Source: Natrinema salaciae
GTDB lineage: Archaea > Halobacteriota > Halobacteria > Halobacteriales > Natrialbaceae
Direction: 5' to 3'
Assembly: GCF_900110865.1 (NCBI RefSeq)
Contig: NZ_FOFD01000003.1
Location: 496,001-560,000 of the forward strand
DNA: 64,000 nt
Made by a program: the position numbers and the translations under genes. Positions 1 to 64,000 of the stretch are shown piece by piece. The notes under the pieces are model-generated. The model had not been told where the DNA came from. It saw only the letters and a list, made by a program, of their open reading frames with translations, and ran no database searches. How positions within the stretch are numbered: the first letter of the stretch is position 1; the number at the start of each line of letters is the position of its first letter.

Positions 1-48
1 CGCTTTCCGTGCGGGCTCGGAGCCGTCGTACGCGACGAGGATCGCCAT
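1..48 (-). CDS. Universal stress protein (UspA family), N-terminal fragment
   Basis: The first 16 codons of a gene that runs off the left edge read MAILVAYDGSEPARKA. This is the typical first beta-strand and following loop of haloarchaeal UspA proteins, where the Asp-Gly-Ser after the hydrophobic strand belongs to the nucleotide-binding fold. The ATG is supported by a TATA-like element about 26 bases upstream, the usual spacing for a leaderless haloarchaeal transcript. Only the N-terminus is visible, so whether this is a single- or double-domain Usp cannot be told. Confidence 0.7.
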   Translation of the reverse strand, partial: MAILVAYDGSEPARKA

Positions 49-70
49 ACGTGTTGTACATCCTTCAGGA

Positions 71-77
71 ATATAAA
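71..77 (-). promoter_or_regulatory. TATA box of the UspA gene
   Basis: On the minus strand the sequence reads TTTATAT, centred 26 bases before the UspA ATG. That spacing predicts transcription starting at or next to the start codon, i.e. a leaderless mRNA. Confidence 0.55.
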
Positions 78-257
78 CCCGAGCGACGAGCCGATCGAAA
101 GAAGAGTGCTCGTTCTCGGACTGGCGCGACCGCCCGCGAGAGCGGATACCCGTCGATCGTCGCGGTTGCTACTTCTCGGGTCGACCGGCGGCGCTCCTCC
201 TTCGTGTCCTCGTCGACCGAGAGGCGAGCTACCGCTCCTCGACGACAGCGAGCGGAG

Positions 258-443
258 TCACGTATCAGCGTAGAACCTGGCGAGGCCGCAGTCGGGACAG
301 ATGTAGCAGGTCAGGAACGATCCTTTCAGGTCGAGCGCTCCGAGGAGACCGCCGCCCGAACCGATTCGGATTCCGTCGCCGCGGTAGGTCGTTTTGTGTT
401 TCGTTTCGCCCATCTCGACGCCACAATCCGGACAAGATGGCAT
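258..443 (-). CDS. Small zinc-ribbon protein (61 aa)
   Basis: The protein starts MPSCPDCGVEMGE and ends near CYICPDCGLARFYADT, so it carries two CPxCG-type knuckles about 45 residues apart, enough for one Zn-binding ribbon. The frame stays open further upstream, but the ATG directly before the first knuckle gives the usual compact form of these haloarchaeal proteins. A Gly-rich stretch (IGSGGGLLG) lies between the knuckles. No function is known; such proteins are often nucleic-acid or protein-interaction modules. It is a stand-alone gene. Confidence 0.6.
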   Translation of the reverse strand: MPSCPDCGVEMGETKHKTTYRGDGIRIGSGGGLLGALDLKGSFLTCYICPDCGLARFYADT

Positions 444-687
444 ACGTGGACGACTCGCGCTGGTGTCACATAATACGATAGTACTGATTTTAATTGAGTC
501 TGTACCAGTGGCTGCAGTAACGCGCCCACATCGGTAACGAATCGTGTCGAACGTCTTTCGCTCGGGTCGCTTCACGACGACTCGCGCAAAAACTTCGATG
601 AAAAAGTCGCTCGCACCCCGACTCGCGACCGACGGCCGCTTGTCCTTTCGTAGCGCGAAGCGCCCCGAATTCGTTCTCTCGCGGCTG

Positions 688-1782
688 CTATTCTTCGAAA
701 CCGTCCTCGAATCGGAACGTCCCGTTCCGCTGTACTACTTCACCGTCCACCTCGATGAACGAGTCCTCGCTCATGTCGACGATCATGTCGACGTGGACCG
801 CGGAGTCGTTGGCTTCGTTGCCCTCGCCGACGGTGTCGTCGTAGGCCCGGCCGACGGCCATGTGGACCGTATCGCCCATTTTCTCGTCGAAGAGCATGTT
901 GTAGGTGAACTGGTCGATATCGCGGTTCATCCCGATGCCGAGTTCGCCGAGTCGGCGCGCGCCCGCGTCCGTCTCGAGCACCTCGGTCAGCACGCCCTCG
1001 TTCTTCGCCGCCGAGTGGGAGACGACCTCGCCGCCCTCGAACACGAGGTGGACGTCCGTGATCTCCCGGCCCTGATGGTACAGCGGCATGTCGAACAGCA
1101 CCTCGCCCTCGACGCTGTCGGGCTGCGGTGCGGTGAAGACCTCGCCGCCGGGGAGGTTGTGCTCGCCGTGGTCGTTGATCGTCGGGTTGCCGGCGACGGA
1201 CATCGTCACGTCGGTCGTGTCGCCACTGACGATGCGGACCTCCTCGGCGGGGTCCATGATCTCGACCATGTGTTCCTGATGGTCGCGCTGTTCCGCCCAG
1301 TCCTTGTTGACCGCGTCCCAGACGAAGTTCTCGTACCCCTCCGTGCTCATCTCGGCGAGCTGGGCGTTGGCCGGCGCGGGGTACTGGGTGAGACACCAGC
1401 GCTTGGACAGTCGCTCCTCGAGAATCGGGCGCTGGGCCTGCTGGTAGGCGGCACTGGTTTCCGGATCGACGTCGCTGGTCTGGGTGACGTTGTCGCTGCT
1501 GCGAATGGCGATGTAGACGTCGGTATTCCGAATGAGTGCGAGTTCGTGTTCGGGGGTGTCGAACTCGTCGTCGGACGACCGTAGATACGCGCGCTGCTGG
1601 CGTTTCCCGGTTCGCTGGCTCGTCGTGATCGGGTTCGCACCCCGATCGCCGATCACTTCGTGGAGGGCGACGACCAGGTCCTCGGCGACCGGGTGGGCGT
1701 CGACGACGACGTTGTCTCCCTCCTCCAGGTCGACCGAGTGGGTGGCGATAATCTCAGCGTGTTCGCGGATTCGCGGGTCCAT
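688..1782 (-). CDS. Aminopeptidase, M29 family (AmpS/AmpT/PepS type)
   Basis: A 364-residue cytosolic metallo-aminopeptidase that should remove N-terminal residues from peptides using two metal ions. The family's metal ligands are visible in order: Glu214 in LPGGEVFTAP, Glu280 in RRLGELGIGMN, His307 in DTVHMAVG, and His330 with Asp332 in AVHVDM. Their spacing matches the known E250/E316/H345/H376/D378 set of M29 enzymes. The ATG at MDPRIREHAE fits the family N-terminus; the frame is open another 33 codons upstream but that extension is low in complexity and unlike the family. It is transcribed alone, tail-to-tail with nothing obvious. Confidence 0.9.
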   Translation of the reverse strand: MDPRIREHAEIIATHSVDLEEGDNVVVDAHPVAEDLVVALHEVIGDRGANPITTSQRTGKRQQRAYLRSSDDEFDTPEHELALIRNTDVYIAIRSSDNVTQTSDVDPETSAAYQQAQRPILEERLSKRWCLTQYPAPANAQLAEMSTEGYENFVWDAVNKDWAEQRDHQEHMVEIMDPAEEVRIVSGDTTDVTMSVAGNPTINDHGEHNLPGGEVFTAPQPDSVEGEVLFDMPLYHQGREITDVHLVFEGGEVVSHSAAKNEGVLTEVLETDAGARRLGELGIGMNRDIDQFTYNMLFDEKMGDTVHMAVGRAYDDTVGEGNEANDSAVHVDMIVDMSEDSFIEVDGEVVQRNGTFRFEDGFEE

Positions 1783-1867
1783 ACCCCGGTCTTGGCGGGG
1801 GGAGGAAAAAACGGTTCGTGATTTGGAACGTGCGGGGCCGGGGGTCGACCGGTTTCTCGCCGGTCGC

Positions 1868-2947
1868 TCAGTCGGTCCCAAATCCGTACTCGTCCGTTCC
1901 GTCCGTCCCGTGGCCGTCGTTTCGGGAGCGGTTCGTCGTCTCGAGGTCGTCGCTCTCGAGGAACTCCTGGAAGAACGAGACGGTCGCGGCTGTCAGGACC
2001 AGCGCGAGCGGTGCCGAACCGAGCAGCGCGAGCAGGAAGCCCGCGCCGCCGGCGCTCACCAACAGGGACAGGACGAGCGAGGAGACGGCCCCAGCGACGA
2101 GATGCCAGAACGCGAAGCCGAGCACTGGCCCGCCCGCGGTCGTGAGCCGTACGGATCGGCGAAACGCCTCGCGGAACGGGGTATCGTCGACGACGAACAG
2201 GAACGGGACGGGATAGAAGACGTACCCGACGACGACGATCGCCGGAATCGCGAGCAAGACAAGCGGTGGGGCGAGAACGAAAACCGGGACGACCAGCAGA
2301 AACGCGCCGAACACGACGAGATTGTAGAGGACGAATCGCGGCGCGTAGGTCACGACACACGAACCGATGGCGATCGGTTCGTGCCGGAGTCGTCGATCGA
2401 TTCCGCCGACGTACGCCGCCATCAGGATCGCCGAGATCACTCCGTATGCGACGAGCGCGAGGCCGATCCAGACCATCGCCTCGGTACCGAGCGCCTCGAG
2501 CGGAACCGCGACGGTTTCGACCGGCGTTTCGATCGTCACGTCGGTCCCGCCGGACCCGGTCGGCCCGGCGGGGGTCGTTGGTCCGCCGGACGGGCCCGGT
2601 TCGCCGGGAGCGCCGCCGAACGAGGGGCTGCCGTACGACTCATCGCGCGGCGGGTGTGTCGTCGCTGCCGGCGGATCCGGCGGGTTGGCGAACCGCCACA
2701 GGGTTACCAGCGGGCTCGGGAACAGCAACTCGAGGGTGATCGAGAACCCGCGACCGGCGGGGTCGCTCGCTCGTCGAACCTTCTCGAACTCGAGCATCGT
2801 GAGGAGCAGCGGGACGACGGCGAACCCCCCGAGATCGCCGAATCGGTCGATAACGCGGGAGACGTGGCGTGTGAACGGGTTCGAGCCGTCGCCAGTCTCC
2901 GGCGAGTCGTCGCCGGGAGGCGGTCCGGCGGTGGGAGCGGAGACCAT
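1868..2947 (-). CDS. Multi-pass membrane protein, haloarchaeal family of unknown function
   Basis: A 359-residue integral membrane protein. The N-terminal third has a short hydrophobic run (LGGFAVVPLLLTML) and is followed by a Pro/Gly-rich loop around residues 105-145 (GGAPGEPGPSGGPTTPAG). The C-terminal half has about six hydrophobic segments, including WIGLALVAYGVISAILMA and the long block FGAFLLVVPVFVLAPPL. The layout resembles a haloarchaeal DUF4013-like or related family of multi-span proteins; I cannot name the family with certainty. It is divergent from the threonine aldolase gene, with 118 bases between the starts, so the two may share a promoter region. Confidence 0.65.
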   Translation of the reverse strand: MVSAPTAGPPPGDDSPETGDGSNPFTRHVSRVIDRFGDLGGFAVVPLLLTMLEFEKVRRASDPAGRGFSITLELLFPSPLVTLWRFANPPDPPAATTHPPRDESYGSPSFGGAPGEPGPSGGPTTPAGPTGSGGTDVTIETPVETVAVPLEALGTEAMVWIGLALVAYGVISAILMAAYVGGIDRRLRHEPIAIGSCVVTYAPRFVLYNLVVFGAFLLVVPVFVLAPPLVLLAIPAIVVVGYVFYPVPFLFVVDDTPFREAFRRSVRLTTAGGPVLGFAFWHLVAGAVSSLVLSLLVSAGGAGFLLALLGSAPLALVLTAATVSFFQEFLESDDLETTNRSRNDGHGTDGTDEYGFGTD

Positions 2948-3065
2948 ACGTCGCCGTACACATGACGGGCCAGTGAATGTTTCCGTCGGGGCTGCCCCTC
3001 GAGCGCTCGACTCGAGTCGCACCGAGAGGGCGACATACTTTACGGCCCTCCCGGTAGTGGCGTCC

Positions 3066-4082
<1,017 letters not shown>

Positions 4083-4100
4083 GAGCGGGGGTGCCGCGGG

Positions 4101-4247
4101 CTACCGGTTGCCGCGCATTCCGTCGCGGAACTCGAGGACGGTCCGTCGGAGGAGGAGATACGCGAAAAAGACCAGCCCGAGCAGGATCAGGACGACCGCG
4201 ATGATGACGGGATCATCGGGGAGGAGACCGGTGATGAGGTCCAACAT
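4101..4247 (-). CDS. Small single-span membrane protein (48 aa)
   Basis: The short frame encodes MLDLITGLLPDDPVIIA, then a hydrophobic segment VVLILLGLVFFAYLLL, then a basic tail beginning RRTVLEF. One membrane span with the basic end inside (positive-inside rule) is predicted. The gene is convergent with the threonine aldolase and ends 18 bases after it. Proteins of this size and shape are widespread in haloarchaea but have no assigned role. Confidence 0.5.
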   Translation of the reverse strand: MLDLITGLLPDDPVIIAVVLILLGLVFFAYLLLRRTVLEFRDGMRGNR

Positions 4248-4326
4248 ATCCGGCCGCTACTGTGTCAGCGTGGTTAATCGTTTCGACCTCGATCGGCCGC
4301 GTACGAACCGATCGTCGGTAAGTGAA

Positions 4327-4689
4327 CTACTCCGCCCTACCGCGCTCGGGCCTACCCGGCCCTCGCTTGTCGAGGACGGAGCTTCCTGTTTCTGTGTCGG
4401 AGCTTGCAGGAACAAGTCCCACATCGGTTCCAGACTCCGCAGGCGATTTCCCTTTATCGGCGGTTCGGAGTGTCCCACTCCTCCCGAATCGACACTCGGC
4501 CACAACCGACGATGCACGCTTTTTGTCGCGTTTGAACAACGCCGGAAGCGTGGTGAGCATCTTACTACCCTCTTCGACTGCCGGGTAGTAAGAGTAAGGA
4601 TGCCGATTCACACGGAAACAAGACGTGTGGGCGCTGTATCCCCTCTCTGCTCGCTTCGCTCGCTGAGGAAGGGGGCTTAGCGCCCTCAA
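4327..4689 (-). pseudogene. tnpB: Probable C-terminal scrap of an IS1341-type tnpB
   Basis: This 120-codon open frame lacks every catalytic part of TnpB (no RuvC motifs, no zinc finger). Its tail, around TDVGLVPASSDTETGSSVL, resembles my recollection of the variable C-terminal extensions of haloarchaeal IS200/IS605-family TnpB proteins, and the bases at 4310-4450 look like the conserved right-end region of such elements. The 5' part of the gene and any tnpA are missing. I infer the 3' remains of a lost transposon; a spurious frame is the alternative. No start codon can be defended. Confidence 0.38.
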
Positions 4690-4729
4690 TTATAGCTAAA
4701 GCGCGAGTTTCAGCTTGCGCTGACTATAA
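4561..4729. repeat. Cluster of inverted repeats (three nested or successive hairpins)
   Basis: Three hairpins follow one another. CTTACTACCC (4561-4570) pairs perfectly with GGGTAGTAAG (4583-4592). GGGCGCT (4629-4635) pairs with AGCGCCC (4679-4685), enclosing further GC-rich complementarity around GCTCGCTTCGCTCGC. TTATAG (from 4690) pairs with CTATAA (to 4729), with AGCGCGAG and CTTGCGCT as an almost perfect inner stem. The cluster adjoins the tnpB scrap, so it may be transposon end structure or the remains of a TnpB-associated guide RNA locus. From here to the phosphodiesterase at 5035 I see no convincing gene. Confidence 0.6.
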
Positions 4730-5034
4730 CGTCGACCGGCGTGTAGCCTGACGTGTGCCTCGATCGCGGCCCATCTCCCCTCCCGATCCGTTCCACGGGC
4801 CGTCAGCTGGATCGAGGCCAACTGTCCCCGATCATCCCATTCCCGGTCCGTTCGGACCGGCGTGGCCCATCCCCCTCTCCCGACCCGCGGCGACGCGGGT
4901 CGCCCCCCACCGACACCGGTTCCCGCCTGATTGTCCCCGCTGACGCTGTCGTCGTTCCGCGACACCGTTCGCTATCCCGCTCCCGGTGTGCCGTACGGAC
5001 GCCGCGCGACCGTTCCGAGCCGACGCGCTCCGCA

Positions 5035-5550
5035 TTACGCCGTCGAAATCGCGACCGTCTCGAGCACCGTCCCGTTCGGCTCCCGAATCTCCACCTCGAG
5101 TTCGCCGTTCCGACGCGCCTCGACGGTGGCGAATCCCGGTCGGTTCCCGCGGGGATCGGCGTGGCTCCCGGGATTGAGCAACACGACGTCCTCGGTCTCG
5201 ACGACGGTCGGCCGGTGGCTGTGGCCGAAGACGACGACGTCGGCCCCGCGAGAGCGACCGAACATCGCGAGTCCCGTCTCGCCGCCGTCCCGCCGGTGCG
5301 TAACGGCGATCCGAATTCCGTTCTCCTCGACGACGCGGGCCGTCGGCAGCCGGTCGCGTACCGCGGCGCTGTCGGCGTTCCCGTGGACCGCAAACAGGCG
5401 GTCGCACTCATCCTGGAACGCCTCGAGCGCCGTCTCGCTCGTGAAATCGCCGGCGTGGACGACGGCGTCGGCCTCGCGGGCCGCGGTCAGGGCGTCTCCC
5501 TCGAGTTCGTGGCCGCCGCTGCTGTGCGTGTCCGAGAAGATCGCGATCAT
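5035..5550 (-). CDS. YfcE/MJ0936-type metallophosphodiesterase
   Basis: A 171-residue calcineurin-like phosphoesterase. The metal-binding motifs are visible in order: FSDTHS near the N-terminus, HAGDF around residue 32, GNAD around residue 58, and GHSHRP around residue 109. Family members hydrolyse artificial phosphodiesters and some 2',3'-cyclic nucleotides with Mn or Ni; the physiological substrate is not established. The ATG at MIAIFSDTHS is the family start, and the length is typical. Cytosolic, monocistronic. Confidence 0.88.
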   Translation of the reverse strand: MIAIFSDTHSSGGHELEGDALTAAREADAVVHAGDFTSETALEAFQDECDRLFAVHGNADSAAVRDRLPTARVVEENGIRIAVTHRRDGGETGLAMFGRSRGADVVVFGHSHRPTVVETEDVVLLNPGSHADPRGNRPGFATVEARRNGELEVEIREPNGTVLETVAISTA

Positions 5551-5727
5551 GGTTGCCGTTCGTCCGCCGGTGACAGGTTCCTTTCGGATGCGGCCGCCGC
5601 CGACGCTCGGTGCGGCGGGAGCGGCGGTCTGCCGGGCGCGAACCGGGCGGCGACCGATCGCGAACCGGGCGAAACCGCGCTCTAGAATGGCTTACACTTT
5701 AGGACCGCCCCTTCGTAGACCCCGCCG

Positions 5728-6672
5728 ATGGCCAGTAGCACCTCCGTCGTCCTCGCCGCACTGTTCGCGAACGGCGCGATCGCGGTCCTGAAGTTCGGCG
5801 GGTTTCTGTTGACCGGGAGTCCCGCCATGCTGTCGGAGACGTATCACTCGATCTCGGACACGGGCAACCAGATCTTCCTGCTGGTCGGGATCAAGTACGG
5901 CGCACAGGAGGCGACTCGAGAACACCCGTTCGGCCACGGGAAGGCGCAGTTCTTCTACAGCCTGCTGGTGAGCGTCATGCTCTTCGGTATCGCCGGCTGG
6001 GAGAGCGCCCGTCACGGCTACAGCGCGCTGCGGGAAGGGGGGGTCCACCGGGCCAACGACCCCGTGACACTGTTCGGCGCGACGTTCGACCCGGTCTACG
6101 TCAACTATGCCGTGTTGCTCGGCGCCATTCTCTTCGAGTCTTACGCGCTCTGGAAGGCCTACCAGGGGATCAGCCGCCAGATGGACGAGCACGGCTGGAC
6201 GAGCCTCCGCGAGGCGTTCGCCAAGACCAGCGACGTGACGACGCTGACCGCGCTCACCGAGGACTCCATCGCGCTCGCCGGCGCGGGGATCGCGTTGTTC
6301 GGGATCTATCTCACTCGAGTCACCGAAAACCCGGTGTACGACGCCGGTGCCGCGCTCGTCATCGGGCTCATGCTCATGGGATTCGCCATCGCGCTCGCGC
6401 TGGAGAACAAGCGCCTCATCCTCGGGGAGAGCCTTCCCAAGCCGGACGAGGACGAGCTCCGCCGGATCGTCGCCGACTGGGACGGCGTCACCGAACTCGT
6501 CGACTTCCGGACGGTCTACTTCGGCGCGGAGGAACTGCTCGTCACCGCCGACGTCGCCTTCGAGCCCGCCCTCGACGCCGAGACGATCAACGACCGGATC
6601 ACGAAACTCGAACTCGCCCTGATGGACCACGACGACCAGATCAGGAAGGTCTACATCGAACCCGAAACATGA
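5728..6672 (+). CDS. Cation diffusion facilitator (zinc/divalent metal exporter)
   Basis: A 314-residue CDF antiporter that should move Zn or another divalent ion out of the cytoplasm in exchange for protons. It has about six membrane spans, then a cytoplasmic C-terminal domain from about residue 225. Metal-site motifs are HSISDTGNQ in span 2 and TEDSIALAG in span 5. The signature HPFGHGKAQFFY between spans 2 and 3 puts it near the SLC30A9-like branch. The last codons lie 7 bases from the hairpin at the right end of the IS element, so the element sits just behind this gene without cutting it. Confidence 0.9.
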   Translation: MASSTSVVLAALFANGAIAVLKFGGFLLTGSPAMLSETYHSISDTGNQIFLLVGIKYGAQEATREHPFGHGKAQFFYSLLVSVMLFGIAGWESARHGYSALREGGVHRANDPVTLFGATFDPVYVNYAVLLGAILFESYALWKAYQGISRQMDEHGWTSLREAFAKTSDVTTLTALTEDSIALAGAGIALFGIYLTRVTENPVYDAGAALVIGLMLMGFAIALALENKRLILGESLPKPDEDELRRIVADWDGVTELVDFRTVYFGAEELLVTADVAFEPALDAETINDRITKLELALMDHDDQIRKVYIEPET

Positions 6673-6678
6673 CATCCC

Positions 6679-6698
6679 CCTCGGCGTAAACGCCGAGG
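6679..6698. repeat. Right-end hairpin of the IS element
   Basis: CCTCGGCG (6679-6686) and CGCCGAGG (6691-6698) form a perfect 8-bp stem with the 4-base loop TAAA. It lies between the stop of the CDF gene and the stop of tnpB, where IS605-family right-end hairpins sit. Confidence 0.75.
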
Positions 6699-6717
6699 TT
6701 TCCCGAGCGTTAGGATA

Positions 6718-8004
6718 TTATGGTTTGCAGTCATCGACCTGTTCTCTCGGTGTGAACCGGCCGCTCTCGCGATCGAACAGGTGGACTGCTGGCTGTGCCA
6801 TCCAGCCGGTACTCCTATCCTCGTCGTGAGGACTCGGAGGTACTTTCGCGCCCTCGAGTTCACGTCGAATGTTCTCGGCTCCGTTGACGTCGGCGTTGGC
6901 GACGGTGCCACACTCCTCACAGACGTACAGTCCACGTTCGACGCGCTGACTGGCGTCCTTGAGACCACAACACGAACACGTCTTCGAGGTATTGCGTTCG
7001 TTGACCGTCTCGACGGTAATTCCGCGTTCGTTGCCCTTGTACTCGAGCATGGTGATGAACCGATCGAACGCCCAGCGGTGCAACGAATGGTTGCCCTTCG
7101 AACCCCAGTCTCTCGCCTCGCCGTTCTCACGCTCGCGAATACCAGAGAGGTCGCCGACGGCGATCGTGCCGACGTCGCGGCGGGCGCACTCCTCGATGAT
7201 CGTTTTCGAGAGCGTGTGCAAGAAGTGTGTTCGTCGGTTCGACCATTTTTGGTCGAGTCGGCGGGCTTCGTTCGACCTCGAGTCGTTACACTTCGCGCGT
7301 TCCTTGGCGAAGTAATACTCGTCCTCTTTGAGCGCCCCGCCAGGATAAAGAACGGCTCCGTCGCCGTAGGAGACGGCTGCGATGTTGCTAATCCCGAGGT
7401 CGATCCCAGCGGTTCGTTCGCCAGGTGAGTCGGCGTCCCCGAGTTCAACGCGGCAGATGAGATGGAGTTCCCACTCGTCTCTCACGTCGTTCCAGACGGC
7501 GCGCACCTGTTGGACGTTCTCGACGGTTGCGTCGGGATCGGGTTCGTACTCGCAGAGAATGAAGTCCGACCAATGTTCTTTGAGATTACGGCCTTTCGAG
7601 AGGCGAACGCGGTTGTGCTTCGCGTCGTGTTTGAAGCCGTCTTCTTTGAACGTGACCGTCGAGCGCGGATGTTCGTCGCCACGCTTGCGGTAGCCGGGCG
7701 GGTTCGCGTTCTCGTTGCCGTTCTGTCGGTGTGCGTACCACGACTGGAACGCCTCAGCGAGTTCTTGGATAACTCGCTGACTCGACTGTGCATTGAGGTC
7801 GGCGTAGCGTTCGTGGTTCTTGAGGTACGCGGACAGCTCGGCGTGCCCTGGAATGTGTCCGGTTTCGTGCCAGATCCGATCGGACGTCTACCGCGCAACG
7901 TTCCAGAGTCTCGAGGCAGCGAACCCGAGCGAATCCAGGTCCTTGCACACCTGTCGGTGGTTGCGAATGGTCGTAACGTAAGTGCGAGTGACCTGATTCG
8001 CCAC
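6718..8004 (-). pseudogene. tnpB: tnpB (RNA-guided nuclease) interrupted by an amber codon
   Basis: The frame is continuous from the GTG at 8004 (VANQVTRTYV) to the TAA at 6718 except for a TAG at codon 39 (7888-7890), inside SRLWNVAR-stop-TSDRIW, where relatives have an aromatic residue. Everything after it is intact: RuvC-I GIDLGISN, the GDLSGIRE region, the zinc finger CSCCG...CEECG, and RuvC-III ADVNGAENI, ending in the family tail PAVHLFDRESGRF. A single base change explains the lesion. Translation could restart downstream (a GTG lies at 7506), but that would lose the N-terminal wedge domain. TnpB nucleases are guided by an RNA from the element end. Confidence 0.85.
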
Positions 8005-8123
8005 ACGTAGCCTATTGTGCTGTAGTGATATAATGACGATCCAATCGTAGTGAAAGTGAACGTCGTGGCGAATATCCAGCCGAGTGGTTTATGTGGGAAG
8101 GCCCCCAAGTGACGCGATTCACG

Positions 8124-8141
8124 CCCGCCGTGAACGGCGGG
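8124..8141. repeat. Left-end hairpin of the IS element
   Basis: CCCGCCG (8124-8130) and CGGCGGG (8135-8141) form a perfect 7-bp stem with loop TGAA, about 120 bases upstream of the tnpB start. Its size matches the right-end hairpin although the stem sequence differs, as is normal for IS605-family ends. Confidence 0.65.
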
Positions 8142-8207
8142 ACTCTCTCGCTGTTGAAGGTAGTCGCCTGTCGCCGTCTGCCGCGTCCGTCGCCGTCTCC
8201 GTTCGAT

Positions 8208-8660
8208 CTAGTCCGCCGACTCCCCGGCTCCGTCACCTCGATCGTTGTACCCCGCCACGACGGTCGACCCCGGCGGCCGGTCGTTCAGCACCGCCGTCAC
8301 CGTCGTCTCCTCCAGGTCAACCGTCGACTCGAGGGGGACCCAGCCGCCGTCGCCGTCCGTTCGGTGCGACTCCGACCCACCGCTGGTTTCGACGGCGACC
8401 GCGACGTCGGTCGGGCTCGCACCCGGCGGCAGCTTCGCCGGATCGTAGACGAGCGCGATCCTGACGGCTTCGATCGCTTTCAGTTCCTCGAGCGCGACGA
8501 GGTCGACGGGATCGGCGAGCGCGTCGACCGGCGGCCCGCGACCGCTCTTCGCGAGCCCGAACGCGTCGGGAACGACGCCCGCGACGAGTTCGACGCGAGC
8601 CCCCGCTTGCTCGAGTGTGTACGTCGCGACGTCGCTCGAATCGTATCCCGGGATGGCCAT
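8208..8660 (-). CDS. Hypothetical protein, possibly lacking its true N-terminus
   Basis: The 150-residue frame from the ATG at MAIPGYDSSDV has a plausible acidic haloarchaeal composition. A C-terminal beta-rich part (VAVAVETSGG, then WVPLESTVDLEETTVTAVL) resembles the repeated beta-sandwich segments of haloarchaeal surface proteins. Upstream of the ATG the frame continues for 20 sense codons (including YSDKRVAFLASD) with no start codon before a TGA. I therefore suspect a decayed or truncated gene next to the IS element. No signal peptide is visible. I do not recognise a family. Confidence 0.4.
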   Translation of the reverse strand: MAIPGYDSSDVATYTLEQAGARVELVAGVVPDAFGLAKSGRGPPVDALADPVDLVALEELKAIEAVRIALVYDPAKLPPGASPTDVAVAVETSGGSESHRTDGDGGWVPLESTVDLEETTVTAVLNDRPPGSTVVAGYNDRGDGAGESAD

Positions 8661-8749
8661 GTCGGAGGCGAGGAACGCGACACGTTTGTCGCTGTACCGC
8701 GCGATAGCCGGCCGGTCATGACCGTCGGTGGGTCATCGTCTCGACCCGA

Positions 8750-9364
8750 CTACCGACTCGAACTGCCCGCCGTCGCGCCCGCATCGTCGGTCTCGGCGCT
8801 CGCGACCATCGATACCCAGTTCTCCTCGGTCTCGACGACGACCGGTTCGAACCCGGCGTCCCGAACGATCGAACCGATCGCTTCCGGGCCGTAGTATTCG
8901 AAGTGCCTCTCGTTCGATTCGCCCGGCGTCGTCGGGGCCCGCTTGACGGAGAGGAAGACGACGCCGGCTGGACGGAGGACGCGACGAAATTCGCGCAGGG
9001 TCGGGGCCGCGTCCGATCGCGGAACGTGAAGGAAGGACGCGGAACTCCAGATGCCGTCGACGGAGCCGTCTCCGAACGGAAGGCGGCGCATGTCTCCCCG
9101 GACGAGCGACGCGGTCGAGTCGCTGTCACGCGCCGCTCGCAGGAACGACGGTGTCAAATCGAGCCCGACGACGTCGTACCCGGCGGATTCGAACGTCGAA
9201 ATATCTGCCCCGGGGCCACAGCCGACGTCCAGCAGTCGGGAACCGGTGAGCGCCTCGAAGAACGGCCTTCCGTACCGGGCGGCGATCGACCCGGAGCGGT
9301 ACTTTCGAACGTACGCGTCGGCGTCGGACTCGTATTCCTCGAGCGTGCGGGAGACGTCGTCCAT
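8750..9364 (-). CDS. Class I SAM-dependent methyltransferase
   Basis: A 204-residue methyltransferase of the Methyltransf_11 type. Motif I is LLDVGCGPGAD around residues 44-54, the acidic residue after beta-2 is in DVVGLDLTPSFL, and the motif around RGDMRRLPFGDGSVDGIW corresponds to the SAM adenine pocket. FRRVLRPAGVVFLS is the usual post-motif helix and strand. The substrate is unknown; small-molecule or quinone-type substrates are typical. It is divergent from the helicase gene, with about 140 bases between the starts. Confidence 0.85.
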   Translation of the reverse strand: MDDVSRTLEEYESDADAYVRKYRSGSIAARYGRPFFEALTGSRLLDVGCGPGADISTFESAGYDVVGLDLTPSFLRAARDSDSTASLVRGDMRRLPFGDGSVDGIWSSASFLHVPRSDAAPTLREFRRVLRPAGVVFLSVKRAPTTPGESNERHFEYYGPEAIGSIVRDAGFEPVVVETEENWVSMVASAETDDAGATAGSSSR

Positions 9365-9503
9365 GGTCCGTGATTCCGCGTCCGAAGCGTTCGGGACGGC
9401 GCTGTGATACTCGTTGCGATGACGGTTCGCGAGAGCGGTCGTCCGCTCCCGCGCGACGAACCGAGACGAATCCTTTTATCGGAGCGCGAACCTATCGTCA
9501 CGT

Positions 9504-11675
9504 GTGTCCGAGACAGCCGGGTACATGCGCTTTTTCCCGTACGACCAGCCGTACGAGAATCAGCGCAAGGCGATGGACCGCATCTACAACTCCCTCCATC
9601 AGGGACGGGACGTCCTGTTCGAGGGGGCCTGCGGGACCGGCAAGACTCTGTCGTCGCTGGTCCCCGCCCTCGAGATCGCTCGCGAGCAGGACAAGACGGT
9701 CGTCATCACGACGAACGTCCACCAGCAGATGCGACAGTTCGTCGCCGAAGCCCGCGCGATCACCCGCGGCGAGTCCATCCGCGCGGTCGTCTTCAAGGGA
9801 AAGGCCTCGATGTGCCACATCGACGTCGGCTACGAGGAGTGTCAGGCGCTGCGGGACAACACCCGCGCCGTCGTCGACGCGGAGCGCGACCGCGAGCAAC
9901 TCGAGCGCCGACAGCGCGAACTCCTCGCCGAGAGCCAGGACGGCGACGGGTCGGCGGCCGACGCCCGCTCGGCGGTGATGGACGAACTCGAGGGCATCGA
10001 GGAGCGCCTCGACGACCTCGAGGAGCAGAACGTCTGTGACTACTACCGGAACAACCTGACCGAGGACACGGACGAGTTCTTCGGCTGGCTCTTCGAGGAC
10101 GTCCGCACGCCCGACGAGATCTACGAATACGCCGACCAACGGCAGTTCTGCGGGTACGAGCTCCTCAAAGAGGGGATCGAGGGCGTCGATCTGGTCGTCT
10201 GTAACTACCACCACCTGCTCGACTCCACGATTCGGGACCAGTTTTTCCGCTGGCTCGGCCGCGATCCCGACGACGTGATCGCCGTCTTCGACGAGGCCCA
10301 CAACGTCGAGGACGCCGCTCGGGAGCACGCCACCCGCACCTGCTCCGAGCGAACGTTCGACTCCGCACTGGACGAGCTCGCCGAGACCGACGATCCGCGC
10401 TCGGCGGACGCCGCGAACGTCCTCTCGGCGTTCCACCGCGCGCTCGTCGAGACCTACGAGGAGTCGTTCGGGTTCGGCGACCGCGAGCAGCTCGGCGAGA
10501 ACTGGTCCGACGTCCCCATCGCCAACGACGATCGGAAGGACGACCTCACCCTCGAGTTCCTCCAGCGCTACTCCGGACGGGGGATCGAGGACGATCTCGA
10601 GGCCGCGATGAAGCTGGGCCAGGAGTTAGACGAAGAGTACGAGGAAGCGTATCGAGAGGGCGAGACGGCCACGCGGACGGAGTGTCAGACCCTGCAGGCC
10701 GCGGCGTTCGTCAGCGCGTGGATGACCGAGGGTTCGAAGGAGGGGCTGTATCCGGTCGTCTCCGTCACTCGCGACGCCGGCACCGACGAGGTCTACGGGC
10801 GGGCGGAGCTGTACACCTGCCTCCCGCGGCAGGTGACCGGCGAGCTGTTCGACGAAGTCCACGCGACCGTCCTCATGAGCGCCACGCTCCAGCCCTTCGA
10901 CGTCACCGAGGACGTGCTGGGGCTCGAGGACGCGGTGACGATGGCCTACGGGCTGCAGTTCCCCGAGGAGAACCGCCGGACGTACGCCGTCGAGACGCCG
11001 CCGCTGTTCTCGTCGGATCGCGACGATCCCGCGGTTCAGGCGGAAGTCGCCGAGACGATCAGCGACGCCGTCCGCATGACTCCCGGCAACACGCTCGCCT
11101 TCTTCCCCAACTACGGCGAGGCGAGTCGGTACGCCGATCGGCTCGAGCGCCATAGCGACCGGACGGTCTATCTGGACGAGCCCGGCGAGTCCGTCGAGGA
11201 GCTCCGCAAGCGGTTCGTCGCGGACGACGACGCGGTGCTCTGTACCTCGCTGTGGGGGACCCTCGCGGAGGGCGTGAGTTTCGACGGGGACGACGCCCAC
11301 ACGGTGCTGGTCGTCGGCGTTCCGTACCCGCACCTGGACGACCGGGCCGAGGCGGTTCAGGACGCCTACGACGTGGCCTTCGACGGCACCGACACGGGCT
11401 GGCGCTACGCCGTCGAGATCCCGACGGTCCGCAAGACCAGACAGGCACTCGGTCGGGTCCTCCGGTCGCCGGCGGAGGTCGGCGTCCGCGCGCTGCTCGA
11501 CCGGCGCTACTCGCGGTCGGCGAAGTCGGATTTAGGCAAGTACAGCGTCAACGGAACCTTCCCCCACGAGGAGCGCGAGGAACTGATCGACATCGACCCG
11601 GCAAAACTCAAGTTCGCGATGCTCAACTTCTACGGCGGGCACGACGAATACGACGGTGAACCGCCGGCACCGTAA
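9504..11675 (+). CDS. XPD/Rad3-like iron-sulphur DNA helicase (DEAD_2 family)
   Basis: A 723-residue superfamily 2 helicase that should unwind DNA 5' to 3' in repair. Walker A is GACGTGKT (41-48) and the DEAH box is at 263-266 (VFDEAHNVED). Four cysteines placed between them, Cys104, Cys113, Cys178 and Cys216, fit the 4Fe-4S cluster of XPD proteins. The C-terminal helicase domain ends with motif VI RQALGRVLRSPAEVGVRALLD. The start is a GTG (VSETAGYMRFFPYDQP), chosen because FFPYDQPYENQ is the family beginning. The insertion between the second and third cysteines (about 130-175) is a charged coiled-coil-like stretch. Confidence 0.9.
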   Translation: MSETAGYMRFFPYDQPYENQRKAMDRIYNSLHQGRDVLFEGACGTGKTLSSLVPALEIAREQDKTVVITTNVHQQMRQFVAEARAITRGESIRAVVFKGKASMCHIDVGYEECQALRDNTRAVVDAERDREQLERRQRELLAESQDGDGSAADARSAVMDELEGIEERLDDLEEQNVCDYYRNNLTEDTDEFFGWLFEDVRTPDEIYEYADQRQFCGYELLKEGIEGVDLVVCNYHHLLDSTIRDQFFRWLGRDPDDVIAVFDEAHNVEDAAREHATRTCSERTFDSALDELAETDDPRSADAANVLSAFHRALVETYEESFGFGDREQLGENWSDVPIANDDRKDDLTLEFLQRYSGRGIEDDLEAAMKLGQELDEEYEEAYREGETATRTECQTLQAAAFVSAWMTEGSKEGLYPVVSVTRDAGTDEVYGRAELYTCLPRQVTGELFDEVHATVLMSATLQPFDVTEDVLGLEDAVTMAYGLQFPEENRRTYAVETPPLFSSDRDDPAVQAEVAETISDAVRMTPGNTLAFFPNYGEASRYADRLERHSDRTVYLDEPGESVEELRKRFVADDDAVLCTSLWGTLAEGVSFDGDDAHTVLVVGVPYPHLDDRAEAVQDAYDVAFDGTDTGWRYAVEIPTVRKTRQALGRVLRSPAEVGVRALLDRRYSRSAKSDLGKYSVNGTFPHEEREELIDIDPAKLKFAMLNFYGGHDEYDGEPPAP

Positions 11676-11754
11676 TGGAGTCTCGGACTGTCGGAGTATC
11701 GGTACGTCGGCACCGGTGTGCGGGCAGTCGGTCGTCGCCCGCTCGAGCGGGGAG

Positions 11755-12303
11755 CTACGACGGCAGCGAAATGCGACTCACCGGGAGCTTGTAGGTCCCG
11801 TCCCAGAACTCGAGTTCGCTGACCGTCCACTGGATCGGCTCGAGCTCCCGGTCGGCCAGTCGGGTCGCGGTCTCGAGGTCGCCGCCGCGAGCGAGCGTCA
11901 CGTGCGGAACGTAGTCGGCTCCCTCGAGTCCCGCGACCGGCTCGAAGGCGTCGGTGAGATCGGCGTGGATCCCCTCGAGGCCGGGACTCTCGACGGCCAG
12001 ATAGACGACGGGTGCGGAGCCGAGCGGCGGGTCCTCGAAGTAGTCGATGCCGGTGATCGCCGCCTCGACGGCGGGGGTCCCCTCGAGCGCGCGGTGGGCG
12101 CGGTGCTGGAGCTGTGCGACGTGATCGGCCTCGCCGAGCCGCTTGAGCAGACACGAGTGGTCCTCGCGGACGGTGTCGAACCCGATCAGATCGGGATGGA
12201 GCCGGTTCGCGAGCTGTCGAACGCGACCGGGAACCGGGACGTTGACGCTGTACACTTCGTTCGGTAGTGGGGCGATGCGACAATCAGTCTGGCGGTCGCT
12301 CAC
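11755..12303 (-). CDS. 2H phosphoesterase (LigT / 2'-5' RNA ligase-like)
   Basis: A 182-residue protein with the fold of the LigT/2H superfamily, whose members act on 2'-5' or cyclic phosphate linkages in RNA and nucleotides. The second signature HVTLARGG is clear near residue 133. The first is less orthodox, with HSCLLKRL near residue 49 in place of HxT, so a Cys takes the usual Thr/Ser position. Length is normal. It is convergent with the helicase gene, 79 bases away. Substrate unknown. Confidence 0.75.
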   Translation of the reverse strand: MSDRQTDCRIAPLPNEVYSVNVPVPGRVRQLANRLHPDLIGFDTVREDHSCLLKRLGEADHVAQLQHRAHRALEGTPAVEAAITGIDYFEDPPLGSAPVVYLAVESPGLEGIHADLTDAFEPVAGLEGADYVPHVTLARGGDLETATRLADRELEPIQWTVSELEFWDGTYKLPVSRISLPS

Positions 12304-12327
12304 GATGGATGCAGGTCGGCGGCCGCC

Positions 12328-12522
12328 TCAGAGCCGATCGAGCAACCAGAGGACGATCAGGACCGCGATCGCCAGCTGGACGAGTACGAAAAACGGGCCG
12401 AGCAACCCCGCGATACTGCCGAGTATCACCTGGACGATCTCGAGGACGAGCAAAACGGCGATCAGTCCGAGGACGATCTTCAGCAGCGTTTCGACCTCGA
12501 GTTCGCCACGCGTGTCGAGCAT
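12328..12522 (-). CDS. Small membrane protein, two predicted spans (64 aa)
   Basis: It begins MLDTRGELEVETLLK and then has two hydrophobic segments, IVLGLIAVLLVLEIVQVIL and GPFFVLVQLAIAVLIVLWLL, separated by GSIAGLL. The frame is open upstream but this ATG gives the compact form. It belongs to a common haloarchaeal class of small membrane proteins of unknown function. The gene lies between, and opposes, the HTH membrane protein gene. Confidence 0.6.
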   Translation of the reverse strand: MLDTRGELEVETLLKIVLGLIAVLLVLEIVQVILGSIAGLLGPFFVLVQLAIAVLIVLWLLDRL

Positions 12523-12607
12523 ACCTTCACGTTCGCGTGAGTGTGTAAAAAGTACATCGCACCGCGGTCGGAAAGACCTATTTAGGCGGCCACGGCATGT
12601 CCTCATA

Positions 12608-13747
12608 ATGGACGAGAGGGGGCTGCGGGCCCTGATCTGCGTGCTCGTGGTGGTCACGTGTTCGTTCGCGTTTGTCCCGGCGTCGACCGCTGATGCGTCG
12701 ACCGCCGACGTTTCGCGAGCGGCGCTACAGTCGGATTCGGACGACCAGTTGCAACTCGAGGACGCCGATCAGATCCATATCGACGTTGCGATCGCCGAGA
12801 ACGGTACTGCACAGGTGACGGTCGATTATCAGTTCCACATCGACGACGGGAACAGTTCCGCGGCGGAGTGGGAGGCGCTTCGGGAGGAGATCGACTCGAA
12901 CCAGGAGGAGTACACCGCTTCCGAACGGACGAAGTGGAACGAAACGCTCGCGGAGGGGCAAAACAGGACGGAGCGGGAGATGAACATCACGAACGTCTCG
13001 ATCACGACGGAGACGAACTCCGCACCGCGGGAGGTCGGCCACGCCGTGGTCACCTACCAGTGGTCCGACTTCGCGCTCGTACAACTGAACCGAATCGAGG
13101 CGGGCGCCGCGGTCTCCGGAATGACGCTCGACGATGGGACGACGTTACAGTTCCGCTGGCCGGAGACGTACGCGGTCGCTCGCAGCGAGGGCGAACCGCA
13201 GGTCGATCCGTCGCCGAGCGAATCGACCGACGGATCGGTCATCTGGAAGGGAAGCGAAGGGGTATCCTTTACCGAGGAGCAGCCGCGGCTCGTCCTGATC
13301 GAGAACGGAAACGAGACCGCGGAGTCGACGCCGTCCGACGAGGAGCCGACGGGGCCGGCGATGCCGTGGGTGATCGTCGTCCTGGCGCTCGCGTTACTGG
13401 CGACCGTCGGAGCCGTGGGCTGGCTGATCGGCCGCAAACGCCGGGACGACGCCGCGCCCGCGGTGGAACCGGAGGTCGCGCGACGGACCGACGGATCGAC
13501 TGAACCCGGACCGAACGCCGTCGACGGCCCCCCGCCGGAACTGCTGAGCAACGAGGAACGCGTTCTCCGCCTGCTCGAGCAGCGCGGCGGCCGGGTCAAA
13601 CAGCAGGAAGTCGTCTCGGAACTGGAGTGGACCGAGGCCAAGACGAGTCAGGTCGTCGGCGACCTCCGCGAGGACGACGAGATCGAGGTGTTTCGGATCG
13701 GTCGCGAGAACGTGCTGTCGCTGCCCGAGGAAGAGGAGGAGGAGTAG
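12608..13747 (+). CDS. Membrane-anchored protein with cytoplasmic winged-helix domain
   Basis: A 379-residue protein with a signal peptide or first span (residues 8-26), an extracellular beta-rich domain with many N-x-S/T sequons (about 45-235), one membrane span at 253-275 (MPWVIVVLALALLATVG), and a cytoplasmic winged helix at about 313-375. The last holds LSNEERVLRLLEQRGGRVKQQEVVSELEW-type sequence, cut here for length, and ends in a poly-Glu tail. This layout (outside sensor, single span, inside HTH) is known in haloarchaea and would let a surface signal act on DNA directly. A possible TATA-like CTATTTAGG lies about 30 bases before the ATG. Confidence 0.75.
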   Translation: MDERGLRALICVLVVVTCSFAFVPASTADASTADVSRAALQSDSDDQLQLEDADQIHIDVAIAENGTAQVTVDYQFHIDDGNSSAAEWEALREEIDSNQEEYTASERTKWNETLAEGQNRTEREMNITNVSITTETNSAPREVGHAVVTYQWSDFALVQLNRIEAGAAVSGMTLDDGTTLQFRWPETYAVARSEGEPQVDPSPSESTDGSVIWKGSEGVSFTEEQPRLVLIENGNETAESTPSDEEPTGPAMPWVIVVLALALLATVGAVGWLIGRKRRDDAAPAVEPEVARRTDGSTEPGPNAVDGPPPELLSNEERVLRLLEQRGGRVKQQEVVSELEWTEAKTSQVVGDLREDDEIEVFRIGRENVLSLPEEEEEE

Positions 13748-13849
13748 CGACGGCGACGTTCGCCGCTCGATCCGACACCGCGTTCGGCGGCCGCGCAATA
13801 CTTGCCACGCAGAAAGGGTTTAATACCGCCAGTTGGTAAGGAACCACCA

Positions 13850-13942
13850 ATGAGCCACTCCGTCGGCACGCCGATCGCCGTTCTCGGTACCGACGGGTCC
13901 GTCGCTCGGCGGCGACCGCGGCGACTCCGACCGGGCCTTTGA
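13850..13942 (+). CDS. Candidate 30-residue peptide upstream of argG
   Basis: ATG at 13850 opens MSHSVGTPIAVLGTDGSVAR, followed by a very basic C-terminus ending RPGL. A TATA-like TTTAATA at 13819-13825 lies 25-31 bases before the ATG, the correct spacing for leaderless expression, which is the main argument that something is transcribed here. It could be a regulatory leader for the arginine operon 147 bases downstream, an independent microprotein, or just a transcribed RNA. The rest of 13748-14088 holds no other gene. Confidence 0.35.
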   Translation: MSHSVGTPIAVLGTDGSVARRRPRRLRPGL

Positions 13943-14050
13943 GCCCGCACTATACTACTCCCCCTGTCCCGGTCCGTTCCAACGTTCCCGAAAGTACAGT
14001 ATATTCGGTTAGCAGACGCTCTACCTTTAATTTACGCAACTGAAACCAAT

Positions 14051-14059
14051 GAGTTTAAG
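14051..14059 (+). promoter_or_regulatory. Probable TATA box of the arginine operon
   Basis: GAGTTTAAG sits 30-38 bases before the argG ATG. It is the best-placed TATA-like element and would give a start site a few bases upstream of the gene. A second AT-rich element (CCTTTAATTTACG, about 14030) lies just before it. Confidence 0.4.
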
Positions 14060-14088
14060 TCCGTCCTGTGGTTTCACTCGAGTACGAC

Positions 14089-15327
14089 ATGACACGCGTT
14101 GCACTCGCGTTCTCGGGCGGCCTGGACACGACCGTCTGTGTCCCGTTGCTCGAGGAGGAATACGGATACGACGAGGTGATCGGCGTCACGGTCGACGTCG
14201 GCCAGCCGGCGTCGGAATTCGACGAAGCCGAAGAGACTGCCGAGGCGCTTGGCCTCGACCACTACGTCGTCGACGCGCGAGAGGAATTCGCTCAACTCTG
14301 TCTCGAGAGCGTTCGCGCGAACGCGACCTATCAGGGCTACCCGCTTGGAACCGCCCTCGCCCGCCCGGTGATCGCGGAAGCGATCCTGGAGGTCGCCGAG
14401 GAACAGGACTGTACCGGAATCGCCCACGGCTGTACGGGCAAGGGCAACGACCAGCTGCGCTTCGAGGCCGTCTGGCGGAGCTCGGACCTGGAGGTCATCG
14501 CCCCCGTGCGCGAACTCGGGCTCACCCGTGAGTGGGAACAGGAGTACGCCGCCGAGCGGGACCTCCCCGTCGAGGGTGGCAGCGGCGGCGACTGGTCGAT
14601 CGACACCAACATCTGGAGCCGCTCCGTCGAGGGCGACGACCTCGAGGACCCGAACTACGTCCCGCCCACGGAGATCTACGAGTGGACCAGCAACCCGTCC
14701 GACGAGACCGAAGAGATCGAGATCTCCTTCGAGAACGGCTACCCCGTCGCCGTCGACGGCGAGGAGTACGAGCCGGTCGAACTCATCGAGCACCTCAACG
14801 AGCTCGCCGGCGGGTACGGCGTCGGCCGCACCGACATGATGGAAGACCGCATGCTCGGGCTGAAGGTCCGCGAGAACTACGAACACCCCGGCGCGACGAC
14901 GCTGTTGAACGCCCACGAGGCGCTCGAGGGGCTCGTCCTGACACAGGAGGAGCGCCAGTTCAAACAGCAGATCGACCAGCAGTGGTCCCAGAAGGGCTAC
15001 GAGGGGCTGATCGACGCACCGCTCGTGAGCGCGCTCGAGGGCTTCATCGATGAAACCCAGAAGCGCGTCACCGGAACGGTCACGATCCGCTTCGAGGGCG
15101 GCCAGGCCCGTCCGGTCGCTCGCGACAGTACGTTCGCGGCCTACTCCGCCGAACACGCCTCCTTCGACACCGAGACGGTCGGGAAGATCACGCAGGAGGA
15201 CGCCACCGGTGTCGCGAAGTATCACGGCTTCCAGCGTCGCCTCGCGAACGAGGCGATCGCCGCCAACGCCGCGGACGAGGGCGTCGAACTCGCGACCGAC
15301 GGCAGCGGAGACGACGGAGAGGAGTAA
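14089..15327 (+). CDS. argG: Argininosuccinate synthase
   Basis: A 412-residue ATP-dependent ligase joining citrulline and aspartate into argininosuccinate. The PP-loop AFSGGLDTT is at residues 8-16, followed by VTVDVGQ and, further on, AHGCTGKGNDQLRFE and WSIDTNIWSRS, all family signatures. The start MTRVALAFSGG was chosen over a GTG 21 bases upstream because it matches the family N-terminus. It is the first gene of a nine-gene arginine operon and is followed 2 bases later by argH. Confidence 0.97.
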   Translation: MTRVALAFSGGLDTTVCVPLLEEEYGYDEVIGVTVDVGQPASEFDEAEETAEALGLDHYVVDAREEFAQLCLESVRANATYQGYPLGTALARPVIAEAILEVAEEQDCTGIAHGCTGKGNDQLRFEAVWRSSDLEVIAPVRELGLTREWEQEYAAERDLPVEGGSGGDWSIDTNIWSRSVEGDDLEDPNYVPPTEIYEWTSNPSDETEEIEISFENGYPVAVDGEEYEPVELIEHLNELAGGYGVGRTDMMEDRMLGLKVRENYEHPGATTLLNAHEALEGLVLTQEERQFKQQIDQQWSQKGYEGLIDAPLVSALEGFIDETQKRVTGTVTIRFEGGQARPVARDSTFAAYSAEHASFDTETVGKITQEDATGVAKYHGFQRRLANEAIAANAADEGVELATDGSGDDGEE

Positions 15328-15329
15328 CG

Positions 15330-16868
15330 ATGACCGAGGAGAACGCTCACGGCGACACACCTGCGTCCGAACCAGCGATCGAAGCCGACGGCGGTGACGA
15401 CGAGGGCGGTGACCGATCCACCGGTTCGCGATCCGACGGTGTCGTCCGCCGGGACCGCTTCAGTGGCGGCCCCGCCCGGAGCTTCCTCTCCTCGCTCCAG
15501 GCCGACGAGCGAATCTTCGAGGCCGACCTCGAGGTCGACCGCGCACACACCGTCATGCTCGCCGAGCAGGGAATCATCGCGGACGCGGTCGCCGGGCGGA
15601 TCCTGACCGCGCTCGACGCGATCGAGGTCGACGGCCACGGCACCTTGCCCGACGGCGAGGACGTCCACGAGGCCATCGAAACGGCCGTCATCGAGCGCAT
15701 CGGCGCGGACGGCGGGAAGATGCACACCGCGCGCTCGCGCAACGACGAGGTCGCTGCCTGCATCCGCTACCGCCTGCGCGAGGACGTGCTCGAAGCCGTC
15801 GAGACGACGCTCGCGCTGCGCGAATCGCTGGTCGAGGTCGCGGCCGCACACCGGGAGACGATCATGCCCGGCTACACCCACCTCCAGCCCGCCCAGCCGA
15901 CCACCGTGGCTCACTGGGCGCTCGCCTACGAGGGAGCCGTTCGCCGCGACACCGACCGCCTGCTCGATGCGTACGGCCGAATCAACGAGTCCCCGCTCGG
16001 CGGGGCCGCCTTCGCGGGGACGACCTTCGACATCGACCGCGAGCGGACCGCCGCGTTGCTCGGTTTCGAGGGGGTCGTCGAGAACTCGATGGACGCCGCC
16101 TCAAGCCGGGACTTCCTGCTCGAGACGGTGCAGGCGCTGTCGACGCACGCGACGACGCTGTCGGGGCTGGCGGAGGACGTGATCATCTTCGCGAACCGTG
16201 GCTTCGTCGATCTGTCGGACGACTACTCCTCGACGTCGTCGATCATGCCACAGAAGAAGAACCCGGACACGCTGGAACTCGTCCGCGCCGTCGCGGGCGA
16301 CGCGGCCGGCGGCGTTCAGGGGTTGACGACGACGCTCACGGGACTGCCGCGCGCGTACAACCGCGACCTGCAGCGGGCGACGACCCACGCCTGGCAGACC
16401 GTCGACGCCGTCGCCGAGGCGAGCGCGGTCGCGGCCGGCGCGGTTGCGACGGCCGACTGGAACGCGGAGACGCTCGCGGCCGAAGCCGGCGCGGGATTCT
16501 CGACGGCGACCGGCGTCGCCGACCTGCTCGCGGCCAACGGCCTTCCCTTCAGGACGGCGCACGAACTGGTCGCGATCGCCGCCGAGCATAGCGCGGACTA
16601 CGACGCGCTCGAGTCCGCCGCACAGTCAGTCCTCGGCGAATCGCTCGAGGCCCACGTCGATCCGGAGGCCGTCGAAGACGCGCTCGATCCCGCCGAGAGC
16701 GTCGCGAGCCGCGATTCGCAGGGCGGTCCCGCTCCCGAGGCGGTCGATCCGCAACTCGAGTCGGCCCGCGAGGCGATCGCGGCCGACGAAGACGCGCTCG
16801 CGGACCGCTCCGAGGGGCTCGAGGCGGCGCGCGAGGCGCTCCGTTCGGAGGTGAACGACTATGTCTGA
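15330..16868 (+). CDS. argH: Argininosuccinate lyase
   Basis: A 512-residue member of the fumarase/aspartase superfamily that splits argininosuccinate into arginine and fumarate. The superfamily signature SSIMPQKKNPD holds the catalytic loop; HTARSRNDE and GYTHLQPAQPT are the other active-site segments. The N-terminus carries an acidic, family-untypical tail of about 40 residues (MTEENAHGDTPASEP onward) before the conserved RRDRFSGG; a shorter start is possible but no nearer ATG exists. The C-terminus is extended with an acidic Ala/Glu-rich region. Only 2 bases separate it from argG. Confidence 0.96.
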   Translation: MTEENAHGDTPASEPAIEADGGDDEGGDRSTGSRSDGVVRRDRFSGGPARSFLSSLQADERIFEADLEVDRAHTVMLAEQGIIADAVAGRILTALDAIEVDGHGTLPDGEDVHEAIETAVIERIGADGGKMHTARSRNDEVAACIRYRLREDVLEAVETTLALRESLVEVAAAHRETIMPGYTHLQPAQPTTVAHWALAYEGAVRRDTDRLLDAYGRINESPLGGAAFAGTTFDIDRERTAALLGFEGVVENSMDAASSRDFLLETVQALSTHATTLSGLAEDVIIFANRGFVDLSDDYSSTSSIMPQKKNPDTLELVRAVAGDAAGGVQGLTTTLTGLPRAYNRDLQRATTHAWQTVDAVAEASAVAAGAVATADWNAETLAAEAGAGFSTATGVADLLAANGLPFRTAHELVAIAAEHSADYDALESAAQSVLGESLEAHVDPEAVEDALDPAESVASRDSQGGPAPEAVDPQLESAREAIAADEDALADRSEGLEAAREALRSEVNDYV

Positions 16869-17030
16869 GGCCCCCGCTCGAGCGCCGAGACCGAGCCCGC
16901 CCGCGCAGCCGCGGCCGGTCGATCGGTCGGTCCGACGACGATCCCCGCGAGGGGACTAGATACCTACTTCATGATATGTCAAATTAAAATTGCTCGGAGA
17001 CGGTCTCGAAGCTTCGTTAGAGGGTAGTGC

Positions 17031-17044
17031 AGTATTGTAATACT
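17031..17044. promoter_or_regulatory. Palindromic operator candidate upstream of lysW
   Basis: AGTATTGTAATACT is a perfect 6-bp inverted repeat around GT. It lies about 20 bases upstream of a TATA-like GGCTTTAAGG (17060-17069), itself about 30 bases before the lysW ATG. This suggests an internal promoter of the arginine operon with a dimer-binding site. In Sulfolobus an Lrp-type regulator (LysM) acts at the lysW promoter; that parallel is only an analogy. Confidence 0.45.
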
Positions 17045-17095
17045 TCTGTTAATTTCGAAGGCTTTAAGGGAACCGGGCTCCCAGTTGGAGGTACA

Positions 17096-17260
17096 ATGAC
17101 CGAATGCGTCGAGTGTGGGGCCGAGGTGTCCCTGCACGACGATCTGGAAGTCGGAGAGATTGTCGACTGCACGACCTGCGGCGCCGAACTGGAAGTCGTC
17201 GACACCGAGCCGCCAGTCCTCGAGCGGGCCCCCGAGCTCGAAGAGGACTGGGGTGAGTGA
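17096..17260 (+). CDS. lysW: LysW amino-group carrier protein
   Basis: A 54-residue acidic carrier that protects the alpha-amino group of glutamate (and of aminoadipate in lysine-making relatives) by forming an isopeptide bond to its C-terminal Glu. It has a zinc ribbon (CVECGAEVSL...CTTCGAEL) and ends in the diagnostic EDWGE. A strong Shine-Dalgarno-like GGAGG lies 7 bases before the ATG. Being preceded by 228 non-coding bases with a TATA-like element, it probably also has its own promoter. Confidence 0.95.
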   Translation: MTECVECGAEVSLHDDLEVGEIVDCTTCGAELEVVDTEPPVLERAPELEEDWGE

Positions 17261-17354
17261 CCTTGCAGACGGCCACGATACCGGCCCGCCCTGCACACAC
17301 GGCTCGAGGGACTCCCGACGAGTGCCTCGCTGACCCCACCCGGAGGTGGCTCGC

Positions 17355-18230
17355 GTGAACGTAGGCATACTCTATTCACGGATTCGCAAGGACGAGAAGC
17401 TCCTGCTGAGCGAGCTTCGCGACCGCGATCACGAGGTGACGAAGATCGACGTCCGCAAGCAGACGTTCGATATCTCGGAGACGCCCGCGGCGTTCGACGA
17501 CCTCGACATCGTCGTCGACCGCTGTCTCGCCACGAGTCGGAGCCTGTACGCCACGCAGTTCTTCGAGGCGTACGGCATCCCGGTGGTCAACAGCCACGAG
17601 ACCGCAGACGTCTGCGCGGACAAGGTGAAAAACAGCCTCGCGCTCGAGGCCGCGGGCGTTCCCACGCCCGCGACGAAGGTCGCCTTCACCAAAGAGACGG
17701 CCATGGCGGCCATCGAGGAGTTCGGCTACCCCTGCGTCCTCAAACCCGTCGTGGGATCGTGGGGTCGCCTGATGGCCAAGATCGACTCCGAGTCGGCCGC
17801 CGAGGCCATCCTGGAGCACAAGGCGACGCTCGGCCACTACGAGCACAAGGTGTTCTACGTCCAGGAGTTCGTCGACAAGCCGGGCCGCGACATCCGCGTG
17901 CTCGCCGTCGACGGCGACCCCGTCGCCGCGATGGTCCGCTCGTCGGACCACTGGATCACCAACGCCGCCAAGGGCGCGGAGACGGACGTCTTCGACCTCG
18001 ACGACGACGCACTCGAACTCGTCGAAAAAGCCAGCGACGCCGTCGGCGGCGGGCTGCTCGGCATCGACCTCATGGAGACCGGGGAGTCGTACACCGTCCA
18101 CGAGGTCAACCACACCGTCGAGTTCAAGGCTCTCGACGACGCCGTCGAGACCGACATCGCCGGCACCGTCGTCGACTGGCTCGAGACGAAAGCCGAGGCG
18201 GCCGATCCCGAACTCGAGGTGACCGCCTGA
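17355..18230 (+). CDS. lysX: LysW-glutamate ligase (ATP-grasp)
   Basis: A 291-residue RimK-like ATP-grasp ligase that attaches glutamate to the C-terminus of LysW. It starts with the family sequence MNVGILYSRIRKDEK. I chose the GTG at 17355 rather than the in-frame GTG at 17346 because GGAGG (17342-17346) is then 8 bases upstream and the family begins with this motif. ATP-grasp elements include KPVVGSWGRL, VQEFVDKPGRDIRVL and VHEVNHTVEFK. The gene, called argX in haloarchaea, overlaps argC by one base. Confidence 0.93.
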   Translation: MNVGILYSRIRKDEKLLLSELRDRDHEVTKIDVRKQTFDISETPAAFDDLDIVVDRCLATSRSLYATQFFEAYGIPVVNSHETADVCADKVKNSLALEAAGVPTPATKVAFTKETAMAAIEEFGYPCVLKPVVGSWGRLMAKIDSESAAEAILEHKATLGHYEHKVFYVQEFVDKPGRDIRVLAVDGDPVAAMVRSSDHWITNAAKGAETDVFDLDDDALELVEKASDAVGGGLLGIDLMETGESYTVHEVNHTVEFKALDDAVETDIAGTVVDWLETKAEAADPELEVTA

Positions 18231-19306
18231 TGGCGGTCGGCACCGAGACCGGGGCGGACGAGAGCGCCGAGACGGTCACCGCGAGCGTCATCGGCGGTTC
18301 CGGGTTCACCGGCGGCGAACTGCTTCGCCTGCTCGCCAGCCACCCGAACGTCGAGCTCGCGGAGGTCACCAGCCGCTCGAAGGCCGGGAAGAGCGTCGGT
18401 TCGGTCCACCCGCCACTGCGCGGGTCGGACCTGCGCTTTACCGAACCCGACGACCTCGAGTCCGTCGACGTGCTGTTCGCGGCGACGCCACACGGCGTCT
18501 CCATGGGCCGGATCGACGACTTCTTCGAGATCGCGGACACCGTCGTCGATCTCTCGGCGGACTTCCGCCTCGAGAGCGAAGACCAGTACGACGAGTGGTA
18601 CGACGGCCACGAGGCCCCGGAGTACCTCGAGAAAGCCGAATACGCGCTCCCAGAGATCAACCGGGACAACCTCGAGGGCGCGGAACTGATCGCCGGCGGC
18701 GGCTGTAACGCCACCGCGACGATCCTCGGGCTCTACCCGCTCTTCGAGCACGACATCCTCGACGGCGGCGAGCAGATCGTCGTCGACGTGAAAGTCGGCT
18801 CCTCCGAGGGCGGAGCCGGCGGCGGCGAGGCCTCGAGCCACCCCGAGCGCTCGGGCGTCGTGCGCCCGTACGCGCCGACGGGGCACCGACACGAAGCCGA
18901 GATCGAGCAGTTCCTCGGCACGTCGGTCGCGTTCACCTGCCACGCCGTGGACATGGTCCGCGGTGCCAGCGCGACGAACCACGTCTTCCCCTCGGGTCCC
19001 GTCTCGAAGGGCGACCTCTGGCAGGCGTACCGCGGCTGCTACGAGGACGAGCCGTTCGTCCGGATGGCCGCTGGCGGCTCCGGTGTGTATCGGTATCCGG
19101 AGCCCAAGGCGGTCGCCGGGACGAACCTCGCCGAGGTCGGCTTCGAACTCGACCCCTCGAACAAGCGCGTCGTCGTCTTCTCGGCGATCGACAACATGAT
19201 GAAAGGCTCCGCGGGACAGGCGGTCCACGCCGCCAACGTCGCGCTGGGACTGGAGGAGACGGCCGGACTCGAGTTTACGGGGCTGCACCCCGTGGGGGCA
19301 CCCTGA
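18230..19306 (+). CDS. argC: LysW-gamma-glutamyl phosphate reductase (ArgC/LysY)
   Basis: A 358-residue NADPH-dependent reductase that converts LysW-bound glutamyl phosphate to the semialdehyde. The Rossmann motif GGSGFTGGE is at 22-30 and the catalytic Cys159 is in GGGCNATAT. KVGSSEGGAGGGEASSHPER is the substrate-binding region characteristic of the LysY-type clade. The start codon overlaps the lysX stop as TGATG, indicating translational coupling. The first 15 residues are a non-conserved acidic extension. Confidence 0.94.
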   Translation: MAVGTETGADESAETVTASVIGGSGFTGGELLRLLASHPNVELAEVTSRSKAGKSVGSVHPPLRGSDLRFTEPDDLESVDVLFAATPHGVSMGRIDDFFEIADTVVDLSADFRLESEDQYDEWYDGHEAPEYLEKAEYALPEINRDNLEGAELIAGGGCNATATILGLYPLFEHDILDGGEQIVVDVKVGSSEGGAGGGEASSHPERSGVVRPYAPTGHRHEAEIEQFLGTSVAFTCHAVDMVRGASATNHVFPSGPVSKGDLWQAYRGCYEDEPFVRMAAGGSGVYRYPEPKAVAGTNLAEVGFELDPSNKRVVVFSAIDNMMKGSAGQAVHAANVALGLEETAGLEFTGLHPVGAP

Positions 19307-19307
19307 T

Positions 19308-20171
19308 ATGACAGTAGTCGTCAAGATCGGCGGCGCACGCGCCGTCGACCCCGAGGGCGCGCTCGCGGACGTGGCGTCGCTCGTCGCGGACGGCGAAGCG
19401 GTCGTCCTCACCCACGGCGGCTCGACCGCGGTGGACGAGACGCTGGCGGAACTCGGCGAGGAACCCACCTACGTCGAGACCCCCGGCGGCGTCGTCGGAC
19501 GCTTCACCGACGAGCGCACGATGGATGTCTTCAAGATGGTGATGCCGGGCAAGCTCAACACCGATCTGGTGGAGAGCCTGCACAACGAGGGCGTCGACGC
19601 CGTCGGCCTCTCCGGAACGGACGGCAAACTGCTCGAAGGCAAGCGCAAATCGGCCGTCCGCGTGAAAGAGGACGGCAAGAAGAAGATCAAGCGCGGCGAC
19701 CACTCCGGCACGATCGAGTCGGTCAACGCCGACCTGCTCGAGACGACCCTCGCGGGCGGCTACACGCCAGTCGTCTCCGTCCCGGTACTCGGCAAAGAGA
19801 AAGGGGGCGGCTACACGGCGGTCAACGCCGACGCCGACCGCGCCGCGGCGGCCATCGCGGGCGCGCTCGAGGCCGACCTGGTCGTCCTGACCGACGTATC
19901 GGGTATCTACGAAGACCCCGACGACGAGTCGACGAAGATCGAGTCGGCCGCGACGCCCGCGGCGTTCGAGACCGTGAAAGACGCCGCCGAGGGGTTCATG
20001 ACCAAGAAGGTCATGGCCGCCGAGGAGGCCCTCGAGGGCGGTGCATCGTCGGTGATCGTCGCGACGGCGAACGCCGACGAGCCGATCAGTAGCGCGCTCG
20101 CGGGTGCGGGAACGACGCTCGAGCCCGGCGTGCTCGAGGAGACCGAAGCGGGGACGGAGGCAGCGGAATGA
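19308..20171 (+). CDS. argB: LysW-glutamate kinase (ArgB/LysZ)
   Basis: A 287-residue amino-acid kinase that phosphorylates the side-chain carboxyl of LysW-bound glutamate. Family elements are VVVKIGGARAV at the N-terminus, THGGSTAVDE, the substrate loop VGLSGTDGKLLEGKRK, VNADADRAAAAIAGAL and VLTDVSGIYED. It follows argC by one base and overlaps the next gene, argD, by 4 bases (ATGA), so the whole block is translationally coupled. Confidence 0.94.
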   Translation: MTVVVKIGGARAVDPEGALADVASLVADGEAVVLTHGGSTAVDETLAELGEEPTYVETPGGVVGRFTDERTMDVFKMVMPGKLNTDLVESLHNEGVDAVGLSGTDGKLLEGKRKSAVRVKEDGKKKIKRGDHSGTIESVNADLLETTLAGGYTPVVSVPVLGKEKGGGYTAVNADADRAAAAIAGALEADLVVLTDVSGIYEDPDDESTKIESAATPAAFETVKDAAEGFMTKKVMAAEEALEGGASSVIVATANADEPISSALAGAGTTLEPGVLEETEAGTEAAE

Positions 20172-21316
20172 GCGACCTCGACTTCGTCTCCGGCGGCAAG
20201 CCCATCGGCATCGAGCGCGGCGAGGGGCCGCATCTCTACACCGCCGACGGGACGGAATACCTCGACGCGGGCGCGAGCTACGCGTGTACGCCGCTCGGAC
20301 ACAGCCATCCCGCGGTCGTCGACGCGGTCCAGGAGCAGGTCGGCGAGTTGACGTTCGTCGACTCCTCGTACCCCGTTCAGGCGCGCGAGGACGCCTACGC
20401 CGCGCTCGTCGCGGCGACGCCCGACGGGTTGGAGCAAGCCTGGTTCTGCAACTCCGGGACCGAGGCCAACGAGGCCGCGCTGAAGTTCGCCCGGTCGGCG
20501 ACCGGCGAGTCGAAGATCGTCGCCGCGACCCGCTCGTTCCACGGGCGGACGATGGGATCGCTCGCGGCGACCTGGAAAGACAAGTACAAGAAGCCCTACG
20601 AGCCGCTGGCCGGCGACGTGGCGTTCGTCCCCTACGGCGATGGCGAGGAACTCGCGGCTGCCGTGGACGACGAGACCGCGGCCGTGATCCTCGAGCCGAT
20701 TCAGGGCGAGGGCGGGATCAACGTCCCGCCTGCGGGCTACCTCGAGACGGCCCGCGAACTCACCGACGAGGCCGGCGCGGCGCTCGTCTTGGACGAGGTC
20801 CAGACCGGAATGGGCCGGACGGGCGAGATGTGGGCCTGCCAGAACGCGGACGTCACGCCCGACGTACTCACGACGGCGAAGGGCCTGGGCAACGGCCTCC
20901 CCGTCGGCGCGGTCGCTGTCCGCGACTGGATCGCCGACGGCGCGGCCTCGCACAACGCCACGTTCAGCGGCGGCCCCGTCGTCGCCGCGGCGGTCCACGC
21001 GACCGTCTCGACGCTGGTCGAGGAGGAGTGGCCCGCTCACGCCGCCGAGATCGGCGACTATCTCGTCACCGAACTCGAGGCGGCGCTGGGTGACGAGGTC
21101 CGCGACGTCCGCGGTCAGGGCCTGCTCGTCGGCGTCGAGTTGAAACGCGGTGCGAACCGCGTCGCCCGCGATCTGGCGATGGAACACCAGATCCTGGCGC
21201 TGCCCGCGGGCCGGACCGTCCTGCGCCTGCTGCCGCCGCTCGTCTTGGAGCGGACGGACGCCGATCGGATAGTCGACGCGATCGCCGACGTTCTCGGATC
21301 GAACGCCGACTCATGA
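20168..21316 (+). CDS. argD: LysW-ornithine aminotransferase (ArgD/LysJ)
   Basis: A 382-residue class III PLP aminotransferase that converts the LysW-bound semialdehyde to LysW-ornithine using glutamate as donor. The PLP lysine is Lys238 in TTAKGLGNGLPVGAV and the PLP pyridine-binding Asp209 is in LVLDEVQTGMGRTG. NSGTEANEAALKFAR is the phosphate-binding region. It overlaps both neighbours by 4 bases. Confidence 0.95.
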   Translation: MSDLDFVSGGKPIGIERGEGPHLYTADGTEYLDAGASYACTPLGHSHPAVVDAVQEQVGELTFVDSSYPVQAREDAYAALVAATPDGLEQAWFCNSGTEANEAALKFARSATGESKIVAATRSFHGRTMGSLAATWKDKYKKPYEPLAGDVAFVPYGDGEELAAAVDDETAAVILEPIQGEGGINVPPAGYLETARELTDEAGAALVLDEVQTGMGRTGEMWACQNADVTPDVLTTAKGLGNGLPVGAVAVRDWIADGAASHNATFSGGPVVAAAVHATVSTLVEEEWPAHAAEIGDYLVTELEAALGDEVRDVRGQGLLVGVELKRGANRVARDLAMEHQILALPAGRTVLRLLPPLVLERTDADRIVDAIADVLGSNADS

Positions 21317-22383
21317 GCACGAACGCTGATCCCTCGAGCGACGTGTCGGCCGCGGAAGCCCGTGAGTTGCTCGTCGATCTCGTCTCGACCCCCTCGCCGA
21401 CCGGCGAGGAACGCGAGGCGGCCAAACGCCTCGTGGATTTCTTCGAGGCCCACGACCGGGAGGTCTGGATCGACGCGGTCGGGAACGTTCGCGCGCCGGC
21501 GGACGACGCCGTGTTGTTGACCTCGCACATCGACACCGTCCCGGGAGACATTCCCGTCGAGATCGAGGAAGCCGGTGACGACGAGATCCTCTGGGGCCGT
21601 GGCAGCGTCGACGCGACTGGCCCGCTCGCCGCGATGGCGGCCGCTGCCGTCCGCACCGGCGTTTCTTTCGTCGGCGTCGTCGGCGAGGAAGTCGACTCGA
21701 CGGGGTCACGTTATCTGGTCGACGACAGAGCCGAGCCACCGGACGCCGTCGTCAACGGCGAACCCTCCGGTGCCGACGGCATCACGCTTGGCTATCGCGG
21801 ACTGATCGCCGGCACGTACGTCGCGACCAGCGAGTCGGGCCACACGTCCCGGCCGGATCCGAACGCGATCCAACACGCCGTTCGCTGGTGGTCCGCCGTC
21901 GAGGCACACTTCGAAGGTGACGAGTACGAACCGGTCTTCGAGCAAGTGACGACCAAGCCGGTCGACATCGAAGGCGGCGTCAGCGACGACGGCCTCTCCG
22001 TCGAGGCGACGATGGATGTCCAGTTGCGCGTGCCGCCGGCACTCGACGTCGGGACCGTTCGGGAAGCCGCTGAAGCCGAACTCGAGGTCGGGACCGTGAC
22101 CTGGAAGGACAAGGTTCCGCCGGTGATGATGAGCCCGCGAACGGAGGTCGCCCGGGCGTTTCGTGTCGCCATCCGCAAGGAAGGCGGCGATCCTCGATTG
22201 GTGCGAAAGACCGGAACCAGCGACATGAACATCTACGCCGGGGCGTGGAACTGTCCGATGGTGACCTACGGCCCGGGGAACTCCGACCTCGATCACGCAC
22301 CCGACGAACGACTCCCGCTGTCGGAGTTCGACCAGTCAGTGTCGATCTTAGAACGCGTCGCGCGGACGCTCAGTGCGGACTGA
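21313..22383 (+). CDS. argE: LysW-ornithine hydrolase (ArgE/LysK)
   Basis: A 356-residue M20 family metallopeptidase that frees ornithine from LysW. Metal and catalytic residues are seen in LLTSHIDTVPG (His72, Asp74), GRGSVDATGPLAAM (Asp100) and VVGEEVDSTGS (Glu125/Glu126). KTGTSDMNIYAGAWNCPMVTYG is present in shortened form near the C-terminus and is typical of LysK. ATG overlaps the argD stop (ATGA). The presence of LysK rather than a stand-alone N-acetyl pathway confirms the carrier-protein route. Confidence 0.93.
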   Translation: MSTNADPSSDVSAAEARELLVDLVSTPSPTGEEREAAKRLVDFFEAHDREVWIDAVGNVRAPADDAVLLTSHIDTVPGDIPVEIEEAGDDEILWGRGSVDATGPLAAMAAAAVRTGVSFVGVVGEEVDSTGSRYLVDDRAEPPDAVVNGEPSGADGITLGYRGLIAGTYVATSESGHTSRPDPNAIQHAVRWWSAVEAHFEGDEYEPVFEQVTTKPVDIEGGVSDDGLSVEATMDVQLRVPPALDVGTVREAAEAELEVGTVTWKDKVPPVMMSPRTEVARAFRVAIRKEGGDPRLVRKTGTSDMNIYAGAWNCPMVTYGPGNSDLDHAPDERLPLSEFDQSVSILERVARTLSAD

Positions 22384-22414
22384 ATACACGGATTCTCAGA
22401 TACGTTACCAGACC

Positions 22415-23344
22415 ATGACAACAGCAACGGACGATACACAGCCGAGACATTTCCTCGACGTCGACGATCTCTCCGAGACGGAACTGTTCGCGGTCCTCGA
22501 CAGGGCCGACGAGTACAAACGCGCTGTCGAAGCCGGCGAGGACCACGCCGACTTGTCCGGACAGACCCTGGGGATGCTCTTCCAGAAGGCGAGTACTCGT
22601 ACCCGAGTCTCCTTCGAGACGGGGATGACCCAACTGGGCGGGCACGCGATCTTTCTCGGGGAAGATGACATCCAACTCGGGCGCGGCGAGCCCCTGAAAG
22701 ACACCTCGCGTGCGCTCTCGCGGTACGTCGACGCGGTGATGGCCCGCGTCTTCAAACACGAGAACGTCGAGGTGCTCGCGGAGTACTCGTCGGTCCCGAT
22801 CGTCAACGGCCTCACCGACGACGCCCACCCCTGCCAGACGCTCGCGGATCTGCTGACGATCCGCGAGCACGAAAACGGCTTCGAGGACGTCTCGGCGGCC
22901 TGGATCGGCGACGGCAACAACGTCGCCCAGTCGTTTGCACTCGGCGCTGCGCTGACCGATATCGACCTGACGGTCGCGACGCCCGACGGCTACGGGATCG
23001 ACGACGACGTCGTCGACCGCGCTCGCGAACTCGGCGGCGATCCGACGATCACCACCGATCCCGTCGACGCGGTCTCCGACGCGGACGTCATCTACACTGA
23101 CGTCTGGATCTCCATGGGGCAGGAAGACGAACGCGACGTCCGGATGAACGACTTCGAGGGGTTCCAGGTCGCCGCCGACCTGCTCGAGCACGCCCCGGAC
23201 GCGTCGGTTATGCACTGCCTTCCGGCCCACCGCGGCGAGGAGATCACGGACGACGTCATCGAAGGCGACCGCTCGATCGTCTTCGATCAGGCGGAAAACC
23301 GCCTGCACGCGCAGAAGGCGCTGTTGAGCTGGCTGCTCGAGTAG
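22415..23344 (+). CDS. argF: Ornithine carbamoyltransferase
   Basis: A 309-residue enzyme that makes citrulline from ornithine and carbamoyl phosphate, linking LysW-made ornithine to argG and argH in the same operon. The carbamoyl-phosphate site is STRTR (60-64, QKASTRTRVSFE) and the ornithine/catalytic loop is HCLPAHRG near residue 265. I chose the ATG at MTTATDDTQ; a GTG 42 bases upstream would overlap argE by 11 bases and gives a non-conserved extension. It is the last gene of the operon. Confidence 0.95.
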   Translation: MTTATDDTQPRHFLDVDDLSETELFAVLDRADEYKRAVEAGEDHADLSGQTLGMLFQKASTRTRVSFETGMTQLGGHAIFLGEDDIQLGRGEPLKDTSRALSRYVDAVMARVFKHENVEVLAEYSSVPIVNGLTDDAHPCQTLADLLTIREHENGFEDVSAAWIGDGNNVAQSFALGAALTDIDLTVATPDGYGIDDDVVDRARELGGDPTITTDPVDAVSDADVIYTDVWISMGQEDERDVRMNDFEGFQVAADLLEHAPDASVMHCLPAHRGEEITDDVIEGDRSIVFDQAENRLHAQKALLSWLLE

Positions 23345-23520
23345 CGGCGTGCTCGCGAGCGAAGCGAGCAATCGGTTTTTCGCCCAGGCTTTCCGCCGGA
23401 GTGACGAAGAAAGGAACGGTTTCGGCGGTCAATACGGCATTTATCAAATTTAATTTCTGTATAAATAATTAAACAGTCTTTCGATATTATATCTTCTCCG
23501 ATGATGGTGTCGATCGAACC

Positions 23521-23598
23521 ATGTCACTCCGACTGGTACTCGCGACGCTCCTCATGTTGCTGGGGCCAGCAGCCCTGTTCGCGCTGATTCTGCTGTAA
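23521..23598 (+). CDS. Candidate 25-residue membrane peptide
   Basis: ATG at 23521 opens MSLRLVLATLLMLLGPAALF, then five further hydrophobic residues before TAA, giving a single predicted span with one N-terminal Arg. An AT-rich element (TCGATATTATATCTTC, about 23481) lies roughly 30-38 bases upstream, suitable as a promoter. Its size is below most annotation cut-offs. The rest of 23345-23664 is AT-rich and holds nothing else that I can recognise. Confidence 0.4.
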   Translation: MSLRLVLATLLMLLGPAALFALILL

Positions 23599-23664
23599 CC
23601 TGGGAGGGGGTATCGGCCACCGATCACGGATGCGACCGTCCGTTTCGCGGTCCGGAGACCGAAC

Positions 23665-24132
23665 TCACCCGAGCACCGCGTACACCGCGCCGAGGACGAG
23701 TCCGTACGCCGCGTGACCGACGAGGCTCTCGGTGGCGACGTTCGGGACGTCGGGTGCCATTCCGAACCCGACCGCGGAGAGCCAGATCGGCATGACGACG
23801 ACGGCGAGGACCGCCCAGATACCGACGCCGTACACGAGTCCGAGTCCGATGCCCGGCACGAGGTCGAGATCGCCCCCTCTCGCTGCGACGATCAGGGCCG
23901 CGAAGACGACACCGAGCACGGCACCGTGTGCGACGTGGATGATCATCCCCGCGAGGCCGCCTTCGAGACCGTACATCGCGGGGATCGCGGCCTCGAGCAC
24001 GGGGGGCGTCTGCATCGCCATCATCGCACCGAACACGATCGCACCGGCGATGCCGCCGACGGTTCCCGCCTGCCAGGGTGCGAGTGTCGTTTCGGTTCGT
24101 CGGGCTCGTTGGGTCACCGTTTCTGATGCCAT
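23665..24132 (-). CDS. Multi-span membrane protein of unknown function
   Basis: A 155-residue protein with a basic N-terminus (MASETVTQRARRTETTLAPW) followed by four predicted spans with many small residues (GTVGGIAGAIVFGAMMAM, AHGAVLGVVFAALIVA, GIGLGLVYGVGIWAVLAVVV and the C-terminal AAYGLVLGAVYAVLG). Related haloarchaeal proteins are sometimes labelled histidine kinase by mistake; no kinase motif is present here. Stand-alone gene, divergent from the small gene at 24315. Confidence 0.7.
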   Translation of the reverse strand: MASETVTQRARRTETTLAPWQAGTVGGIAGAIVFGAMMAMQTPPVLEAAIPAMYGLEGGLAGMIIHVAHGAVLGVVFAALIVAARGGDLDLVPGIGLGLVYGVGIWAVLAVVVMPIWLSAVGFGMAPDVPNVATESLVGHAAYGLVLGAVYAVLG

Positions 24133-24314
24133 ACGGTACCGTATACCTCATACCCGTGTCAGTGTGTCGCGGTCTGGTAGCCGCCGTGCACGCCCGAGCG
24201 TGGGGCCACGATTCGGTCCCGTCGGTCGGCGACCGACCCGGTTGGTCGCCGAGCGGGGCGTCCGGCGGGGACGGACGGGAAGTTTCTTTGAAGCAGCGCA
24301 CCCAGTCACAGTCG

Positions 24315-24563
24315 ATGTCGAACCCCCTTCGCGTCTCAGCGGGCGAACTCGAGACGGACGCGATCATGGCCGCGATTCAGGACGGGCGACGAGTCGTTAT
24401 CACGACGACGGCGGCGCAGACGGAGTACGAAGTGACGTTGCGGTACGACGGTTCGGTGTACTACTGTGATACGCCGACGCGACTCCACCGCCACGAGAGC
24501 GAACGCGAAATGCGGAGCTGTATCCGGAAGATGGGGTATGGAGCGGCAGTCGAGGACACGTGA
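24315..24563 (+). CDS. Small conserved haloarchaeal protein (82 aa)
   Basis: The protein begins MSNPLRVSAGELETDAIMAA and has a central beta-strand segment (GRRVVITTTAAQTEYEVTL) followed by YYCDTPTRLHRHESEREM and a C-terminal helix with one Cys. The start was chosen at this ATG because the upstream part of the frame is of poor composition. It has the look of a conserved DUF family in haloarchaea, possibly with the two Cys and two His residues forming a metal site, but I know no function. Confidence 0.6.
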   Translation: MSNPLRVSAGELETDAIMAAIQDGRRVVITTTAAQTEYEVTLRYDGSVYYCDTPTRLHRHESEREMRSCIRKMGYGAAVEDT

Positions 24564-24655
24564 CGGCGACGCGATCGATCACGGCGACCGACGTCGGCAG
24601 ATCACGGCGACCGACGCCGGCAGGTATTTTGACGCGCTCGTCCGTACGGTTCGGT

Positions 24656-25060
24656 ATGACTGACGCCCCCCAGCACCGCCTCGGGGAACTGATGGAGGAA
24701 TCGAACCCGCCGTTCGAGAAGGTGATGAGCTGCGTCTTCGGCATCGAAGACCACGAGACCCGCACCTATCTCGTCCTGTGCGATCTGCCCGGAAGCACGA
24801 TCGAGGAACTCGCGAGTACCCTCGAGCGCGATCGAAGCACGGTCAACCGGTCGCTGTCGACGCTACACGACCGCGGGCTGGTCCGCCGGGATCGGCGGCT
24901 GCTGGACGGCGGCGGCTACGTCTACCAGTATACCGCCATCGCGTTGCCGGAGGCCAAGGAGATGCTGCACGAGGCGCTGGACGCCTGGACGGCGACGGTT
25001 CACGACGTGATCGACGAGTTCGACGATCGACCGACCGAACCGAACGGCGAGACATCGTGA
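24656..25060 (+). CDS. TrmB-like winged-helix transcriptional regulator
   Basis: A 134-residue DNA-binding protein. The core LPGSTIEELASTLERDRSTV is a helix-turn-helix with the recognition helix followed by NRSLSTLHDRGLVRR and a wing (GGGYVYQYTAI). A C-terminal helix (ALPEAKEMLHEALDAWTATV) would dimerise. There is no sugar-binding domain, so it is the short haloarchaeal form. The ATG at MTDAPQHRLG is preceded by a possible TATA element (GGTATTTTGAC) about 30 bases upstream. Target genes are unknown. Confidence 0.75.
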   Translation: MTDAPQHRLGELMEESNPPFEKVMSCVFGIEDHETRTYLVLCDLPGSTIEELASTLERDRSTVNRSLSTLHDRGLVRRDRRLLDGGGYVYQYTAIALPEAKEMLHEALDAWTATVHDVIDEFDDRPTEPNGETS

Positions 25061-25440
25061 GGTGGGACGACGCCCAAAATGAGGCGGCATCCGAGACGAG
25101 GCGGCCGCCCGGTGCTAACTCTGCTAACAAATGGTGTTCGAAAGAGACGGGATCTATATAATATTGCTTATCGGCACTACTGTATTAGCCTTCTAACGGT
25201 GCGAGCCGCTAGATCCACGAATTACTCAGGAACAACCGTCGTGGCTGGCTGTCTCCCCGAGTAAATCTGGCCCGGCTGCCGCAGGGGGATCTGTTCAGCG
25301 CTATCGATCGTCGGAGCGTTGTTCGGCAGTGCTAGTATTCAGTATAATCGAACCTCTCATCACGATCTAACATCCCGGACATTTGTACACAAAACTAATT
25401 ATTAAAACATAATACTATTGGACACAGAACTGTAATTGGA
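25061..25440. other. AT-rich intergenic region without a recognised gene
   Basis: About 380 bases, markedly richer in A and T than the flanks, with runs such as CTATATAATATTGC and AACTAATTATTAAAACATA. The latter lies 30-50 bases before the frameshifted gene at 25441 and could be its promoter. I see no open frame of merit, RNA gene or repeat. Confidence 0.5.
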
Positions 25441-25664
25441 ATGAAATTTGAGGTGCAGATACACCAGTTCCAGTCATTGATGGACTACTGTGAAGACGAG
25501 TACGGTCAGTCCAACGACGACCGGGCCGCGAGCAGCGTTGCGGAAACCTTAGAACGGTCTTCCATCAACACTCGGATTTCGATGTCAACGCCAGCGTCGG
25601 CGAAACTGACGCCGAACTACTGAGGTCTCCTGTGAGTAACTTACTATTGAGTACTCGAGCATGA
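25441..25664 (+). pseudogene. Small gene broken by a one-base deletion
   Basis: The frame MKFEVQIHQFQSLMDYCEDE runs well for about 40 codons to SSVAETLE, then turns into a poor sequence ending at 25623. Adding one A after TTAGAA (about 25551) switches to a frame with better codon use, reading TVFHQHSDFDVNASVGETDAE, and that frame ends in a TGA at 25662-25664. The restored stop overlaps the next gene's ATG as ATGA, typical of coupled haloarchaeal genes, which supports the repair. I do not recognise the family. A sequencing error is the alternative to a real mutation. Confidence 0.5.
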
Positions 25665-26269
25665 ATGGACCAAGCGGATACGCCCCGCCGACCCGACGCA
25701 GGCTCCTTGGGGTGGTAACCGGCCTCGGGGTCGGGCTGAGTGCGGGCTGTCTCGGCAACGATAGCACCGATACGGGCGATAATAGCACCGATACGGGTAA
25801 CCCGGACGACGTGGCACCGCCCGACTGTGCTGAGTCACGCCGACCGAACCCACCCGACCCCGAACCGGAAGAATCCGTCTCCCCGTTCGACTACCCGTCG
25901 CTGCCAACCGACCAGTCCGAAGACGCGTTGGCGAGCTACGTCGAGTCGTTCGAACGGGCCTACGTGGGCAACGAATGGCTCGAAGCCTACGGCGAAGAAC
26001 TCGTCGGGTTTGGTCTGTTGACCGAAGACCGAACAGTCACCCAAACCGGTCCTCCTGCTGTCGTCGAGATCGAGTATCAGACATCTGAGGTGACTGGACT
26101 CGACGACCGGGACAAAGCGAGCGGTACCTCGGGGCACTTGATCGCGAGCTACGCGATCTGGTCGGAAACGGTCCGCCGTGCGGTCGCCGAGCGCGGGGGT
26201 TCGCAACCGCCGGATGCCCGGAAGACGGGGGACATCGTTGTCTGTCCTGCAGGCGACGAGTCGGAATGA
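25661..26269 (+). CDS. Tat-exported lipoprotein of unknown function
   Basis: A 202-residue secreted protein. The twin-arginine signal TRRRLLGVVTGLGVGLSAGC has its lipobox LSAGC at about residue 30, so the mature protein should be lipid-anchored outside the membrane. A short low-complexity linker repeats the unit NDSTDTG/DNSTDTG, and then a Pro-rich stretch (RRPNPPDPEPEE) leads to a globular domain. The DNA of the linker contains a direct repeat (GATAGCACCGATACGGG, then GATAATAGCACCGATACGGG). It overlaps the frameshifted gene at 25441 by 4 bases, so the two probably worked together. Confidence 0.7.
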   Translation: MNGPSGYAPPTRRRLLGVVTGLGVGLSAGCLGNDSTDTGDNSTDTGNPDDVAPPDCAESRRPNPPDPEPEESVSPFDYPSLPTDQSEDALASYVESFERAYVGNEWLEAYGEELVGFGLLTEDRTVTQTGPPAVVEIEYQTSEVTGLDDRDKASGTSGHLIASYAIWSETVRRAVAERGGSQPPDARKTGDIVVCPAGDESE

Positions 26270-26489
26270 AGCATCCGGCCATGTCCGGCCATCCCTCGAC
26301 CGGACTCCCCGAGTAGGTCCGCACCGCCCCGTCACCGATGCCCAGGGGGTCCAAGACCTCGATTACCTCGTCGACGTCTCATCCGAGACGAGGCGACATC
26401 CGACTCGGGGCGGTGCCAAACCCCGAACTGGTTGCGACTGGCCGCAGAACCCACGTGCTTTTTGCCTCTCGCCTCCCTCTCGACCGACA

Positions 26490-27749
26490 ATGAGTCTCAG
26501 TCTCTCGGCCGACCAGCCGGAACGACCCGCAGACGCCGACGAGGGCGTCTGGCTCGAGTGCATCGAGTGTGGCGACACGTTCGCCCCCTTCGACGACGTC
26601 CGGTACACCTGCGACGAGTGCGACGGACTGCTCGAGGTCCGGTACGCCGATCTCCCGACGTTCGACGACTTCGAGGGCGAGGGCGTCTGGCGCTACGCCG
26701 ATGCGCTCCCGTTCGACTCCGGCGTCTCGATTCAGGAGGGTGCGACGCCGCTGTACGAGGTGCCTCGTCTCGAGGACGAGATCGGCGTCGAGGCCCTGCG
26801 GATCAAACACGAGGGAATGAACCCGACGGGGTCGTTCAAGGACCGCGGCATGACCGTCGGCGTGCGGGTCGCTGCGGAACTCGGCGTCGGTCGACTCGCC
26901 TGTGCGTCGACGGGCAACACCAGCGCCGCGCTGGCCGCCTACGGCTCTCGCGGCGGGATGCAGACGCTCGTCCTCCTCCCCGCCGGGAAGGTCGCCGCCG
27001 GCAAGATCGCCCAGGCGAGCCTCCACGGAGCGCGCATCCTCGAAGTCGACGGCAACTTCGACGCCTGTCTCGACATCGTTCAGGAACTCGCGGGGCAGGG
27101 TGAGGCGTACCTGCTGAATTCGCTGAACCCCTTCCGGCTCGAGGGCCAGAAGACGATCGGCCTCGAGATACTCGAGGGCTTCCTCGCGGACTACGATGCC
27201 GTTCCGGACCGGATCGTGCTCCCGGTCGGCAACGCGGGCAACACGTCGGCGCTGTACAAAGCCTTCCGCGAACTCGTGCAGGCGGGCGCGATCGACGAGC
27301 GCGACGTGCCGAAACTGACCGGCGTCCAGGCCGAGGGTGCCGCACCGATGGTCGAGGCGATCGAGAACGGTGCCGACGAGGTCCGCCGCTGGGAGGACGT
27401 CGAGACGCGCGCGACTGCGATCCGGATCGGAAACCCGGTCAACGCGCCGAAGGCACTGCCCGGTATCCGCGAGACCGGTGGTACCGCGGTCGCGGTATCC
27501 GACGCGGAGATCACCGAGGCACAGCGCGACATCGCGGCCGAAGGCATCGGCGTCGAACCCGCCTCCGCCGCCTCCGTCGCCGGCCTCCGAAAGCTCCGCG
27601 CCGAGGGAATCGTCGCTGACGACGAGCGCGTCGCCTGTCTCACTACCGGTCACCTGCTCAAGGACCCCGACGCCGCGGCCGCCGCCGGCGTCGACTCCGA
27701 ATCCGTGCCGGCCGATACGCAAGGCGTGCTCGAGCATCTTCAGGAGTAA
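26490..27749 (+). CDS. thrC: Threonine synthase
   Basis: A 419-residue PLP enzyme (fold type II) that turns O-phosphohomoserine into threonine. The N-terminal zinc ribbon is Cys24/Cys27/Cys41/Cys44 (LECIECGD and YTCDECDG). The PLP lysine is Lys117 in NPTGSFKDRGMT, and the phosphate-binding loop is LPVGNAGNTSALYKA. A frame open upstream of the ATG is discarded because MSLSLSADQPER is directly followed by the conserved zinc ribbon. Single gene. Confidence 0.92.
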   Translation: MSLSLSADQPERPADADEGVWLECIECGDTFAPFDDVRYTCDECDGLLEVRYADLPTFDDFEGEGVWRYADALPFDSGVSIQEGATPLYEVPRLEDEIGVEALRIKHEGMNPTGSFKDRGMTVGVRVAAELGVGRLACASTGNTSAALAAYGSRGGMQTLVLLPAGKVAAGKIAQASLHGARILEVDGNFDACLDIVQELAGQGEAYLLNSLNPFRLEGQKTIGLEILEGFLADYDAVPDRIVLPVGNAGNTSALYKAFRELVQAGAIDERDVPKLTGVQAEGAAPMVEAIENGADEVRRWEDVETRATAIRIGNPVNAPKALPGIRETGGTAVAVSDAEITEAQRDIAAEGIGVEPASAASVAGLRKLRAEGIVADDERVACLTTGHLLKDPDAAAAAGVDSESVPADTQGVLEHLQE

Positions 27750-27837
27750 CGTCGTCCGGACGCCGGACGCACGGCCTGCGTCTGACGCCCGACTGACTGA
27801 CCTTTTTCCGACCCGGTGTGGTACTCCGTCTCGAGTC

Positions 27838-28188
27838 ATGTCTGCCGAGCAACGAGGCCCCACTCCCGCCCGCTCCACCGACGAACGAACTCGACGTCCC
27901 CCCCTAGCCCCGATTCCCGAGTCGGATCAACGACCGAGCAGTCGGTCCCACCGTCCGAACGCCGACCCGGAATACGACGCACTCCCGCTCTCCTACCGGA
28001 TCGAACGAACGCAGCTCCGGGTTCGGATCACTGCCCTCGAACGGGCGTTGGAAACGAGCGAGAATCGCCGGCAGGCCGTGATCGACCGCTACGAGCGGCT
28101 ACTGGCGGACCGCGACGAGGTGGCGGAGTCGACGGCAGCCGCCGAGGAGGAACCCCAGACCCTGTTAGAGCGGTTGATCGGTCGCTAA
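27838..28188 (+). CDS. Hypothetical coiled-coil protein (116 aa)
   Basis: The first half is Pro/Arg/Ser-rich and probably disordered (MSAEQRGPTPARSTDERTRR onward). The second half is one long helix with heptad character (RIERTQLRVRITALERALET and following ENRRQAVIDRYERLLADRDEV), suggesting a coiled coil, and ends LLERLIGR. Composition and codon use fit the genome. It lies between thrC and the TFB gene with no clear functional link. Confidence 0.55.
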   Translation: MSAEQRGPTPARSTDERTRRPPLAPIPESDQRPSSRSHRPNADPEYDALPLSYRIERTQLRVRITALERALETSENRRQAVIDRYERLLADRDEVAESTAAAEEEPQTLLERLIGR

Positions 28189-28292
28189 CGCCCCCGCGGC
28201 CCTTTGTTGCATTCGATTTCGAAGATCATTCATATTTTCCAACATTTAAATATCAAGCGGCAGCAACGCGGCATAGGGAGCGATAATAACTA

Positions 28293-29192
28293 ATGGCAGA
28301 CACCGACTCGTCCGCGAGTTGCCCCGAATGCGACGGCAGAGTACGGAAGAAGGGTACCGAAATCGTCTGTGAGGACTGCGGACTCGTCTCCGCCGAAGAC
28401 GCGATCGACCGCGGTCCGGAGTGGCGATCGTTCGAGGACGACGACACCGATCGGCGACGGACCGGCGCGCCGTTGACCCGCTCGAGACACGACCGGGGTC
28501 TCTCGACGGAGATCGGCTACGGCACCGGTTCGGAGTCGGGATACAGCGCTCGGCTGACCGGCCGAAAACGCCGTCAGATCGCTCGCTTGCGCCGGGAACA
28601 CAACCGTGCACGGATCTCCTCGAAAACCGAGCGGAATCAGGTCTACGGATTCGCCGAAATCAGACGGATCGCCGCCCTGCTCTCGCTGCCGGACGCCGTC
28701 AGAGAGCAATCGTGTGCCCTCTTCGAGTCCGCCCAGTCCGAGGGGCTCTTTCAGGGTCGATCGCTCGAGGGATTCGCCGCCGCCGCTATTTACGCGACCT
28801 GTCGGACGCGCTCGATCCCCCGGACGACCGACGAGATCGCCGCTATCGCACGGGCCGACGTCGACGAACTCGCGGTCGCCTACGACGCTCTGAATCGCGA
28901 GCTCGGGCTGCCGACCGGTCCGATCGATCCCACGCAGTACCTGCCGCGATACGCCTCGAAACTCGACCTCGGGTCGGCCGTCGAACGCCGCGCCCGCGAG
29001 CACGTCGACGCCCTGCTCCAGGCGGGGCTCATCACCGGTCGCAACCCCAGCGGGGTCGCTGCGGCGTGTCTCTACAAGGCCGCTGGCGAACGCGAAGAGT
29101 GGCCGTCACTGACCCAGGCTGCGGCCGCCGACGTCGCCGACGTCGCGGCGGTGACGATCCGGTCGACCGTCACGAACCTCGACGAGCTCTGA
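28293..29192 (+). CDS. tfb: Transcription initiation factor TFB
   Basis: A 299-residue archaeal TFIIB homologue that joins TBP at the promoter and recruits RNA polymerase. The N-terminal zinc ribbon is CPECDGRVRKK...CEDCGLV, followed by a B-reader/linker region and two cyclin repeats. In the second, ITGRNPSGVAAACLYKAAGE is the helix-turn-helix that reads the BRE. Haloarchaea carry several TFBs; this one is a little short, and which promoters it serves cannot be read from sequence. AT-rich DNA (CATATTTTCCAACATTTAAA, about 28235) upstream could be its promoter. It is convergent with mcm. Confidence 0.92.
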   Translation: MADTDSSASCPECDGRVRKKGTEIVCEDCGLVSAEDAIDRGPEWRSFEDDDTDRRRTGAPLTRSRHDRGLSTEIGYGTGSESGYSARLTGRKRRQIARLRREHNRARISSKTERNQVYGFAEIRRIAALLSLPDAVREQSCALFESAQSEGLFQGRSLEGFAAAAIYATCRTRSIPRTTDEIAAIARADVDELAVAYDALNRELGLPTGPIDPTQYLPRYASKLDLGSAVERRAREHVDALLQAGLITGRNPSGVAAACLYKAAGEREEWPSLTQAAAADVADVAAVTIRSTVTNLDEL

Positions 29193-29312
29193 CGCCGATG
29201 GATCGGTGTCGGACACCGACGCGGTATCCGCGTCAACGCCCGCCATCCCCGCACGAAGCCGAACCGTACGAAACCGAACCGCACGAAAGAACGGTTCCGG
29301 TCCATTCCGGCA

Positions 29313-31961
29313 CTACGTCGTTCGGAGCGTATCCGTACTCGGCTCGTAGACCTCGCCTTTCTGTTTGAGCTTGTCGATCTCGTGTTCGGCCTTGGAGTGG
29401 TCCATGCCGACCTCTTCGGCCCGCTCGAGGACGATGTCCACCGGCGCGCCGTCGTCGTACTCCTCCTCGATGTCGCTGATGAGCTGCTTGAGGTTCTTGA
29501 TCCGATCGCGCTGTGACTTCGAGGTGCCGGCTTCGACGATGTCCGCGTCGAACTCGCCGGTCTCGGGATCGACCCCGACGTCCTGCAGACACGAGCGGAC
29601 GATCTCGATGACTCGCTCGGCGTCGCTCTGCTCGACCGTATCCGACAGCCGAACGCGGGCGCTCGCCTCCGAGAGCCGAACCAGCGCCTCGAGCTTTCGG
29701 GCCGTGACTGGCACCGCAGCGTCCTCGTCGGTCCCCTTCGATCGGAGATCGACGTAGAAGTCGCGGATCGCGTTCCGGGCCGCCTCGGTCATCCGCGGGT
29801 GGCAGTTCTGCTTCGAGTAGGCGATGTACTTCCGCAGGAGGTCGGCGTCGATCTCCGGATCGACCTGCTCGGTCATCTCGTCGATCTCGTCGGCGCTGAC
29901 CTCGAGCTGGTTCATCTCCGCTCGCTGCGTGGTCAACTCACCCGCGTAGTTGGTCGTGATGATGTGTTCGGCGAGGTTGCGGTCTTTCTCCTCGTCGGGG
30001 GTGTCCGTGACCGTGAAGATCAGGTCGAACCGCGAGATCAGTGCCGGCTCGAGGTCGATCTGCTCGCTGATCGGCTCGTACTGGTCGAAGCGGCCGTACT
30101 TGGGGTTGGCCGCGCCGAGCAGCGAACACCGGGACTTGAGCGTGGCGTTGATCCCCGCCTTCGAGACCGAGATCTTCTGTTGCTCGAGGGCCTCGTGCAT
30201 GGCACTCCGATCTTCCGATCGCATTTTATCGAGTTCGTCGATGGCCGCGATCCCTTGATCGGCGAGGACGAGCGCGCCGGCCTCGAGACTCCACTGTTGG
30301 CCGTCGCCGAAGTCGTCGCGGACGGCGGCGGCCGTGAGACCCGCCGAGGACGAGCCCTTCCCGGAGGTGTAGACGGATCGTGGTGCGATGTTCTCGATGT
30401 AGCCGAGCATCTGGGAGTTGTGCGAGATAACTCCGTTCGAGACGTAGTTGTGAGTTCCTTCGACCTCGAGATCGTATACCCAGTCGTAGTCGGGCTCGAC
30501 CGTCTCGAGCGAGACGATTCGATCGGTTTCAACTGTCCCGGATACGGTCACCGTTCCACCGTCAGTGAGGACGGGTTCCGTCCCTGCGGTCGACCGATCG
30601 AACGATTCTGGCCCCGTCTCTGCTATCGCGACCGGATCTCCGATCGAGAGTTCGTCGGCACGGGCCGGCTGGAAGCCACCGGAAGCAGGGACGAACAACG
30701 GATGCGATGGCGTCATCTCAAGTTCTCGTCCACTCGAGGTCCGAATCCGGTACATCTGATCGGGTGCTTCCCGTTTCCAGACTTTCGTCGCCCGTTGATG
30801 GGCAACCGATCCGTCGTTCTGCAGCGACGGTACCGGGATATCGATCTCGTCGTACCAGCCGTCGTCGATCGGTTTCGGATCGTCGAGGTTCGTCTCGACG
30901 AATTCGCGGATCGGGACGTCTCGTCCGTCCGCGAGTGTCACGTTGGTATCGCCGCTGACGCACTTCCCCGTACCCGGGTCCCCGATCAGGAGCATATGGA
31001 GGTCGCCCCGGATCCGCGAGCCGTCGGGCAACTGTTTCGTCACGCCCGAGAACAGCTGGAGGATCATCGCGAGCTTCTCCTGATCGTAGCCGTAGATGGA
31101 GGGCGCGATGGAGGCGACCATCTGCTCGTAGACATCGTCTCGGTTCGAAATCTCGTAGATCGCCTTCTTGTCCTCGTCGGTGATGTCCATGTCCTCGAAC
31201 TGCTCTTCGTCGATCTCGACGGACATCCCCTCCATGTAGAAGTCGAAGACGGGCGATTTCTCCTGTTGGTCGCCCTGCTGCTCGAGCCGGAGGACTCCCG
31301 TCGCGGAGACGTGGTCGCCGGGGGTGACCTCGCCGGTGATGTCGTCTTCGATGTTGATGTCGAGTGACTGCGGGGTTTCCCCGCCGCGGAGCCCCTCGGG
31401 GCTCTCCTGAACGCGGAGTTTCTGCGAGTCGACGAACTCGGACTGGTCGAAATTGACGCGGAAGGGTCCCTGCCGTTCACAGCCCTGACACTCGTGGGGT
31501 TCCTGGAAGTCGCCGCTGGACTGGGGGACGCGGGTGAGCGTCCCACAGAGTTGGCACTCGAAGGCGGCCTCCTCGATCTTGGGGCGGACGTCGGTCGCTT
31601 TGCGGATGATGCCGCGGACCTGCACGAGGGAGTTCATGTCCCGGGCGCGGATCTCTCGGATCTCGGGGGACTCCGTGTCAGGGAGGTTCCGGACCCGGAC
31701 GTGGGCCTGTCCGAGGCTCACGTCGATCGGGAGGTCGTAGAGTCGCAGCGCTTCCTCGGCGTAGCGCTGGAGCTGTTCTGGCTGGTTGATGAAGTCGTCC
31801 GCGAGGTCCGGATCGAACCGATAGAGATCCTGCCAGTCGACGTGGAGCGATCGCTGTTCGTTCGGATACCGCTGGGCAAGCTGCTTGATCTCGTTGTCGT
31901 AGTAGTTGCGAAAGAACTGCTCGAAAGAGTCGACGAGTTCTGAATTTCCCGCTTGCGCCAT
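29313..31961 (-). CDS. mcm: MCM replicative DNA helicase with an in-frame intein
   Basis: The 882-residue precursor makes a 700-residue MCM after removal of an 182-residue intein. Parts in order: N-terminal domain with zinc ribbon CQLCG...CQGC (136-161), the P-loop GDPGTGK at 327-333 split by the intein before its Ser, Walker B VLADQGIAAIDELDKM, arginine finger SRFDLIFTV, and a C-terminal winged helix. MCM forms hexamers that unwind DNA 3' to 5' at replication forks. A TATA box lies 27-33 bases before the ATG, so the message is nearly leaderless. The gene is convergent with tfb. Confidence 0.96.
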   Translation of the reverse strand: MAQAGNSELVDSFEQFFRNYYDNEIKQLAQRYPNEQRSLHVDWQDLYRFDPDLADDFINQPEQLQRYAEEALRLYDLPIDVSLGQAHVRVRNLPDTESPEIREIRARDMNSLVQVRGIIRKATDVRPKIEEAAFECQLCGTLTRVPQSSGDFQEPHECQGCERQGPFRVNFDQSEFVDSQKLRVQESPEGLRGGETPQSLDINIEDDITGEVTPGDHVSATGVLRLEQQGDQQEKSPVFDFYMEGMSVEIDEEQFEDMDITDEDKKAIYEISNRDDVYEQMVASIAPSIYGYDQEKLAMILQLFSGVTKQLPDGSRIRGDLHMLLIGDPGTGKCVSGDTNVTLADGRDVPIREFVETNLDDPKPIDDGWYDEIDIPVPSLQNDGSVAHQRATKVWKREAPDQMYRIRTSSGRELEMTPSHPLFVPASGGFQPARADELSIGDPVAIAETGPESFDRSTAGTEPVLTDGGTVTVSGTVETDRIVSLETVEPDYDWVYDLEVEGTHNYVSNGVISHNSQMLGYIENIAPRSVYTSGKGSSSAGLTAAAVRDDFGDGQQWSLEAGALVLADQGIAAIDELDKMRSEDRSAMHEALEQQKISVSKAGINATLKSRCSLLGAANPKYGRFDQYEPISEQIDLEPALISRFDLIFTVTDTPDEEKDRNLAEHIITTNYAGELTTQRAEMNQLEVSADEIDEMTEQVDPEIDADLLRKYIAYSKQNCHPRMTEAARNAIRDFYVDLRSKGTDEDAAVPVTARKLEALVRLSEASARVRLSDTVEQSDAERVIEIVRSCLQDVGVDPETGEFDADIVEAGTSKSQRDRIKNLKQLISDIEEEYDDGAPVDIVLERAEEVGMDHSKAEHEIDKLKQKGEVYEPSTDTLRTT
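30417..30962 (-). other. Mini-intein (182 aa) within MCM
   Basis: The insert begins with Cys (CVSGDTNVTLADGR, block A), has block B LEMTPSHPLFVPASG, block F YDWVYDLEVEGTHNYVSNG and ends GVISHN followed by extein Ser. Thus all splicing residues are present: Cys1, the block B Thr/His, the penultimate His and terminal Asn, and a Ser nucleophile at +1. At 182 residues there is no room for a LAGLIDADG homing endonuclease. It sits in the ATPase P-loop, between Lys and Ser, so the helicase is inactive until splicing occurs. Confidence 0.92.
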
Positions 31962-31987
31962 TGCACTGTCCTAGGGCTGCCGTCCAG

Positions 31988-31994
31988 TATAAAT
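31988..31994 (-). promoter_or_regulatory. TATA box of mcm
   Basis: ATTTATA on the minus strand lies 27-33 bases before the mcm ATG, the standard spacing for a leaderless or nearly leaderless start. Confidence 0.55.
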
Positions 31995-32767
31995 GGTCGT
32001 ATACCGGGGTGAAATTGATCCGGTCGCACGGTGCTCGATGAGCGACAGTTGTCGGTGACACAGGCTGGCCCCCTTCGAGCCGGTCGAACGATCGATAGCT
32101 GCGGCGGTGTCCCCCTCCGCGTGACCGACTCGAGAAGCCAGCGGCCGATTTCGGAGTGCGTCGACCTGTCCCTGTATTCTGGGGTCGCGGTCGCGTCCGA
32201 CACGCCGTGTCCCGTCGCCCGACCATGTGGCCACGCGGTGACTTTCGGCTCGGCGATAATGTAGCCACGGCCAATGCTTTTTGGGTACCAGCGGACGGAC
32301 GGGAGCGGAGTGCGTTCGTGGACTTTCACGTCACCGATGCTATCGGCGGCGACGCCGAGCGTCGCGAGCCGCGTTGTGCATTCATGCACGGAAACGGTCA
32401 AGCGCGTCCCTCCGGTCACCGCACCGTTCGCGCTCGTCCGACTCGATACAGCGGCTCATTGCGACCCATCGTCCTCGCCGATCACTGCTCGAATAGCGCG
32501 TAGCCACAGCCCAATTTTGACTGACTTGCGGTGTCAGCAAGCGGGATTCTGATCGACTGACGTCCTATTCAGCGCTCAGGTCCACTCGGAGACCACCCGC
32601 CATCGGTCCGACTGCCCGGTCCTCGCGAGCGCGGCGACCATCTGGAGCGGTCCGAGGGCCCATACGCAAAGATCGGGGGCGTCGATCGCTCCTCCGGGCG
32701 ACCACGACGTGTGGGGGAAAACGAGTAACGGACGCTGTTCCCGATCCCGATATGGCAGGTTTCGGGT
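31995..32767. other. Long intergenic region without a convincing gene
   Basis: About 770 bases between the mcm promoter and the end of the G8-domain gene. Several open frames exist on both strands but none has haloarchaeal composition, a sensible start or recognisable motifs. A perfect palindrome GTGCAT-TC-ATGCAC is at 32376-32389. The region may hold decayed genes or regulatory DNA. Confidence 0.5.
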
Positions 32768-35248
32768 CTACTCGTCCGTGGTCCGTGCCGACGGGGAGAG
32801 ACGGCTATTTCGCTTCATTTCGACGTCCACGAACTCGACGTTCTCGGTCGTCGGTGCCGTCTTGTCCGTCCGATCCGATCCGCTGGCATCGTGTATTGCT
32901 GGCCCTTTCAGGGTGGGGCCGCCGGTCTTGAAGTGCGTGGGCGGCGGAGCCACGTCGTTGTCGGTCTCGTTTCGGCCGACGAACACGGTGTCTCTGGTCT
33001 CGGAGCCACCAAGCGCGAAGTGACCGATGTTGAAGTCCGCGACCACGCTGTCTTCCACGATCGACGTCTGGAATTCGGTCCAGATTCCCGAATGTTCGCA
33101 TTTGTAGGCCGTAAAGCCCTTGATACGGTCGGTCCGTTCCTTCGGGATCTCGTCGGGGTCTATCTCCATCGGTTCGAGTTGCATCATCAGCCCGATCCCC
33201 TGACAGATGTGCTGGTAGTGTGACATTCTCCACGAACTCATGAGACTCTCGTCGTCGACGTCCCCGACGTATCCATCCAGTAGACTGTACGGACGAACGG
33301 AATAGGAGTGGGCGACGTTGTCTTCGAACTGAATGTCGAACTCGGCGGCGTCGAGTCCCACGTCCGACTCGTCGTGTCCGTCGTAGAAGAACCCTATCGC
33401 CCCGTATCCGCCAGCAGCGTGGTTACCCACCAGGGTGTTGCTGGGATTCGACAGCCAGAACCCGGCCGGTCGATACCCGTTCTGGGCCTTCTTTCGCTGC
33501 GCGTTGCTAACGTCGCCCGGGAACTGTAGGTCCCCGCCGAAGGCACGGTCGATCTCTTTGGCGGTCTTCGTGAGGATCGCCAGGTTCTCCCTGAAGACGT
33601 TGCCTTCCTCCGACGAAAGCCCCTCCTCGACGAGGTAGGAGTGTCCGATCGTGTCGAACACGACGTTGCGTTCGATCTGGACGTTGCCAGTGCCGTGGGC
33701 GTTGATTCCACGCTGGAAGCTGTGCCAGACGCTGTTGTGCTTGATGTAGGAACCGGACTGGTCGTGAGCGTGATGGAAGTGGAGCGGGTATCTGGCCTGG
33801 TGGCCGGTCTGCCCACAGCGGAACGCTTCGAGTCCCTCGATCCGGACCCGGCCGGAATCGGCGAAGATCCCGTGGCCGCCGAACCCGGCAGCGTATTTCG
33901 AATCGACACCCTTGTCCGAGTCGTAGTAGCTGAGTTCGTCGCCTCGAAGTTCGACGTTTCGCGTGAGCAACCCGACTTCGGCTCGCATGTCGAGTTCCTT
34001 GCCGCCGTGCGTTTCGATGGCGCCGTAGTGGTCGTGCTCGAGCGGTTCGTCCAGCGTCAGTTGGTTCCCGCTGACCGATTCGACGGTTCGCCGTTCGGCG
34101 TGCCAGGGGTCCGAACCGCTGGGGGCGATGGCGAGCTGATCGCCCGACTCCCAGTTGACCGCCTCGGCGAGCGTGATCGTCTTGTCACCGGCGCTTGCGT
34201 GTGCGTCGAGCTGCGTCCAGTCGGTTTTGTCTCGGCTCGAGCCGTGGATTTCGATCGACCCACCGTCCCAAGTGCCGAGGAACTTCGTACCGATGGCCAT
34301 CACCCCCTCGCCTCTGACGTTCTCAGGACCGTGTCCCACGAGCGTGATCCGGGCGTCGTGTTCGTACGGATCGTCCTCGTAGCCGATGCGGATGAGCGAA
34401 TTCGACCCCTCAGCGAGCAGCCACGTCGTCGTGAGCTCCAGATCGACGCCGTCGCCGTCCTCATCGGAACCGACGATCGAACAGGACCCGACCTTTTTCC
34501 AGGCTTTCACGTCTTCACCCGGCTCATCGAGGGTGTACCACTTGGCCTCCCAGTTTGCGCCGTCGTACGAGACTACGTCTCCCCCTCTGTAGGGGTCCTT
34601 GTACGTGGTCTCTCGCCACATGGGGGCACAGGCGGTGGCGTCACTGTCGAAGCGGTTAGAACCGCTACTCCCACTGACGCCGTTGCCACCGTCCACATCG
34701 GAGCCGACGTTCGAACAGGGCTCGAGTTTTTTCCAGGCCCGCACGTCTTCGCTCGGCGCATCGAGGGTGTACCACTTGGCCTCCCAGTTTGCGCCGTCGT
34801 AGGAGACTACGTCTCCCCCTCTGTAGGGGTCCTTGTACGTGGTCTCTTGCCACGCAGGGGCACAGGCAGTGGCGTCACCGTCGGTGCGGTTAGAACCGTC
34901 ACCACCACCCCCACTGTCACCGTCACCACCGTCGCCGCTATCGCCCTCGCGGATCGATCCGTCTGCAAACTCGAGGGTACCGTTGACGAGGACGCCGTCT
35001 AACGGCGGCGGGCTCGTATCGAGTAGCACGTGATCTCCCTCTTCGATGGTCACGGTATCCCCCCTCTCCGGGGGCGAGCCGTCCCAGGTTGCCGGGTCGG
35101 ACCACCTACTCGGTTCGCTGTCTGCCTGTGCTGACGTTACGCTGGTTCCAAGGAAGCTGGCTGCGACGATACCAGTCGCCTGGAAAAACCGTCGCCTCTT
35201 CAGCATTCCGGCCCGGGATATTTCTTTCCGGTTGTCGTCCTTTGACAT
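32768..35248 (-). CDS. Secreted G8-domain beta-helix protein with two CBM5/12-like modules
   Basis: An 826-residue Tat-exported protein (signal LKRRRFFQATGIVAASFLG, cleavage near SAQA at 38-41). The G8 domain starts SRWSDPATWDGSPPERGDTV (48-67) and runs to NGTLEFADG (89-97). It is then interrupted by two CBM5/12-like modules (about 127-178 and 205-256; TYKDPYRGGDVVSYDGANWE in both) set in Gly/Asp/Ser linkers. The G8 fold resumes at DLELTTTWLLAEGSNSLIRI (269-288). The rest, to about 800, looks like a right-handed parallel beta-helix with PLHFHHAHD in the position seen in CEMIP/TMEM2-type hyaluronan proteins. A polysaccharide-binding or -cleaving role is inferred. Confidence 0.75.
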   Translation of the reverse strand: MSKDDNRKEISRAGMLKRRRFFQATGIVAASFLGTSVTSAQADSEPSRWSDPATWDGSPPERGDTVTIEEGDHVLLDTSPPPLDGVLVNGTLEFADGSIREGDSGDGGDGDSGGGGDGSNRTDGDATACAPAWQETTYKDPYRGGDVVSYDGANWEAKWYTLDAPSEDVRAWKKLEPCSNVGSDVDGGNGVSGSSGSNRFDSDATACAPMWRETTYKDPYRGGDVVSYDGANWEAKWYTLDEPGEDVKAWKKVGSCSIVGSDEDGDGVDLELTTTWLLAEGSNSLIRIGYEDDPYEHDARITLVGHGPENVRGEGVMAIGTKFLGTWDGGSIEIHGSSRDKTDWTQLDAHASAGDKTITLAEAVNWESGDQLAIAPSGSDPWHAERRTVESVSGNQLTLDEPLEHDHYGAIETHGGKELDMRAEVGLLTRNVELRGDELSYYDSDKGVDSKYAAGFGGHGIFADSGRVRIEGLEAFRCGQTGHQARYPLHFHHAHDQSGSYIKHNSVWHSFQRGINAHGTGNVQIERNVVFDTIGHSYLVEEGLSSEEGNVFRENLAILTKTAKEIDRAFGGDLQFPGDVSNAQRKKAQNGYRPAGFWLSNPSNTLVGNHAAGGYGAIGFFYDGHDESDVGLDAAEFDIQFEDNVAHSYSVRPYSLLDGYVGDVDDESLMSSWRMSHYQHICQGIGLMMQLEPMEIDPDEIPKERTDRIKGFTAYKCEHSGIWTEFQTSIVEDSVVADFNIGHFALGGSETRDTVFVGRNETDNDVAPPPTHFKTGGPTLKGPAIHDASGSDRTDKTAPTTENVEFVDVEMKRNSRLSPSARTTDE
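34431..34898. repeat. Tandem duplication of 234 bp within the G8-domain gene
   Basis: Two direct copies with period 234 bp (78 codons), meeting near 34664/34665. The core 34525-34613 matches 34759-34847 at all but one of 89 positions, and that difference (34568 versus 34802) is synonymous (TCG/TCC, Ser). Divergence is concentrated in the linkers. This indicates a recent duplication, or gene conversion, of one carbohydrate-binding module. Confidence 0.85.
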
Positions 35249-36370
35249 TATTCCATACTATAGATATAACCAAAGCCTATTAAATATTACCATGTACCGA
35301 GTCAATTTTTATATGCGCTCGAGCGGTGAGCCACCGGGAAATCCGAGGATTTCGAGGCGGTGTGCAAATCACGACGCGAATCCAGACGACCGAGGCTCGA
35401 GCGTGGAAGTGAACGCACCTGCAAGAAGCGACCGGTGAGAGTACGGTTTCGGGCGTGCTCGACGCGGCTGCAGGCTGCTCCCTCAAAATGCGCGGGGATA
35501 CGACCGCGCAGCCCAACGGGTGCGTCCCCGAACTGATCCGCCGTGCCAACCAGGAGGGAACGCTCACCGCCGCAGAGATCGCGGAGATTCTCGATGTCGA
35601 CGAGCAGAACGAGAACGATAGTATCGACTTCCTCGTTTCTTTACCGGAAATTCTACCAGAGTTCCAGATTGTACTATCGTCGGAAGGCCGCTCCCGTAAC
35701 CGACTCGCGAGCCGGCGAGCGGTGCCGGTGAGCGACGCCCGCTCTCCGTTTCGAAAAGAGTGCAGGGCGGCGCGACGATGGGCGTCGGCGAGCGCGCAGG
35801 ATCTCACCGCATCGACACGCTGGCCGTCGACGGCGTTGGTGGGATCTGCAATCGAAATAGTGAATGACTGTCACGATCCGAGCATCGAAAAACGACAGCC
35901 GAGGTATCGCGCAGCGGGTACAGCAGCCAGTGTGCGCCATAGTGGGAATCGCACAGGCGTATCGGTCACAGTGACCACAGTGGGTTTTTCGCCGATGTCT
36001 TGTTCGGTTCGGTATTCGTTTTCACCACCTCATACTCAGTTACTGTACGTCCAACAATAAAGGTTTTTGTTCGAGCAATGCCTGTAGAATACGTGCTCAC
36101 CCCTAACATAAATCCAATTATACGCCATATAGAACGACATGCAGAGTATAGTGGCCGAGGTAGCGGCTGGTTTGTGACCGGATCGCAGCCAGTGATCACA
36201 GAGACACGGCGATCGGCCGCCCCGATAGCGATCGATTCCGGACAGCAGGCCGGCAAACGACGGTAAACGCAGGCCGAAGAACCGCTCCCCCGCAACTCGA
36301 GCCCTCCGCTTGCGGGCAGGAGCCGATCGGGACGGCCGAAGCGGGTCGAACGGCTGGCGGACTGGTTCGC
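35249..36370. other. AT-richer region of fragments and no intact gene
   Basis: About 1,100 bases between the G8-domain gene and the first zinc ribbon. One open frame on the plus strand (35455-36060) begins well, with LIRRANQEGTLTAAEIAEIL followed by DVDEQ, which looks like part of a winged-helix protein. After about 80 codons it loses all haloarchaeal character. I take it as a decayed fragment. AT-rich stretches around 35250-35300 form the promoter region of the G8-domain gene; the rest shows no gene, RNA or repeat that I can support. Confidence 0.4.
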
Positions 36371-36526
36371 CTACTCGAGCCGGACGAACGTTCCGTCACC
36401 GCAGACGCAGTCTTCGCTCGTACCGAGTGGACGGACGGAGCCGCCTGGTGCGATCTCGGCGACGAGAATCGCCTCACAGTTCTCGCATCGGACCGCGGCT
36501 CGCATCCGTTCGGATTGAGTCGACAT
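36371..36526 (-). CDS. 51-residue zinc-ribbon protein A
   Basis: The protein runs MSTQSERMRAAVRCENCEAI through SVRPLGTSEDCVCGDGTFV to a final Leu-Glu. It has one CxxC knuckle (14-17) and a second DCxCG knuckle (40-42), which together can hold one Zn ion. It matches the gene on the opposite strand at 36752 in length, knuckle placement and the GxxxRxxGTxxDCxCG core, so the two are paralogues. Function unknown; such proteins may bind nucleic acid or a partner protein. Confidence 0.6.
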   Translation of the reverse strand: MSTQSERMRAAVRCENCEAILVAEIAPGGSVRPLGTSEDCVCGDGTFVRLE

Positions 36527-36751
36527 GGATCTGAATGAAGATTCCACACGGCTATCACTGTCGCTCCAAAGTGTGAAGGGAACCCGACGGACCGTTCAAT
36601 CGAATCGGTCCGCTCCACGCCTTCACCGCGTCTAGTGCTGATTCGACGAGACGGGTCACGTCGATTCACCCCCGTTTCTACCGCTCGAGCGAGAAGCTGT
36701 CCTACCCAGTTAGGGACTACGCCGAAGCCGCCAGTCGGCTGCAGATCCGAT

Positions 36752-36907
36752 ATGCAAAGCGCACAGAACCCCAACCGAGTCGTAGCCGTCTGTACCGACT
36801 GCAGTTCACCATATGCTGCCCGTCTCTGGCCGGATGGAGACATCCGGCTGATCGGGACTGGCGCTGACTGTCCCTGTGGTGGGTCCGAATTCCAATTGCT
36901 TCGGTGA
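36752..36907 (+). CDS. 51-residue zinc-ribbon protein B
   Basis: The protein runs MQSAQNPNRVVAVCTDCSSP, then WPDGDIRLIGTGADCPCGGS, ending FQLLR. Like protein A, it has CxxC at 14-17 and DCxCG at 39-43 and exactly 51 residues. The frame is open further upstream, but this ATG gives the match to its paralogue. The two genes are divergent with 225 bases between the starts, so a shared control region is possible. Confidence 0.6.
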   Translation: MQSAQNPNRVVAVCTDCSSPYAARLWPDGDIRLIGTGADCPCGGSEFQLLR

Positions 36908-37056
36908 TCCAGTCCGCCCGAGGAATGTCCCCCATTGGGACGGATTTCCGCTCCTCGAACGCACGACGAATATCCTCGTCGGTGGCTTGATGGGCTGGAT
37001 GGACGATGGGCGTCCGACGCTCGACATTGTACAGTTCACTCGCCCGGACGAACCCG

Positions 37057-37272
37057 CTACGCATCGGCCTCTCCTCCGTGACGACCGGCCGATGTCTCTG
37101 GGTCCGGAATCGAAACGTCGACGCCAACTGCAGAGCCGCGGCTCAGTCGCGCGTCGGTATCGCAATCGCCACAGCGGTGAGCGCGATCGTCGTCGTCACC
37201 GAAGACGCGCCGGAACCGGTCCGTGACGTGGGCTCCGCAGTGCTGGCAGTCGAGTGATCGACCGACGGCCAT
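37057..37272 (-). CDS. Small zinc-ribbon protein (71 aa)
   Basis: CQHCGAHVTDRFRRVFGDDD followed by HRCGDCDTDARLS gives two CxxC knuckles about 22 residues apart, with the CxxCGxxVTxxFxRVFGD pattern common to a family of small haloarchaeal proteins (DUF7563-like). The C-terminus is a disordered acidic tail. It lies 100 bases before the tRNA-Pro 3' end, reading away from the tRNA gene start. Confidence 0.6.
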   Translation of the reverse strand: MAVGRSLDCQHCGAHVTDRFRRVFGDDDDRAHRCGDCDTDARLSRGSAVGVDVSIPDPETSAGRHGGEADA

Positions 37273-37372
37273 GGCGCGGCTATCACGCCGACCACCCCCA
37301 GAAGGCCACTGCTATCCGGTGTGTGTCCGTCGAGTAACGCGGCAAAAGCAGCCGCTTTACTTATATACCGTA

Positions 37373-37445
37373 TGGGATCGCCCGGATTTGAACCGGGGTC
37401 ACGGGCACCCAAGGCCCGAAGTATACCAAGCTAACCCACGATCCC
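37373..37445 (-). tRNA. tRNA-Pro (anticodon UGG)
   Basis: The acceptor stem GGGATCG pairs with CGATCCC. The anticodon stem CGGGC/GCCCG encloses the loop CTTGGGT, giving anticodon UGG for proline CCA. The T arm is CCCGG-TTCAAAT-CCGGG. The discriminator base is A (37373); CCA is not encoded, as usual in archaea. No intron is present. The 3' end points toward the accessory-looking tract at lower coordinates, and tRNA 3' ends are common integration targets. Confidence 0.95.
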
Positions 37446-37527
37446 GTACCCCTGCTACCGGCCCCACATCATAAAGCGTTTCGTTACGGTCCGAACGGTT
37501 TTCCCGGCCGTCGTGGTAGCGCCGGCT

Positions 37528-37782
37528 ATGACCGGCCTCGAGATCCTGCTTCTCGTCGTGGTGCTCGTCCTCGCCCTCGTCGCGGCACAGCTCGTGCGAG
37601 CGGTCAGTCCCTTCATCGTCAACGCGGTCGTCGGGCTGGCCGTGTTGTACGTCGCGCAGGTCGGCTTCGGCCTCGGAGTCGCAGTGACGCCGATCGTGAT
37701 CGCGATCGTCGCGATCGGTGGGCTCCCGGGATCGGTACTCGTCCTCGTGCTCTCGCTGCTCGGTGTCGCGTTCGTGCCGTGA
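37528..37782 (+). CDS. BofA-family small membrane protein
   Basis: An 84-residue protein made of three hydrophobic segments (EILLLVVVLVLALVAAQLV, NAVVGLAVLYVAQVGFGLGV, PIVIAIVAIGGLPGSVLVLV). NAVVGLAVLY and GGLPGSVLVLVLSLLG match the conserved parts of the BofA family, known in Bacillus as an inhibitor of pro-sigma-K processing by a site-2 protease. Archaea have no sigma K, so its role here is unknown; this window also encodes a site-2 protease at 61774, but far away. The ATG at MTGLEILLL is preferred over the upstream GTG. Confidence 0.75.
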   Translation: MTGLEILLLVVVLVLALVAAQLVRAVSPFIVNAVVGLAVLYVAQVGFGLGVAVTPIVIAIVAIGGLPGSVLVLVLSLLGVAFVP

Positions 37783-37813
37783 TCCGGCGGCCGCGGCGAT
37801 CGAACGACTCGCG

Positions 37814-38512
37814 CTACTTGCCGAGGACCTGTGCGATGTCCTCGTCGGTCGCTTCGCTGTTCGACGCGGCATCGGGATCGAGATCGAACGCCGGCTCGTC
37901 GTCCCACTCGGCCAGCAGCGCGGCGACCTCGTCGTCCGTCGCTTCCGGGAGCGAGTCGTCGGTGTCGTCGGCGACGACGTCGTCGAAGATCGTGCCGAAC
38001 GTGGAGACGACCCGATCCTCGTGGCGCGTCGGATCGAAGTGGAAGTGAGCGTAGGCCTCGACGCTCGACAGTCGGTTCGTGAGGACGTGCGTGAACTGGA
38101 AGACGTCCTTCGGGGAGGTGTGTCGGAGGAGGGCATCGAGCGAGTCGAAACAGACCGTGACGTCCTCGTCGGATTCGGCCCAGTGTTTGCAAAAGCGGCT
38201 GATCGTGACGCCGATTTCCGAGAGATCGGTCGGGTCGGCCACCGAGTCGGCGACGACGGGTTCGGCGAAGTCCGGTTCCGTGTCCTCTCCGGTGTCGCTC
38301 AGGACGTCCCCGATGGTCAGCAGGCCGCATCTCCCGTCGATCGTGTCCGGGTCCGGCCGCTCGGGTGTCTCGTCGGCGAAGGTCACCGTGAGCCGTGCCG
38401 TCCCGCCGCCGTCGTGACACAACTGCTTGCAGGCCGCCGGCTCGTCGCTGCTCGGATGGACGAGTAGGACGTTCGCCGGCGGATCGATCGCGGCTGGCGT
38501 AATCGGTTCCAT
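37814..38512 (-). CDS. Haloarchaeal protein of unknown function, probable DUF7504-like
   Basis: A 232-residue acidic soluble protein. The N-terminus has NVLLVHPSSDEPAACKQLC, and the middle has SRFCKHWAESDEDVTVCFDSLDAL, resembling a degenerate RecA-like fold with a Walker B-type strand ending in Asp, but no P-loop is present. The following segment VFQFTHVLTNRLSSVEAYAH fits the same fold. The C-terminal 60 residues are an acidic, probably flexible tail. Similar haloarchaeal proteins occur near signalling genes. Family assignment is tentative. Confidence 0.6.
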   Translation of the reverse strand: MEPITPAAIDPPANVLLVHPSSDEPAACKQLCHDGGGTARLTVTFADETPERPDPDTIDGRCGLLTIGDVLSDTGEDTEPDFAEPVVADSVADPTDLSEIGVTISRFCKHWAESDEDVTVCFDSLDALLRHTSPKDVFQFTHVLTNRLSSVEAYAHFHFDPTRHEDRVVSTFGTIFDDVVADDTDDSLPEATDDEVAALLAEWDDEPAFDLDPDAASNSEATDEDIAQVLGK

Positions 38513-38661
38513 GGTGACGGTGTCGGGGATGGGTCCCCGTGGTACGCGTGGAATGTCGCCACTCGCCCTTTACCGTTCCGGCCACCGACAGGACGGCAAA
38601 AACGGTTTCGGCCGATCTGTGTGATGGTATCGGCAGTGACCGATACTACTTGCAATCGATG

Positions 38662-40728
38662 TTAAAGGTCGGCGTCGCGGAGCTCGAGGTCGGCGACGAG
38701 CTCGTAGGGGTGGGCTTCGTTTCGAATGCCGTCGATGAGGGTGAACGCCTGTCCGGGTTCGAGGAAGTGTTCGGTGACGACCTGCCCCAGCGGCGTGGGT
38801 TCGAAGCCGTCGATGAAGTCGTACTCGAGGAGTTTCCCGATGGCGTGTTTCGTGGGCACCTCGCCGAGCATGCGGTCGTTGAGCGCCTTCGCGGCCTTGC
38901 CGCCGACCGTGATGTTCGCCAGCGTCTCCTCGACGGCGGCGGCCTCGTCGTAGTGGGTCATCACGGACTCCATCTCCCCCTTGAGAAGCTTGAAGGCGAC
39001 CTCGTCTTCGGTCATCTCCATCGAGTTGTGGTAGACGGTGTCGGGTTCGACGAGGACGTACACTTTCCCCTTGTCGTGGTAGTCGGGCCGGCCCGCACGG
39101 CCGAGCATCTGGTGGAACTCCTGGACCGAGAGCCACTCGATGCCCATCGCCAGGGAGTCGAAGATCACCTGCGAGGCCGGGAAGTCGACCCCTGCGGCCA
39201 GCGCGGCGGTCGTGACGACCGCGGACAGGTCCTGCTCGCCGAACTTCCGTTCGACCTCCTTCCGACGCTTGTAGTCGAGGCCGGCGTGGTAGGGCGCGGC
39301 CGAGTAGTCGAGCTTCCGGGAAATCTCGTGACAGCGCCGCCGGGAGTTCGTGAAGATGATCGTCTGGCCGCGATACCCCTTCGAGGATTCGCTGTCGAAC
39401 TCGCGTCTGACGAGTTTGTTCTCCACGCGGACCTTCTCCTGGCCGTCCGCGAAGGTGACGTGGCGCTCGATCGGGACGGGTCGTTCCTCGAACTCGATGA
39501 GCGTCGCCTCGAGCGCCGCCGTGAGCTGTTCGGGGTTGCCGACAGTCGCCGAGAGGTAGACCCACTGCGCACCGCCGTAGTCGTCCCGTCGTTTCGCGCG
39601 TCGTTCGCAGGTGTACTTGAGTCGGGAGATGAGGCCGTCCAGGCGATGCCCCCGATCTTCCTCCTTGAGCGTGTGGACCTCGTCGATGACGACGGTCCCG
39701 ATGTCGCCCATGTCCTTACCCGTCCGCAGGGCGTGGTCGATCCCCTCGTAGGTGCCGACGATGACGTCGGCGTTGGGATCGAACCGCTCGCCCTCGTCGG
39801 CGACCCGGCTCGCGCCGACGCGAATGGAGACGTCGACGAGGTGGCCGTACTCGTCCTGAAAGTCCTCGTACTTCTGGTTCGCGAGCGCGACCAGCGGGAC
39901 GAGAAAGAGCATCGTCCCCTTGTCGTTCAGCACGCGGTTGATCCCGGCCAGTTCGCCGACGAGGGTCTTCCCGGTCGCCGTCGCGGAGACGACGAGCTGA
40001 TCGTCGCCGTCGAAGAGCCCGTTCTCGACGGAGAGGCTCTGGACCGGGAGCAGGGTATCGAACCGGTCCTCGAGCAGGTTCTGGAGACCGGGGTGGAGGT
40101 TCAGCGAGTCGGTTCGAACGGGATCGACCTCGTCGGTCGTCGCCGAGATGGTATCGAACTTCGTCAGATCGGGATCGAGCTGCCCCTTGAGCAGGTTGAC
40201 GATCCGCTCGAGATCCTGGACCTCCATCATGAGGTCCTCGAGGCGCTCCTTCGCGGCACCCGTGACCTCGCCGCCGCCGGAAAAGGAGAGCTGGCGCTCG
40301 AGTTCCTGGCGGGCACAGTCCCGACAGATCCAGTCCTCGTCGTCTTTGACGGCTGTCTCGGTGGTGATCGGCGAGTATCGGCCCGCGGAGGCGCAGTAGC
40401 GGCAGGTCCGAACGGCCTTCGCTTTCTCCTCGAGCTGGTAGCCCTCGAGCATCTCCCGCAGTTCCCGGCGCTTCTCGGGGGAGGTTTGCTCGGAAATGCG
40501 GATGCGCTTGGCTCGGCGGGCGAGTTCGACGAACTCGTCGGGCTGGCGTGGCTCCTCGCTCGAGCCCTGTTTCAGCCGGAACTTCGCGGGGCGGGGGCCG
40601 GCCGAGGTCTCCGAGAGCCCGAGTTTCGCGCGGAACAGCCGTTTGCCGTCGCGTTCGACGACGACGAGGTAGTCGTCGCCCGTCTCGTGGCAGAAGATCG
40701 TTTCGACCTGCTGGACCTGCTTCGACAC
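38662..40728 (-). CDS. Superfamily 2 DNA/RNA helicase (DEAD/DEAH, Hel308/Ski2-like)
   Basis: A 688-residue helicase. After an N-terminal domain with a zinc knuckle pair (CRYC and CRDC, roughly 100-130), the motor has motif I SATATGKTLVGE, motif II VVIDEVHTLKEED, motif III VYLSATVGNP, motif IV TIIFTNSRRRC and motif VI FHQMLGRAGRPDYHD. I chose the GTG at VSKQVQQVETIF, since longer frames would run into the promoter of the divergent transducer gene and the family starts with this sequence. It probably acts on branched DNA or RNA; the substrate is unknown. Confidence 0.88.
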   Translation of the reverse strand: MSKQVQQVETIFCHETGDDYLVVVERDGKRLFRAKLGLSETSAGPRPAKFRLKQGSSEEPRQPDEFVELARRAKRIRISEQTSPEKRRELREMLEGYQLEEKAKAVRTCRYCASAGRYSPITTETAVKDDEDWICRDCARQELERQLSFSGGGEVTGAAKERLEDLMMEVQDLERIVNLLKGQLDPDLTKFDTISATTDEVDPVRTDSLNLHPGLQNLLEDRFDTLLPVQSLSVENGLFDGDDQLVVSATATGKTLVGELAGINRVLNDKGTMLFLVPLVALANQKYEDFQDEYGHLVDVSIRVGASRVADEGERFDPNADVIVGTYEGIDHALRTGKDMGDIGTVVIDEVHTLKEEDRGHRLDGLISRLKYTCERRAKRRDDYGGAQWVYLSATVGNPEQLTAALEATLIEFEERPVPIERHVTFADGQEKVRVENKLVRREFDSESSKGYRGQTIIFTNSRRRCHEISRKLDYSAAPYHAGLDYKRRKEVERKFGEQDLSAVVTTAALAAGVDFPASQVIFDSLAMGIEWLSVQEFHQMLGRAGRPDYHDKGKVYVLVEPDTVYHNSMEMTEDEVAFKLLKGEMESVMTHYDEAAAVEETLANITVGGKAAKALNDRMLGEVPTKHAIGKLLEYDFIDGFEPTPLGQVVTEHFLEPGQAFTLIDGIRNEAHPYELVADLELRDADL

Positions 40729-40914
40729 GGTCCCGAGTAAGGCGGGACGGTATTTCAGCGATTCGGACTTGCTCGACCCCCACACCGGTTCGATCCGGTC
40801 TGCCCGCCGGGTCGAATCCGGGCGCGGCGTCGCCCGGTTCGGATAATTGCGTTCTATAGCCGTATATACCACTCTTAGCGACTTACATACCGGGCGCGTC
40901 GAATCCCACACTCC

Positions 40915-43266
40915 ATGGATCTGAATCCGTGGGTGGGTATTCCGGGCGTTCGCCGCAGCTACGCGTTGCGGTTTCTCGCCGCACTCGTCGCCATCCTCCT
41001 CGTCGTGGGGCTCTTCGGCGGCAGTATCTACGCCCACACCGGGGCCGAACTGCAGTCCGACGTCGAATCACAGCTCGTCACCGATGCCGAACAGGACGCC
41101 GACCGCCTCGATATCTGGTTTCGATCGACCGAACGGCACATGGGGTCGCTTCCGCGGTCGGTGGCGTTTCGGAACGACGAGCGGGTCGCGATCGCCGATT
41201 CGCTACACCGACTGACCGATCGGACCGCGTTCGAGGGCGCGTACTACGTCGACGCCGAGACGGGGGCCGTTCACGCCACCGCCGGAACGAATGCGGTCAT
41301 CGACGACCAACGACTGAACGGAACGATCGACGAACGGCTCTCGACCGCGATGACGGACCAATCGCAGGTCGTCTTCTCCGAGCCGTTCCGGACGTCGGAC
41401 GACCGACCCGCGATACTCGTCGTCAGCCAGGTGCCGGGCGAGACCGATCACGTCGTCGTCGGACTCGTCGACCTCGAGTCGCTCTCCCGGTACATGATCG
41501 GGACCGACGAGACCGACGACGTCGTGGTCGTCGACCGAACTGGGACGGTCGTCCTCGCCGAGGACCCGTCGCTGCTTCTCGAGGACGACGACCTCGATCT
41601 CGCGGCCGCCGACGCATCGGGGACGCTGTCGACGGACGTTGCGGGCGGCGACACCGACGGCGAGACCGTCGTCGGCTACGCGGCCCTCGAGAACGAGGGC
41701 TGGACGCTGACGACTCGCGTTCCCGCGTCCGAGGCCTACTCGCTCCAGTCGGACATCTCGAACTGGATCCTCGCGATGATCGCCGTCACCTTCGGGGGAA
41801 TGCTCGTGCTCGGTGCGACGATCGGCCGAAACACTGCTCGCTCGCTCCGGGCGCTTTCGGATCGCGCCGCGGCGATCGAGAACGGCGATCTCGACGACCC
41901 GGTCGAATCGAGCCGTCGCGACGAACTCGGTGACCTCCACCGCTCGATCGACCGCATGCGACGATCGCTGCGCGACCGACTCGAGGAGGCCGAGGCGGCC
42001 CGGACGGCGGCCGAGGCGGCCCGCTCGGAGTCGGAGCGGTTCTCCCGCGAACTCGAGCGGACGGCCGACGAGTACGGCGAGACGATGCGCGCGTGTGCCG
42101 ACGGCGATCTCACGCGGCGGCTCGAGGCGGACACCGAGAGCGAGGCGATGGAAACGGTCGCCGCCGAGTTCAACGCCATGATGGACGATATCGAGGCGAC
42201 GGTGGCCGCCACGCGGGCGTTCGCCGATGCGGTCGACGCCGCCGCCGAATCGACGGCGGACGGCGTCGTCGAAGTCCGGTCGGCCTCCGAGCAGGTGACG
42301 ACGTCCGTCCAGCAGATCGCCGAGGGGGCGGAGCGCCAGAGCGACCAGCTCGCGGCCATCGGCGACGAGATCGGCGAACTCTCGACGACGACCGAGCAGA
42401 TCGCCGCGACCTCGTCGCAGGTCGCGACGCTCGCGGAACGGACCGCGACCACCACCGCGGACGCCCGCGAGTCCGCCCGGCGTGCGATCGACGGCATGAA
42501 CGCCATCGAGAGCGAGGCCGGGGACGCCGTCACGGAGGTCTCGCGGCTCGAGGACGAGATCGAGGCGATCGACGACCTCCTCGAGTTCATCGGCGAGGTC
42601 ACGACGGAGACCAACCTCCTCGCGCTCAACGCGAGCATCGAGGCGGCGCGCTCGGACTCCGACGACGCGGAGTTCACTGCGGTCGCCGATCAGGTCAAGT
42701 CCCTCGCCGCGGAGACCCAGGAGGCCGCCACGGACATCGAGGATCGACTCGAGCGGGTCAGCCACCGGACCGAACAGGTCGCGACCGTCGTCCGGGAGAC
42801 GGACGAGCGGATCGCGGACCACCGCAGCGCGGTCGAGACGACGGTCGCGGCGCTCGAGGAGATCTCGACCTTCGCTGCGGAGACCAACGACGGGATACAG
42901 GAGATATCGGCGGCGACCCAGCAGCAGGCCGGCGCGACCCAGGAGGTCGTGACGATGACCGACGACGTCACCGCGATCGGCGAGGAGACGAGTGCTGAAG
43001 CGGAGACGGTCGCGGCAGCCGCGGAAGAACAGACGTCGTCACTCGTCGAGGTGTCTCACACCGCAACGTCGCTGTCCGATCGCGCGCGGGAACTCTCCGA
43101 CGCGTTGTCGTCGTTCGAAGTCGATGCCGGACCGGCCGATGTCGCGGCGATCGACGCCGCAGAGGGGACCGAGCACGAACTGCCTGTGGCCGACGACTAC
43201 GAGGTCGACTCGGAGGCGGACGAATCGGCCGAAGGCCGATCGTTCGACTGGCCCGAGGCGCAGTAG
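40915..43266 (+). CDS. Methyl-accepting chemotaxis transducer (Htr family)
   Basis: A 783-residue membrane receptor. Span 1 is at about 18-42, an extracellular sensor domain with Cache-like features (GAYYVDAETGAVHAT, GWTLTTRVPASEAYSLQ) covers about 43-280, and span 2 is at about 285-305. HAMP domains follow, then the signalling domain with the hairpin tip GEVTTETNLLALNASIEAAR flanked by Glu/Gln-rich methylation helices. It should pass an external signal to CheA/CheW and the archaellum motor. Ligand unknown. No che genes are nearby. Divergent from the helicase gene; an AT-rich element (CGTATATACC, about 40862) may be its promoter. Confidence 0.93.
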   Translation: MDLNPWVGIPGVRRSYALRFLAALVAILLVVGLFGGSIYAHTGAELQSDVESQLVTDAEQDADRLDIWFRSTERHMGSLPRSVAFRNDERVAIADSLHRLTDRTAFEGAYYVDAETGAVHATAGTNAVIDDQRLNGTIDERLSTAMTDQSQVVFSEPFRTSDDRPAILVVSQVPGETDHVVVGLVDLESLSRYMIGTDETDDVVVVDRTGTVVLAEDPSLLLEDDDLDLAAADASGTLSTDVAGGDTDGETVVGYAALENEGWTLTTRVPASEAYSLQSDISNWILAMIAVTFGGMLVLGATIGRNTARSLRALSDRAAAIENGDLDDPVESSRRDELGDLHRSIDRMRRSLRDRLEEAEAARTAAEAARSESERFSRELERTADEYGETMRACADGDLTRRLEADTESEAMETVAAEFNAMMDDIEATVAATRAFADAVDAAAESTADGVVEVRSASEQVTTSVQQIAEGAERQSDQLAAIGDEIGELSTTTEQIAATSSQVATLAERTATTTADARESARRAIDGMNAIESEAGDAVTEVSRLEDEIEAIDDLLEFIGEVTTETNLLALNASIEAARSDSDDAEFTAVADQVKSLAAETQEAATDIEDRLERVSHRTEQVATVVRETDERIADHRSAVETTVAALEEISTFAAETNDGIQEISAATQQQAGATQEVVTMTDDVTAIGEETSAEAETVAAAAEEQTSSLVEVSHTATSLSDRARELSDALSSFEVDAGPADVAAIDAAEGTEHELPVADDYEVDSEADESAEGRSFDWPEAQ

Positions 43267-43267
43267 A

Positions 43268-44371
43268 CTAGAAGTCGCCGTTGACGATGTCGCTGACGTC
43301 CTGCCGGTCGAACAGCTGATCGTCTACGCCGTACAGTTGGCGGGCCGCGCGTTCGGTCACGACGAGGTTGATGATCGGGCCCTGGTGGAGCGGCCCCGCC
43401 TGATAGACGTCGTCGTTCTGGACGGCCGTCAGTTCGCTGGCGACGCTGTGGGCTCGCATCTCCGCGACGACTGACTCCTGGAACTTCTCCTCGGTGAGGT
43501 CTTCGTTCCCCCGGAGCAGGACGACTTCGGGGTCGATCTCGAGGAGGTTCTCGTAGTCGATTCGGCCCCGGGAATCGTGGAAGTCCGCGACGTCCGCCGC
43601 CGCGAGCGCGTCGTCGACGCCGAGGTCGTTCCACTGCTTGAAGCTGGTCCCCTCGCTGATCGTGTACGGCAGGAACTCGCCCTCGCCCATCGGCCACACG
43701 ATCCCCACTTCGGGACGCTCGTCTTCGGCGGGGACGTGGTCCGCGAGCGTCGACTGGAACTCCTTGTGGAGCGACTCGAAGGCCTCGTAGCGCTCCTCTT
43801 CCTGAAATACCTCGGCGAGTTTGCCGAAGGCCTCGTACAGCGTGAGGTACTCGTAGTCGTCGTGCCACCCGTAATCCCGCGAGAAGATGGTGTTCCCGAA
43901 GATCGGCGCGAGCTGCTCGACGTCCTCGCGGTCGCTCTCGTCGATGCTGTCGTAGCGGTTCACCATGAAGTTGGGATCGAAGACGTGGACGTCGGCGTCG
44001 AGCTCGTAGAACTTCTCGACGTCGACCCCGTCCTCGTAGAGGTCGATCATCCCCTCTTTGCTGACGCTGACGTCGGGGATCTCGTCGTAGTACTGGGTGT
44101 GGTATCGGCGCGTCAGCCAGAGGGCTTCCGGCGGTTCCTGACCGAGCGCGGCCCCCATATCGGCCCAGGTTCCGTTGCCGGCGGCCCACGTCTCGGGAAT
44201 CGATTCGAACTCGACGTCGCCGACCGGTGGCATCGAGACGGTGTACGGATCGACGCTGTCACCGTCGTTCGATCCGTCACCGCTGATACAGCCGGCCATC
44301 ACACTCACGCCCGCGATCGTCCCACCCGTTCGCAGTACGTTACGCCGCGTCCACGTCTGTTCCTCACTCAT
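43268..44371 (-). CDS. Iron-siderophore ABC transporter substrate-binding lipoprotein 1
   Basis: A 367-residue Tat lipoprotein: signal TRRNVLRTGGTIAGVSVMAG with lipobox VMAGC (Cys28). The mature part is a Peripla_BP_2 (cluster A/class III) binding protein with two lobes; VHVFDPNFMVNRYDSI, FGNTIFSRDYGWHDDYEYLT and GPIINLVVTERAARQLY are shared with protein 2 at 44442. It should collect an Fe(III) chelate outside the cell for the permease/ATPase pair downstream of 47545. The operator 3 bases before the ATG suggests repression by iron. It has its own promoter. Confidence 0.88.
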   Translation of the reverse strand: MSEEQTWTRRNVLRTGGTIAGVSVMAGCISGDGSNDGDSVDPYTVSMPPVGDVEFESIPETWAAGNGTWADMGAALGQEPPEALWLTRRYHTQYYDEIPDVSVSKEGMIDLYEDGVDVEKFYELDADVHVFDPNFMVNRYDSIDESDREDVEQLAPIFGNTIFSRDYGWHDDYEYLTLYEAFGKLAEVFQEEERYEAFESLHKEFQSTLADHVPAEDERPEVGIVWPMGEGEFLPYTISEGTSFKQWNDLGVDDALAAADVADFHDSRGRIDYENLLEIDPEVVLLRGNEDLTEEKFQESVVAEMRAHSVASELTAVQNDDVYQAGPLHQGPIINLVVTERAARQLYGVDDQLFDRQDVSDIVNGDF

Positions 44372-44374
44372 GAT

Positions 44375-44392
44375 TTTTAGGCTGGCCTAAAA
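44375..44392. promoter_or_regulatory. Iron-box operator 1
   Basis: TTTTAGGCTGGCCTAAAA is a fully palindromic 18-mer between the promoter and the start codon of substrate-binding protein 1. It shares TTAGG-N4-CCTAA with two more sites (45550 and 47551) and resembles the sequence bound by DtxR/IdeR/SirR-type iron repressors. Confidence 0.75.
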
Positions 44393-44441
44393 CAACAAAA
44401 GTATTCCGCATCCGATCGCTCCGTCGCTCCCCCGCCGAGCG

Positions 44442-45545
44442 CTACCTGTTTCCGGTGACGATATCGGCGACGGTCTGCCGGTCGAACAGCTCCTCCCCGC
44501 CGAACTCGTCGGGGTACAGTCCTCGCGCGGCCCGCTCGAGCTGGAAGAGGTGAATGATCGGCCCCTGGTAGGTCATGCCGGCGTAGACGACGCGGTCGTT
44601 CCGGACGGCGGTGAGCTTACTCGCGACGTCGTGGTCGCGGAGGTGCGCGACCATCCCGTCCTCGAAGGCGCGCTCCGTGACCCGACCCTGTTGACGGACG
44701 GCGAGGACGTCGGGATCGATCTCGAGCAGCGTCTCGAAGTCGATCGTCCCGCCGCCGGCCTGCGCGTCTTCGACGCCGTTGGGGCCGAGCGCGTCGCGGA
44801 CGCCCAGATCGGTCCAGTGTTTGGACTGGGTCCCCTCGTCGATGAGATACGGGTAGAACGCCTCGGGCTCGTCGGATTCGGGGACGAGCACCGCGACCGT
44901 CGGGCTCTCGTCGGGACGCCGATCCTGGACGTCCGCGAGGACGTCCGCGTGGAGTCGCTCGAAGGCCTCGTAGCGCTCCCGCTCCTGAAACACCGCCGCA
45001 ACCTTCTCGAAGGCGTCGTACAGCGAGTAGCGCGGATAGTCGTGCCAGTCGTAGCTGGCCGAGAAGATCGTGTTGCCGACGAACGGGCCGACGTTCTCGG
45101 CGATCTCGTCGACGTCGTCCTGACTCCAGCCGAGTCGGTTGATCATGAAGTTGGGATCGACGAGGTGTGCGTCGGCCTCGAGGGCGTAGAAGACTTCCCT
45201 GCCGGTGCCCCCGTCCCAGAGTTCGGTGAGGTCGCTCGCGTCGACCGAGACGCCCGGAAGCTCGTCGTAGTAGTGGGTGCCGTACCGGGCAGCTACGCCG
45301 ATCCCCACCAGCCCGTCGCCCTGCCCGAGCGCGACGCCCATGTCGGCGTAATCGGCCGTGTAGGAGAGCCACGTCTCGGGCGGGCCGTCGAACTCGACGG
45401 TGCCGACCGGCTCCATCGTCACCGAGTACGCTCCCGCCTCGTCCGACGACCGCCCCCCGCCGAGACAGCCGGCCGTCGCACTGAGGCCGGCGATCGCTCC
45501 GGTCGTTACGACGGTCCGTCTCGTCACTCCTGCATCGGTTGTCAT
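44442..45545 (-). CDS. Iron-siderophore ABC transporter substrate-binding lipoprotein 2
   Basis: A 367-residue paralogue of the protein at 43268, the same length. Its signal is TRRTVVTTGAIAGLSATAGC with lipobox SATAGC. Shared features include VDPNFMINRLGWSQDD, FVGNTIFSASYDWHDYPRYS and GPIIHLFQLERAARGLYPDE. Having two binding proteins for one permease suggests two related siderophores or chelates. A TATA box (TTTTATA on the minus strand, 45570-45576) precedes an iron box and then the ATG, so the operator covers the transcription start. Confidence 0.88.
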   Translation of the reverse strand: MTTDAGVTRRTVVTTGAIAGLSATAGCLGGGRSSDEAGAYSVTMEPVGTVEFDGPPETWLSYTADYADMGVALGQGDGLVGIGVAARYGTHYYDELPGVSVDASDLTELWDGGTGREVFYALEADAHLVDPNFMINRLGWSQDDVDEIAENVGPFVGNTIFSASYDWHDYPRYSLYDAFEKVAAVFQERERYEAFERLHADVLADVQDRRPDESPTVAVLVPESDEPEAFYPYLIDEGTQSKHWTDLGVRDALGPNGVEDAQAGGGTIDFETLLEIDPDVLAVRQQGRVTERAFEDGMVAHLRDHDVASKLTAVRNDRVVYAGMTYQGPIIHLFQLERAARGLYPDEFGGEELFDRQTVADIVTGNR

Positions 45546-45549
45546 CGAT

Positions 45550-45567
45550 TTTTAGGCTGCCCTAAAA
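45550..45567. promoter_or_regulatory. Iron-box operator 2
   Basis: TTTTAGGCTGCCCTAAAA, palindromic except at one centre pair, lies between the TATA box (45570-45576) and the ATG (45545) of substrate-binding protein 2. A repressor bound here would block transcription initiation. Confidence 0.75.
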
Positions 45568-45587
45568 GTATAAAACGCTTCCGACTG

Positions 45588-46436
45588 TCACCGGTCGGGC
45601 AGCGCTCGGCGGGGCAACACCTGCAGTTCGGGCTCGTACTCGACGGTCGCCTCGACGCCGAAGACGTCGGCCAGCAGCTGTTCCGTCACTACCTCCTCCG
45701 GCGGTCCCCAGTCGTAGAGCTCCCCGTCACACATCGCGATCAGGTAGTCGGCGAAGCGGGCCGCCTGCGCGATGTCGTGGAGAATGACGGCGACGGTGAC
45801 CCCTCGCTCCGCGTTCAGCTGACGGATCGTCTCGAGGACGCGGAACTGGTGGTGGATATCGAGGAACGTCGTCGGTTCGTCGAGCAGGAGCACGTCCGTG
45901 TTCTGGGCCAACACCATGGCGATCCAGGCCAGTTGCTTCTGGCCGCCGCTCAGTTGCCCGAGTTCGGCCTCACGGATGTGGCCGATTCCCGCCAGCTCGA
46001 GCGCGCGTTCGACGGCTCGGTGGTCGTCCTCGTCGACGCCGTCGAAAAAGCTCCGGTGGGGGTAGCGGCCGTGGTAGACGAGATCCTCGACGGTGATCGA
46101 GCCCAGCGAATCGTTCTCCTGGGAGAGCACTCCCAGTTCGCGAGCCAGCTCCTTCCGGTCGAAGGAGTCGAGGTCCTCGCCGTGGATCGTGACCCGTCCC
46201 GTGTCCGGCTCGAGGTGGTTGGAGAGGGCCTTCAACAGCGTACTCTTCCCGCTGCCGTTGGGACCGACGAGCGCGGTCACCGCCTCTTTCGGAACGTCCA
46301 ACCGCGCACACTCGACGATGGTCTCCTCGCTCGTCGGGTAACTCAGCGCGAGCTCCTCACCGACCAGTGCGCTCTCGACGGCGACGCCGTCGCCGTCGGT
46401 GATCCGTTCCCGTGTCGTGTGTCGTTGGTCTGCCAT
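45588..46436 (-). CDS. Iron-siderophore ABC transporter ATPase (FecE-like)
   Basis: A 282-residue ABC ATPase. Walker A is GPNGSGKST, the ABC signature is LSGGQKQLAW, Walker B is DVLLLDEPTTFLD and the switch His is in VAVILHDI. The overall sequence matches the FecE/BtuD class for iron chelates or cobalamin. A short non-conserved N-terminal stretch precedes the first strand. Its ATG overlaps the permease stop (ATGA), so the two are co-translated; the operon runs permease then ATPase. Confidence 0.94.
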   Translation of the reverse strand: MADQRHTTRERITDGDGVAVESALVGEELALSYPTSEETIVECARLDVPKEAVTALVGPNGSGKSTLLKALSNHLEPDTGRVTIHGEDLDSFDRKELARELGVLSQENDSLGSITVEDLVYHGRYPHRSFFDGVDEDDHRAVERALELAGIGHIREAELGQLSGGQKQLAWIAMVLAQNTDVLLLDEPTTFLDIHHQFRVLETIRQLNAERGVTVAVILHDIAQAARFADYLIAMCDGELYDWGPPEEVVTEQLLADVFGVEATVEYEPELQVLPRRALPDR

Positions 46437-47545
46437 CAGAGTTCACCCATGGATTGCTGTTTGCGCATCAGGTAGAGGAAGTAGGGACCGCCGATCAGGC
46501 CGGTGACGACGCCGACCGGCATCTGGACGCCGCCCAGCGCGAGGCGCGCGCCGACGTCAGCGGCGACCATCAGCGCCGGTCCGGCGAAGAGACAGCCGAC
46601 CATCAGCTGCCGATAGTCGCCGCCGACCACGTTTCGGACGATGTGGGGGACGACCAGCCCGAAGAAGCTGACGACGCCTGCGACGGCGATCGCGACGCTC
46701 GCTGCGAGAATGGCGACTCCGGAGAGGAAAAAGCGGACGTGTTCGACGCGCATTCCCAGCGACTTCGCGGTGCTCTCGCCCAGCAAGAGGACGTTCAGCT
46801 GCCGGGCACCGGCGATCGCGATCGCGATCGAGACGATCGCCGGAAGGATCGCGATCCGGACCTCCGACCAGCCCGTTCCGGTAAACGAGCCCGTGAGCCA
46901 GGCGATCGCCGTCTGCACGACGCCCAGATCGTCGGCGAAGAAGAACAGCCCCTGCTGGAGCGACTGGAAGACCATATTGACGATCACGCCCGCGAGCACG
47001 AGCCGGATAGGACTGGTCCCGCCCTTCCAGGCGATCCCGTAGACGATCACGAAGGCGACGGCACCGCCGGCGGCGGCGATCAGCGGGAGGAACGGCGCGA
47101 ACCCGGTGAAGACGACCAGCGTCGCCAGCACGGCGAAGCCGGCCCCGGAGCTGACGCCGAGCACGAACGGGCTGGCCAGTTCGTTGCGCGTTACCGCCTG
47201 GAAGATCGCCCCGGAGATCGCCAGCGTCGCGCCGGCGATGATCGCCACGAACACGCGCGGAAGCCGGAGATTCCAGACGACGACGCTGTCCTGGCTCATC
47301 GGTGGCGTCTCGGTGCCGAACAGAAACGACGACCAGGCCTCGAGATTGAAGATCACTGCGGGGTTGAACACCGCTTTCAGAACCTCGACGACCGTCATCG
47401 AGTACGGGCCGAAAAACACCTGGACGAGCCCGGCAACGACTGTAACGATCGTACTCGTCAGACAAAAGAGCACGAGCGTCCCGGTTAGCCACCCATCTCG
47501 CTCTCGGGCCGTGGCGTGCTCGCCGACAGACTGCGCTCCTGCCAT
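46436..47545 (-). CDS. Iron-siderophore ABC transporter permease (FecCD family)
   Basis: A 369-residue integral membrane protein with about ten spans. FecCD signatures include LPRVFVAIIAGATLAISGAI, FVLGVSSGAGFAVLATLVVF, LGESTAKSLGM (the coupling helix that meets the ATPase) and FFGLVVPHIVRNVVGGDYRQ. It is the first gene of a two-gene operon and has an iron box right upstream. Only one permease gene is present, so it should act as a homodimer. Confidence 0.94.
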   Translation of the reverse strand: MAGAQSVGEHATARERDGWLTGTLVLFCLTSTIVTVVAGLVQVFFGPYSMTVVEVLKAVFNPAVIFNLEAWSSFLFGTETPPMSQDSVVVWNLRLPRVFVAIIAGATLAISGAIFQAVTRNELASPFVLGVSSGAGFAVLATLVVFTGFAPFLPLIAAAGGAVAFVIVYGIAWKGGTSPIRLVLAGVIVNMVFQSLQQGLFFFADDLGVVQTAIAWLTGSFTGTGWSEVRIAILPAIVSIAIAIAGARQLNVLLLGESTAKSLGMRVEHVRFFLSGVAILAASVAIAVAGVVSFFGLVVPHIVRNVVGGDYRQLMVGCLFAGPALMVAADVGARLALGGVQMPVGVVTGLIGGPYFLYLMRKQQSMGEL

Positions 47546-47550
47546 CGAAG

Positions 47551-47567
47551 TTTAGGTAGTCCTAAAA
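47551..47567. promoter_or_regulatory. Iron-box operator 3
   Basis: TTTAGGTAGTCCTAAAA has perfect 6-bp arms TTTAGG and CCTAAA around TAGT, 6 bases before the permease ATG. It is the third site with the TTAGG-N4-CCTAA pattern and ties the permease/ATPase operon to the same control as the two binding-protein genes. Confidence 0.72.
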
Positions 47568-47707
47568 GACGTTTAGTCGTTGTGGTTGGCGCTCGGTGTG
47601 CCGGTGTGTTCACACGGCCGCCTCGAGCTGTCGCCCGGCCGGGAGCGCGGATCGTCCCGACGACGAGTTCCGAGAGCCGGCGGAACGCGACCGACTCGGG
47701 GGTCCGC

Positions 47708-48073
47708 TCACTCGAGCAGGTCGATCTCGTCGTCGCCGTTCGGAACGGCACAGATGAACGCACCCGGCTCGTCGCCCTCGTTGCGGTACCAGTGGACCGT
47801 TCCTGCGGGGATCAGCAGCGAGTCTCCGGGTTCGACGTCGTGCGTTTCGTCGCCGATGCCGACCGTATACTCGCCGTCGAGGACGTACTGCTCGTGCTCG
47901 ACGTCGTTGGTGTGTTTCGGCACGCTCGCACCGGGCTCGAGGACGAAGCGCCGGATCGCGAAGTTCGGTGCACCGTGGTCGTCGGCGAGCAGGACGCCCT
48001 TCGCGAGGCCGTCGGCAGCGTCGACCGTCTCGTACTCGATCTCGTCGCCGCGTCGCAGAACAGGCTCGGTCAT
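47708..48073 (-). CDS. Cupin-domain protein (121 aa)
   Basis: A single-domain cupin. Motif 1 runs PGASVPKHTNDVEHEQYVLD with the metal-ligand residues His, His and Glu, and motif 2 is PGDSLLIPAGTVHWYRNEG with the last His. The ATG at MTEPVLRRGDEIEY was chosen because the upstream open frame is Ser/Arg-rich noise. Small cupins of this kind bind a metal and serve as isomerases, dioxygenases or ligand sensors; no specific reaction can be assigned. Its gene ends about 160 bases from the iron permease start, on the same strand. Confidence 0.85.
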   Translation of the reverse strand: MTEPVLRRGDEIEYETVDAADGLAKGVLLADDHGAPNFAIRRFVLEPGASVPKHTNDVEHEQYVLDGEYTVGIGDETHDVEPGDSLLIPAGTVHWYRNEGDEPGAFICAVPNGDDEIDLLE

Positions 48074-48179
48074 ACTGGCAGTCGGTGGTGGATCCACAAA
48101 ACCCTCCGGGTCGGACGCCGGCACCACGTTGTTCCCTTCCCTACACCGTGCGCCGGATTTTCGTGAGAAGATACCAGAG

Positions 48180-48260
48180 TCAGCCGACGATACCACAGAC
48201 GAGGACGAGAGTGAACGCGATGACGAAGCGTTCCGGGAGTCCGATCGCAAGCGTTGTCAT
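48180..48260 (-). CDS. Candidate 26-residue membrane peptide
   Basis: The frame reads MTTLAIGLPERFVIAFTLVL then VCGIVG before TGA, i.e. one hydrophobic segment of about 16 residues after a short amphipathic start. A TATA-like CGCTATAGAGG lies about 30 bases upstream on the minus strand. Too small for normal annotation; the balance between a real microprotein and chance is even. Confidence 0.35.
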   Translation of the reverse strand: MTTLAIGLPERFVIAFTLVLVCGIVG

Positions 48261-48408
48261 TAAATACTCTCTCAGTGGTCGCCTCTATAGCGATGTCGAT
48301 TCTCTAACCACTATGGCCGATAGCCTGCGTTCGTCACCGCTGACGGCGCTGCGGCTCAGGGGTGGTAAAATACTGCAGTCAAGTGCCGATACCGTTACGA
48401 ATTCCGCC

Positions 48409-48603
48409 TTACAGGCGCTCGACGTTCGTCGCGCGCGGGCCCTTGGGGGCCTGCTCGATGTCGAACTCGAGCTCCTGTCCTTCTTCCAGGTCGGGGCCGC
48501 CGATGTCTTCCATGTGGAAGAACACGTCGTCGTCCGCGTCCTCAGTCTCGATGAATCCGTAGCCGCCAGTGTCGTTGAAGAAATCAACGGTTCCTTTCGC
48601 CAT
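48409..48603 (-). CDS. cspA: Cold-shock protein (CspA family)
   Basis: A 64-residue OB-fold protein that binds single-stranded RNA or DNA and melts RNA structure. RNP1 is GGYGFIET within KGTVDFFNDTGGYGFIETED and RNP2 is DVFFHMEDI. The haloarchaeal change from the bacterial KGFGFI to GGYGFI is normal. The ATG at MAKGTVDFFN is the family start; the open frame further upstream is not used. Confidence 0.95.
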   Translation of the reverse strand: MAKGTVDFFNDTGGYGFIETEDADDDVFFHMEDIGGPDLEEGQELEFDIEQAPKGPRATNVERL

Positions 48604-48713
48604 TGCTTCTAAAGAGAACGGCCCGCGACTCATAAACCCTGCGGATCGCGAATACTCGTCGAAACTGTCCAGTAGCGGCCGGCTCGAGTCGATATTAGTG
48701 ATCGAACGAGCGA

Positions 48714-48932
48714 TCAGATGCTGTCCCCGTCCTCGAGCCGTTGGACCGAAATCGCGATGAAGTACACCAGCATGAACAGCAAGAATCCGCCCGAGAGACC
48801 GACGAGTTCGACGGTTCCCAGGCTGCCGGGGTTGATTACGGCGAATGCCGCCAGTCCGACGACGAACACCGCGATGATGAAGACGCCGACGCCGTAGTAG
48901 AATCCGAGATCTGACTCGAGGAACCGTCGCAT
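48714..48932 (-). CDS. Small two-span membrane protein (72 aa)
   Basis: The protein begins MRRFLESDLGFYYGVGVFII, continues into span 1 (VFIIAVFVVGLAAFAVI), a short loop and span 2 (GGFLLFMLVYFIAISV), and ends in the acidic tail QRLEDGDSI. Both ends are predicted inside. No family recognised. Same strand as cspA, 110 bases upstream of it. Confidence 0.6.
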   Translation of the reverse strand: MRRFLESDLGFYYGVGVFIIAVFVVGLAAFAVINPGSLGTVELVGLSGGFLLFMLVYFIAISVQRLEDGDSI

Positions 48933-49059
48933 GTGCCGGGTATATCGGTGCGAATAGCAAAACGTTACCGACCCGGGCGAACGCCGTCGCCCCGCGGCCG
49001 GGAGACCAGTGGTTCGAACCGCCGAAGTTCCTTATATGCGTCGTGAATAAACGAAACGT

Positions 49060-49524
49060 ATGACGGAGTACGAACTCGACGCGGTCGATCGGGAGATCCT
49101 CTACGCGTTACAGGAGGAGGCGCGGAACCTCTCCTCGGGCGAGATCGCCGAGCGGACCGACGCCTCCTCGAGTACGGTTCGCAAGCGCATCCAGCGCCTC
49201 GAGTCGGAAGGGGTCATCAAGGGTTACAGCGCGAACATCGATTACACGAAGTCCGGCTACCCGATCCGGATGCTCCTCTTCTGTACGGCACCGATTCCCG
49301 ACCGCGGCGAGTACATCGACGACATCCTCGAGATCTCCGGCGTCGTCTCCGTCCAGGAACTGGTGACGGGCGAACAGAACCTGCTGGTGACGGTCGTCGG
49401 CGAGACGGACCGGGACATCACGCCGGTCGCCCAGGAGGTCGCTGACATGGGCCTGACGATCACCGACGAGGTGCTCGTTCGCAGTCACCGCTCCACGTCG
49501 TTCGACGAATTCTCCTCGCAGTAG
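49060..49524 (+). CDS. Lrp/AsnC-family transcriptional regulator
   Basis: A 154-residue feast/famine regulator. The N-terminal HTH is LDAVDREILYALQEEARNLS followed by SGEIAERTDASSSTVRKRI; the C-terminal RAM/ligand domain covers about 65-145 (VVSVQELVTGEQNLLVTVVG). The TATA-like CCTTATATGCG lies 25-35 bases before the ATG. Such proteins sense amino acids or other small ligands and bind as dimers or octamers. It lies upstream of, and reads toward, the dabB-dabA genes, with 364 bases between; a regulatory link is possible but unproven. Confidence 0.9.
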   Translation: MTEYELDAVDREILYALQEEARNLSSGEIAERTDASSSTVRKRIQRLESEGVIKGYSANIDYTKSGYPIRMLLFCTAPIPDRGEYIDDILEISGVVSVQELVTGEQNLLVTVVGETDRDITPVAQEVADMGLTITDEVLVRSHRSTSFDEFSSQ

Positions 49525-49888
49525 CCCGCCGCGATCGACGACTCGACCCGGCCGCTCGTCGTTCGACCGCCGGGCGGGACCGAGACCCGGCCTCCCGAAC
49601 CACGCTCGAGCGACCGAATCCGCGCCCGTAGCGCTTTTCACCGGTCCGGCCCGGCTTCTCCGCCCGCTCCTGGCGTTCTCCGCCCGTTTTTCGTGCAGTC
49701 GCCGCCCGTTCGGTTTCGTGTTTAAGGAGTATTAATATCTACTAACATACGTATCGAACGCTTTGTTCGAATCGAAGACTATAATAACCGCACTGTTCAC
49801 ATATCGACCGAATACGACCAGCCCGGCAAGTAATGCCGCGAACGGCGAGCCGTGACACCCCGTGCTGGTCCACGAGTGAATTCGACGC
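49525..49888. other. Promoter region of dabB-dabA
   Basis: The second half is AT-rich. An inverted repeat TCGAAC-N5-GTTCGA lies at 49754-49770, just upstream of a TATA-like CTATAATAA (49779-49787) about 105 bases before dabB. Another AT-rich block (GAGTATTAATATCTAC, about 49728) precedes it. No open frame of merit is seen. A 5' untranslated leader of roughly 75 bases would follow from the second TATA, unusual in a genome with many leaderless genes. Confidence 0.45.
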
Positions 49889-51385
49889 ATGAGCGGTGAA
49901 CAAACGCCATCCGACGACGACGTCGCACAACTCTCCGAACCGACGCCCCCCACCTCGTCCGTCGCTCGAGCGTCGACCTGGGCCGTCTGGGCGCTGTTTC
50001 TCTGCAGCGTAGGCGTTCTCGCACTCGCGGCCCGGACCGGCGCTGGGTGGGAGGTCGCGGACTATCTCCGGATCGACGGCCTGACGGCGGTGATGTGGGT
50101 CGTAGCCACGTTCTTCAGCGGGATCGTTCACAGTTACTCCCGCCGCTACATGGCGGGCGACCGCGACGTCGACCGCTTCTATTACCGGGTCCTCGGGTTC
50201 ACCCTCGTCGTCATGGCGCTGACCGCGGCGAACCACGTCGCGCTGTTCGCGGCCGCGTGGCTGGCGATGGGCCTGCTCATGGCCGCGCTCATCGGCCACG
50301 TCCGTGACTGGGAGCAGGCACAGGCCGCCGCTTCCCTCGCCCGCCGCTCCTTCCTCGCCAGCAGCGCGCTGCTGGTCGCCTCGCTGGCCGTCCTGGTCTG
50401 GGCGACGGGTTCGGCGACCATTACCGGCATCTTCGATGGCCTCGAGGGCGTCTCGCGGACGGTCGTCCTCGTCGCCGCCGGCGGACTCGTCCTCGCGGCG
50501 ATCATCCAGTCGGCACTGTTTCCGTTCCACAAGTGGGTACTGTCGTCGATGACGGCACCGACGCCGGCGTCGGCGCTCATGCACGCCGGCTTCGTCAACG
50601 CGGGTGGGGTCCTGCTGACGAGATTCGCCCCGGTCGTCGCCGACGAACTCGCCGTCATGTCGGCCGTCGTCGTCCTCGGGGCGGTCAGCGCCCTAATCGG
50701 ACAGGCGATGATCCTCGTCCAGCCGAACGTCAAGCGCGAACTCGGCTGCTCGACGATGGCCCAGATGGGCTTTATGATACTGCAGTGCGGGCTCGGTTTC
50801 TTCGCCGCCGCGATCGCGCATCTCGTCCTGCACGGCTTCTACAAGGCGTATCTCTTCCTGTCGTCGGGAGCCGCCGTCGAGCAGACGACTCCCGAGACCG
50901 CCGGACGCACCCATCTCGGCTTCTCGGGGCTCATCGTCAGTCTGGTGACGGCCGTCGGCGGCGGGGCACTGTTCGGCGTCCTCACCGGGAAGGCGACGAG
51001 TCTCGCGTTGACCGGCGGGACCGTCCTGACGCTCGTGGTCGTGCTGACGACGCTGACCGCCGCCCGCGATATCCTCCGGCGGTCGACCTTGCCAACGGCA
51101 GTCAGGTTCGTCAGCGTCCCGCTGGTGGTGCTGACCGCCATCGGCGGCTACGCCGTCGCGTTCAACACCGTCTCGAGGATGCTCTCGGGCGTGCCGATGA
51201 CTCACGTTCCGACCGAGATGACGGTCGTCCACTCCCTCGTCGTCGCCCTGTTCGCCGGCGCCTATCTCGCCGTGGAATTCGGCTGGCACCGCTCGAGCGA
51301 GCGCCTCTACGTCTCACTGCTGAACCTCTCCCAACCCGATCCGACGACGGTTCTCACCGATACGGAGGAGTACAACGATGTCTGA
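49889..51385 (+). CDS. dabB: DabB: membrane subunit of the DAB inorganic-carbon transporter
   Basis: A 498-residue protein with about 13 spans homologous to the proton-pumping antiporter-like subunits of complex I (NuoL/MrpA). Family motifs are IVHSYSRRYMAGDRDVDRFY and FPFHKWVLSSMTAPTPASAL, plus GFYKAYLFLSSGAAVE. It is shorter than NuoL and is not near any nuo or mrp genes but overlaps dabA, which identifies it as DabB. With DabA it forms an energy-coupled CO2-hydrating pump that builds a cytosolic bicarbonate pool. The first 30 residues are a non-conserved acidic tail. Confidence 0.88.
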   Translation: MSGEQTPSDDDVAQLSEPTPPTSSVARASTWAVWALFLCSVGVLALAARTGAGWEVADYLRIDGLTAVMWVVATFFSGIVHSYSRRYMAGDRDVDRFYYRVLGFTLVVMALTAANHVALFAAAWLAMGLLMAALIGHVRDWEQAQAAASLARRSFLASSALLVASLAVLVWATGSATITGIFDGLEGVSRTVVLVAAGGLVLAAIIQSALFPFHKWVLSSMTAPTPASALMHAGFVNAGGVLLTRFAPVVADELAVMSAVVVLGAVSALIGQAMILVQPNVKRELGCSTMAQMGFMILQCGLGFFAAAIAHLVLHGFYKAYLFLSSGAAVEQTTPETAGRTHLGFSGLIVSLVTAVGGGALFGVLTGKATSLALTGGTVLTLVVVLTTLTAARDILRRSTLPTAVRFVSVPLVVLTAIGGYAVAFNTVSRMLSGVPMTHVPTEMTVVHSLVVALFAGAYLAVEFGWHRSSERLYVSLLNLSQPDPTTVLTDTEEYNDV

Positions 51386-53903
51386 GTCAATCGACGATCA
51401 GCGCCGCATCGAGGAGAGTATCGACCGCGCGGCCGACCGCATCGGTGCGGCCTGGCCGCTGCACTCGTTCGTCACGGCCAACCCCCTCTCGGGGTTCGAG
51501 GACGAGCCGTTCCACCGGGCCGTCGCGGAGGGCCGGCGGCTGTTCGGCGGCCGGGGCTACCCGCGTCCGTCGGTCTTCCGTCGGGCCTGGGAGGACGGCC
51601 GGATCGATCCCGACGTCCTGGCCGCCAAACTCGAGGCCCACGGGATCGACCGGGAGCCCGAGCCACTCCTCGAAGAGATGGCCGAAACCGAAGCCGAACG
51701 CGGGGAGACCGAGCGCGACGACGCAACTGAAGACGTCGACCGGGTGCTCTCGAAGTGGCTCGCTGCCTTCCTCGACGAGGGCGAGGCGAAGTGGCCGATG
51801 CCCAACCGCGAGGAGGGCTTTTACGCTGCGTGGCGCGCGGTCGCACCCTACGACGGCGACGTGCCCGGCTGTGACGACACTGCGGACCTCCCCGAGACGG
51901 CGACCGTGGCGCTCGAGGCGGTACTGAGCGACTATCCCGAGGGGCGGTGGGTCGACGTCCTCGAGCACCACCTCGCCGCGCTTCCGGGCTGGAGCGGGTT
52001 GGTCAAGCAGCGGGCCGACGACGACACCGATCCGTGGCAGGCAGCGTATCCGATCACGCTCGAGGGGTATCTAGCGGTGCGCCTGACGCTGGCCGACCTG
52101 CTCGACGCCCCGATCGATCCCGACGATGCGAGCGAGGACGGCACCCCTGACGCCGGCGATGACGACGATGTTCCACTCCCTCAGATCTGGCTGACCGCCT
52201 GGGAGAAGAGCTACCGCGACCGCCTGCTCGAGGGGATCGACGGCTCCGTTACGGACCCATCGGACGCGAGTGACGACGACCGGTCGGCCGCTCAGCTCGT
52301 GTTCTGTATCGACACCCGCTCGGAGGTCATCCGCCGCCACATCGAGGCCCAGGGGCCCTACGAGACCCACGGCTACGCGGGCTTCTTCGGCGTGCCGATT
52401 CGCTACCGAGGGTACGACTCCCACGCCGAGGCCGATGCCTGCCCGCCGATCGTCGATCCGGAGCACCGCATCGTCGACCGGCCCGAAACGGGCGCTGTCG
52501 ACGGCGCGACCGACGGAGACGGATCGGACCCGGTGACCGCCCACGACCGCTGGAACGGACTGGTGACCGCGGCCCGAAAACACTTCAAGACGCTCAAGAC
52601 CAACGTCGTCGCTGCCTTCACCTTCGTCGAGGGCGCCGGCAGCGCCTACGGATCGGCGATGGCCGCTCGGACCCTGTCGCCCTCGACGATCGCCAAGCTC
52701 GGCACCGCCGTCGACGAACGCGTACCGAGCCCACACGAGTTCAGTTCCCCTGCGATCGATTACGACGCGTACGACGATCACACACACGGCGACCACGACC
52801 TCCAGCAGGGAATGAGCCTCGAGGAGAAAGTCGAGTACGCCGCGACTGCCTTCGAACTCATGGGGTGGACGGAGTTTGCCCGTCTGGTGGTCTTTACGGG
52901 TCACGCGAGCGAGACGACGAACAACCCCTTCGACTCGAGCCTCGACTGTGGTGCCTGCGCCGGAAACCCTGGCGGACCGAACGCCCGCGTGCTCGCGGCG
53001 ATCTGTAACGACGAGGACGTCGTGGCTGCCCTCCGCGATCGCGGATTCGATATCCCCACGGACACCGTCTTCCTCGCGGGCGAGCACAACACGACGACCG
53101 ACGAGATCACCATCTTCGACGGCGACGTACCCGAAAGCCACCGCGAGGATCTAGCGCGGTTGCACGAGGACCTCGAGGCGGCCCGTATCGGTGCCGCGGC
53201 CGAGCGCACCGCGTCGGCGAGCGACGACGACGCGACGGGCGCGAACCTCGAGAACGCGGTCGACGAGGTCGAACGCAAAGCAGCCGACTGGGCCGAGACT
53301 CGCCCCGAGTGGGGGCTGGCCGGCAACGCCTCCTTCGTCATCGGGCCGCGCGAGTTGACCGACGACCGGACCCTCGACGGCCGCGCGTTCCTCCACTCCT
53401 ACGACTGGACGACCGATCCGGACGGCGACGCCCTCGAGGCGATCCTCACGGGCCCGCTGGTCGTCACTCAGTGGATCAACAACCAGTACTACTTCGCGAC
53501 CGTCGACAACGGCGTCTACGGGAGCGGGTCGAAGGTCACCCAGAACCCGGTCGGGAACGTCGGCGTCGTTCAGGGCAACGGCGGCGACCTGATGACCGGC
53601 CTGCCGCTCCAGTCGCTGAAGCTCGACGACGACCGGCCGTACCACCAGCCGCTGCGGCTGACGGCCGTGATCCACGCGCCGGTCGACCGCGTGACCGAAA
53701 TCCTCCGCGAGCACGAGGACGTTCGGACGCTCCTCGACAACGGCTGGATCGGCGACCTGACTGTCGTCGACCCCGAACAGGACAACGACCCGTTCCACTA
53801 CGCGGGCGACCTCGAGTGGGAGGCCGACGCCGAACTCGAGGTCGAAGCGACGGCGGAGACCGAACCGACGACGCCGACCGCACGGACGGCGGACGACGAC
53901 TGA
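51378..53903 (+). CDS. dabA: DabA: catalytic subunit of the DAB inorganic-carbon transporter (DUF2309)
   Basis: An 841-residue protein of the DUF2309/UPF0753 family. The carbonic anhydrase-like zinc site is readable: Cys310 and Asp312 in LVFCIDTRSE, His509 in FTGHASE, and Cys524 in LDCGACAG. The 15-residue gap between the last two equals that of the characterised DabA. HSFVTANPLSGFED near residue 30 is the family N-terminus. The start codon lies inside the last codons of dabB (8-base overlap), so they are coupled. It is peripheral on the cytoplasmic face, bound to DabB. Confidence 0.92.
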   Translation: MSESIDDQRRIEESIDRAADRIGAAWPLHSFVTANPLSGFEDEPFHRAVAEGRRLFGGRGYPRPSVFRRAWEDGRIDPDVLAAKLEAHGIDREPEPLLEEMAETEAERGETERDDATEDVDRVLSKWLAAFLDEGEAKWPMPNREEGFYAAWRAVAPYDGDVPGCDDTADLPETATVALEAVLSDYPEGRWVDVLEHHLAALPGWSGLVKQRADDDTDPWQAAYPITLEGYLAVRLTLADLLDAPIDPDDASEDGTPDAGDDDDVPLPQIWLTAWEKSYRDRLLEGIDGSVTDPSDASDDDRSAAQLVFCIDTRSEVIRRHIEAQGPYETHGYAGFFGVPIRYRGYDSHAEADACPPIVDPEHRIVDRPETGAVDGATDGDGSDPVTAHDRWNGLVTAARKHFKTLKTNVVAAFTFVEGAGSAYGSAMAARTLSPSTIAKLGTAVDERVPSPHEFSSPAIDYDAYDDHTHGDHDLQQGMSLEEKVEYAATAFELMGWTEFARLVVFTGHASETTNNPFDSSLDCGACAGNPGGPNARVLAAICNDEDVVAALRDRGFDIPTDTVFLAGEHNTTTDEITIFDGDVPESHREDLARLHEDLEAARIGAAAERTASASDDDATGANLENAVDEVERKAADWAETRPEWGLAGNASFVIGPRELTDDRTLDGRAFLHSYDWTTDPDGDALEAILTGPLVVTQWINNQYYFATVDNGVYGSGSKVTQNPVGNVGVVQGNGGDLMTGLPLQSLKLDDDRPYHQPLRLTAVIHAPVDRVTEILREHEDVRTLLDNGWIGDLTVVDPEQDNDPFHYAGDLEWEADAELEVEATAETEPTTPTARTADDD

Positions 53904-53997
53904 CGCCGTCTCGAGGGGTGATCACGTTAGTTGCCTGCACGGGCCACAGCGTCGCCGTGTCGCTCGGGGCACGGGTTCGTCCATCACGCCGTACGAC

Positions 53998-54225
53998 TCA
54001 CCGCTCATCGATTACAGCGAGCATCGCGCACCCGATCGTGACCGTGGCACCTAAAAACAGGACCATCACGAGGGGCTCCGCTACTTCGGAAGACGCCAGA
54101 TGAACGCCGAACAGCCAGTAGAGTAGGGCACCGAGAAGCGCGAACGCCGGCGAACCGATGTAGAAATACCAGTTGTTGTTCCAGCCTCCCGAACCGAACA
54201 ATTTCGACCGCAACGGGAGCGGCAT
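53998..54225 (-). CDS. Small two-span membrane protein (75 aa)
   Basis: The protein begins MPLPLRSKLFGSGGWNNNWY, then has spans around FYIGSPAFALLGALLYWLFG and LVMVLFLGATVTIGCAMLAV, ending in IDER. It lies convergent to dabA between the carbon pump and the carbonic anhydrase; position alone does not prove a role in carbon uptake. No family recognised. Confidence 0.55.
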   Translation of the reverse strand: MPLPLRSKLFGSGGWNNNWYFYIGSPAFALLGALLYWLFGVHLASSEVAEPLVMVLFLGATVTIGCAMLAVIDER

Positions 54226-54256
54226 ACGATAACGAAACCGGCCCGTTCACAAATAC

Positions 54257-54472
54257 GTGGCGTACTGTCTCGGGTTCAACCAACCGATTGACCCACAGCA
54301 ATTTGTCCCAGAACAGATCACGCAGCCACCAACGCCGCACGCGTCGGAACGGCTAACGTTTCGACGCCGAATCGAGTCGTACGGGACGAGTGCTCGAGAC
54401 CGACTCGTCGTTCGCGAACTCGTCGATCGGTACCGGGCCGACCTGAGCGAGACGCTACCGGCGGCCGACTGA
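54257..54472 (+). CDS. Possible small protein (71 aa)
   Basis: A GTG-started frame reading VAYCLGFNQPIDPQQFVPEQ and ending RYRADLSETLPAAD. Codon use in the second half (VVRELVDRYRADLSETL) is haloarchaeal, the first half is less so. It is divergent from the membrane protein at 53998 with only 31 bases between the starts. It could be real or the decayed end of something larger. Confidence 0.3.
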   Translation: MAYCLGFNQPIDPQQFVPEQITQPPTPHASERLTFRRRIESYGTSARDRLVVRELVDRYRADLSETLPAAD

Positions 54473-54524
54473 AGCCGCGTCGGAGAGTGGACCCGTCGCG
54501 GCGGGCTGACGGGCGTCCCACCGG

Positions 54525-55229
54525 CTACCGAGCGAGCAGACTGCGAGTCGTCGCCTCGTACCCCTCGGGGACGACGTCGGCGAGCGCGTCGGGATCCGTC
54601 TCCCCGTCGACGGAGACGAGGTACGTGCGTCCGGGCTCGTCGCCGTAGACGCCCTGGAAGTCGTAGACGAAGCCGTAGATCTCGGCGTCTTCCGGGACGT
54701 CGTCGGCCTCGCACAGCGAGCGCACCTGATAGCCGACGTTGTACTCGACGAGCTGGTTGACGACCCGGTCGTCGTCCACGTCGGTGTCGATCCGACCGCT
54801 CTCAAGGGCGTCCTCGACGACGGGGACGAGCATATCGATCCACTTATCGACGCCTTGCGGGCCGGGCGGCTCCTCGCCGATCGCGACCCGGTAGGCGGCG
54901 GTGACGGCGCCGCAGCCGGTGTGGCCCACGACGGCGACGACGCCGGTGCCGGTGTGGTGGATCGGATAGAGGATCCCGCCGTCGATGACCCGCTCGCCGT
55001 CGTCCTCGTCCCAGACCTGATTCCCGATGTTGCTCGGCGTGAAGACGGCACCGGGTCGATCGATGCCCCACATCCCCTCGTGGGAGACCCGCGAGTCCGA
55101 ACAGCAGACCGCGACGACGTTCGGGTGCTGGCTCGTCTGGACGTCAGCGAAGTAGTCCTCGGGCAGCGCCTCGACGTGGCGCTGGTTGCCCGCGAGTAAC
55201 TCCTCGAGGATACCGCGATCGGTCGCCAT
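54525..55229 (-). CDS. Beta-class carbonic anhydrase
   Basis: A 234-residue zinc enzyme interconverting CO2 and bicarbonate. Zinc ligands are Cys43 in CCSDSR and His103/Cys106 in GHTGCGAV; the Asp45-Arg47 dyad of the catalytic site is present. The ATG at MATDRGILEELL was chosen because it matches the family start. Length is typical. Lying 620 bases beyond dabA on the opposite strand, it could balance the bicarbonate pool made by DabAB or supply bicarbonate for carboxylases. Confidence 0.94.
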   Translation of the reverse strand: MATDRGILEELLAGNQRHVEALPEDYFADVQTSQHPNVVAVCCSDSRVSHEGMWGIDRPGAVFTPSNIGNQVWDEDDGERVIDGGILYPIHHTGTGVVAVVGHTGCGAVTAAYRVAIGEEPPGPQGVDKWIDMLVPVVEDALESGRIDTDVDDDRVVNQLVEYNVGYQVRSLCEADDVPEDAEIYGFVYDFQGVYGDEPGRTYLVSVDGETDPDALADVVPEGYEATTRSLLAR

Positions 55230-55363
55230 GGTTCCCGTACGCGAACGACGGGCAAAAAGGTTCGAGCCGGGGGACTCGCGTCGATTCGGGGCGGTCGTCC
55301 CCGGGCGACTCCCGAAGGTTCCGGGAAGCCAATCTTCACTTACCGGCACCGCCATGTGTGGGT

Positions 55364-56380
55364 ATGGCAGAAACCAGACAGTGGCAGCTCGCCAGTCGGC
55401 CGGTCGGTGAACCGACCGCGGAGAACTTCGAACTCGTCACCGTCGATCGCCCCGAGCCTGACGACGGCGAGGTCCTCGTGAAGACCCTGTACCAGTCCGT
55501 CGATCCCTATATGCGCGGGCGCATGCGCGATGCGGAATCGTACGCGGAGCCGTGGGACGTCGGCGACCCGATGCGAGCCGGCGTCGTCGGCGAGGTCCTC
55601 GAGTCCGAGGCGGACGGGTTCGAGGAAGGCGACGTCGTCACCGGCGACCTCCTGTGGGCGGAACACGCGGTCGGCGACGCGGACGAACTCCGGAAGGTAA
55701 ATCCGGAGCTCGGCCCGGTCTCGACGGCGCTGGGCGTGCTCGGAATGCCCGGCGTGACGGCCTACTGGGGGCTGCTCGACGTCGGCGACCCCAAGCCCGG
55801 CGACACCGTCTTCGTCTCGGCCGCCGCGGGGGCGGTCGGTTCGGTCGTCGGCCAGCTCGCCCGGCTCAACGGCGCGCGCGTCGTCGGTACCGCCGGTAGC
55901 GACGAGAAGATCGAGTGGCTCACGGAGGAGCTGGGCTTCGACGCCGCGATCAACTACAAGGAGACCGACGACCTCTCCGGAGCGGTAGCCGAGGCCTGCC
56001 CGAACGGGATCGACGTCTACTTCGACAACGTCGGCGGCCCCATCACCGACGCCGTCTGGCCCCGGCTGAACGAGTTCTCACGGGTCGCGATCTGCGGCCA
56101 GATCGCGCTGTACAACGAGACGGAGGTCCCGACCGGCCCCCGAAAGCTCGCGACGCTCATCGAGAAACGCGCGAAAGTCGAAGGCCTGCTCGTCAGCGAC
56201 TACCAGGATCGCTGGGGCGAGGCGCTCAAGCGACTCGCTCGGTTCATTCAGGAAGACGAGATCCGCTACCGCGAGAACGTCGTCGAGGGCTTCGAGAACG
56301 CACCCGACGCGTTCCTCGGGCTGTTCGAGGGTGAGAACATCGGGAAACAGTTGGTGAAGGTCGCCGAGTTCGACGGCTAG
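55364..56380 (+). CDS. NADP-dependent oxidoreductase, zinc-free MDR type (CurA-like)
   Basis: A 338-residue medium-chain reductase of the leukotriene B4 dehydrogenase / curcumin reductase group, which reduces carbon-carbon double bonds next to carbonyls with NADPH. Signatures are SVDPYMRGRM, GMPGVTAYWGLLDVGDPKPG and the cofactor loop VSAAAGAVGSVVGQLARLNG; IDVYFDNVGG and ICGQIALYN are also present. It lacks zinc ligands. I chose ATG at MAETRQWQLASRP; an ORF start 6 bases upstream is possible. Divergent from the carbonic anhydrase. Confidence 0.9.
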   Translation: MAETRQWQLASRPVGEPTAENFELVTVDRPEPDDGEVLVKTLYQSVDPYMRGRMRDAESYAEPWDVGDPMRAGVVGEVLESEADGFEEGDVVTGDLLWAEHAVGDADELRKVNPELGPVSTALGVLGMPGVTAYWGLLDVGDPKPGDTVFVSAAAGAVGSVVGQLARLNGARVVGTAGSDEKIEWLTEELGFDAAINYKETDDLSGAVAEACPNGIDVYFDNVGGPITDAVWPRLNEFSRVAICGQIALYNETEVPTGPRKLATLIEKRAKVEGLLVSDYQDRWGEALKRLARFIQEDEIRYRENVVEGFENAPDAFLGLFEGENIGKQLVKVAEFDG

Positions 56381-56402
56381 AACCGCGCGGCGGGCCGCAG
56401 GA

Positions 56403-57077
56403 TCAGACGTGTGATCCGAGCCCGTCCATCGCCGCGCGAACGAGTTTCGCTTCCGCTTTTCGCAGGTGTTCGCTCGCCGTCGCCGGTGCACACTCGAGTT
56501 CAGTAGCGACATCGGCATGGGTCGCGGCGCGGGGCTGATCGTAGTAGCCCAACTCGAGGGCGGCCACGACCGCCTCCCGTTGTCGCTCGCTCAACGTTCC
56601 CGCCGGCCGATCCGGATCACCGCGAACGGTTTCGATCTCGTCGATCTGCAGTTCGATGACGTCCCCCGCTCGATCGAACGCCGCCTGCAGCGATTCCGGC
56701 TCGCCGACGACCCGAAAGTGGATGGCTCCGTCGCGGTAGACGATCGGTTTGCGGGCGACGAGTCGGGACTGCATCCGGGCCCGGTGGATCGTCTCGTACA
56801 TCGGCGTCTCGAGGGGCCGCGTTTCGACGAACGCGTACGTCCACCCGTCTTCGCTCGAGGACAGTTCTACCGATTCGATACCGGCCGTCTCGGTCGCGTC
56901 TTCCCGAAACCGCTCGGGATCGCCCTCGATCGCGAAGAGCAACGTTTCCACGCCGTCGCGCGTGGGATTCCCGCTGAGAAGGCGTGCTTCCCGAATCCGC
57001 GACGAATTCGCCAGCAGGTTGTAAAACGTCGGCGCGGCGTCCGGGTCGATGGTGACTCGACCGCGAATGTGTTTCAT
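56403..57077 (-). CDS. HTH-10 (bacterio-opsin activator-like) transcriptional regulator
   Basis: A 224-residue haloarchaeal regulator. The C-terminus holds the HTH-10 domain: TLSERQREAVVAALELGYYD followed by PRAATHADVATELECAPATA and SEHLRKAEAKLVRAAM. The N-terminal domain (MKHIRGRVTIDPDAAPTFYN) is the Bat-type ligand or assembly domain of unknown signal. Convergent with the oxidoreductase gene and divergent from the RND exporter, so it could control the exporter; this is inference from position. Confidence 0.88.
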   Translation of the reverse strand: MKHIRGRVTIDPDAAPTFYNLLANSSRIREARLLSGNPTRDGVETLLFAIEGDPERFREDATETAGIESVELSSSEDGWTYAFVETRPLETPMYETIHRARMQSRLVARKPIVYRDGAIHFRVVGEPESLQAAFDRAGDVIELQIDEIETVRGDPDRPAGTLSERQREAVVAALELGYYDQPRAATHADVATELECAPATASEHLRKAEAKLVRAAMDGLGSHV

Positions 57078-57213
57078 TGTGTCGTCCAACCGCTGGTGAT
57101 CTTATAAAAACACCATTTATACGTCGCAGAATGCCTTCCGGCGCTGCGTCGGTGTGTTCGGATACGATGCTCGAAATCACACGCGTTCCGTCGTCGACGG
57201 AGGGATGGAACTG

Positions 57214-59799
57214 ATGGCGTGGGTCGACCGCGTCAGTTCGGTCGTCACCGAACGCAGTCGGCTCGTTATCGTCCTCTTCCTCGTGCTCACGCTGGGTATC
57301 GGTGCCGGTGCGGCCACCATCGAGGAGTCCAATCGGCTCGCGATCGACGCCGACTCCGAGACGGCAGCGGCCGATGACTCCATCGCCGCGAACTTCGCAG
57401 AACGCGACATCAACGCGACGACGTCGGTGATCGCCGTCCGAAACACCGACGGGAACGCTCTCTCCCGGGCGTCGCTGCTCCGGGAACTCGAGTTCCAGCG
57501 GGAACTCGTGGCCAACGAATCGGTCAACGAGACCCTCGTGGCCGACCAGTCGGGCGGTGTCGCGAACGTCGTCGCCACGACGGCGATCGCCGGTACGGAC
57601 GGTGCGAGCGGTGAGTCGGGGAGTGAGGCGAACCGCGAGGACGGACGAGGGACGACAACGCCCTCGCTCGAGGCGCAGATCGACGCCCTCGAGTCGATGA
57701 GCGACGAGGAGGTCGCCGCGCTCGTCGCCGGGATCACCGATCCGGACGGCGATCACCCGGAACGACAGCGCGTCTACTCGCTGTTGCCCCGGGAGTACGA
57801 ACCCGGTTCGGCGACGGCGGATGCGCGGCTGATCGTCCTCACGCAGGAGACCGAGAAACCGATTCGAACCGACGTGTCGGTTTCCGAGACGGTCGCCGAG
57901 GGGCAGATCGACGCCCACGATATCGCACAGTCACAGACCGGTCCGGAAACGTACCTGATGGTCGGAAGCGGGCTCGTGGGTGAACAGGAAAACGCCGCGA
58001 TCGAGGACAGCCTCGCGATCGTCGGTCCACTCGCGGTTCTGTTCGTCATCGCCGCCCTCTCGATCACCTACCGCGACCCGCTGGACGTCGTGCTCGGACT
58101 GGTGGGCGTCGCCCTCGTTCTCGTCTGGACGTTCGGCACGATCGGGTGGGCCGGAATCGCGTTCAATCAGCTGATGGTCGCGATCCCGATACTGCTCGTC
58201 GGGTTGTCGGTCGACTACTCGTTTCACGCCATCATGCGGTACCGGGAAGAATACGGAGGGGACGGTGATATCCGCGACGCGATGGACCGCTCGTTGCGCG
58301 GCGTCGGTCCGGCGCTCGCGCTCGTCACGATCACGACGGCGATCGGGTTCCTCGCGAACCTCACGAGTCCGGCGACCGATCTCCAGCAGTTCGGGATCGT
58401 CGCCGCGATCGGCATCGTGGCGACGCTGCTGATCTTCGGGCTCTTCGTTCCCGCCTGTAAAGTGGAACTCGACCGCGCTCTGGCGGCTCGCGGCTTCGAC
58501 CGCTCCGCTCGCGCCGTCGGAACCGGCGGTCGCGTCGGCGCGCTTCTCGGCGGTGGCTCGAAGCTGGCTCGGCGGGCACCGGTTGCAGTCGTCGTGATCG
58601 CACTGCTCGTCACCGCCGGCGGCGTCGCCGGGGCGGCGCAACTCGAGACGTCCGCCGACGACGATCTGTACATCGCGGACGACCCACCGGCGTGGACCGC
58701 GGAGCTTCCGGACGCGATAGAGCCGGGAGAGTACTCACTGCACGACGACCGCGAGTACATCTACGAGACGTTTCGCACACCGGATCAGCGGGTCGAAATC
58801 CTGATCGAGGGCGACGTCACGGAGCCGTCGACGCTCGAGCGACTCGACGCTGCCGAGTCCGAGGCCGCCGACGCCGCCGTCACCATCGACCGTCCGATGG
58901 GTGAGCCGGCGGTCGACTCGCCGCTCTCGGCGATGGAACGCACCGCGGCGGACGACGAGGCGTTCAACGAGACGTTCGACGATGCGGACACCGACGGCGA
59001 CGGCGTCCCCGATCGGAACCTCGAGAGCGTCTACGACGCGTTCTTCGCGGCGAACCCGTCGCTCGCTGGACAGTACGTCCACCGGACGGACGAGGGATAC
59101 GCGGCGCTCAGGCTCGGCATGGGCGTCGACGGCACCGCCGACGTCTCGACGATCGACGATCAGGTCGGCGACGTCGCAGCGGTGGTCGAGACCGACGACC
59201 GGCGAGCGACCCCGACGGGTCAGTCGCTGGTCGCGGCTGCGGCGACCGATCAGCTCATCACTACCGTCTTCGAGAGCATCGCGGCGACGTTCGTCGGGAT
59301 CCTCGGCCTGCTCACCGTCGTCTTCCGCGCTACGAGAGGGCGCGCATCGCTGGGGATCGTCACGCTCGTACCCGTGACCGTCGCCGTGAGCTGGCTGTTC
59401 GGAACGCTGTCCCTGCTCGAGATCCCGATCAGCATGACCACCGCGATCGTCGGCAGCATCGCGCTCGGACTGGGTGTCGACTACGCGATCCACGTCACCG
59501 AACGGTTCGCCGACGAACTCGAGGGGGGCGCCGACGCGGCGTCGGCGCTCCACCGGACGGTCGTCGGGACCGGCGGTGCGCTCCTGAGCAGCGCCGTCAC
59601 GACGGCAGCCGGCTTCGGCGTCCTCGGATTCGCGTTGCTTCCGGCGCTTCGACAGTTTGGCGTGAGTCTCGCACTGGGGATCGTCTACGCTTTCGTCGCG
59701 AGCGTCGTCGTCCTGCCGAGCCTGCTGGCCTGCTGGGTGCGATACGGCCCCGGAACGGCCACGAAGGCGACGGGAACCGCGACCCCCAGCGACGACTGA
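57214..59799 (+). CDS. RND-superfamily transporter (MMPL/HpnN type)
   Basis: An 861-residue proton-driven exporter with the RND layout: span 1 (RLVIVLFLVLTLGIGAGA), a large external loop, five spans (about 270-440 including VAIPILLVGLSVDYSFHAIM), and the same arrangement repeated, with a second external loop and SIALGLGVDYAIHVTERFAD in the second half. GLSVDYSFH and GLGVDYAIH carry the Asp of the proton relay. The ATG at MAWVDRVSS was preferred because GGAGGG lies 9 bases upstream. Typical substrates are lipids or drugs; unknown here. Divergent from the HTH-10 regulator. Confidence 0.9.
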   Translation: MAWVDRVSSVVTERSRLVIVLFLVLTLGIGAGAATIEESNRLAIDADSETAAADDSIAANFAERDINATTSVIAVRNTDGNALSRASLLRELEFQRELVANESVNETLVADQSGGVANVVATTAIAGTDGASGESGSEANREDGRGTTTPSLEAQIDALESMSDEEVAALVAGITDPDGDHPERQRVYSLLPREYEPGSATADARLIVLTQETEKPIRTDVSVSETVAEGQIDAHDIAQSQTGPETYLMVGSGLVGEQENAAIEDSLAIVGPLAVLFVIAALSITYRDPLDVVLGLVGVALVLVWTFGTIGWAGIAFNQLMVAIPILLVGLSVDYSFHAIMRYREEYGGDGDIRDAMDRSLRGVGPALALVTITTAIGFLANLTSPATDLQQFGIVAAIGIVATLLIFGLFVPACKVELDRALAARGFDRSARAVGTGGRVGALLGGGSKLARRAPVAVVVIALLVTAGGVAGAAQLETSADDDLYIADDPPAWTAELPDAIEPGEYSLHDDREYIYETFRTPDQRVEILIEGDVTEPSTLERLDAAESEAADAAVTIDRPMGEPAVDSPLSAMERTAADDEAFNETFDDADTDGDGVPDRNLESVYDAFFAANPSLAGQYVHRTDEGYAALRLGMGVDGTADVSTIDDQVGDVAAVVETDDRRATPTGQSLVAAAATDQLITTVFESIAATFVGILGLLTVVFRATRGRASLGIVTLVPVTVAVSWLFGTLSLLEIPISMTTAIVGSIALGLGVDYAIHVTERFADELEGGADAASALHRTVVGTGGALLSSAVTTAAGFGVLGFALLPALRQFGVSLALGIVYAFVASVVVLPSLLACWVRYGPGTATKATGTATPSDD

Positions 59800-59866
59800 C
59801 GACCGGCGTCGAGCGCGGGCGGAATCGCCGCGAGAATCCGATACGGCGCGAGCGCCGGCGCAGGAC

Positions 59867-60670
59867 TCAGTCCGTCAGCCCGTATCCGATTTTGAACAGG
59901 TAGACGTCGATCGCCAGGACGAGGACGGTCCCCGCCGCGAGCACGCCGAGCGAGACCAGCGGCGCGAAGTCGGTGTAGGGTGCGGGCAAGATCCCGATCG
60001 CGACCAGATCCGAGTGCCCGAGTAGTCCGTACCGGACGCTGTCGACCATGTAGACCATCGGGTTCACCAGCGAGAGGGTCACCTGCCAGGCGTGGCCGAA
60101 CGTCTGGAGCGAGTAGAAGACCGCGCCGAAGAACACCAGCGGCCGGAGGATGAACTGGTTCATCACGGTCAGATCGTCGAAATCCCTGGCGATGAGCCCG
60201 CCGATGATGCCGAAGCCGGCGAACAGCGACGTGATGACGACCATCGTGGCCACGAGGTAGAGGCCGTGCTCGATACCGATCGGAACGAACACCCGGCCGA
60301 CGGCGGCGATGATGACGCCGACGACGAGGCCCCGCACCGCGCTGGCACCGACGTAGGCGACGACCATCTCGACGTAGGATAGCGGCGAGGTCAGCGTCTC
60401 GTGGATGTACTCGTTCCATCTGCCGTGGAAGATCGAGAACGAGGCGTTCTCGAAGGCGTTGGAGATCGCACCGAGCACGATGAGGCCGGGCACGATGAAG
60501 AGGATATAGGGATAGCCCGCGATCTCGTCGATCCGGCCGCCGAGGATCACCCCGAAGACGGCGAAGTAGAGGACGTTCGTGATCGCCGGCGGCATGAACG
60601 TGTTCTTCGGCCGGCGGACGAACCGAAGTATCTCACGGCGGAAGAGCGCGCGGAAGCCGACCGACAGCAT
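59867..60670 (-). CDS. ABC-2 type exporter permease
   Basis: A 267-residue membrane protein with six spans of the ABC-2 fold. Typical elements are PPAITNVLYFAVFGVILGGR, FENASFSIFHGRWNEYIHET, VYLVATM-like span 4 and LSLVNPMVYMVDSVRYGLLG. Its ATG overlaps the stop of the ATPase gene (ATGA), so the pair works as one exporter. Substrate unknown; drug or polysaccharide export is typical. Confidence 0.9.
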   Translation of the reverse strand: MLSVGFRALFRREILRFVRRPKNTFMPPAITNVLYFAVFGVILGGRIDEIAGYPYILFIVPGLIVLGAISNAFENASFSIFHGRWNEYIHETLTSPLSYVEMVVAYVGASAVRGLVVGVIIAAVGRVFVPIGIEHGLYLVATMVVITSLFAGFGIIGGLIARDFDDLTVMNQFILRPLVFFGAVFYSLQTFGHAWQVTLSLVNPMVYMVDSVRYGLLGHSDLVAIGILPAPYTDFAPLVSLGVLAAGTVLVLAIDVYLFKIGYGLTD

Positions 60671-61698
60671 CAGGCGACCCCCTCTTGTTCTCGCTCCCGC
60701 TCGGGCGTCGACGGTGCGTCCACCTCACTGCCGTCATCGCCGGTGTCCTCTCCGCTTTCGGTCCCGGACCGGGTCACGGTCCGGTCCTCGCTCCTCGTCA
60801 GGTCGACGAAGATCTCCTCGAGCGAGGTCCGCGTGATCTCGAGGTCGGCGATCTCGTGGCCCATCGCCTCGAGATCGTTGAGCAGTCGCGGTGCGGTCGA
60901 GCCGCCGTCGTCGACGCGGACCTCGAGGCGGTCGCCCGACACCGTCGTTTCGTGTGCGTACGCGCCGAGTTCGGGCGCGCCGTCGGGTGTCGACTCGAGT
61001 CCGACGGCGATGGTGTCGGTGCCGCGCTGTTTCAGTTCGTCCGGGGTCGCGACGGTCACCTTCCGACCCTCGTTCATGATCGCGACGCGGTCACAGAGGC
61101 GTTCGGCTTCCTCGATGTAGTGGGTCGTCAGGAGGATCGTCGTCCCCTCGTCGTTGAGTTCGGTTACGAGCTCCCACAGATCGTGGCGGAGCTGGACGTC
61201 GACGCCGGCGGTCGGCTCGTCCAGGATCAGGAGGTCGGGTTCGGTGACGAGGGCTCGAGCGAGCAGGAGCCGTCGTTTCATCCCGCCGGAGAGCCAGTCG
61301 AAGCGCTCGTCGCGCTTGTCGTAGATTCCGACGCGCTTGAGGACCTCGTCGGCCCGGTCGGCGGCTTCACTTTCGGGAACGCCGTGGTAGCCGGCCTTGT
61401 GCTTCAACACTTCGCGAATGGAAAAGAACCGGTCGACGTTGAACTCCTGTGGCGCGAGCCCGATCGCGTCGCGGGCCTGCCGGTAGTCGTCCTCGACGTC
61501 GTAACCGAAGACGCGGGCCTCCCCGCCGGACTTGCGGACCAGTCCGACTAGCGTGTTGATGAACGTCGTCTTCCCCGCACCGTTGGGGCCGAGCAGACCG
61601 AAGAACTCGCCCTCCTCGACGGTGAGCGAGAGCTCCTGCAGGGCACGCAGCTCTCCGTACTCCTTCACGAGATCGACGGTCTCGATGGCCGGTGGCAT
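60670..61698 (-). CDS. ABC-2 exporter ATPase (DrrA-like)
   Basis: A 342-residue ABC ATPase. Walker A is GPNGAGKTT, the Q loop follows at LAPQEFNVD, the signature is LSGGMKRRLL, Walker B is LLILDEPTAGVD and the switch His is in LLTTHYIEEAE. A C-terminal domain of about 90 residues plus an acidic, Ser/Thr-rich tail follows. MPPAIETVDLVKEYG is chosen as start, matching the family. First gene of a two-gene operon with the permease. Confidence 0.93.
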   Translation of the reverse strand: MPPAIETVDLVKEYGELRALQELSLTVEEGEFFGLLGPNGAGKTTFINTLVGLVRKSGGEARVFGYDVEDDYRQARDAIGLAPQEFNVDRFFSIREVLKHKAGYHGVPESEAADRADEVLKRVGIYDKRDERFDWLSGGMKRRLLLARALVTEPDLLILDEPTAGVDVQLRHDLWELVTELNDEGTTILLTTHYIEEAERLCDRVAIMNEGRKVTVATPDELKQRGTDTIAVGLESTPDGAPELGAYAHETTVSGDRLEVRVDDGGSTAPRLLNDLEAMGHEIADLEITRTSLEEIFVDLTRSEDRTVTRSGTESGEDTGDDGSEVDAPSTPEREREQEGVA

Positions 61699-61773
61699 CG
61701 GTGCAGTGTCGGCCCCGACCACGGTTAAACCGTTTGTTCGGGGAACCACGCTGGGACCCCGTTCGCACCGGCC

Positions 61774-62955
61774 TCAGTCCGCCGTTCGTGGTCGGCCCGC
61801 GGGGGTGATCGCACCGCTCTGCTGGACGATGTCGAAGGCGGTCATCACGTCGGTTCGCGAGATCAGCCCCACGAGATCGCCGTCGTCGACGACCAGGAGC
61901 CGACCGATGTCGTGTTCCCGCATCCGTTCGATCGCCGTCATCGCGTCCGAATCGGGTTCGATCGTCTGCAGGTCCGTCGTCATCACCTCTTCGACGATGT
62001 AGGCGTCGCGCTCGACCGGATCGACCTCGCGGGCGTCGGTCAGCGTTACGAGGCCGATCAGCCGGTCCCCCTCGAACGCGTCGTTGTCGACGACGGGATA
62101 CCCGGTGTGGCGTTCGGTGAACATCCGCTGGATCAACTCGGCGACCGTCGTCTCGGGATCGACGGTGTGGAGGTCCTCGGCCGGCGTCATGATGTCGCCG
62201 ACGGTGACGTCCTGGAAGGCCGCCTTCATCGTCACCTGCTGGGCCTCGCTCGAGGCGGCGATGTAGACGAAGAAGGCGACGCCGATGAGGATGATGTTGA
62301 CCGAAAAGAGGCCGAACAGTCCCATCACGACCGCGAACAGTTTGCCGACGCTGGCGGCCTGCTGGGTCGCCTTCGCGTAGGGTTGACTGCGAGCGAGCAA
62401 CGCTCGCAGCACCCGCCCGCCGTCCATCGGGAACGCGGGAAGCATGTTGAAGAACGCGAGCGCAACGTTCAGGACGGCGAGGTAGCCGAGGACGAACCGG
62501 ACGCCGCTGAGACTCTCGGGCGTCACGAGAAAGAGGGCGTAGGAGCCTGCGCCTACCAGAATACTGACGATTGGCCCGGCGACGGCGATGTTGAGTTCCT
62601 GTCGCCAGTCCTCGGGCATCTCGGAGAAGGCGGCGATGCCGCCGAACAGCCAGAGCGTGATCGAATCGATCGGAAAGCCGTACCGCTGGGCGGTCAGCGA
62701 GTGGCCCAGTTCGTGGAGGACGACGCCGACGAACAGACCGACTGCCGCAGCCAGCCCGAGTAACAGCGGCGTCACCCCTCCGCTAATCGCCCCGATATCG
62801 ATCCCCGCCGCTAGTCCGTCGTTCAGTAACGTCGCGACGTCCTCGATCTGTGTCCCGATGAGGTACGCGAACAACGGGAGCACCAGCAGGAACGTCAGAT
62901 CGAGTTTGATCGGAATCCCGAACAGGGATCCGATCCGAAAGCTCCTCATGGCCAT
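61774..62955 (-). CDS. Site-2 protease family membrane metalloprotease (M50) with CBS domains
   Basis: A 393-residue intramembrane zinc protease. The HExxH motif is HELGH at 81-85 within GVVLHELGHSL, and the third ligand Asp178 is in LPAFPMDGGR. About six spans are followed by two CBS domains (from about 253, GDIMTPAEDLHTVDPETTVA, and about 320-380, TIEPDSDAMTAIERMREHDI), which may sense adenine nucleotides. It could cut membrane-bound regulators. Alternative start: the Met two codons later. Monocistronic. Confidence 0.92.
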   Translation of the reverse strand: MAMRSFRIGSLFGIPIKLDLTFLLVLPLFAYLIGTQIEDVATLLNDGLAAGIDIGAISGGVTPLLLGLAAAVGLFVGVVLHELGHSLTAQRYGFPIDSITLWLFGGIAAFSEMPEDWRQELNIAVAGPIVSILVGAGSYALFLVTPESLSGVRFVLGYLAVLNVALAFFNMLPAFPMDGGRVLRALLARSQPYAKATQQAASVGKLFAVVMGLFGLFSVNIILIGVAFFVYIAASSEAQQVTMKAAFQDVTVGDIMTPAEDLHTVDPETTVAELIQRMFTERHTGYPVVDNDAFEGDRLIGLVTLTDAREVDPVERDAYIVEEVMTTDLQTIEPDSDAMTAIERMREHDIGRLLVVDDGDLVGLISRTDVMTAFDIVQQSGAITPAGRPRTAD

Positions 62956-63212
62956 TGATTTCGGCGGCGGAACCTTAAATACGCCGCCGGATAGCGGGTC
63001 GAGTGGAGATTCGTTCGTCCGTCGTCACGCCACCGATCCGTCACCGGCCCCGGTCTCGATTTCGTTCTCGCTCGGGTCGGCTTCGATCCTGGTTCGGCCG
63101 CCGTCGGCCGCTTCCCTCCACAAATAGTGGCATATGTACACAATAATATCTACTAGCGTCTATATACCTACTGCACCATAGGTTTATACGGAAGCTCGTG
63201 GTTAGTGTTGGT

Positions 63213-63446
63213 ATGCTGATGAAAGGCGCGCAGACGACCGATCGAATCGACCCCCTTCCGACCGAACTCGACTCCGCCCAGAGCAAACTCGTCTACCTCA
63301 CGCTCGAGGCGACCGGCGGGGCGACGGCCACGGATCTCAGTGAGACCCTCAACATGCAGAAACTGGGCGTTCTGAGCGTTCTCTCCTCGCTCTCGAGCGC
63401 CGGACTGATCGAGCGGACCGACTCGGGATACGCGCCCGCGAACTGA
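63213..63446 (+). CDS. Small winged-helix protein (77 aa)
   Basis: The core DSAQSKLVYLTLEATGGATA followed by TDLSETLNMQKLGVLSVLSS is a helix-turn-helix with a following wing (GLIERTDSGYAPAN). It has no effector domain, like the many stand-alone HTH proteins of haloarchaea. I chose the ATG at MLMKGAQTTDR, one of two close candidates. A TATA-like GGTTTATACGG lies about 30 bases upstream, consistent with leaderless expression. Target unknown. Confidence 0.65.
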   Translation: MLMKGAQTTDRIDPLPTELDSAQSKLVYLTLEATGGATATDLSETLNMQKLGVLSVLSSLSSAGLIERTDSGYAPAN

Positions 63447-63558
63447 GTTTCGCCGGAATCGGCCCGCACGAGGCCGGTGATTGCGGACCCGCCCCGAGGC
63501 GGCGCTTCGAAGCCTTTATCCGCGCGGTGGGCTTCCGTTTTCGTAAGTAACCACAACC

Positions 63559-64000
63559 ATGTCAGACAAGCCTGCCTCCATGTACCGGGAGATCAGTAAG
63601 CCGGCCTACACGCGCCGCGAATACATTACTGGAATTCCGGGTTCGAAGATCGCACAGCACAAGATGGGCGACGTCTCGGCGGACCCCGACGACTACCCCG
63701 TCCAGATCAGCCTCATCACGGAAGAGGAAGTCCAGATTCGCCACGGCTCGCTCGAGGCCTCGCGCCTGTCGGCCAACCGCCACATGCTGAAAAACGCCGG
63801 CGAGAACAACTACAAGATGATCCTGCGCAAGTTCCCCCACCACGTCATCCGGGAGAACAAGCAGGCGACGGGCGCGGGTGCGGACCGTGTCTCTGACGGG
63901 ATGCGCCAGGCGTTCGGGAAGATCGTCGGCACCGCGGCTCGCATCGGCGCCGGGGAGCGCATCTTCACCATCTGGTGTGACGTCGACGACGCCGAGTTCG
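63559..64000 (+). CDS. rpl10e: 50S ribosomal protein L10e (L16 family), partial
   Basis: The first 147 codons of an archaeal L10e (the counterpart of bacterial L16), cut by the window's right edge. It begins [20 protein letters not shown] and contains [20 protein letters not shown] and [20 protein letters not shown], all family signatures. L10e sits near the A site and elbow region of the large ribosomal subunit and helps tRNA placement. Confidence 0.95.

Follow-up and report, generated by a model that had tools for sequence, protein, structure and literature searches.

A G8 domain interrupted by two CBM5/12 modules in a Tat-exported CEMIP/TMEM2-like beta-helix protein of haloarchaea

CEMIP/TMEM2 relatives and the interrupted G8 domain

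Human TMEM2 (CEMIP2; ectodomain structure 8C6I) and CEMIP (KIAA1199) combine a G8 domain with a CEMIP beta-helix core. The crystal structure of TMEM2 shows an unbroken right-handed beta-helix that begins with the turns of G8 and has a lectin-like domain inserted early in it (PMC10206443). The TMEM2 insert, a POMGNT1-like lectin with a small beta-sandwich, follows G8, and TMEM2 is also membrane-anchored and carries additional domains towards its C terminus. The catalytic activity of TMEM2 is disputed and its active site is not agreed. Two studies argue against activity (PMC10206443 and PMC10276149), one of which detected no hyaluronidase activity in the purified ectodomain and could not assign an active site (PMC10206443), whereas a third reported active TMEM2 (PMC10474455). 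G8 and the CEMIP beta-helix also occur together in bacteria, for example in Croceibacterium atlanticum (WP_053833714.1) and Vitreoscilla filiformis (WP_089418387.1), with G8 in a single stretch and without CBM5/12. In chitinases with CBM5/12 modules, a glycoside hydrolase such as GH18 is found in the same chain (PMC12343721).

We analyzed a window of 64,000 nucleotides of the Natrinema salaciae genome, the window being the whole stretch under study. One gene on its minus strand encodes a protein with the G8 domain and CEMIP beta-helix of these relatives, and its features are as follows.

32768..35248, minus strand: coding sequence (826 aa) for a secreted beta-helix protein of the CEMIP/TMEM2 type that has a split G8 and two CBM5/12 modules
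35123..35248, minus strand: predicted Tat signal peptide KRRRFFQAT...TSAQA, aa 1-42 (approximate), by direct reading, with RRxF aligned in the orthologues
34958..35107, minus strand: first part of G8, aa 48-97, Pfam profile positions 1-47, by profile and alignment to the unsplit paralogues
34442..34957, minus strand: nested insertion (aa 98-269) with two CBM5/12 modules in linkers rich in Gly, Asp and Ser, by the gap in the MAFFT alignment and independently by hhalign
34715..34864, minus strand: CBM5/12 module 1 (aa 129-178) between its flanking Cys129 and Cys178, by Pfam and as a copy of module 2
34481..34630, minus strand: CBM5/12 module 2 (aa 207-256) between its flanking Cys207 and Cys256, by Pfam
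34208..34441, minus strand: second part of G8, aa 270-347, profile positions 47-123, by Pfam and alignment to TMEM2 8c6i
33302..33886, minus strand: CEMIP beta-helix, aa 455-649 (PF24606, E 2e-43)
33626..33793, minus strand: conserved polar residues ARYPLHFH...R513...HGT...GH....E541 (aa 486-541), proposed on this ground as an active or ligand site

Pfam matched G8 (PF10162) at 73.7 bits (cut-off 22.9) and CBM_5_12 at 31.6 bits jointly (cut-off 26.2), each in two stretches, followed after G8 by the CEMIP beta-helix at 149 bits (cut-off 27.3). No match to a GH18 catalytic domain was found in the protein, and its CBM5/12 pair lies inside a beta-helix, unlike that of the chitinases. Since direct reading revealed neither a lipobox nor a C-terminal anchor, the protein is probably released freely outside the cell, in contrast to the anchored TMEM2. 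A TATA-like element, ATATAAAA, is located at window positions 35307-35314, some 66 bases ahead of the start codon, and suggests that the gene may have its own promoter.

The original prediction placed the start of G8 at SRWSD...NGTLEF and its resumption at residue 270, with about 170 residues holding two CBM5/12 modules between them. A position check agreed with this numbering: SRWSD starts at residue 47, NGTLEF occupies residues 89-94 and LELTTTW runs from residue 270, with about 172 residues breaking the contiguity of the domain. In a genome-wide search the two pieces matched complementary profile positions, 1-47 and 47-123, at separate places in the gene. An insert-free paralogue was found on another contig of the same genome (C1:609606-611291); it is 56% identical to the window protein over the helix and 49% identical over the first G8 half. 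It is a Tat-exported protein with the same G8 start and without CBM, and it has counterparts in two more haloarchaeal genomes (G009 and G210), in one of which (G210) it lies within a chitinase gene cluster. In a MAFFT alignment the junction of the unsplit proteins reads ...GVLEFKDG-GYRELTSDYVLAEG..., and that of the window protein reads ...GTLEFADG-[about 172 aa]-LELTTTWLLAEG.... The halves thus close up exactly in the unsplit relatives, as anticipated for a domain whose halves are normally only a few residues apart. A profile-profile comparison by hhalign with unsplit G8 proteins from archaea and bacteria gave one large gap at the same position. Since the paralogue, the tested bacterial G8 proteins and human TMEM2 are all uninterrupted across the junction, the CBM block was confirmed by these alignments as a true nested insertion within G8, and the arrangement shared by four orthologues excludes chance.

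Each half alone gives a partial G8 match, as expected if residues 48-97 formed a separate small domain, followed by two CBMs and by a G8/beta-helix region only after residue 268. However, the halves cover complementary parts of the profile and are joined in the unsplit paralogues at the identities given above. The sequence evidence showed neither a separate domain before residue 95 nor a region after 268 foreign to G8; the very improbable reading without nesting is thus ruled out at the sequence level by the paralogues. The high DNA identity of the two modules (89%) might also point to a CBM block created by mis-assembly or a repeat, but the gene is a single open frame without stops, and four independently sequenced genomes show the same architecture with diverged modules. 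Such an artefact is scarcely credible and is ruled out by the orthologues and paralogues.

Residues 254-347 and 354-750 of the window protein align to TMEM2 (8c6i) with an E value of 2e-34. At the archaeal insertion point TMEM2 is longer by only about four residues, as judged from the alignment with unsplit and bacterial relatives. Its lectin insertion is found about 85 residues further on, with about 165 extra residues between those matching window residues 347 and 354. The window protein runs straight from 347 to 354, and the lectin-like (GG) domain after G8 is absent from it. Both proteins therefore have an early-inserted domain of a sugar-binding type, after G8 in TMEM2 and inside G8 in the window protein, and given the TMEM2 lectin, such an insertion in a CEMIP-type helix is not unprecedented. 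The original prediction had placed the CBMs at a loop of a catalytic-type G8 fold. This part does not hold, because in the TMEM2 structure G8 consists of the N-terminal turns of the helix and not of a separate catalytic fold (PMC10206443). The modules would therefore sit at an early inter-strand turn and be looped out, a long way along the chain from the candidate site at 486-541. AlphaFold2 with a three-sequence alignment gave a pLDDT of 29.5 for the whole protein, and since this confidence is too low, the looped-out geometry is proposed by homology.

Distribution and origin of the insertion

G8 was present in 23 of 391 sampled genomes of the class. Among the matches listed, 29 span profile position 47 in one piece, and the split ones all belong to one protein family, from the window genome (G000) and three others (G220, G318 and G325). 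A family-wide search added a fifth genome (G447), and G8 is split at the identical profile position in all five family members. The four orthologues, about 75% identical, come from genomes of another haloarchaeal family (f4), named carriers being Halosimplex carlsbadense 2-9-1 and Halobacteria archaeon HArc-gm2, and all four combine the split G8 with two CBM5/12 modules. The bacterial genome sample for inserts at G8 position 47 comprised plasmids only.

In a tree built from columns filled in at least 30% of the rows, which left out the insert, the five split proteins grouped in a single clade (99/99). Its sister group was the unsplit haloarchaeal trio, and the unsplit bacterial proteins were next nearest. 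Since the split proteins form a single clade with an unsplit haloarchaeal sister, the CBM pair, as read from this tree, was inserted once and then inherited. The window genome is the only one of its family (f1) found with the split form, which suggests a transfer between families, with the exact donor branch weakly supported (82/80). A phage search and two viral-contig scans gave no match to the protein, and a phage or viral origin was rejected on this ground.

Two more distant G8 proteins are encoded on other contigs of the window genome (C2 and C7; frames of 1042 and 1093 aa), bringing its G8 proteins to four. In another genome (G346), two G8 matches of equal score and frame length at opposite contig ends (C1:29129 and C1:4091286) are possibly an assembly overlap. 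The searched literature held no mention of the G8 domain together with haloarchaea, and the nested G8-CBM5/12 architecture appears undescribed there. The architecture is real, inherited and rare, within a family that is itself known and for which the TMEM2 lectin insertion is a precedent.

The two modules of the window protein share identical copies of KDPYRGGDVVSYDGANWE and are identical at 174 of 195 DNA positions (89%); of the codons that differ, 6 do so synonymously and 11 nonsynonymously. Taken singly they score 23.7 and 22.5 bits, just under the Pfam cut-off, and those of the orthologues score 35-39 bits, above it. Both window modules go back to module 2 of the orthologues (52% each). 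Modules 1 and 2 of the orthologues differ from one another, module 1 being up to 71% identical to CBM5/12 of haloarchaeal GH18 chitinases, where the nearest relatives found for these CBMs occur. The near-identity is therefore local and not a family trait: the almost identical modules of the original prediction stood for the window protein and did not extend to the family, whose other members carry two different ones. By these comparisons, module 2 of the window protein was recently copied into module 1 by local duplication or conversion.

The modules share (A/N)xW(W/Y)T and flanking cysteines with CBM5/12 of Streptomyces ChiC (2D49), haloarchaeal GH18 chitinases and endoglucanase Z (1AIW). When aligned to 2d49 and 1aiw, the motif with the surface aromatic pair is AKWYT in the window modules and contains WW or WY in the orthologues. 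The flanking cysteine pair is invariant in all six modules compared. AlphaFold2 gave a pLDDT of 58 for the CBM module, and a fold search of the PDB with it returned chance matches only. In CBM5 a disulphide draws the ends of the module together, and such an end-joining bond would suit insertion into a loop.

Genomic setting, candidate site and possible functions

The split-G8 gene stands alone among unrelated genes. Its neighbors at the window locus encode MCM, TFB and a DEAD-box helicase. A polysaccharide cluster is not seen there, and glycan-synthesis genes were not found beside the gene at the loci inspected. A TFB (TFIIB-like) gene (window 28293-29192, plus strand) adjoins that of the MCM replicative helicase (29313-31961, minus strand), so the locus resembles core chromosome rather than a polysaccharide cluster. 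The MCM protein carries an intein in its P-loop domain (Pfam Intein_splicing, residues 341-515).

The unsplit relative in G210 lies on a 28-kb contig (C74) between two GH18 chitinases with CBM5/12. The chitinases of this contig also have PKD domains, and the contig further encodes a subtilase and another protein with CBM5/12 and PKD, in which no catalytic domain was recognized. GH18 was found in all three genomes with the unsplit form, including the window genome, which holds both forms. Profile searches of the four orthologue genomes gave no GH18 match and no CBM5/12 outside the split-G8 protein, which places the protein there outside an ordinary chitinase set. The idea that the CBM-bearing form works alone fits this GH18 pattern, in a sample that is small and confounded by ancestry. 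None of the seven genomes has GH20, not even those that are chitinolytic, and a GH19 search gave no hit, nor did its control; both results are uninformative.

Ten residues are invariant in 10 archaeal and bacterial proteins: R486, Y487, P488, H490, H492, R513, H518, T520, H536 and E541. The cluster that they form, RYPxHFH (486-492), R513, HGT (518-520) and GHxxxxE (535-541), is also present in TMEM2 (RYPxHFH...HGT...GHxxxE). We propose it as a candidate active or ligand site. A catalytic role is inferred from this conservation, which does not tell a hydrolase from a lyase.

We lean, by a little, towards a Tat-exported helix of the CEMIP type that binds and cuts a GlcNAc polymer with the help of a nested, chitinase-derived CBM pair. 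Its nesting, single origin, conservation, module families and export signal can be read from the sequence. The protein would be exported by Tat and secreted freely as a right-handed beta-helix. The CBM5/12 pair, most likely derived from a chitinase, would have entered an inter-strand turn in the G8 region once during haloarchaeal evolution, with the helix continuing through the insert and the modules, each closed by its cysteine pair, looping out on flexible acidic Gly/Asp/Ser linkers. The modules would hold an insoluble GlcNAc-type polymer, either chitin or a GlcNAc-containing exopolysaccharide, and a groove further along the helix, near RYPxHFH / R / HGT / GHxxxxE, would cut it. Because the unsplit relative in G210 sits between CBM5/12-bearing GH18 chitinases, that neighborhood points to chitin.

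The nested protein might instead be a secreted polysaccharide-binding or matrix protein, an adhesin or scaffold, with the helix as a rigid rod and the CBMs attaching it to chitinous or exopolysaccharide surfaces. The results with the purified TMEM2 ectodomain (PMC10206443) and the lack of GH18 in four of the five split-form genomes would agree with a non-enzyme, but the polar cluster is invariant from archaea to bacteria to human, beyond what a rod needs, and another group reports TMEM2 active (PMC10474455). We regard it as an unlikely role, and we are equally doubtful of an enzyme that acts as CEMIP does on hyaluronan but cuts a uronate/GlcNAc polymer of the haloarchaea themselves, such as an S-layer glycan or an exopolysaccharide similar to hyaluronan, with CBMs that bind the GlcNAc of this polymer and not chitin. 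CEMIP and TMEM2 are the nearest characterized relatives of the helix, and chitin breakdown is not obvious in orthologue genomes without GH18 chitinases; however, the modules resemble those of chitinases, the G210 relative lies among chitinases, and no glycan-synthesis genes were found beside the gene at the inspected loci. The window protein is most likely secreted to depolymerize, or to bind, polymers of the GlcNAc type; what we infer here is that it binds the polymer, the catalysis with its site, and the substrate.

Implications for the family

Two independent insertions of sugar-binding modules are now documented early in the same helix. If the helix cuts a GlcNAc polymer, the lectin and the CBMs would be two ways of holding that polymer beside it. 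Tentatively, and with less confidence than in any of the functions above, the archaeal CEMIP-type helix may cut chitin or another insoluble GlcNAc polymer with built-in CBMs gained in lineages without GH18, which would make the human lectin and the archaeal CBMs independent solutions. The importance of the split-G8 architecture is moderate and depends on biochemistry. A compact, lectin-free archaeal relative of TMEM2 with close versions with and without CBMs provides a natural experiment, and the paired proteins could tell the binding part from the cutting part and reveal whether the beta-helix acts as an enzyme at all.

Follow-up and report, generated by a model that had tools for sequence, protein, structure and literature searches.

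Does a DAB-type pump in a haloarchaeon belong to a CO2-concentrating mechanism, or does it supply bicarbonate to an organism without RuBisCO, and is it controlled by the regulator gene upstream? These questions are raised by a locus in a window of 64,000 nucleotides from Natrinema salaciae (the whole stretch of DNA that was analysed), in which the original prediction had seen a carbon-concentrating-like cluster of genes for an Lrp protein, DabB, DabA and a beta-carbonic anhydrase (beta-CA). Gene calls and profile matches confirmed all four genes and their coordinates (Table 1), whereas their grouping into one cluster did not hold. DabA (PF10070) adjoins the antiporter-like DabB, the genes overlapping by 8 bp, and the two probably form an operon that encodes a vectorial CO2-hydration pump of the DAB type. 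The beta-CA gene is encoded on the other strand, in a convergent arrangement with dabA and about 620 bp from it, and is a neighbour outside the operon. An Rfam search of positions 48900-55400 for a leader RNA element gave no match.

Table 1. Genes and proposed control elements of the dabBA locus (positions in the window).
Feature	Position	Strand	Evidence and remarks
Lrp/AsnC-family (FFRP) regulator gene	49060..49524	+	154 aa; HTH_24 and HTH_AsnC-type matches
Possible decayed second operator	49725..49741		Some 30 bp before the main site; suggested by position and a partial match to the relatives' site-1 consensus, too weak alone
Palindrome TCGAAC-N5-GTTCGA, proposed regulator binding site	49754..49770		Conserved upstream of dabB
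TATA-box-like TATAATA	49780..49786	+	109 nt before the dabB start; TTTAATA/TATAATA anchored in 65/74 upstream regions
GTTC, possible third half-site	49795..49798		Conserved positions +15 to +18 after the TATA box
dabB, antiporter-like membrane subunit	49889..51385	+	PF00361/PF00662; best PDB match DabB2 9rd0_B, E 1e-35
dabA, cytoplasmic CO2-hydrating zinc subunit	51378..53903	+	PF10070, 878 bits; 9rd0_A, E 5e-103
Canonical beta-CA	54525..55229	-	PF00484, 83.5 bits

For comparison we used 116 Halobacteria genomes, of which 75 contain DabA and 41 do not, and fetched 74 DabA loci. A DabB-DabA fusion suspected in one genome (G039) from a 1349-aa open frame was rejected, the gene calls there giving two overlapping genes. 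The match of the window's DabA to PF10070 covers the full profile, and its residues C310, D312, H509 and C524 align with C351, D353, H524 and C539 of Halothiobacillus neapolitanus DabA2 (9rd0), whose functional roles have been described (PMC13144422); the complete zinc site noticed earlier from the letters alone is thus borne out. R314 and E418, the counterparts of the functional residues R355 and E444 of DabA2, are also kept, and all six are invariant in the 74 haloarchaeal DabAs. The antiporter fold ascribed to DabB agrees with its Pfam matches, and S228, H232, K282, S288, H311, H315 and K319 correspond to the DabB2 proton path (S256, H260, K310, S316, H339, H343 and K347), each of the seven being invariant in 74/74 haloarchaeal DabBs. 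They lack the ion pair K235/D185 of DAB2: Gln (Q207 in the window) replaces the TM7 Lys K235 in 74/74, position 159 is mostly Ser, and there is no conserved acidic residue near the position of D185. In bacteria, 22 of 25 readable matches have Lys at the TM7 position, but many of these are encoded some 6 kb downstream of dabA and could be other subunits of the NuoL type; among 12 with dabB directly before dabA, the residue is Lys in nine, Arg in two and Ala in one.

Because the TM7 Lys is missing, ion coupling in haloarchaeal DabB may differ from that of DAB2. This difference, the sodium-rich habitat and the proposal, in passages of PMC13144422, that the related MpsAB is a Na+/HCO3- symporter speak for a complex that is a bicarbonate transporter or ion antiporter, possibly sodium-coupled, instead of a proton-driven CO2-hydrating enzyme. 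We consider this unlikely, as the zinc site and the finger Glu are invariant, as expected for catalysis, and all other tested proton-path residues are kept. Moreover, Ala variants of the DAB2 ion pair still complement, with yield lowered by 30 to 60 percent (PMC13144422), and for this reason we do not treat the pair as defining a DAB. By analogy with H. neapolitanus DAB2, to which homology and catalytic residues link both subunits, we infer that the complex acts as a pump: DabA would hydrate CO2 at its buried zinc site, and ion flow down the membrane gradient via DabB and the DabA finger helix would make the hydration one-way, so that bicarbonate would accumulate.

The neighbouring beta-CA carries a CxDxR/HxxC zinc site with a nearby Gln (Cys43, Asp45, Arg47, His103, Cys106 and Gln34 in the translated sequence) and is the only PF00484 gene in its genome. 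It is convergent with dabA at 11 of the 74 loci, all within the window's family, and was rejected as an operon member. Across the sample, beta-CA is absent from 12 of the 116 genomes, and all 12 have DabA (Fisher p 0.008, a value that, like the other Fisher values here, overstates independence since the genomes are related, the 12 falling in five genera); no genome lacks both. Five of the 12 carry a gamma-CA-like gene, so the absence of a carbonic anhydrase is firmer for the other seven. DabA and beta-CA thus look like alternatives to each other. In these archaea, most of them heterotrophs, the bicarbonate delivered by the pump would go to carboxylases of biosynthesis and anaplerosis, so that the pump could replace a beta-CA, in keeping with this co-occurrence; passages of PMC6689103 describe such an exchange in both directions, mpsAB complementing an Escherichia coli CA mutant and E. 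coli CA complementing an mpsABC mutant. The pattern suggests that DAB pumps take the place of carbonic anhydrase where an organism does not live by CO2 fixation. As a separate observation, the window's own genome encodes L189, a hexapeptide protein with a relationship to structures of the gamma-CA family; in one alignment it has Asn where the best match has His near the zinc site.

No RuBisCO-family gene was found in the window's own genome, a look-up that the original prediction had suggested. Its premise that heterotrophic haloarchaea have no Calvin cycle is too simple for the class, 42 of the 116 Halobacteria carrying a RuBisCO-family gene. These genes and the known occurrence of DABs in CO2-concentrating autotrophs would favour a true CO2-concentrating mechanism that feeds RuBisCO with CA as partner. 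Such a mechanism is already disfavoured, and we hold it to be highly improbable: RuBisCO occurs in 29 of the 75 genomes with DabA and in 13 of the 41 without (Fisher p 0.55), so that, with none in the window's own genome, a link of DabA to RuBisCO was rejected; the CA neighbour in convergent arrangement is confined to one family and is not operonic; and 12 genomes have DabA without beta-CA. The label of a carbon-concentrating-like cluster including beta-CA is not supported, on the same counts of adjacency and association. Methylaspartate mutase (PF06368), a marker of a bicarbonate-using acetate pathway, shows no association with DabA either (25/75 versus 14/41, p 1.0; weak matches below the curated cut-off dropped). 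Since all genomes without beta-CA have DabA and the occurrence of DabA shows no association with RuBisCO, the pump appears to supply bicarbonate rather than to be a CO2-concentrating mechanism, and the earlier proposal of an inorganic-carbon pump that likely feeds carboxylases in an organism without RuBisCO survives.

Is the upstream regulator part of this system? The predicted structure of the window's Lrp (mean pLDDT 63) comprises an HTH and a beta-alpha-beta-beta-alpha-beta fold, and full-length Foldseek matches are best to Lrp/FFRP proteins (E 5e-10), pointing with modest confidence to a C-terminal RAM-like domain. The Pfam C-terminal AsnC model is absent among the best 25 families for the window's regulator, and also among the 25 families matched by the largest numbers of members; the AsnC-type HTH is found by Pfam in 29 of 29 orthologues. 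Orthologues (at least 67% identity, E 6e-65 or better) are separated by a gap from the next homologues (53%, 5e-45), and they occur in 74 of the 75 genomes with DabA and in none of the 41 without, the presence of Lrp tracking DabA within six genera that have both states (g1, g2, g8, g15, g16 and g35). At 72 of the 74 fetched loci the gene shares the strand of dabB and lies directly upstream of it. Of 38 named loci that are haloarchaeal or haloarchaeal-like, 36 also have it upstream, and the other two are cut by a contig end; the order Lrp-dabB-dabA stays while the flanking genes change. In genome G037 Lrp is about 56 kb away, yet a site-like sequence still precedes dabB. Genome G021, with DabA and no Lrp orthologue in the assembly, counts against a dedicated regulator. 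Pairwise identities correlate at 0.95 between DabA and DabB and at 0.69 between DabA and Lrp, the latter probably too low because the Lrp set includes one paralogue (L085).

The intergenic region 49525-49888, named earlier as a place to map Lrp binding, holds the palindrome beside the TATA box. An equivalent site just upstream of the TATA box precedes dabB at 71 of the 74 loci (the window included) and is present in 4 of 840 other upstream regions, the PWM having been trained on the same sequences that were counted. Among held-out loci, 28 of 30 have the site. When the PWM is trained without the window's family, scores for the loci of that family range from 7.2 to 21.8 bits, and no more than three of 13 reach 12 bits; the window's own site is weaker under this test, at 7.2 bits. 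The frequency of the GTTC after the TATA box is inflated, because GTTC belonged to the pattern that chose the anchor. In the window's own genome, a search for the composite promoter pattern that allowed up to three mismatches gave a single occurrence.

These sites could also belong to another factor. The pump would then be constitutive, and Lrp, linked to it by synteny, would regulate something else such as amino-acid metabolism. It is common for an Lrp protein to control many genes, no autoregulatory site was found upstream of lrp (0/69 at 12 bits or more), and binding of Lrp to the palindromes is a prediction, so that another regulator could own them. A regulator with other duties is nevertheless disfavoured by its absence from every genome without DabA, even in mixed-state genera; in addition, the flanking genes are not co-inherited with the pair, and the composite promoter pattern has a single occurrence in the window's own genome. 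We judge this alternative improbable. Co-inheritance, upstream position and conserved sites together make the link of Lrp to the pump much stronger than the original suggestion that it could control it, and we infer from these sequence comparisons a dedicated regulator of dabBA with predicted binding at the conserved sites; our literature searches found no report of one. Lrp would bind palindromic sites that immediately precede the dabB TATA box, and probably also sites across it, and would respond to an effector related to carbon supply, by either activation or repression.

As a whole, a DAB pump that supplies bicarbonate under a dedicated upstream Lrp regulator is the explanation that we consider probable on these genomic data. 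A bolder version, in which Lrp reads inorganic-carbon status, the DAB has rewired its ion coupling with the loss of the TM7 Lys/Asp pair, and the locus is a mobile, self-regulated bicarbonate module substituting for CA, is conceivable but falls short of probable. A strictly co-inherited regulator and a readable operator make the archaeal regulation of bicarbonate supply testable in Haloferax volcanii, species with DabA and without beta-CA are natural tests of growth in air on a DAB pump alone, and DabB with its fixed Gln offers a natural variant in which to probe how ion flow is coupled to CO2 hydration.

Haloarchaeal dabAB is already in print: HVO_2410/HVO_2411 of H. volcanii is such a pair, predicted as a carbon dioxide transporter, and the passages of PMC8305020 concerned make no mention of a regulator, promoter sites or a relation to CA. 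MpsAB of Staphylococcus aureus is likewise a DAB-family pair in a non-autotroph that can replace a carbonic anhydrase and differs in the symport proposed for it. The archaeal Lrp/AsnC (FFRP) regulators share the AsnC-type HTH and RAM-like C-terminal fold with the window's protein, which differs in the Pfam result for its C-terminal part and in its co-inheritance with dabBA. With DAB2 of H. neapolitanus, finally, the locus shares the two-gene DabA/DabB unit, the beta-CA-like C/D/R/H/C zinc site, the finger Glu and the S/H/K/S/H/H/K path in DabB; it is set apart by the TM7 Gln and the lack of a conserved acidic residue near D185, by a genome without RuBisCO and by the Lrp-family gene upstream.

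An Lrp/AsnC-type regulator gene, dabB, dabA and a beta-carbonic anhydrase (CA) gene had been predicted from the sequence of the window, and all four were found where they had been placed, together with two small open reading frames and two copies of a palindrome.

Features of the window, in window positions, with the evidence for each
Feature	Position	Strand	Evidence
Other exact palindrome copy	24701-24717		TCGAAC-N5-GTTCGA
Small membrane-like protein, 72 aa	48714-48932	-	related proteins occur in other loci (11-member cluster)
Lrp/AsnC-type regulator	49060-49524	+	coordinates and profile match
Candidate Lrp site	49754-49770		TCGAAC-N5-GTTCGA
dabB	49889-51385	+	coordinates and profile match; closest solved relative DabB2
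dabA	51378-53903	+	8-bp overlap with dabB; PF10070 match over full length
75-aa ORF	53998-54225	-	two probable membrane segments; no relatives among fetched loci
Beta-carbonic anhydrase	54525-55229	-	coordinates and profile match

The window DabA also matches the solved DabA2 of Halothiobacillus neapolitanus. The zinc and catalytic residues of this DAB2 pump, C351, D353, R355, H524 and C539, and its finger residue E444 (PMC13144422) correspond, in this order, to C310, D312, R314, H509, C524 and E418, which are invariant in 74/74 haloarchaeal DabAs; the zinc site that the original prediction had called complete (C310, D312, H509 and C524) is borne out by this alignment. DabA relatives mostly from Nitrospinota and Nitrospirota (L150-L167, L174 and L179) carry Asp at the finger Glu position, and in many of these loci an antiporter-like gene lies ~6 kb downstream. 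In Haloferax volcanii, HVO_2410/HVO_2411 has been predicted to be dabAB (PMC8305020), the pair was described in 2017 as seen, among archaea, only in Haloarchaea (PMC5700660), and DACs have been recorded in heterotrophic Halobacteria (PMC10880623); dabAB in a haloarchaeon is therefore already known. No paper describing a regulatory link between Lrp and dabBA was recognised in the literature searched, which covers only a minority of subscription journals.

DabA is co-inherited with the Lrp regulator. It occurs in 75 of the 116 genomes of the Halobacteria class sample, and all 27 DabA matches in a phylum sample of 246 genomes fall within the window's order. Orthologues of the window's Lrp, defined by protein search of the 116 genomes (at least 67% identity, E 6e-65 or better), are present in 74/75 genomes with DabA and 0/41 without it, while the next homologues reach 53% identity (E 5e-45). 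The one DabA genome without an orthologue (G021) has its dabA near a contig end. Lrp lies upstream on the same strand in 72 of the 74 fetched class-sample loci, the exceptions being L101 (G021) and L074 (G037), the latter from a genome whose orthologue is located ~56 kb from dabA. The dabA of G025, which is not among the fetched loci, is split across two contigs, and Lrp is found on the one carrying the dabA start. In a set of named organisms that partly overlaps the class sample, Lrp is upstream in 36/38 haloarchaeal or haloarchaeal-like loci, the other two being cut by a contig end. No Lrp match was found in 36 bacterial loci, some of them short, and 5/8 annotated bacterial plasmid loci have a LysR-family gene nearby instead.

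In one locus (L038, genome G099) Lrp, DabB and DabA are all nearer the window's family than their own, which suggests transfer as one unit. Two dabBA copies occur in G049 (L069 and L093), each with its own Lrp, and pNG700 of Haloarcula marismortui (L114) carries a plasmid-borne Lrp-dabB-dabA with a winged-HTH gene annotated upstream. In about 20 loci an opposite-strand gene of ~338 aa, labelled amidohydrolase-like from its sequence rather than by family search, separates Lrp from dabB (e.g. L037, 4070-5086 oriented on dabA). The structure model of the window's Lrp has Lrp/FFRP topology at modest confidence (mean pLDDT 63), and its best Foldseek matches are Lrp/FFRP proteins (E 5e-10).

The region upstream of dabB carries a conserved palindrome. 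Before any training, AACA-N3-TGTT was present in 23/74 and GAAC-N5-GTTC in 21/74 regions, as against at most six regions for any 4-bp repeat in five shuffled controls. A 17-bp palindromic matrix reached at least 12 bits in 71/74 dabB upstream regions, an optimistic count because the matrix was trained on these same regions, compared with 4/840 regions upstream of other genes of the same loci; two of these four precede a CA-like gene that itself sits before dabB (L042 and L069). Among named loci held out of training, 28/30 reached 12 bits after exclusion of six duplicates and of two loci that offered no usable upstream sequence. When the window's family was left out of training, 3/13 of its loci reached 12 bits, 9/13 reached 10 and the window's own candidate site scored 7.2 bits, since the family's form of the site is TCGAAC-N5-GTTCGA, whose exact sequence occurs twice in the 64-kb window. 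The looser GAAC-N5-GTTC with one mismatch separated more poorly (54/74 versus 167/840). Anchoring on the TATA box succeeded for 65/74 regions and revealed conserved positions in the site just upstream and a GTTC after the box, the latter partly built in since GTTC belongs to the anchor pattern; on visual inspection, a further site is seen ~30 bp upstream in many loci. No site of at least 12 bits was found upstream of lrp (0/69). We propose that the dedicated Lrp would control dabBA by binding these sites, presumably in response to an effector; sites just upstream of the TATA box would fit activation, and a site across it repression.

The pump would supply bicarbonate to carboxylases and may be able to replace beta-CA. 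The window CA is canonical and the sole PF00484 (beta-CA profile) gene of its genome. PF00484 is missing from 12/116 class genomes, all of which have DabA, so that no genome lacks both (4.2 expected by independence; Fisher p 0.008, a test weakened by kinship of the genomes, yet the 12 span five genera). A gamma-CA-like gene is present in five of these genomes without PF00484. DabA was associated neither with RuBisCO (29/75 genomes with and 13/41 without DabA) nor with methylaspartate mutase (25/75 and 14/41) in the class genomes. A CA homologue is found anywhere in the fetched stretch in 28/74 loci, and the window's convergent dabA/CA order in 11/74, all in its own family. Five homologues are degenerate and directly precede dabB on its strand (L042, L061, L069, L097 and L101); they keep the Cys and His-x2-Cys without, where readable, the Asp of CxDxR, and the L061 gene appears broken. 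Such genes could possibly encode a zinc-binding sensor or subunit.

Compared with DAB2, haloarchaeal DabB shares the proton-path residues, all seven tested being kept, but differs in its ion pair. The TM7 Lys K235 is replaced by Gln207 in 74/74 haloarchaeal DabBs and by Gln in 36/37 readable loci of the named-organism set (Glu in the remaining one), whereas bacterial dabB directly paired with dabA has Lys in 9/12, Arg in 2/12 and Ala in 1/12. The D185 position is mostly Ser, and DabB positions 88-244 contain no acidic residue with 95% conservation. Since Ala variants of the DAB2 ion pair retained complementation at lowered yield (PMC13144422), it is plausible that the haloarchaeal DAB is a functional pump with changed ion coupling.
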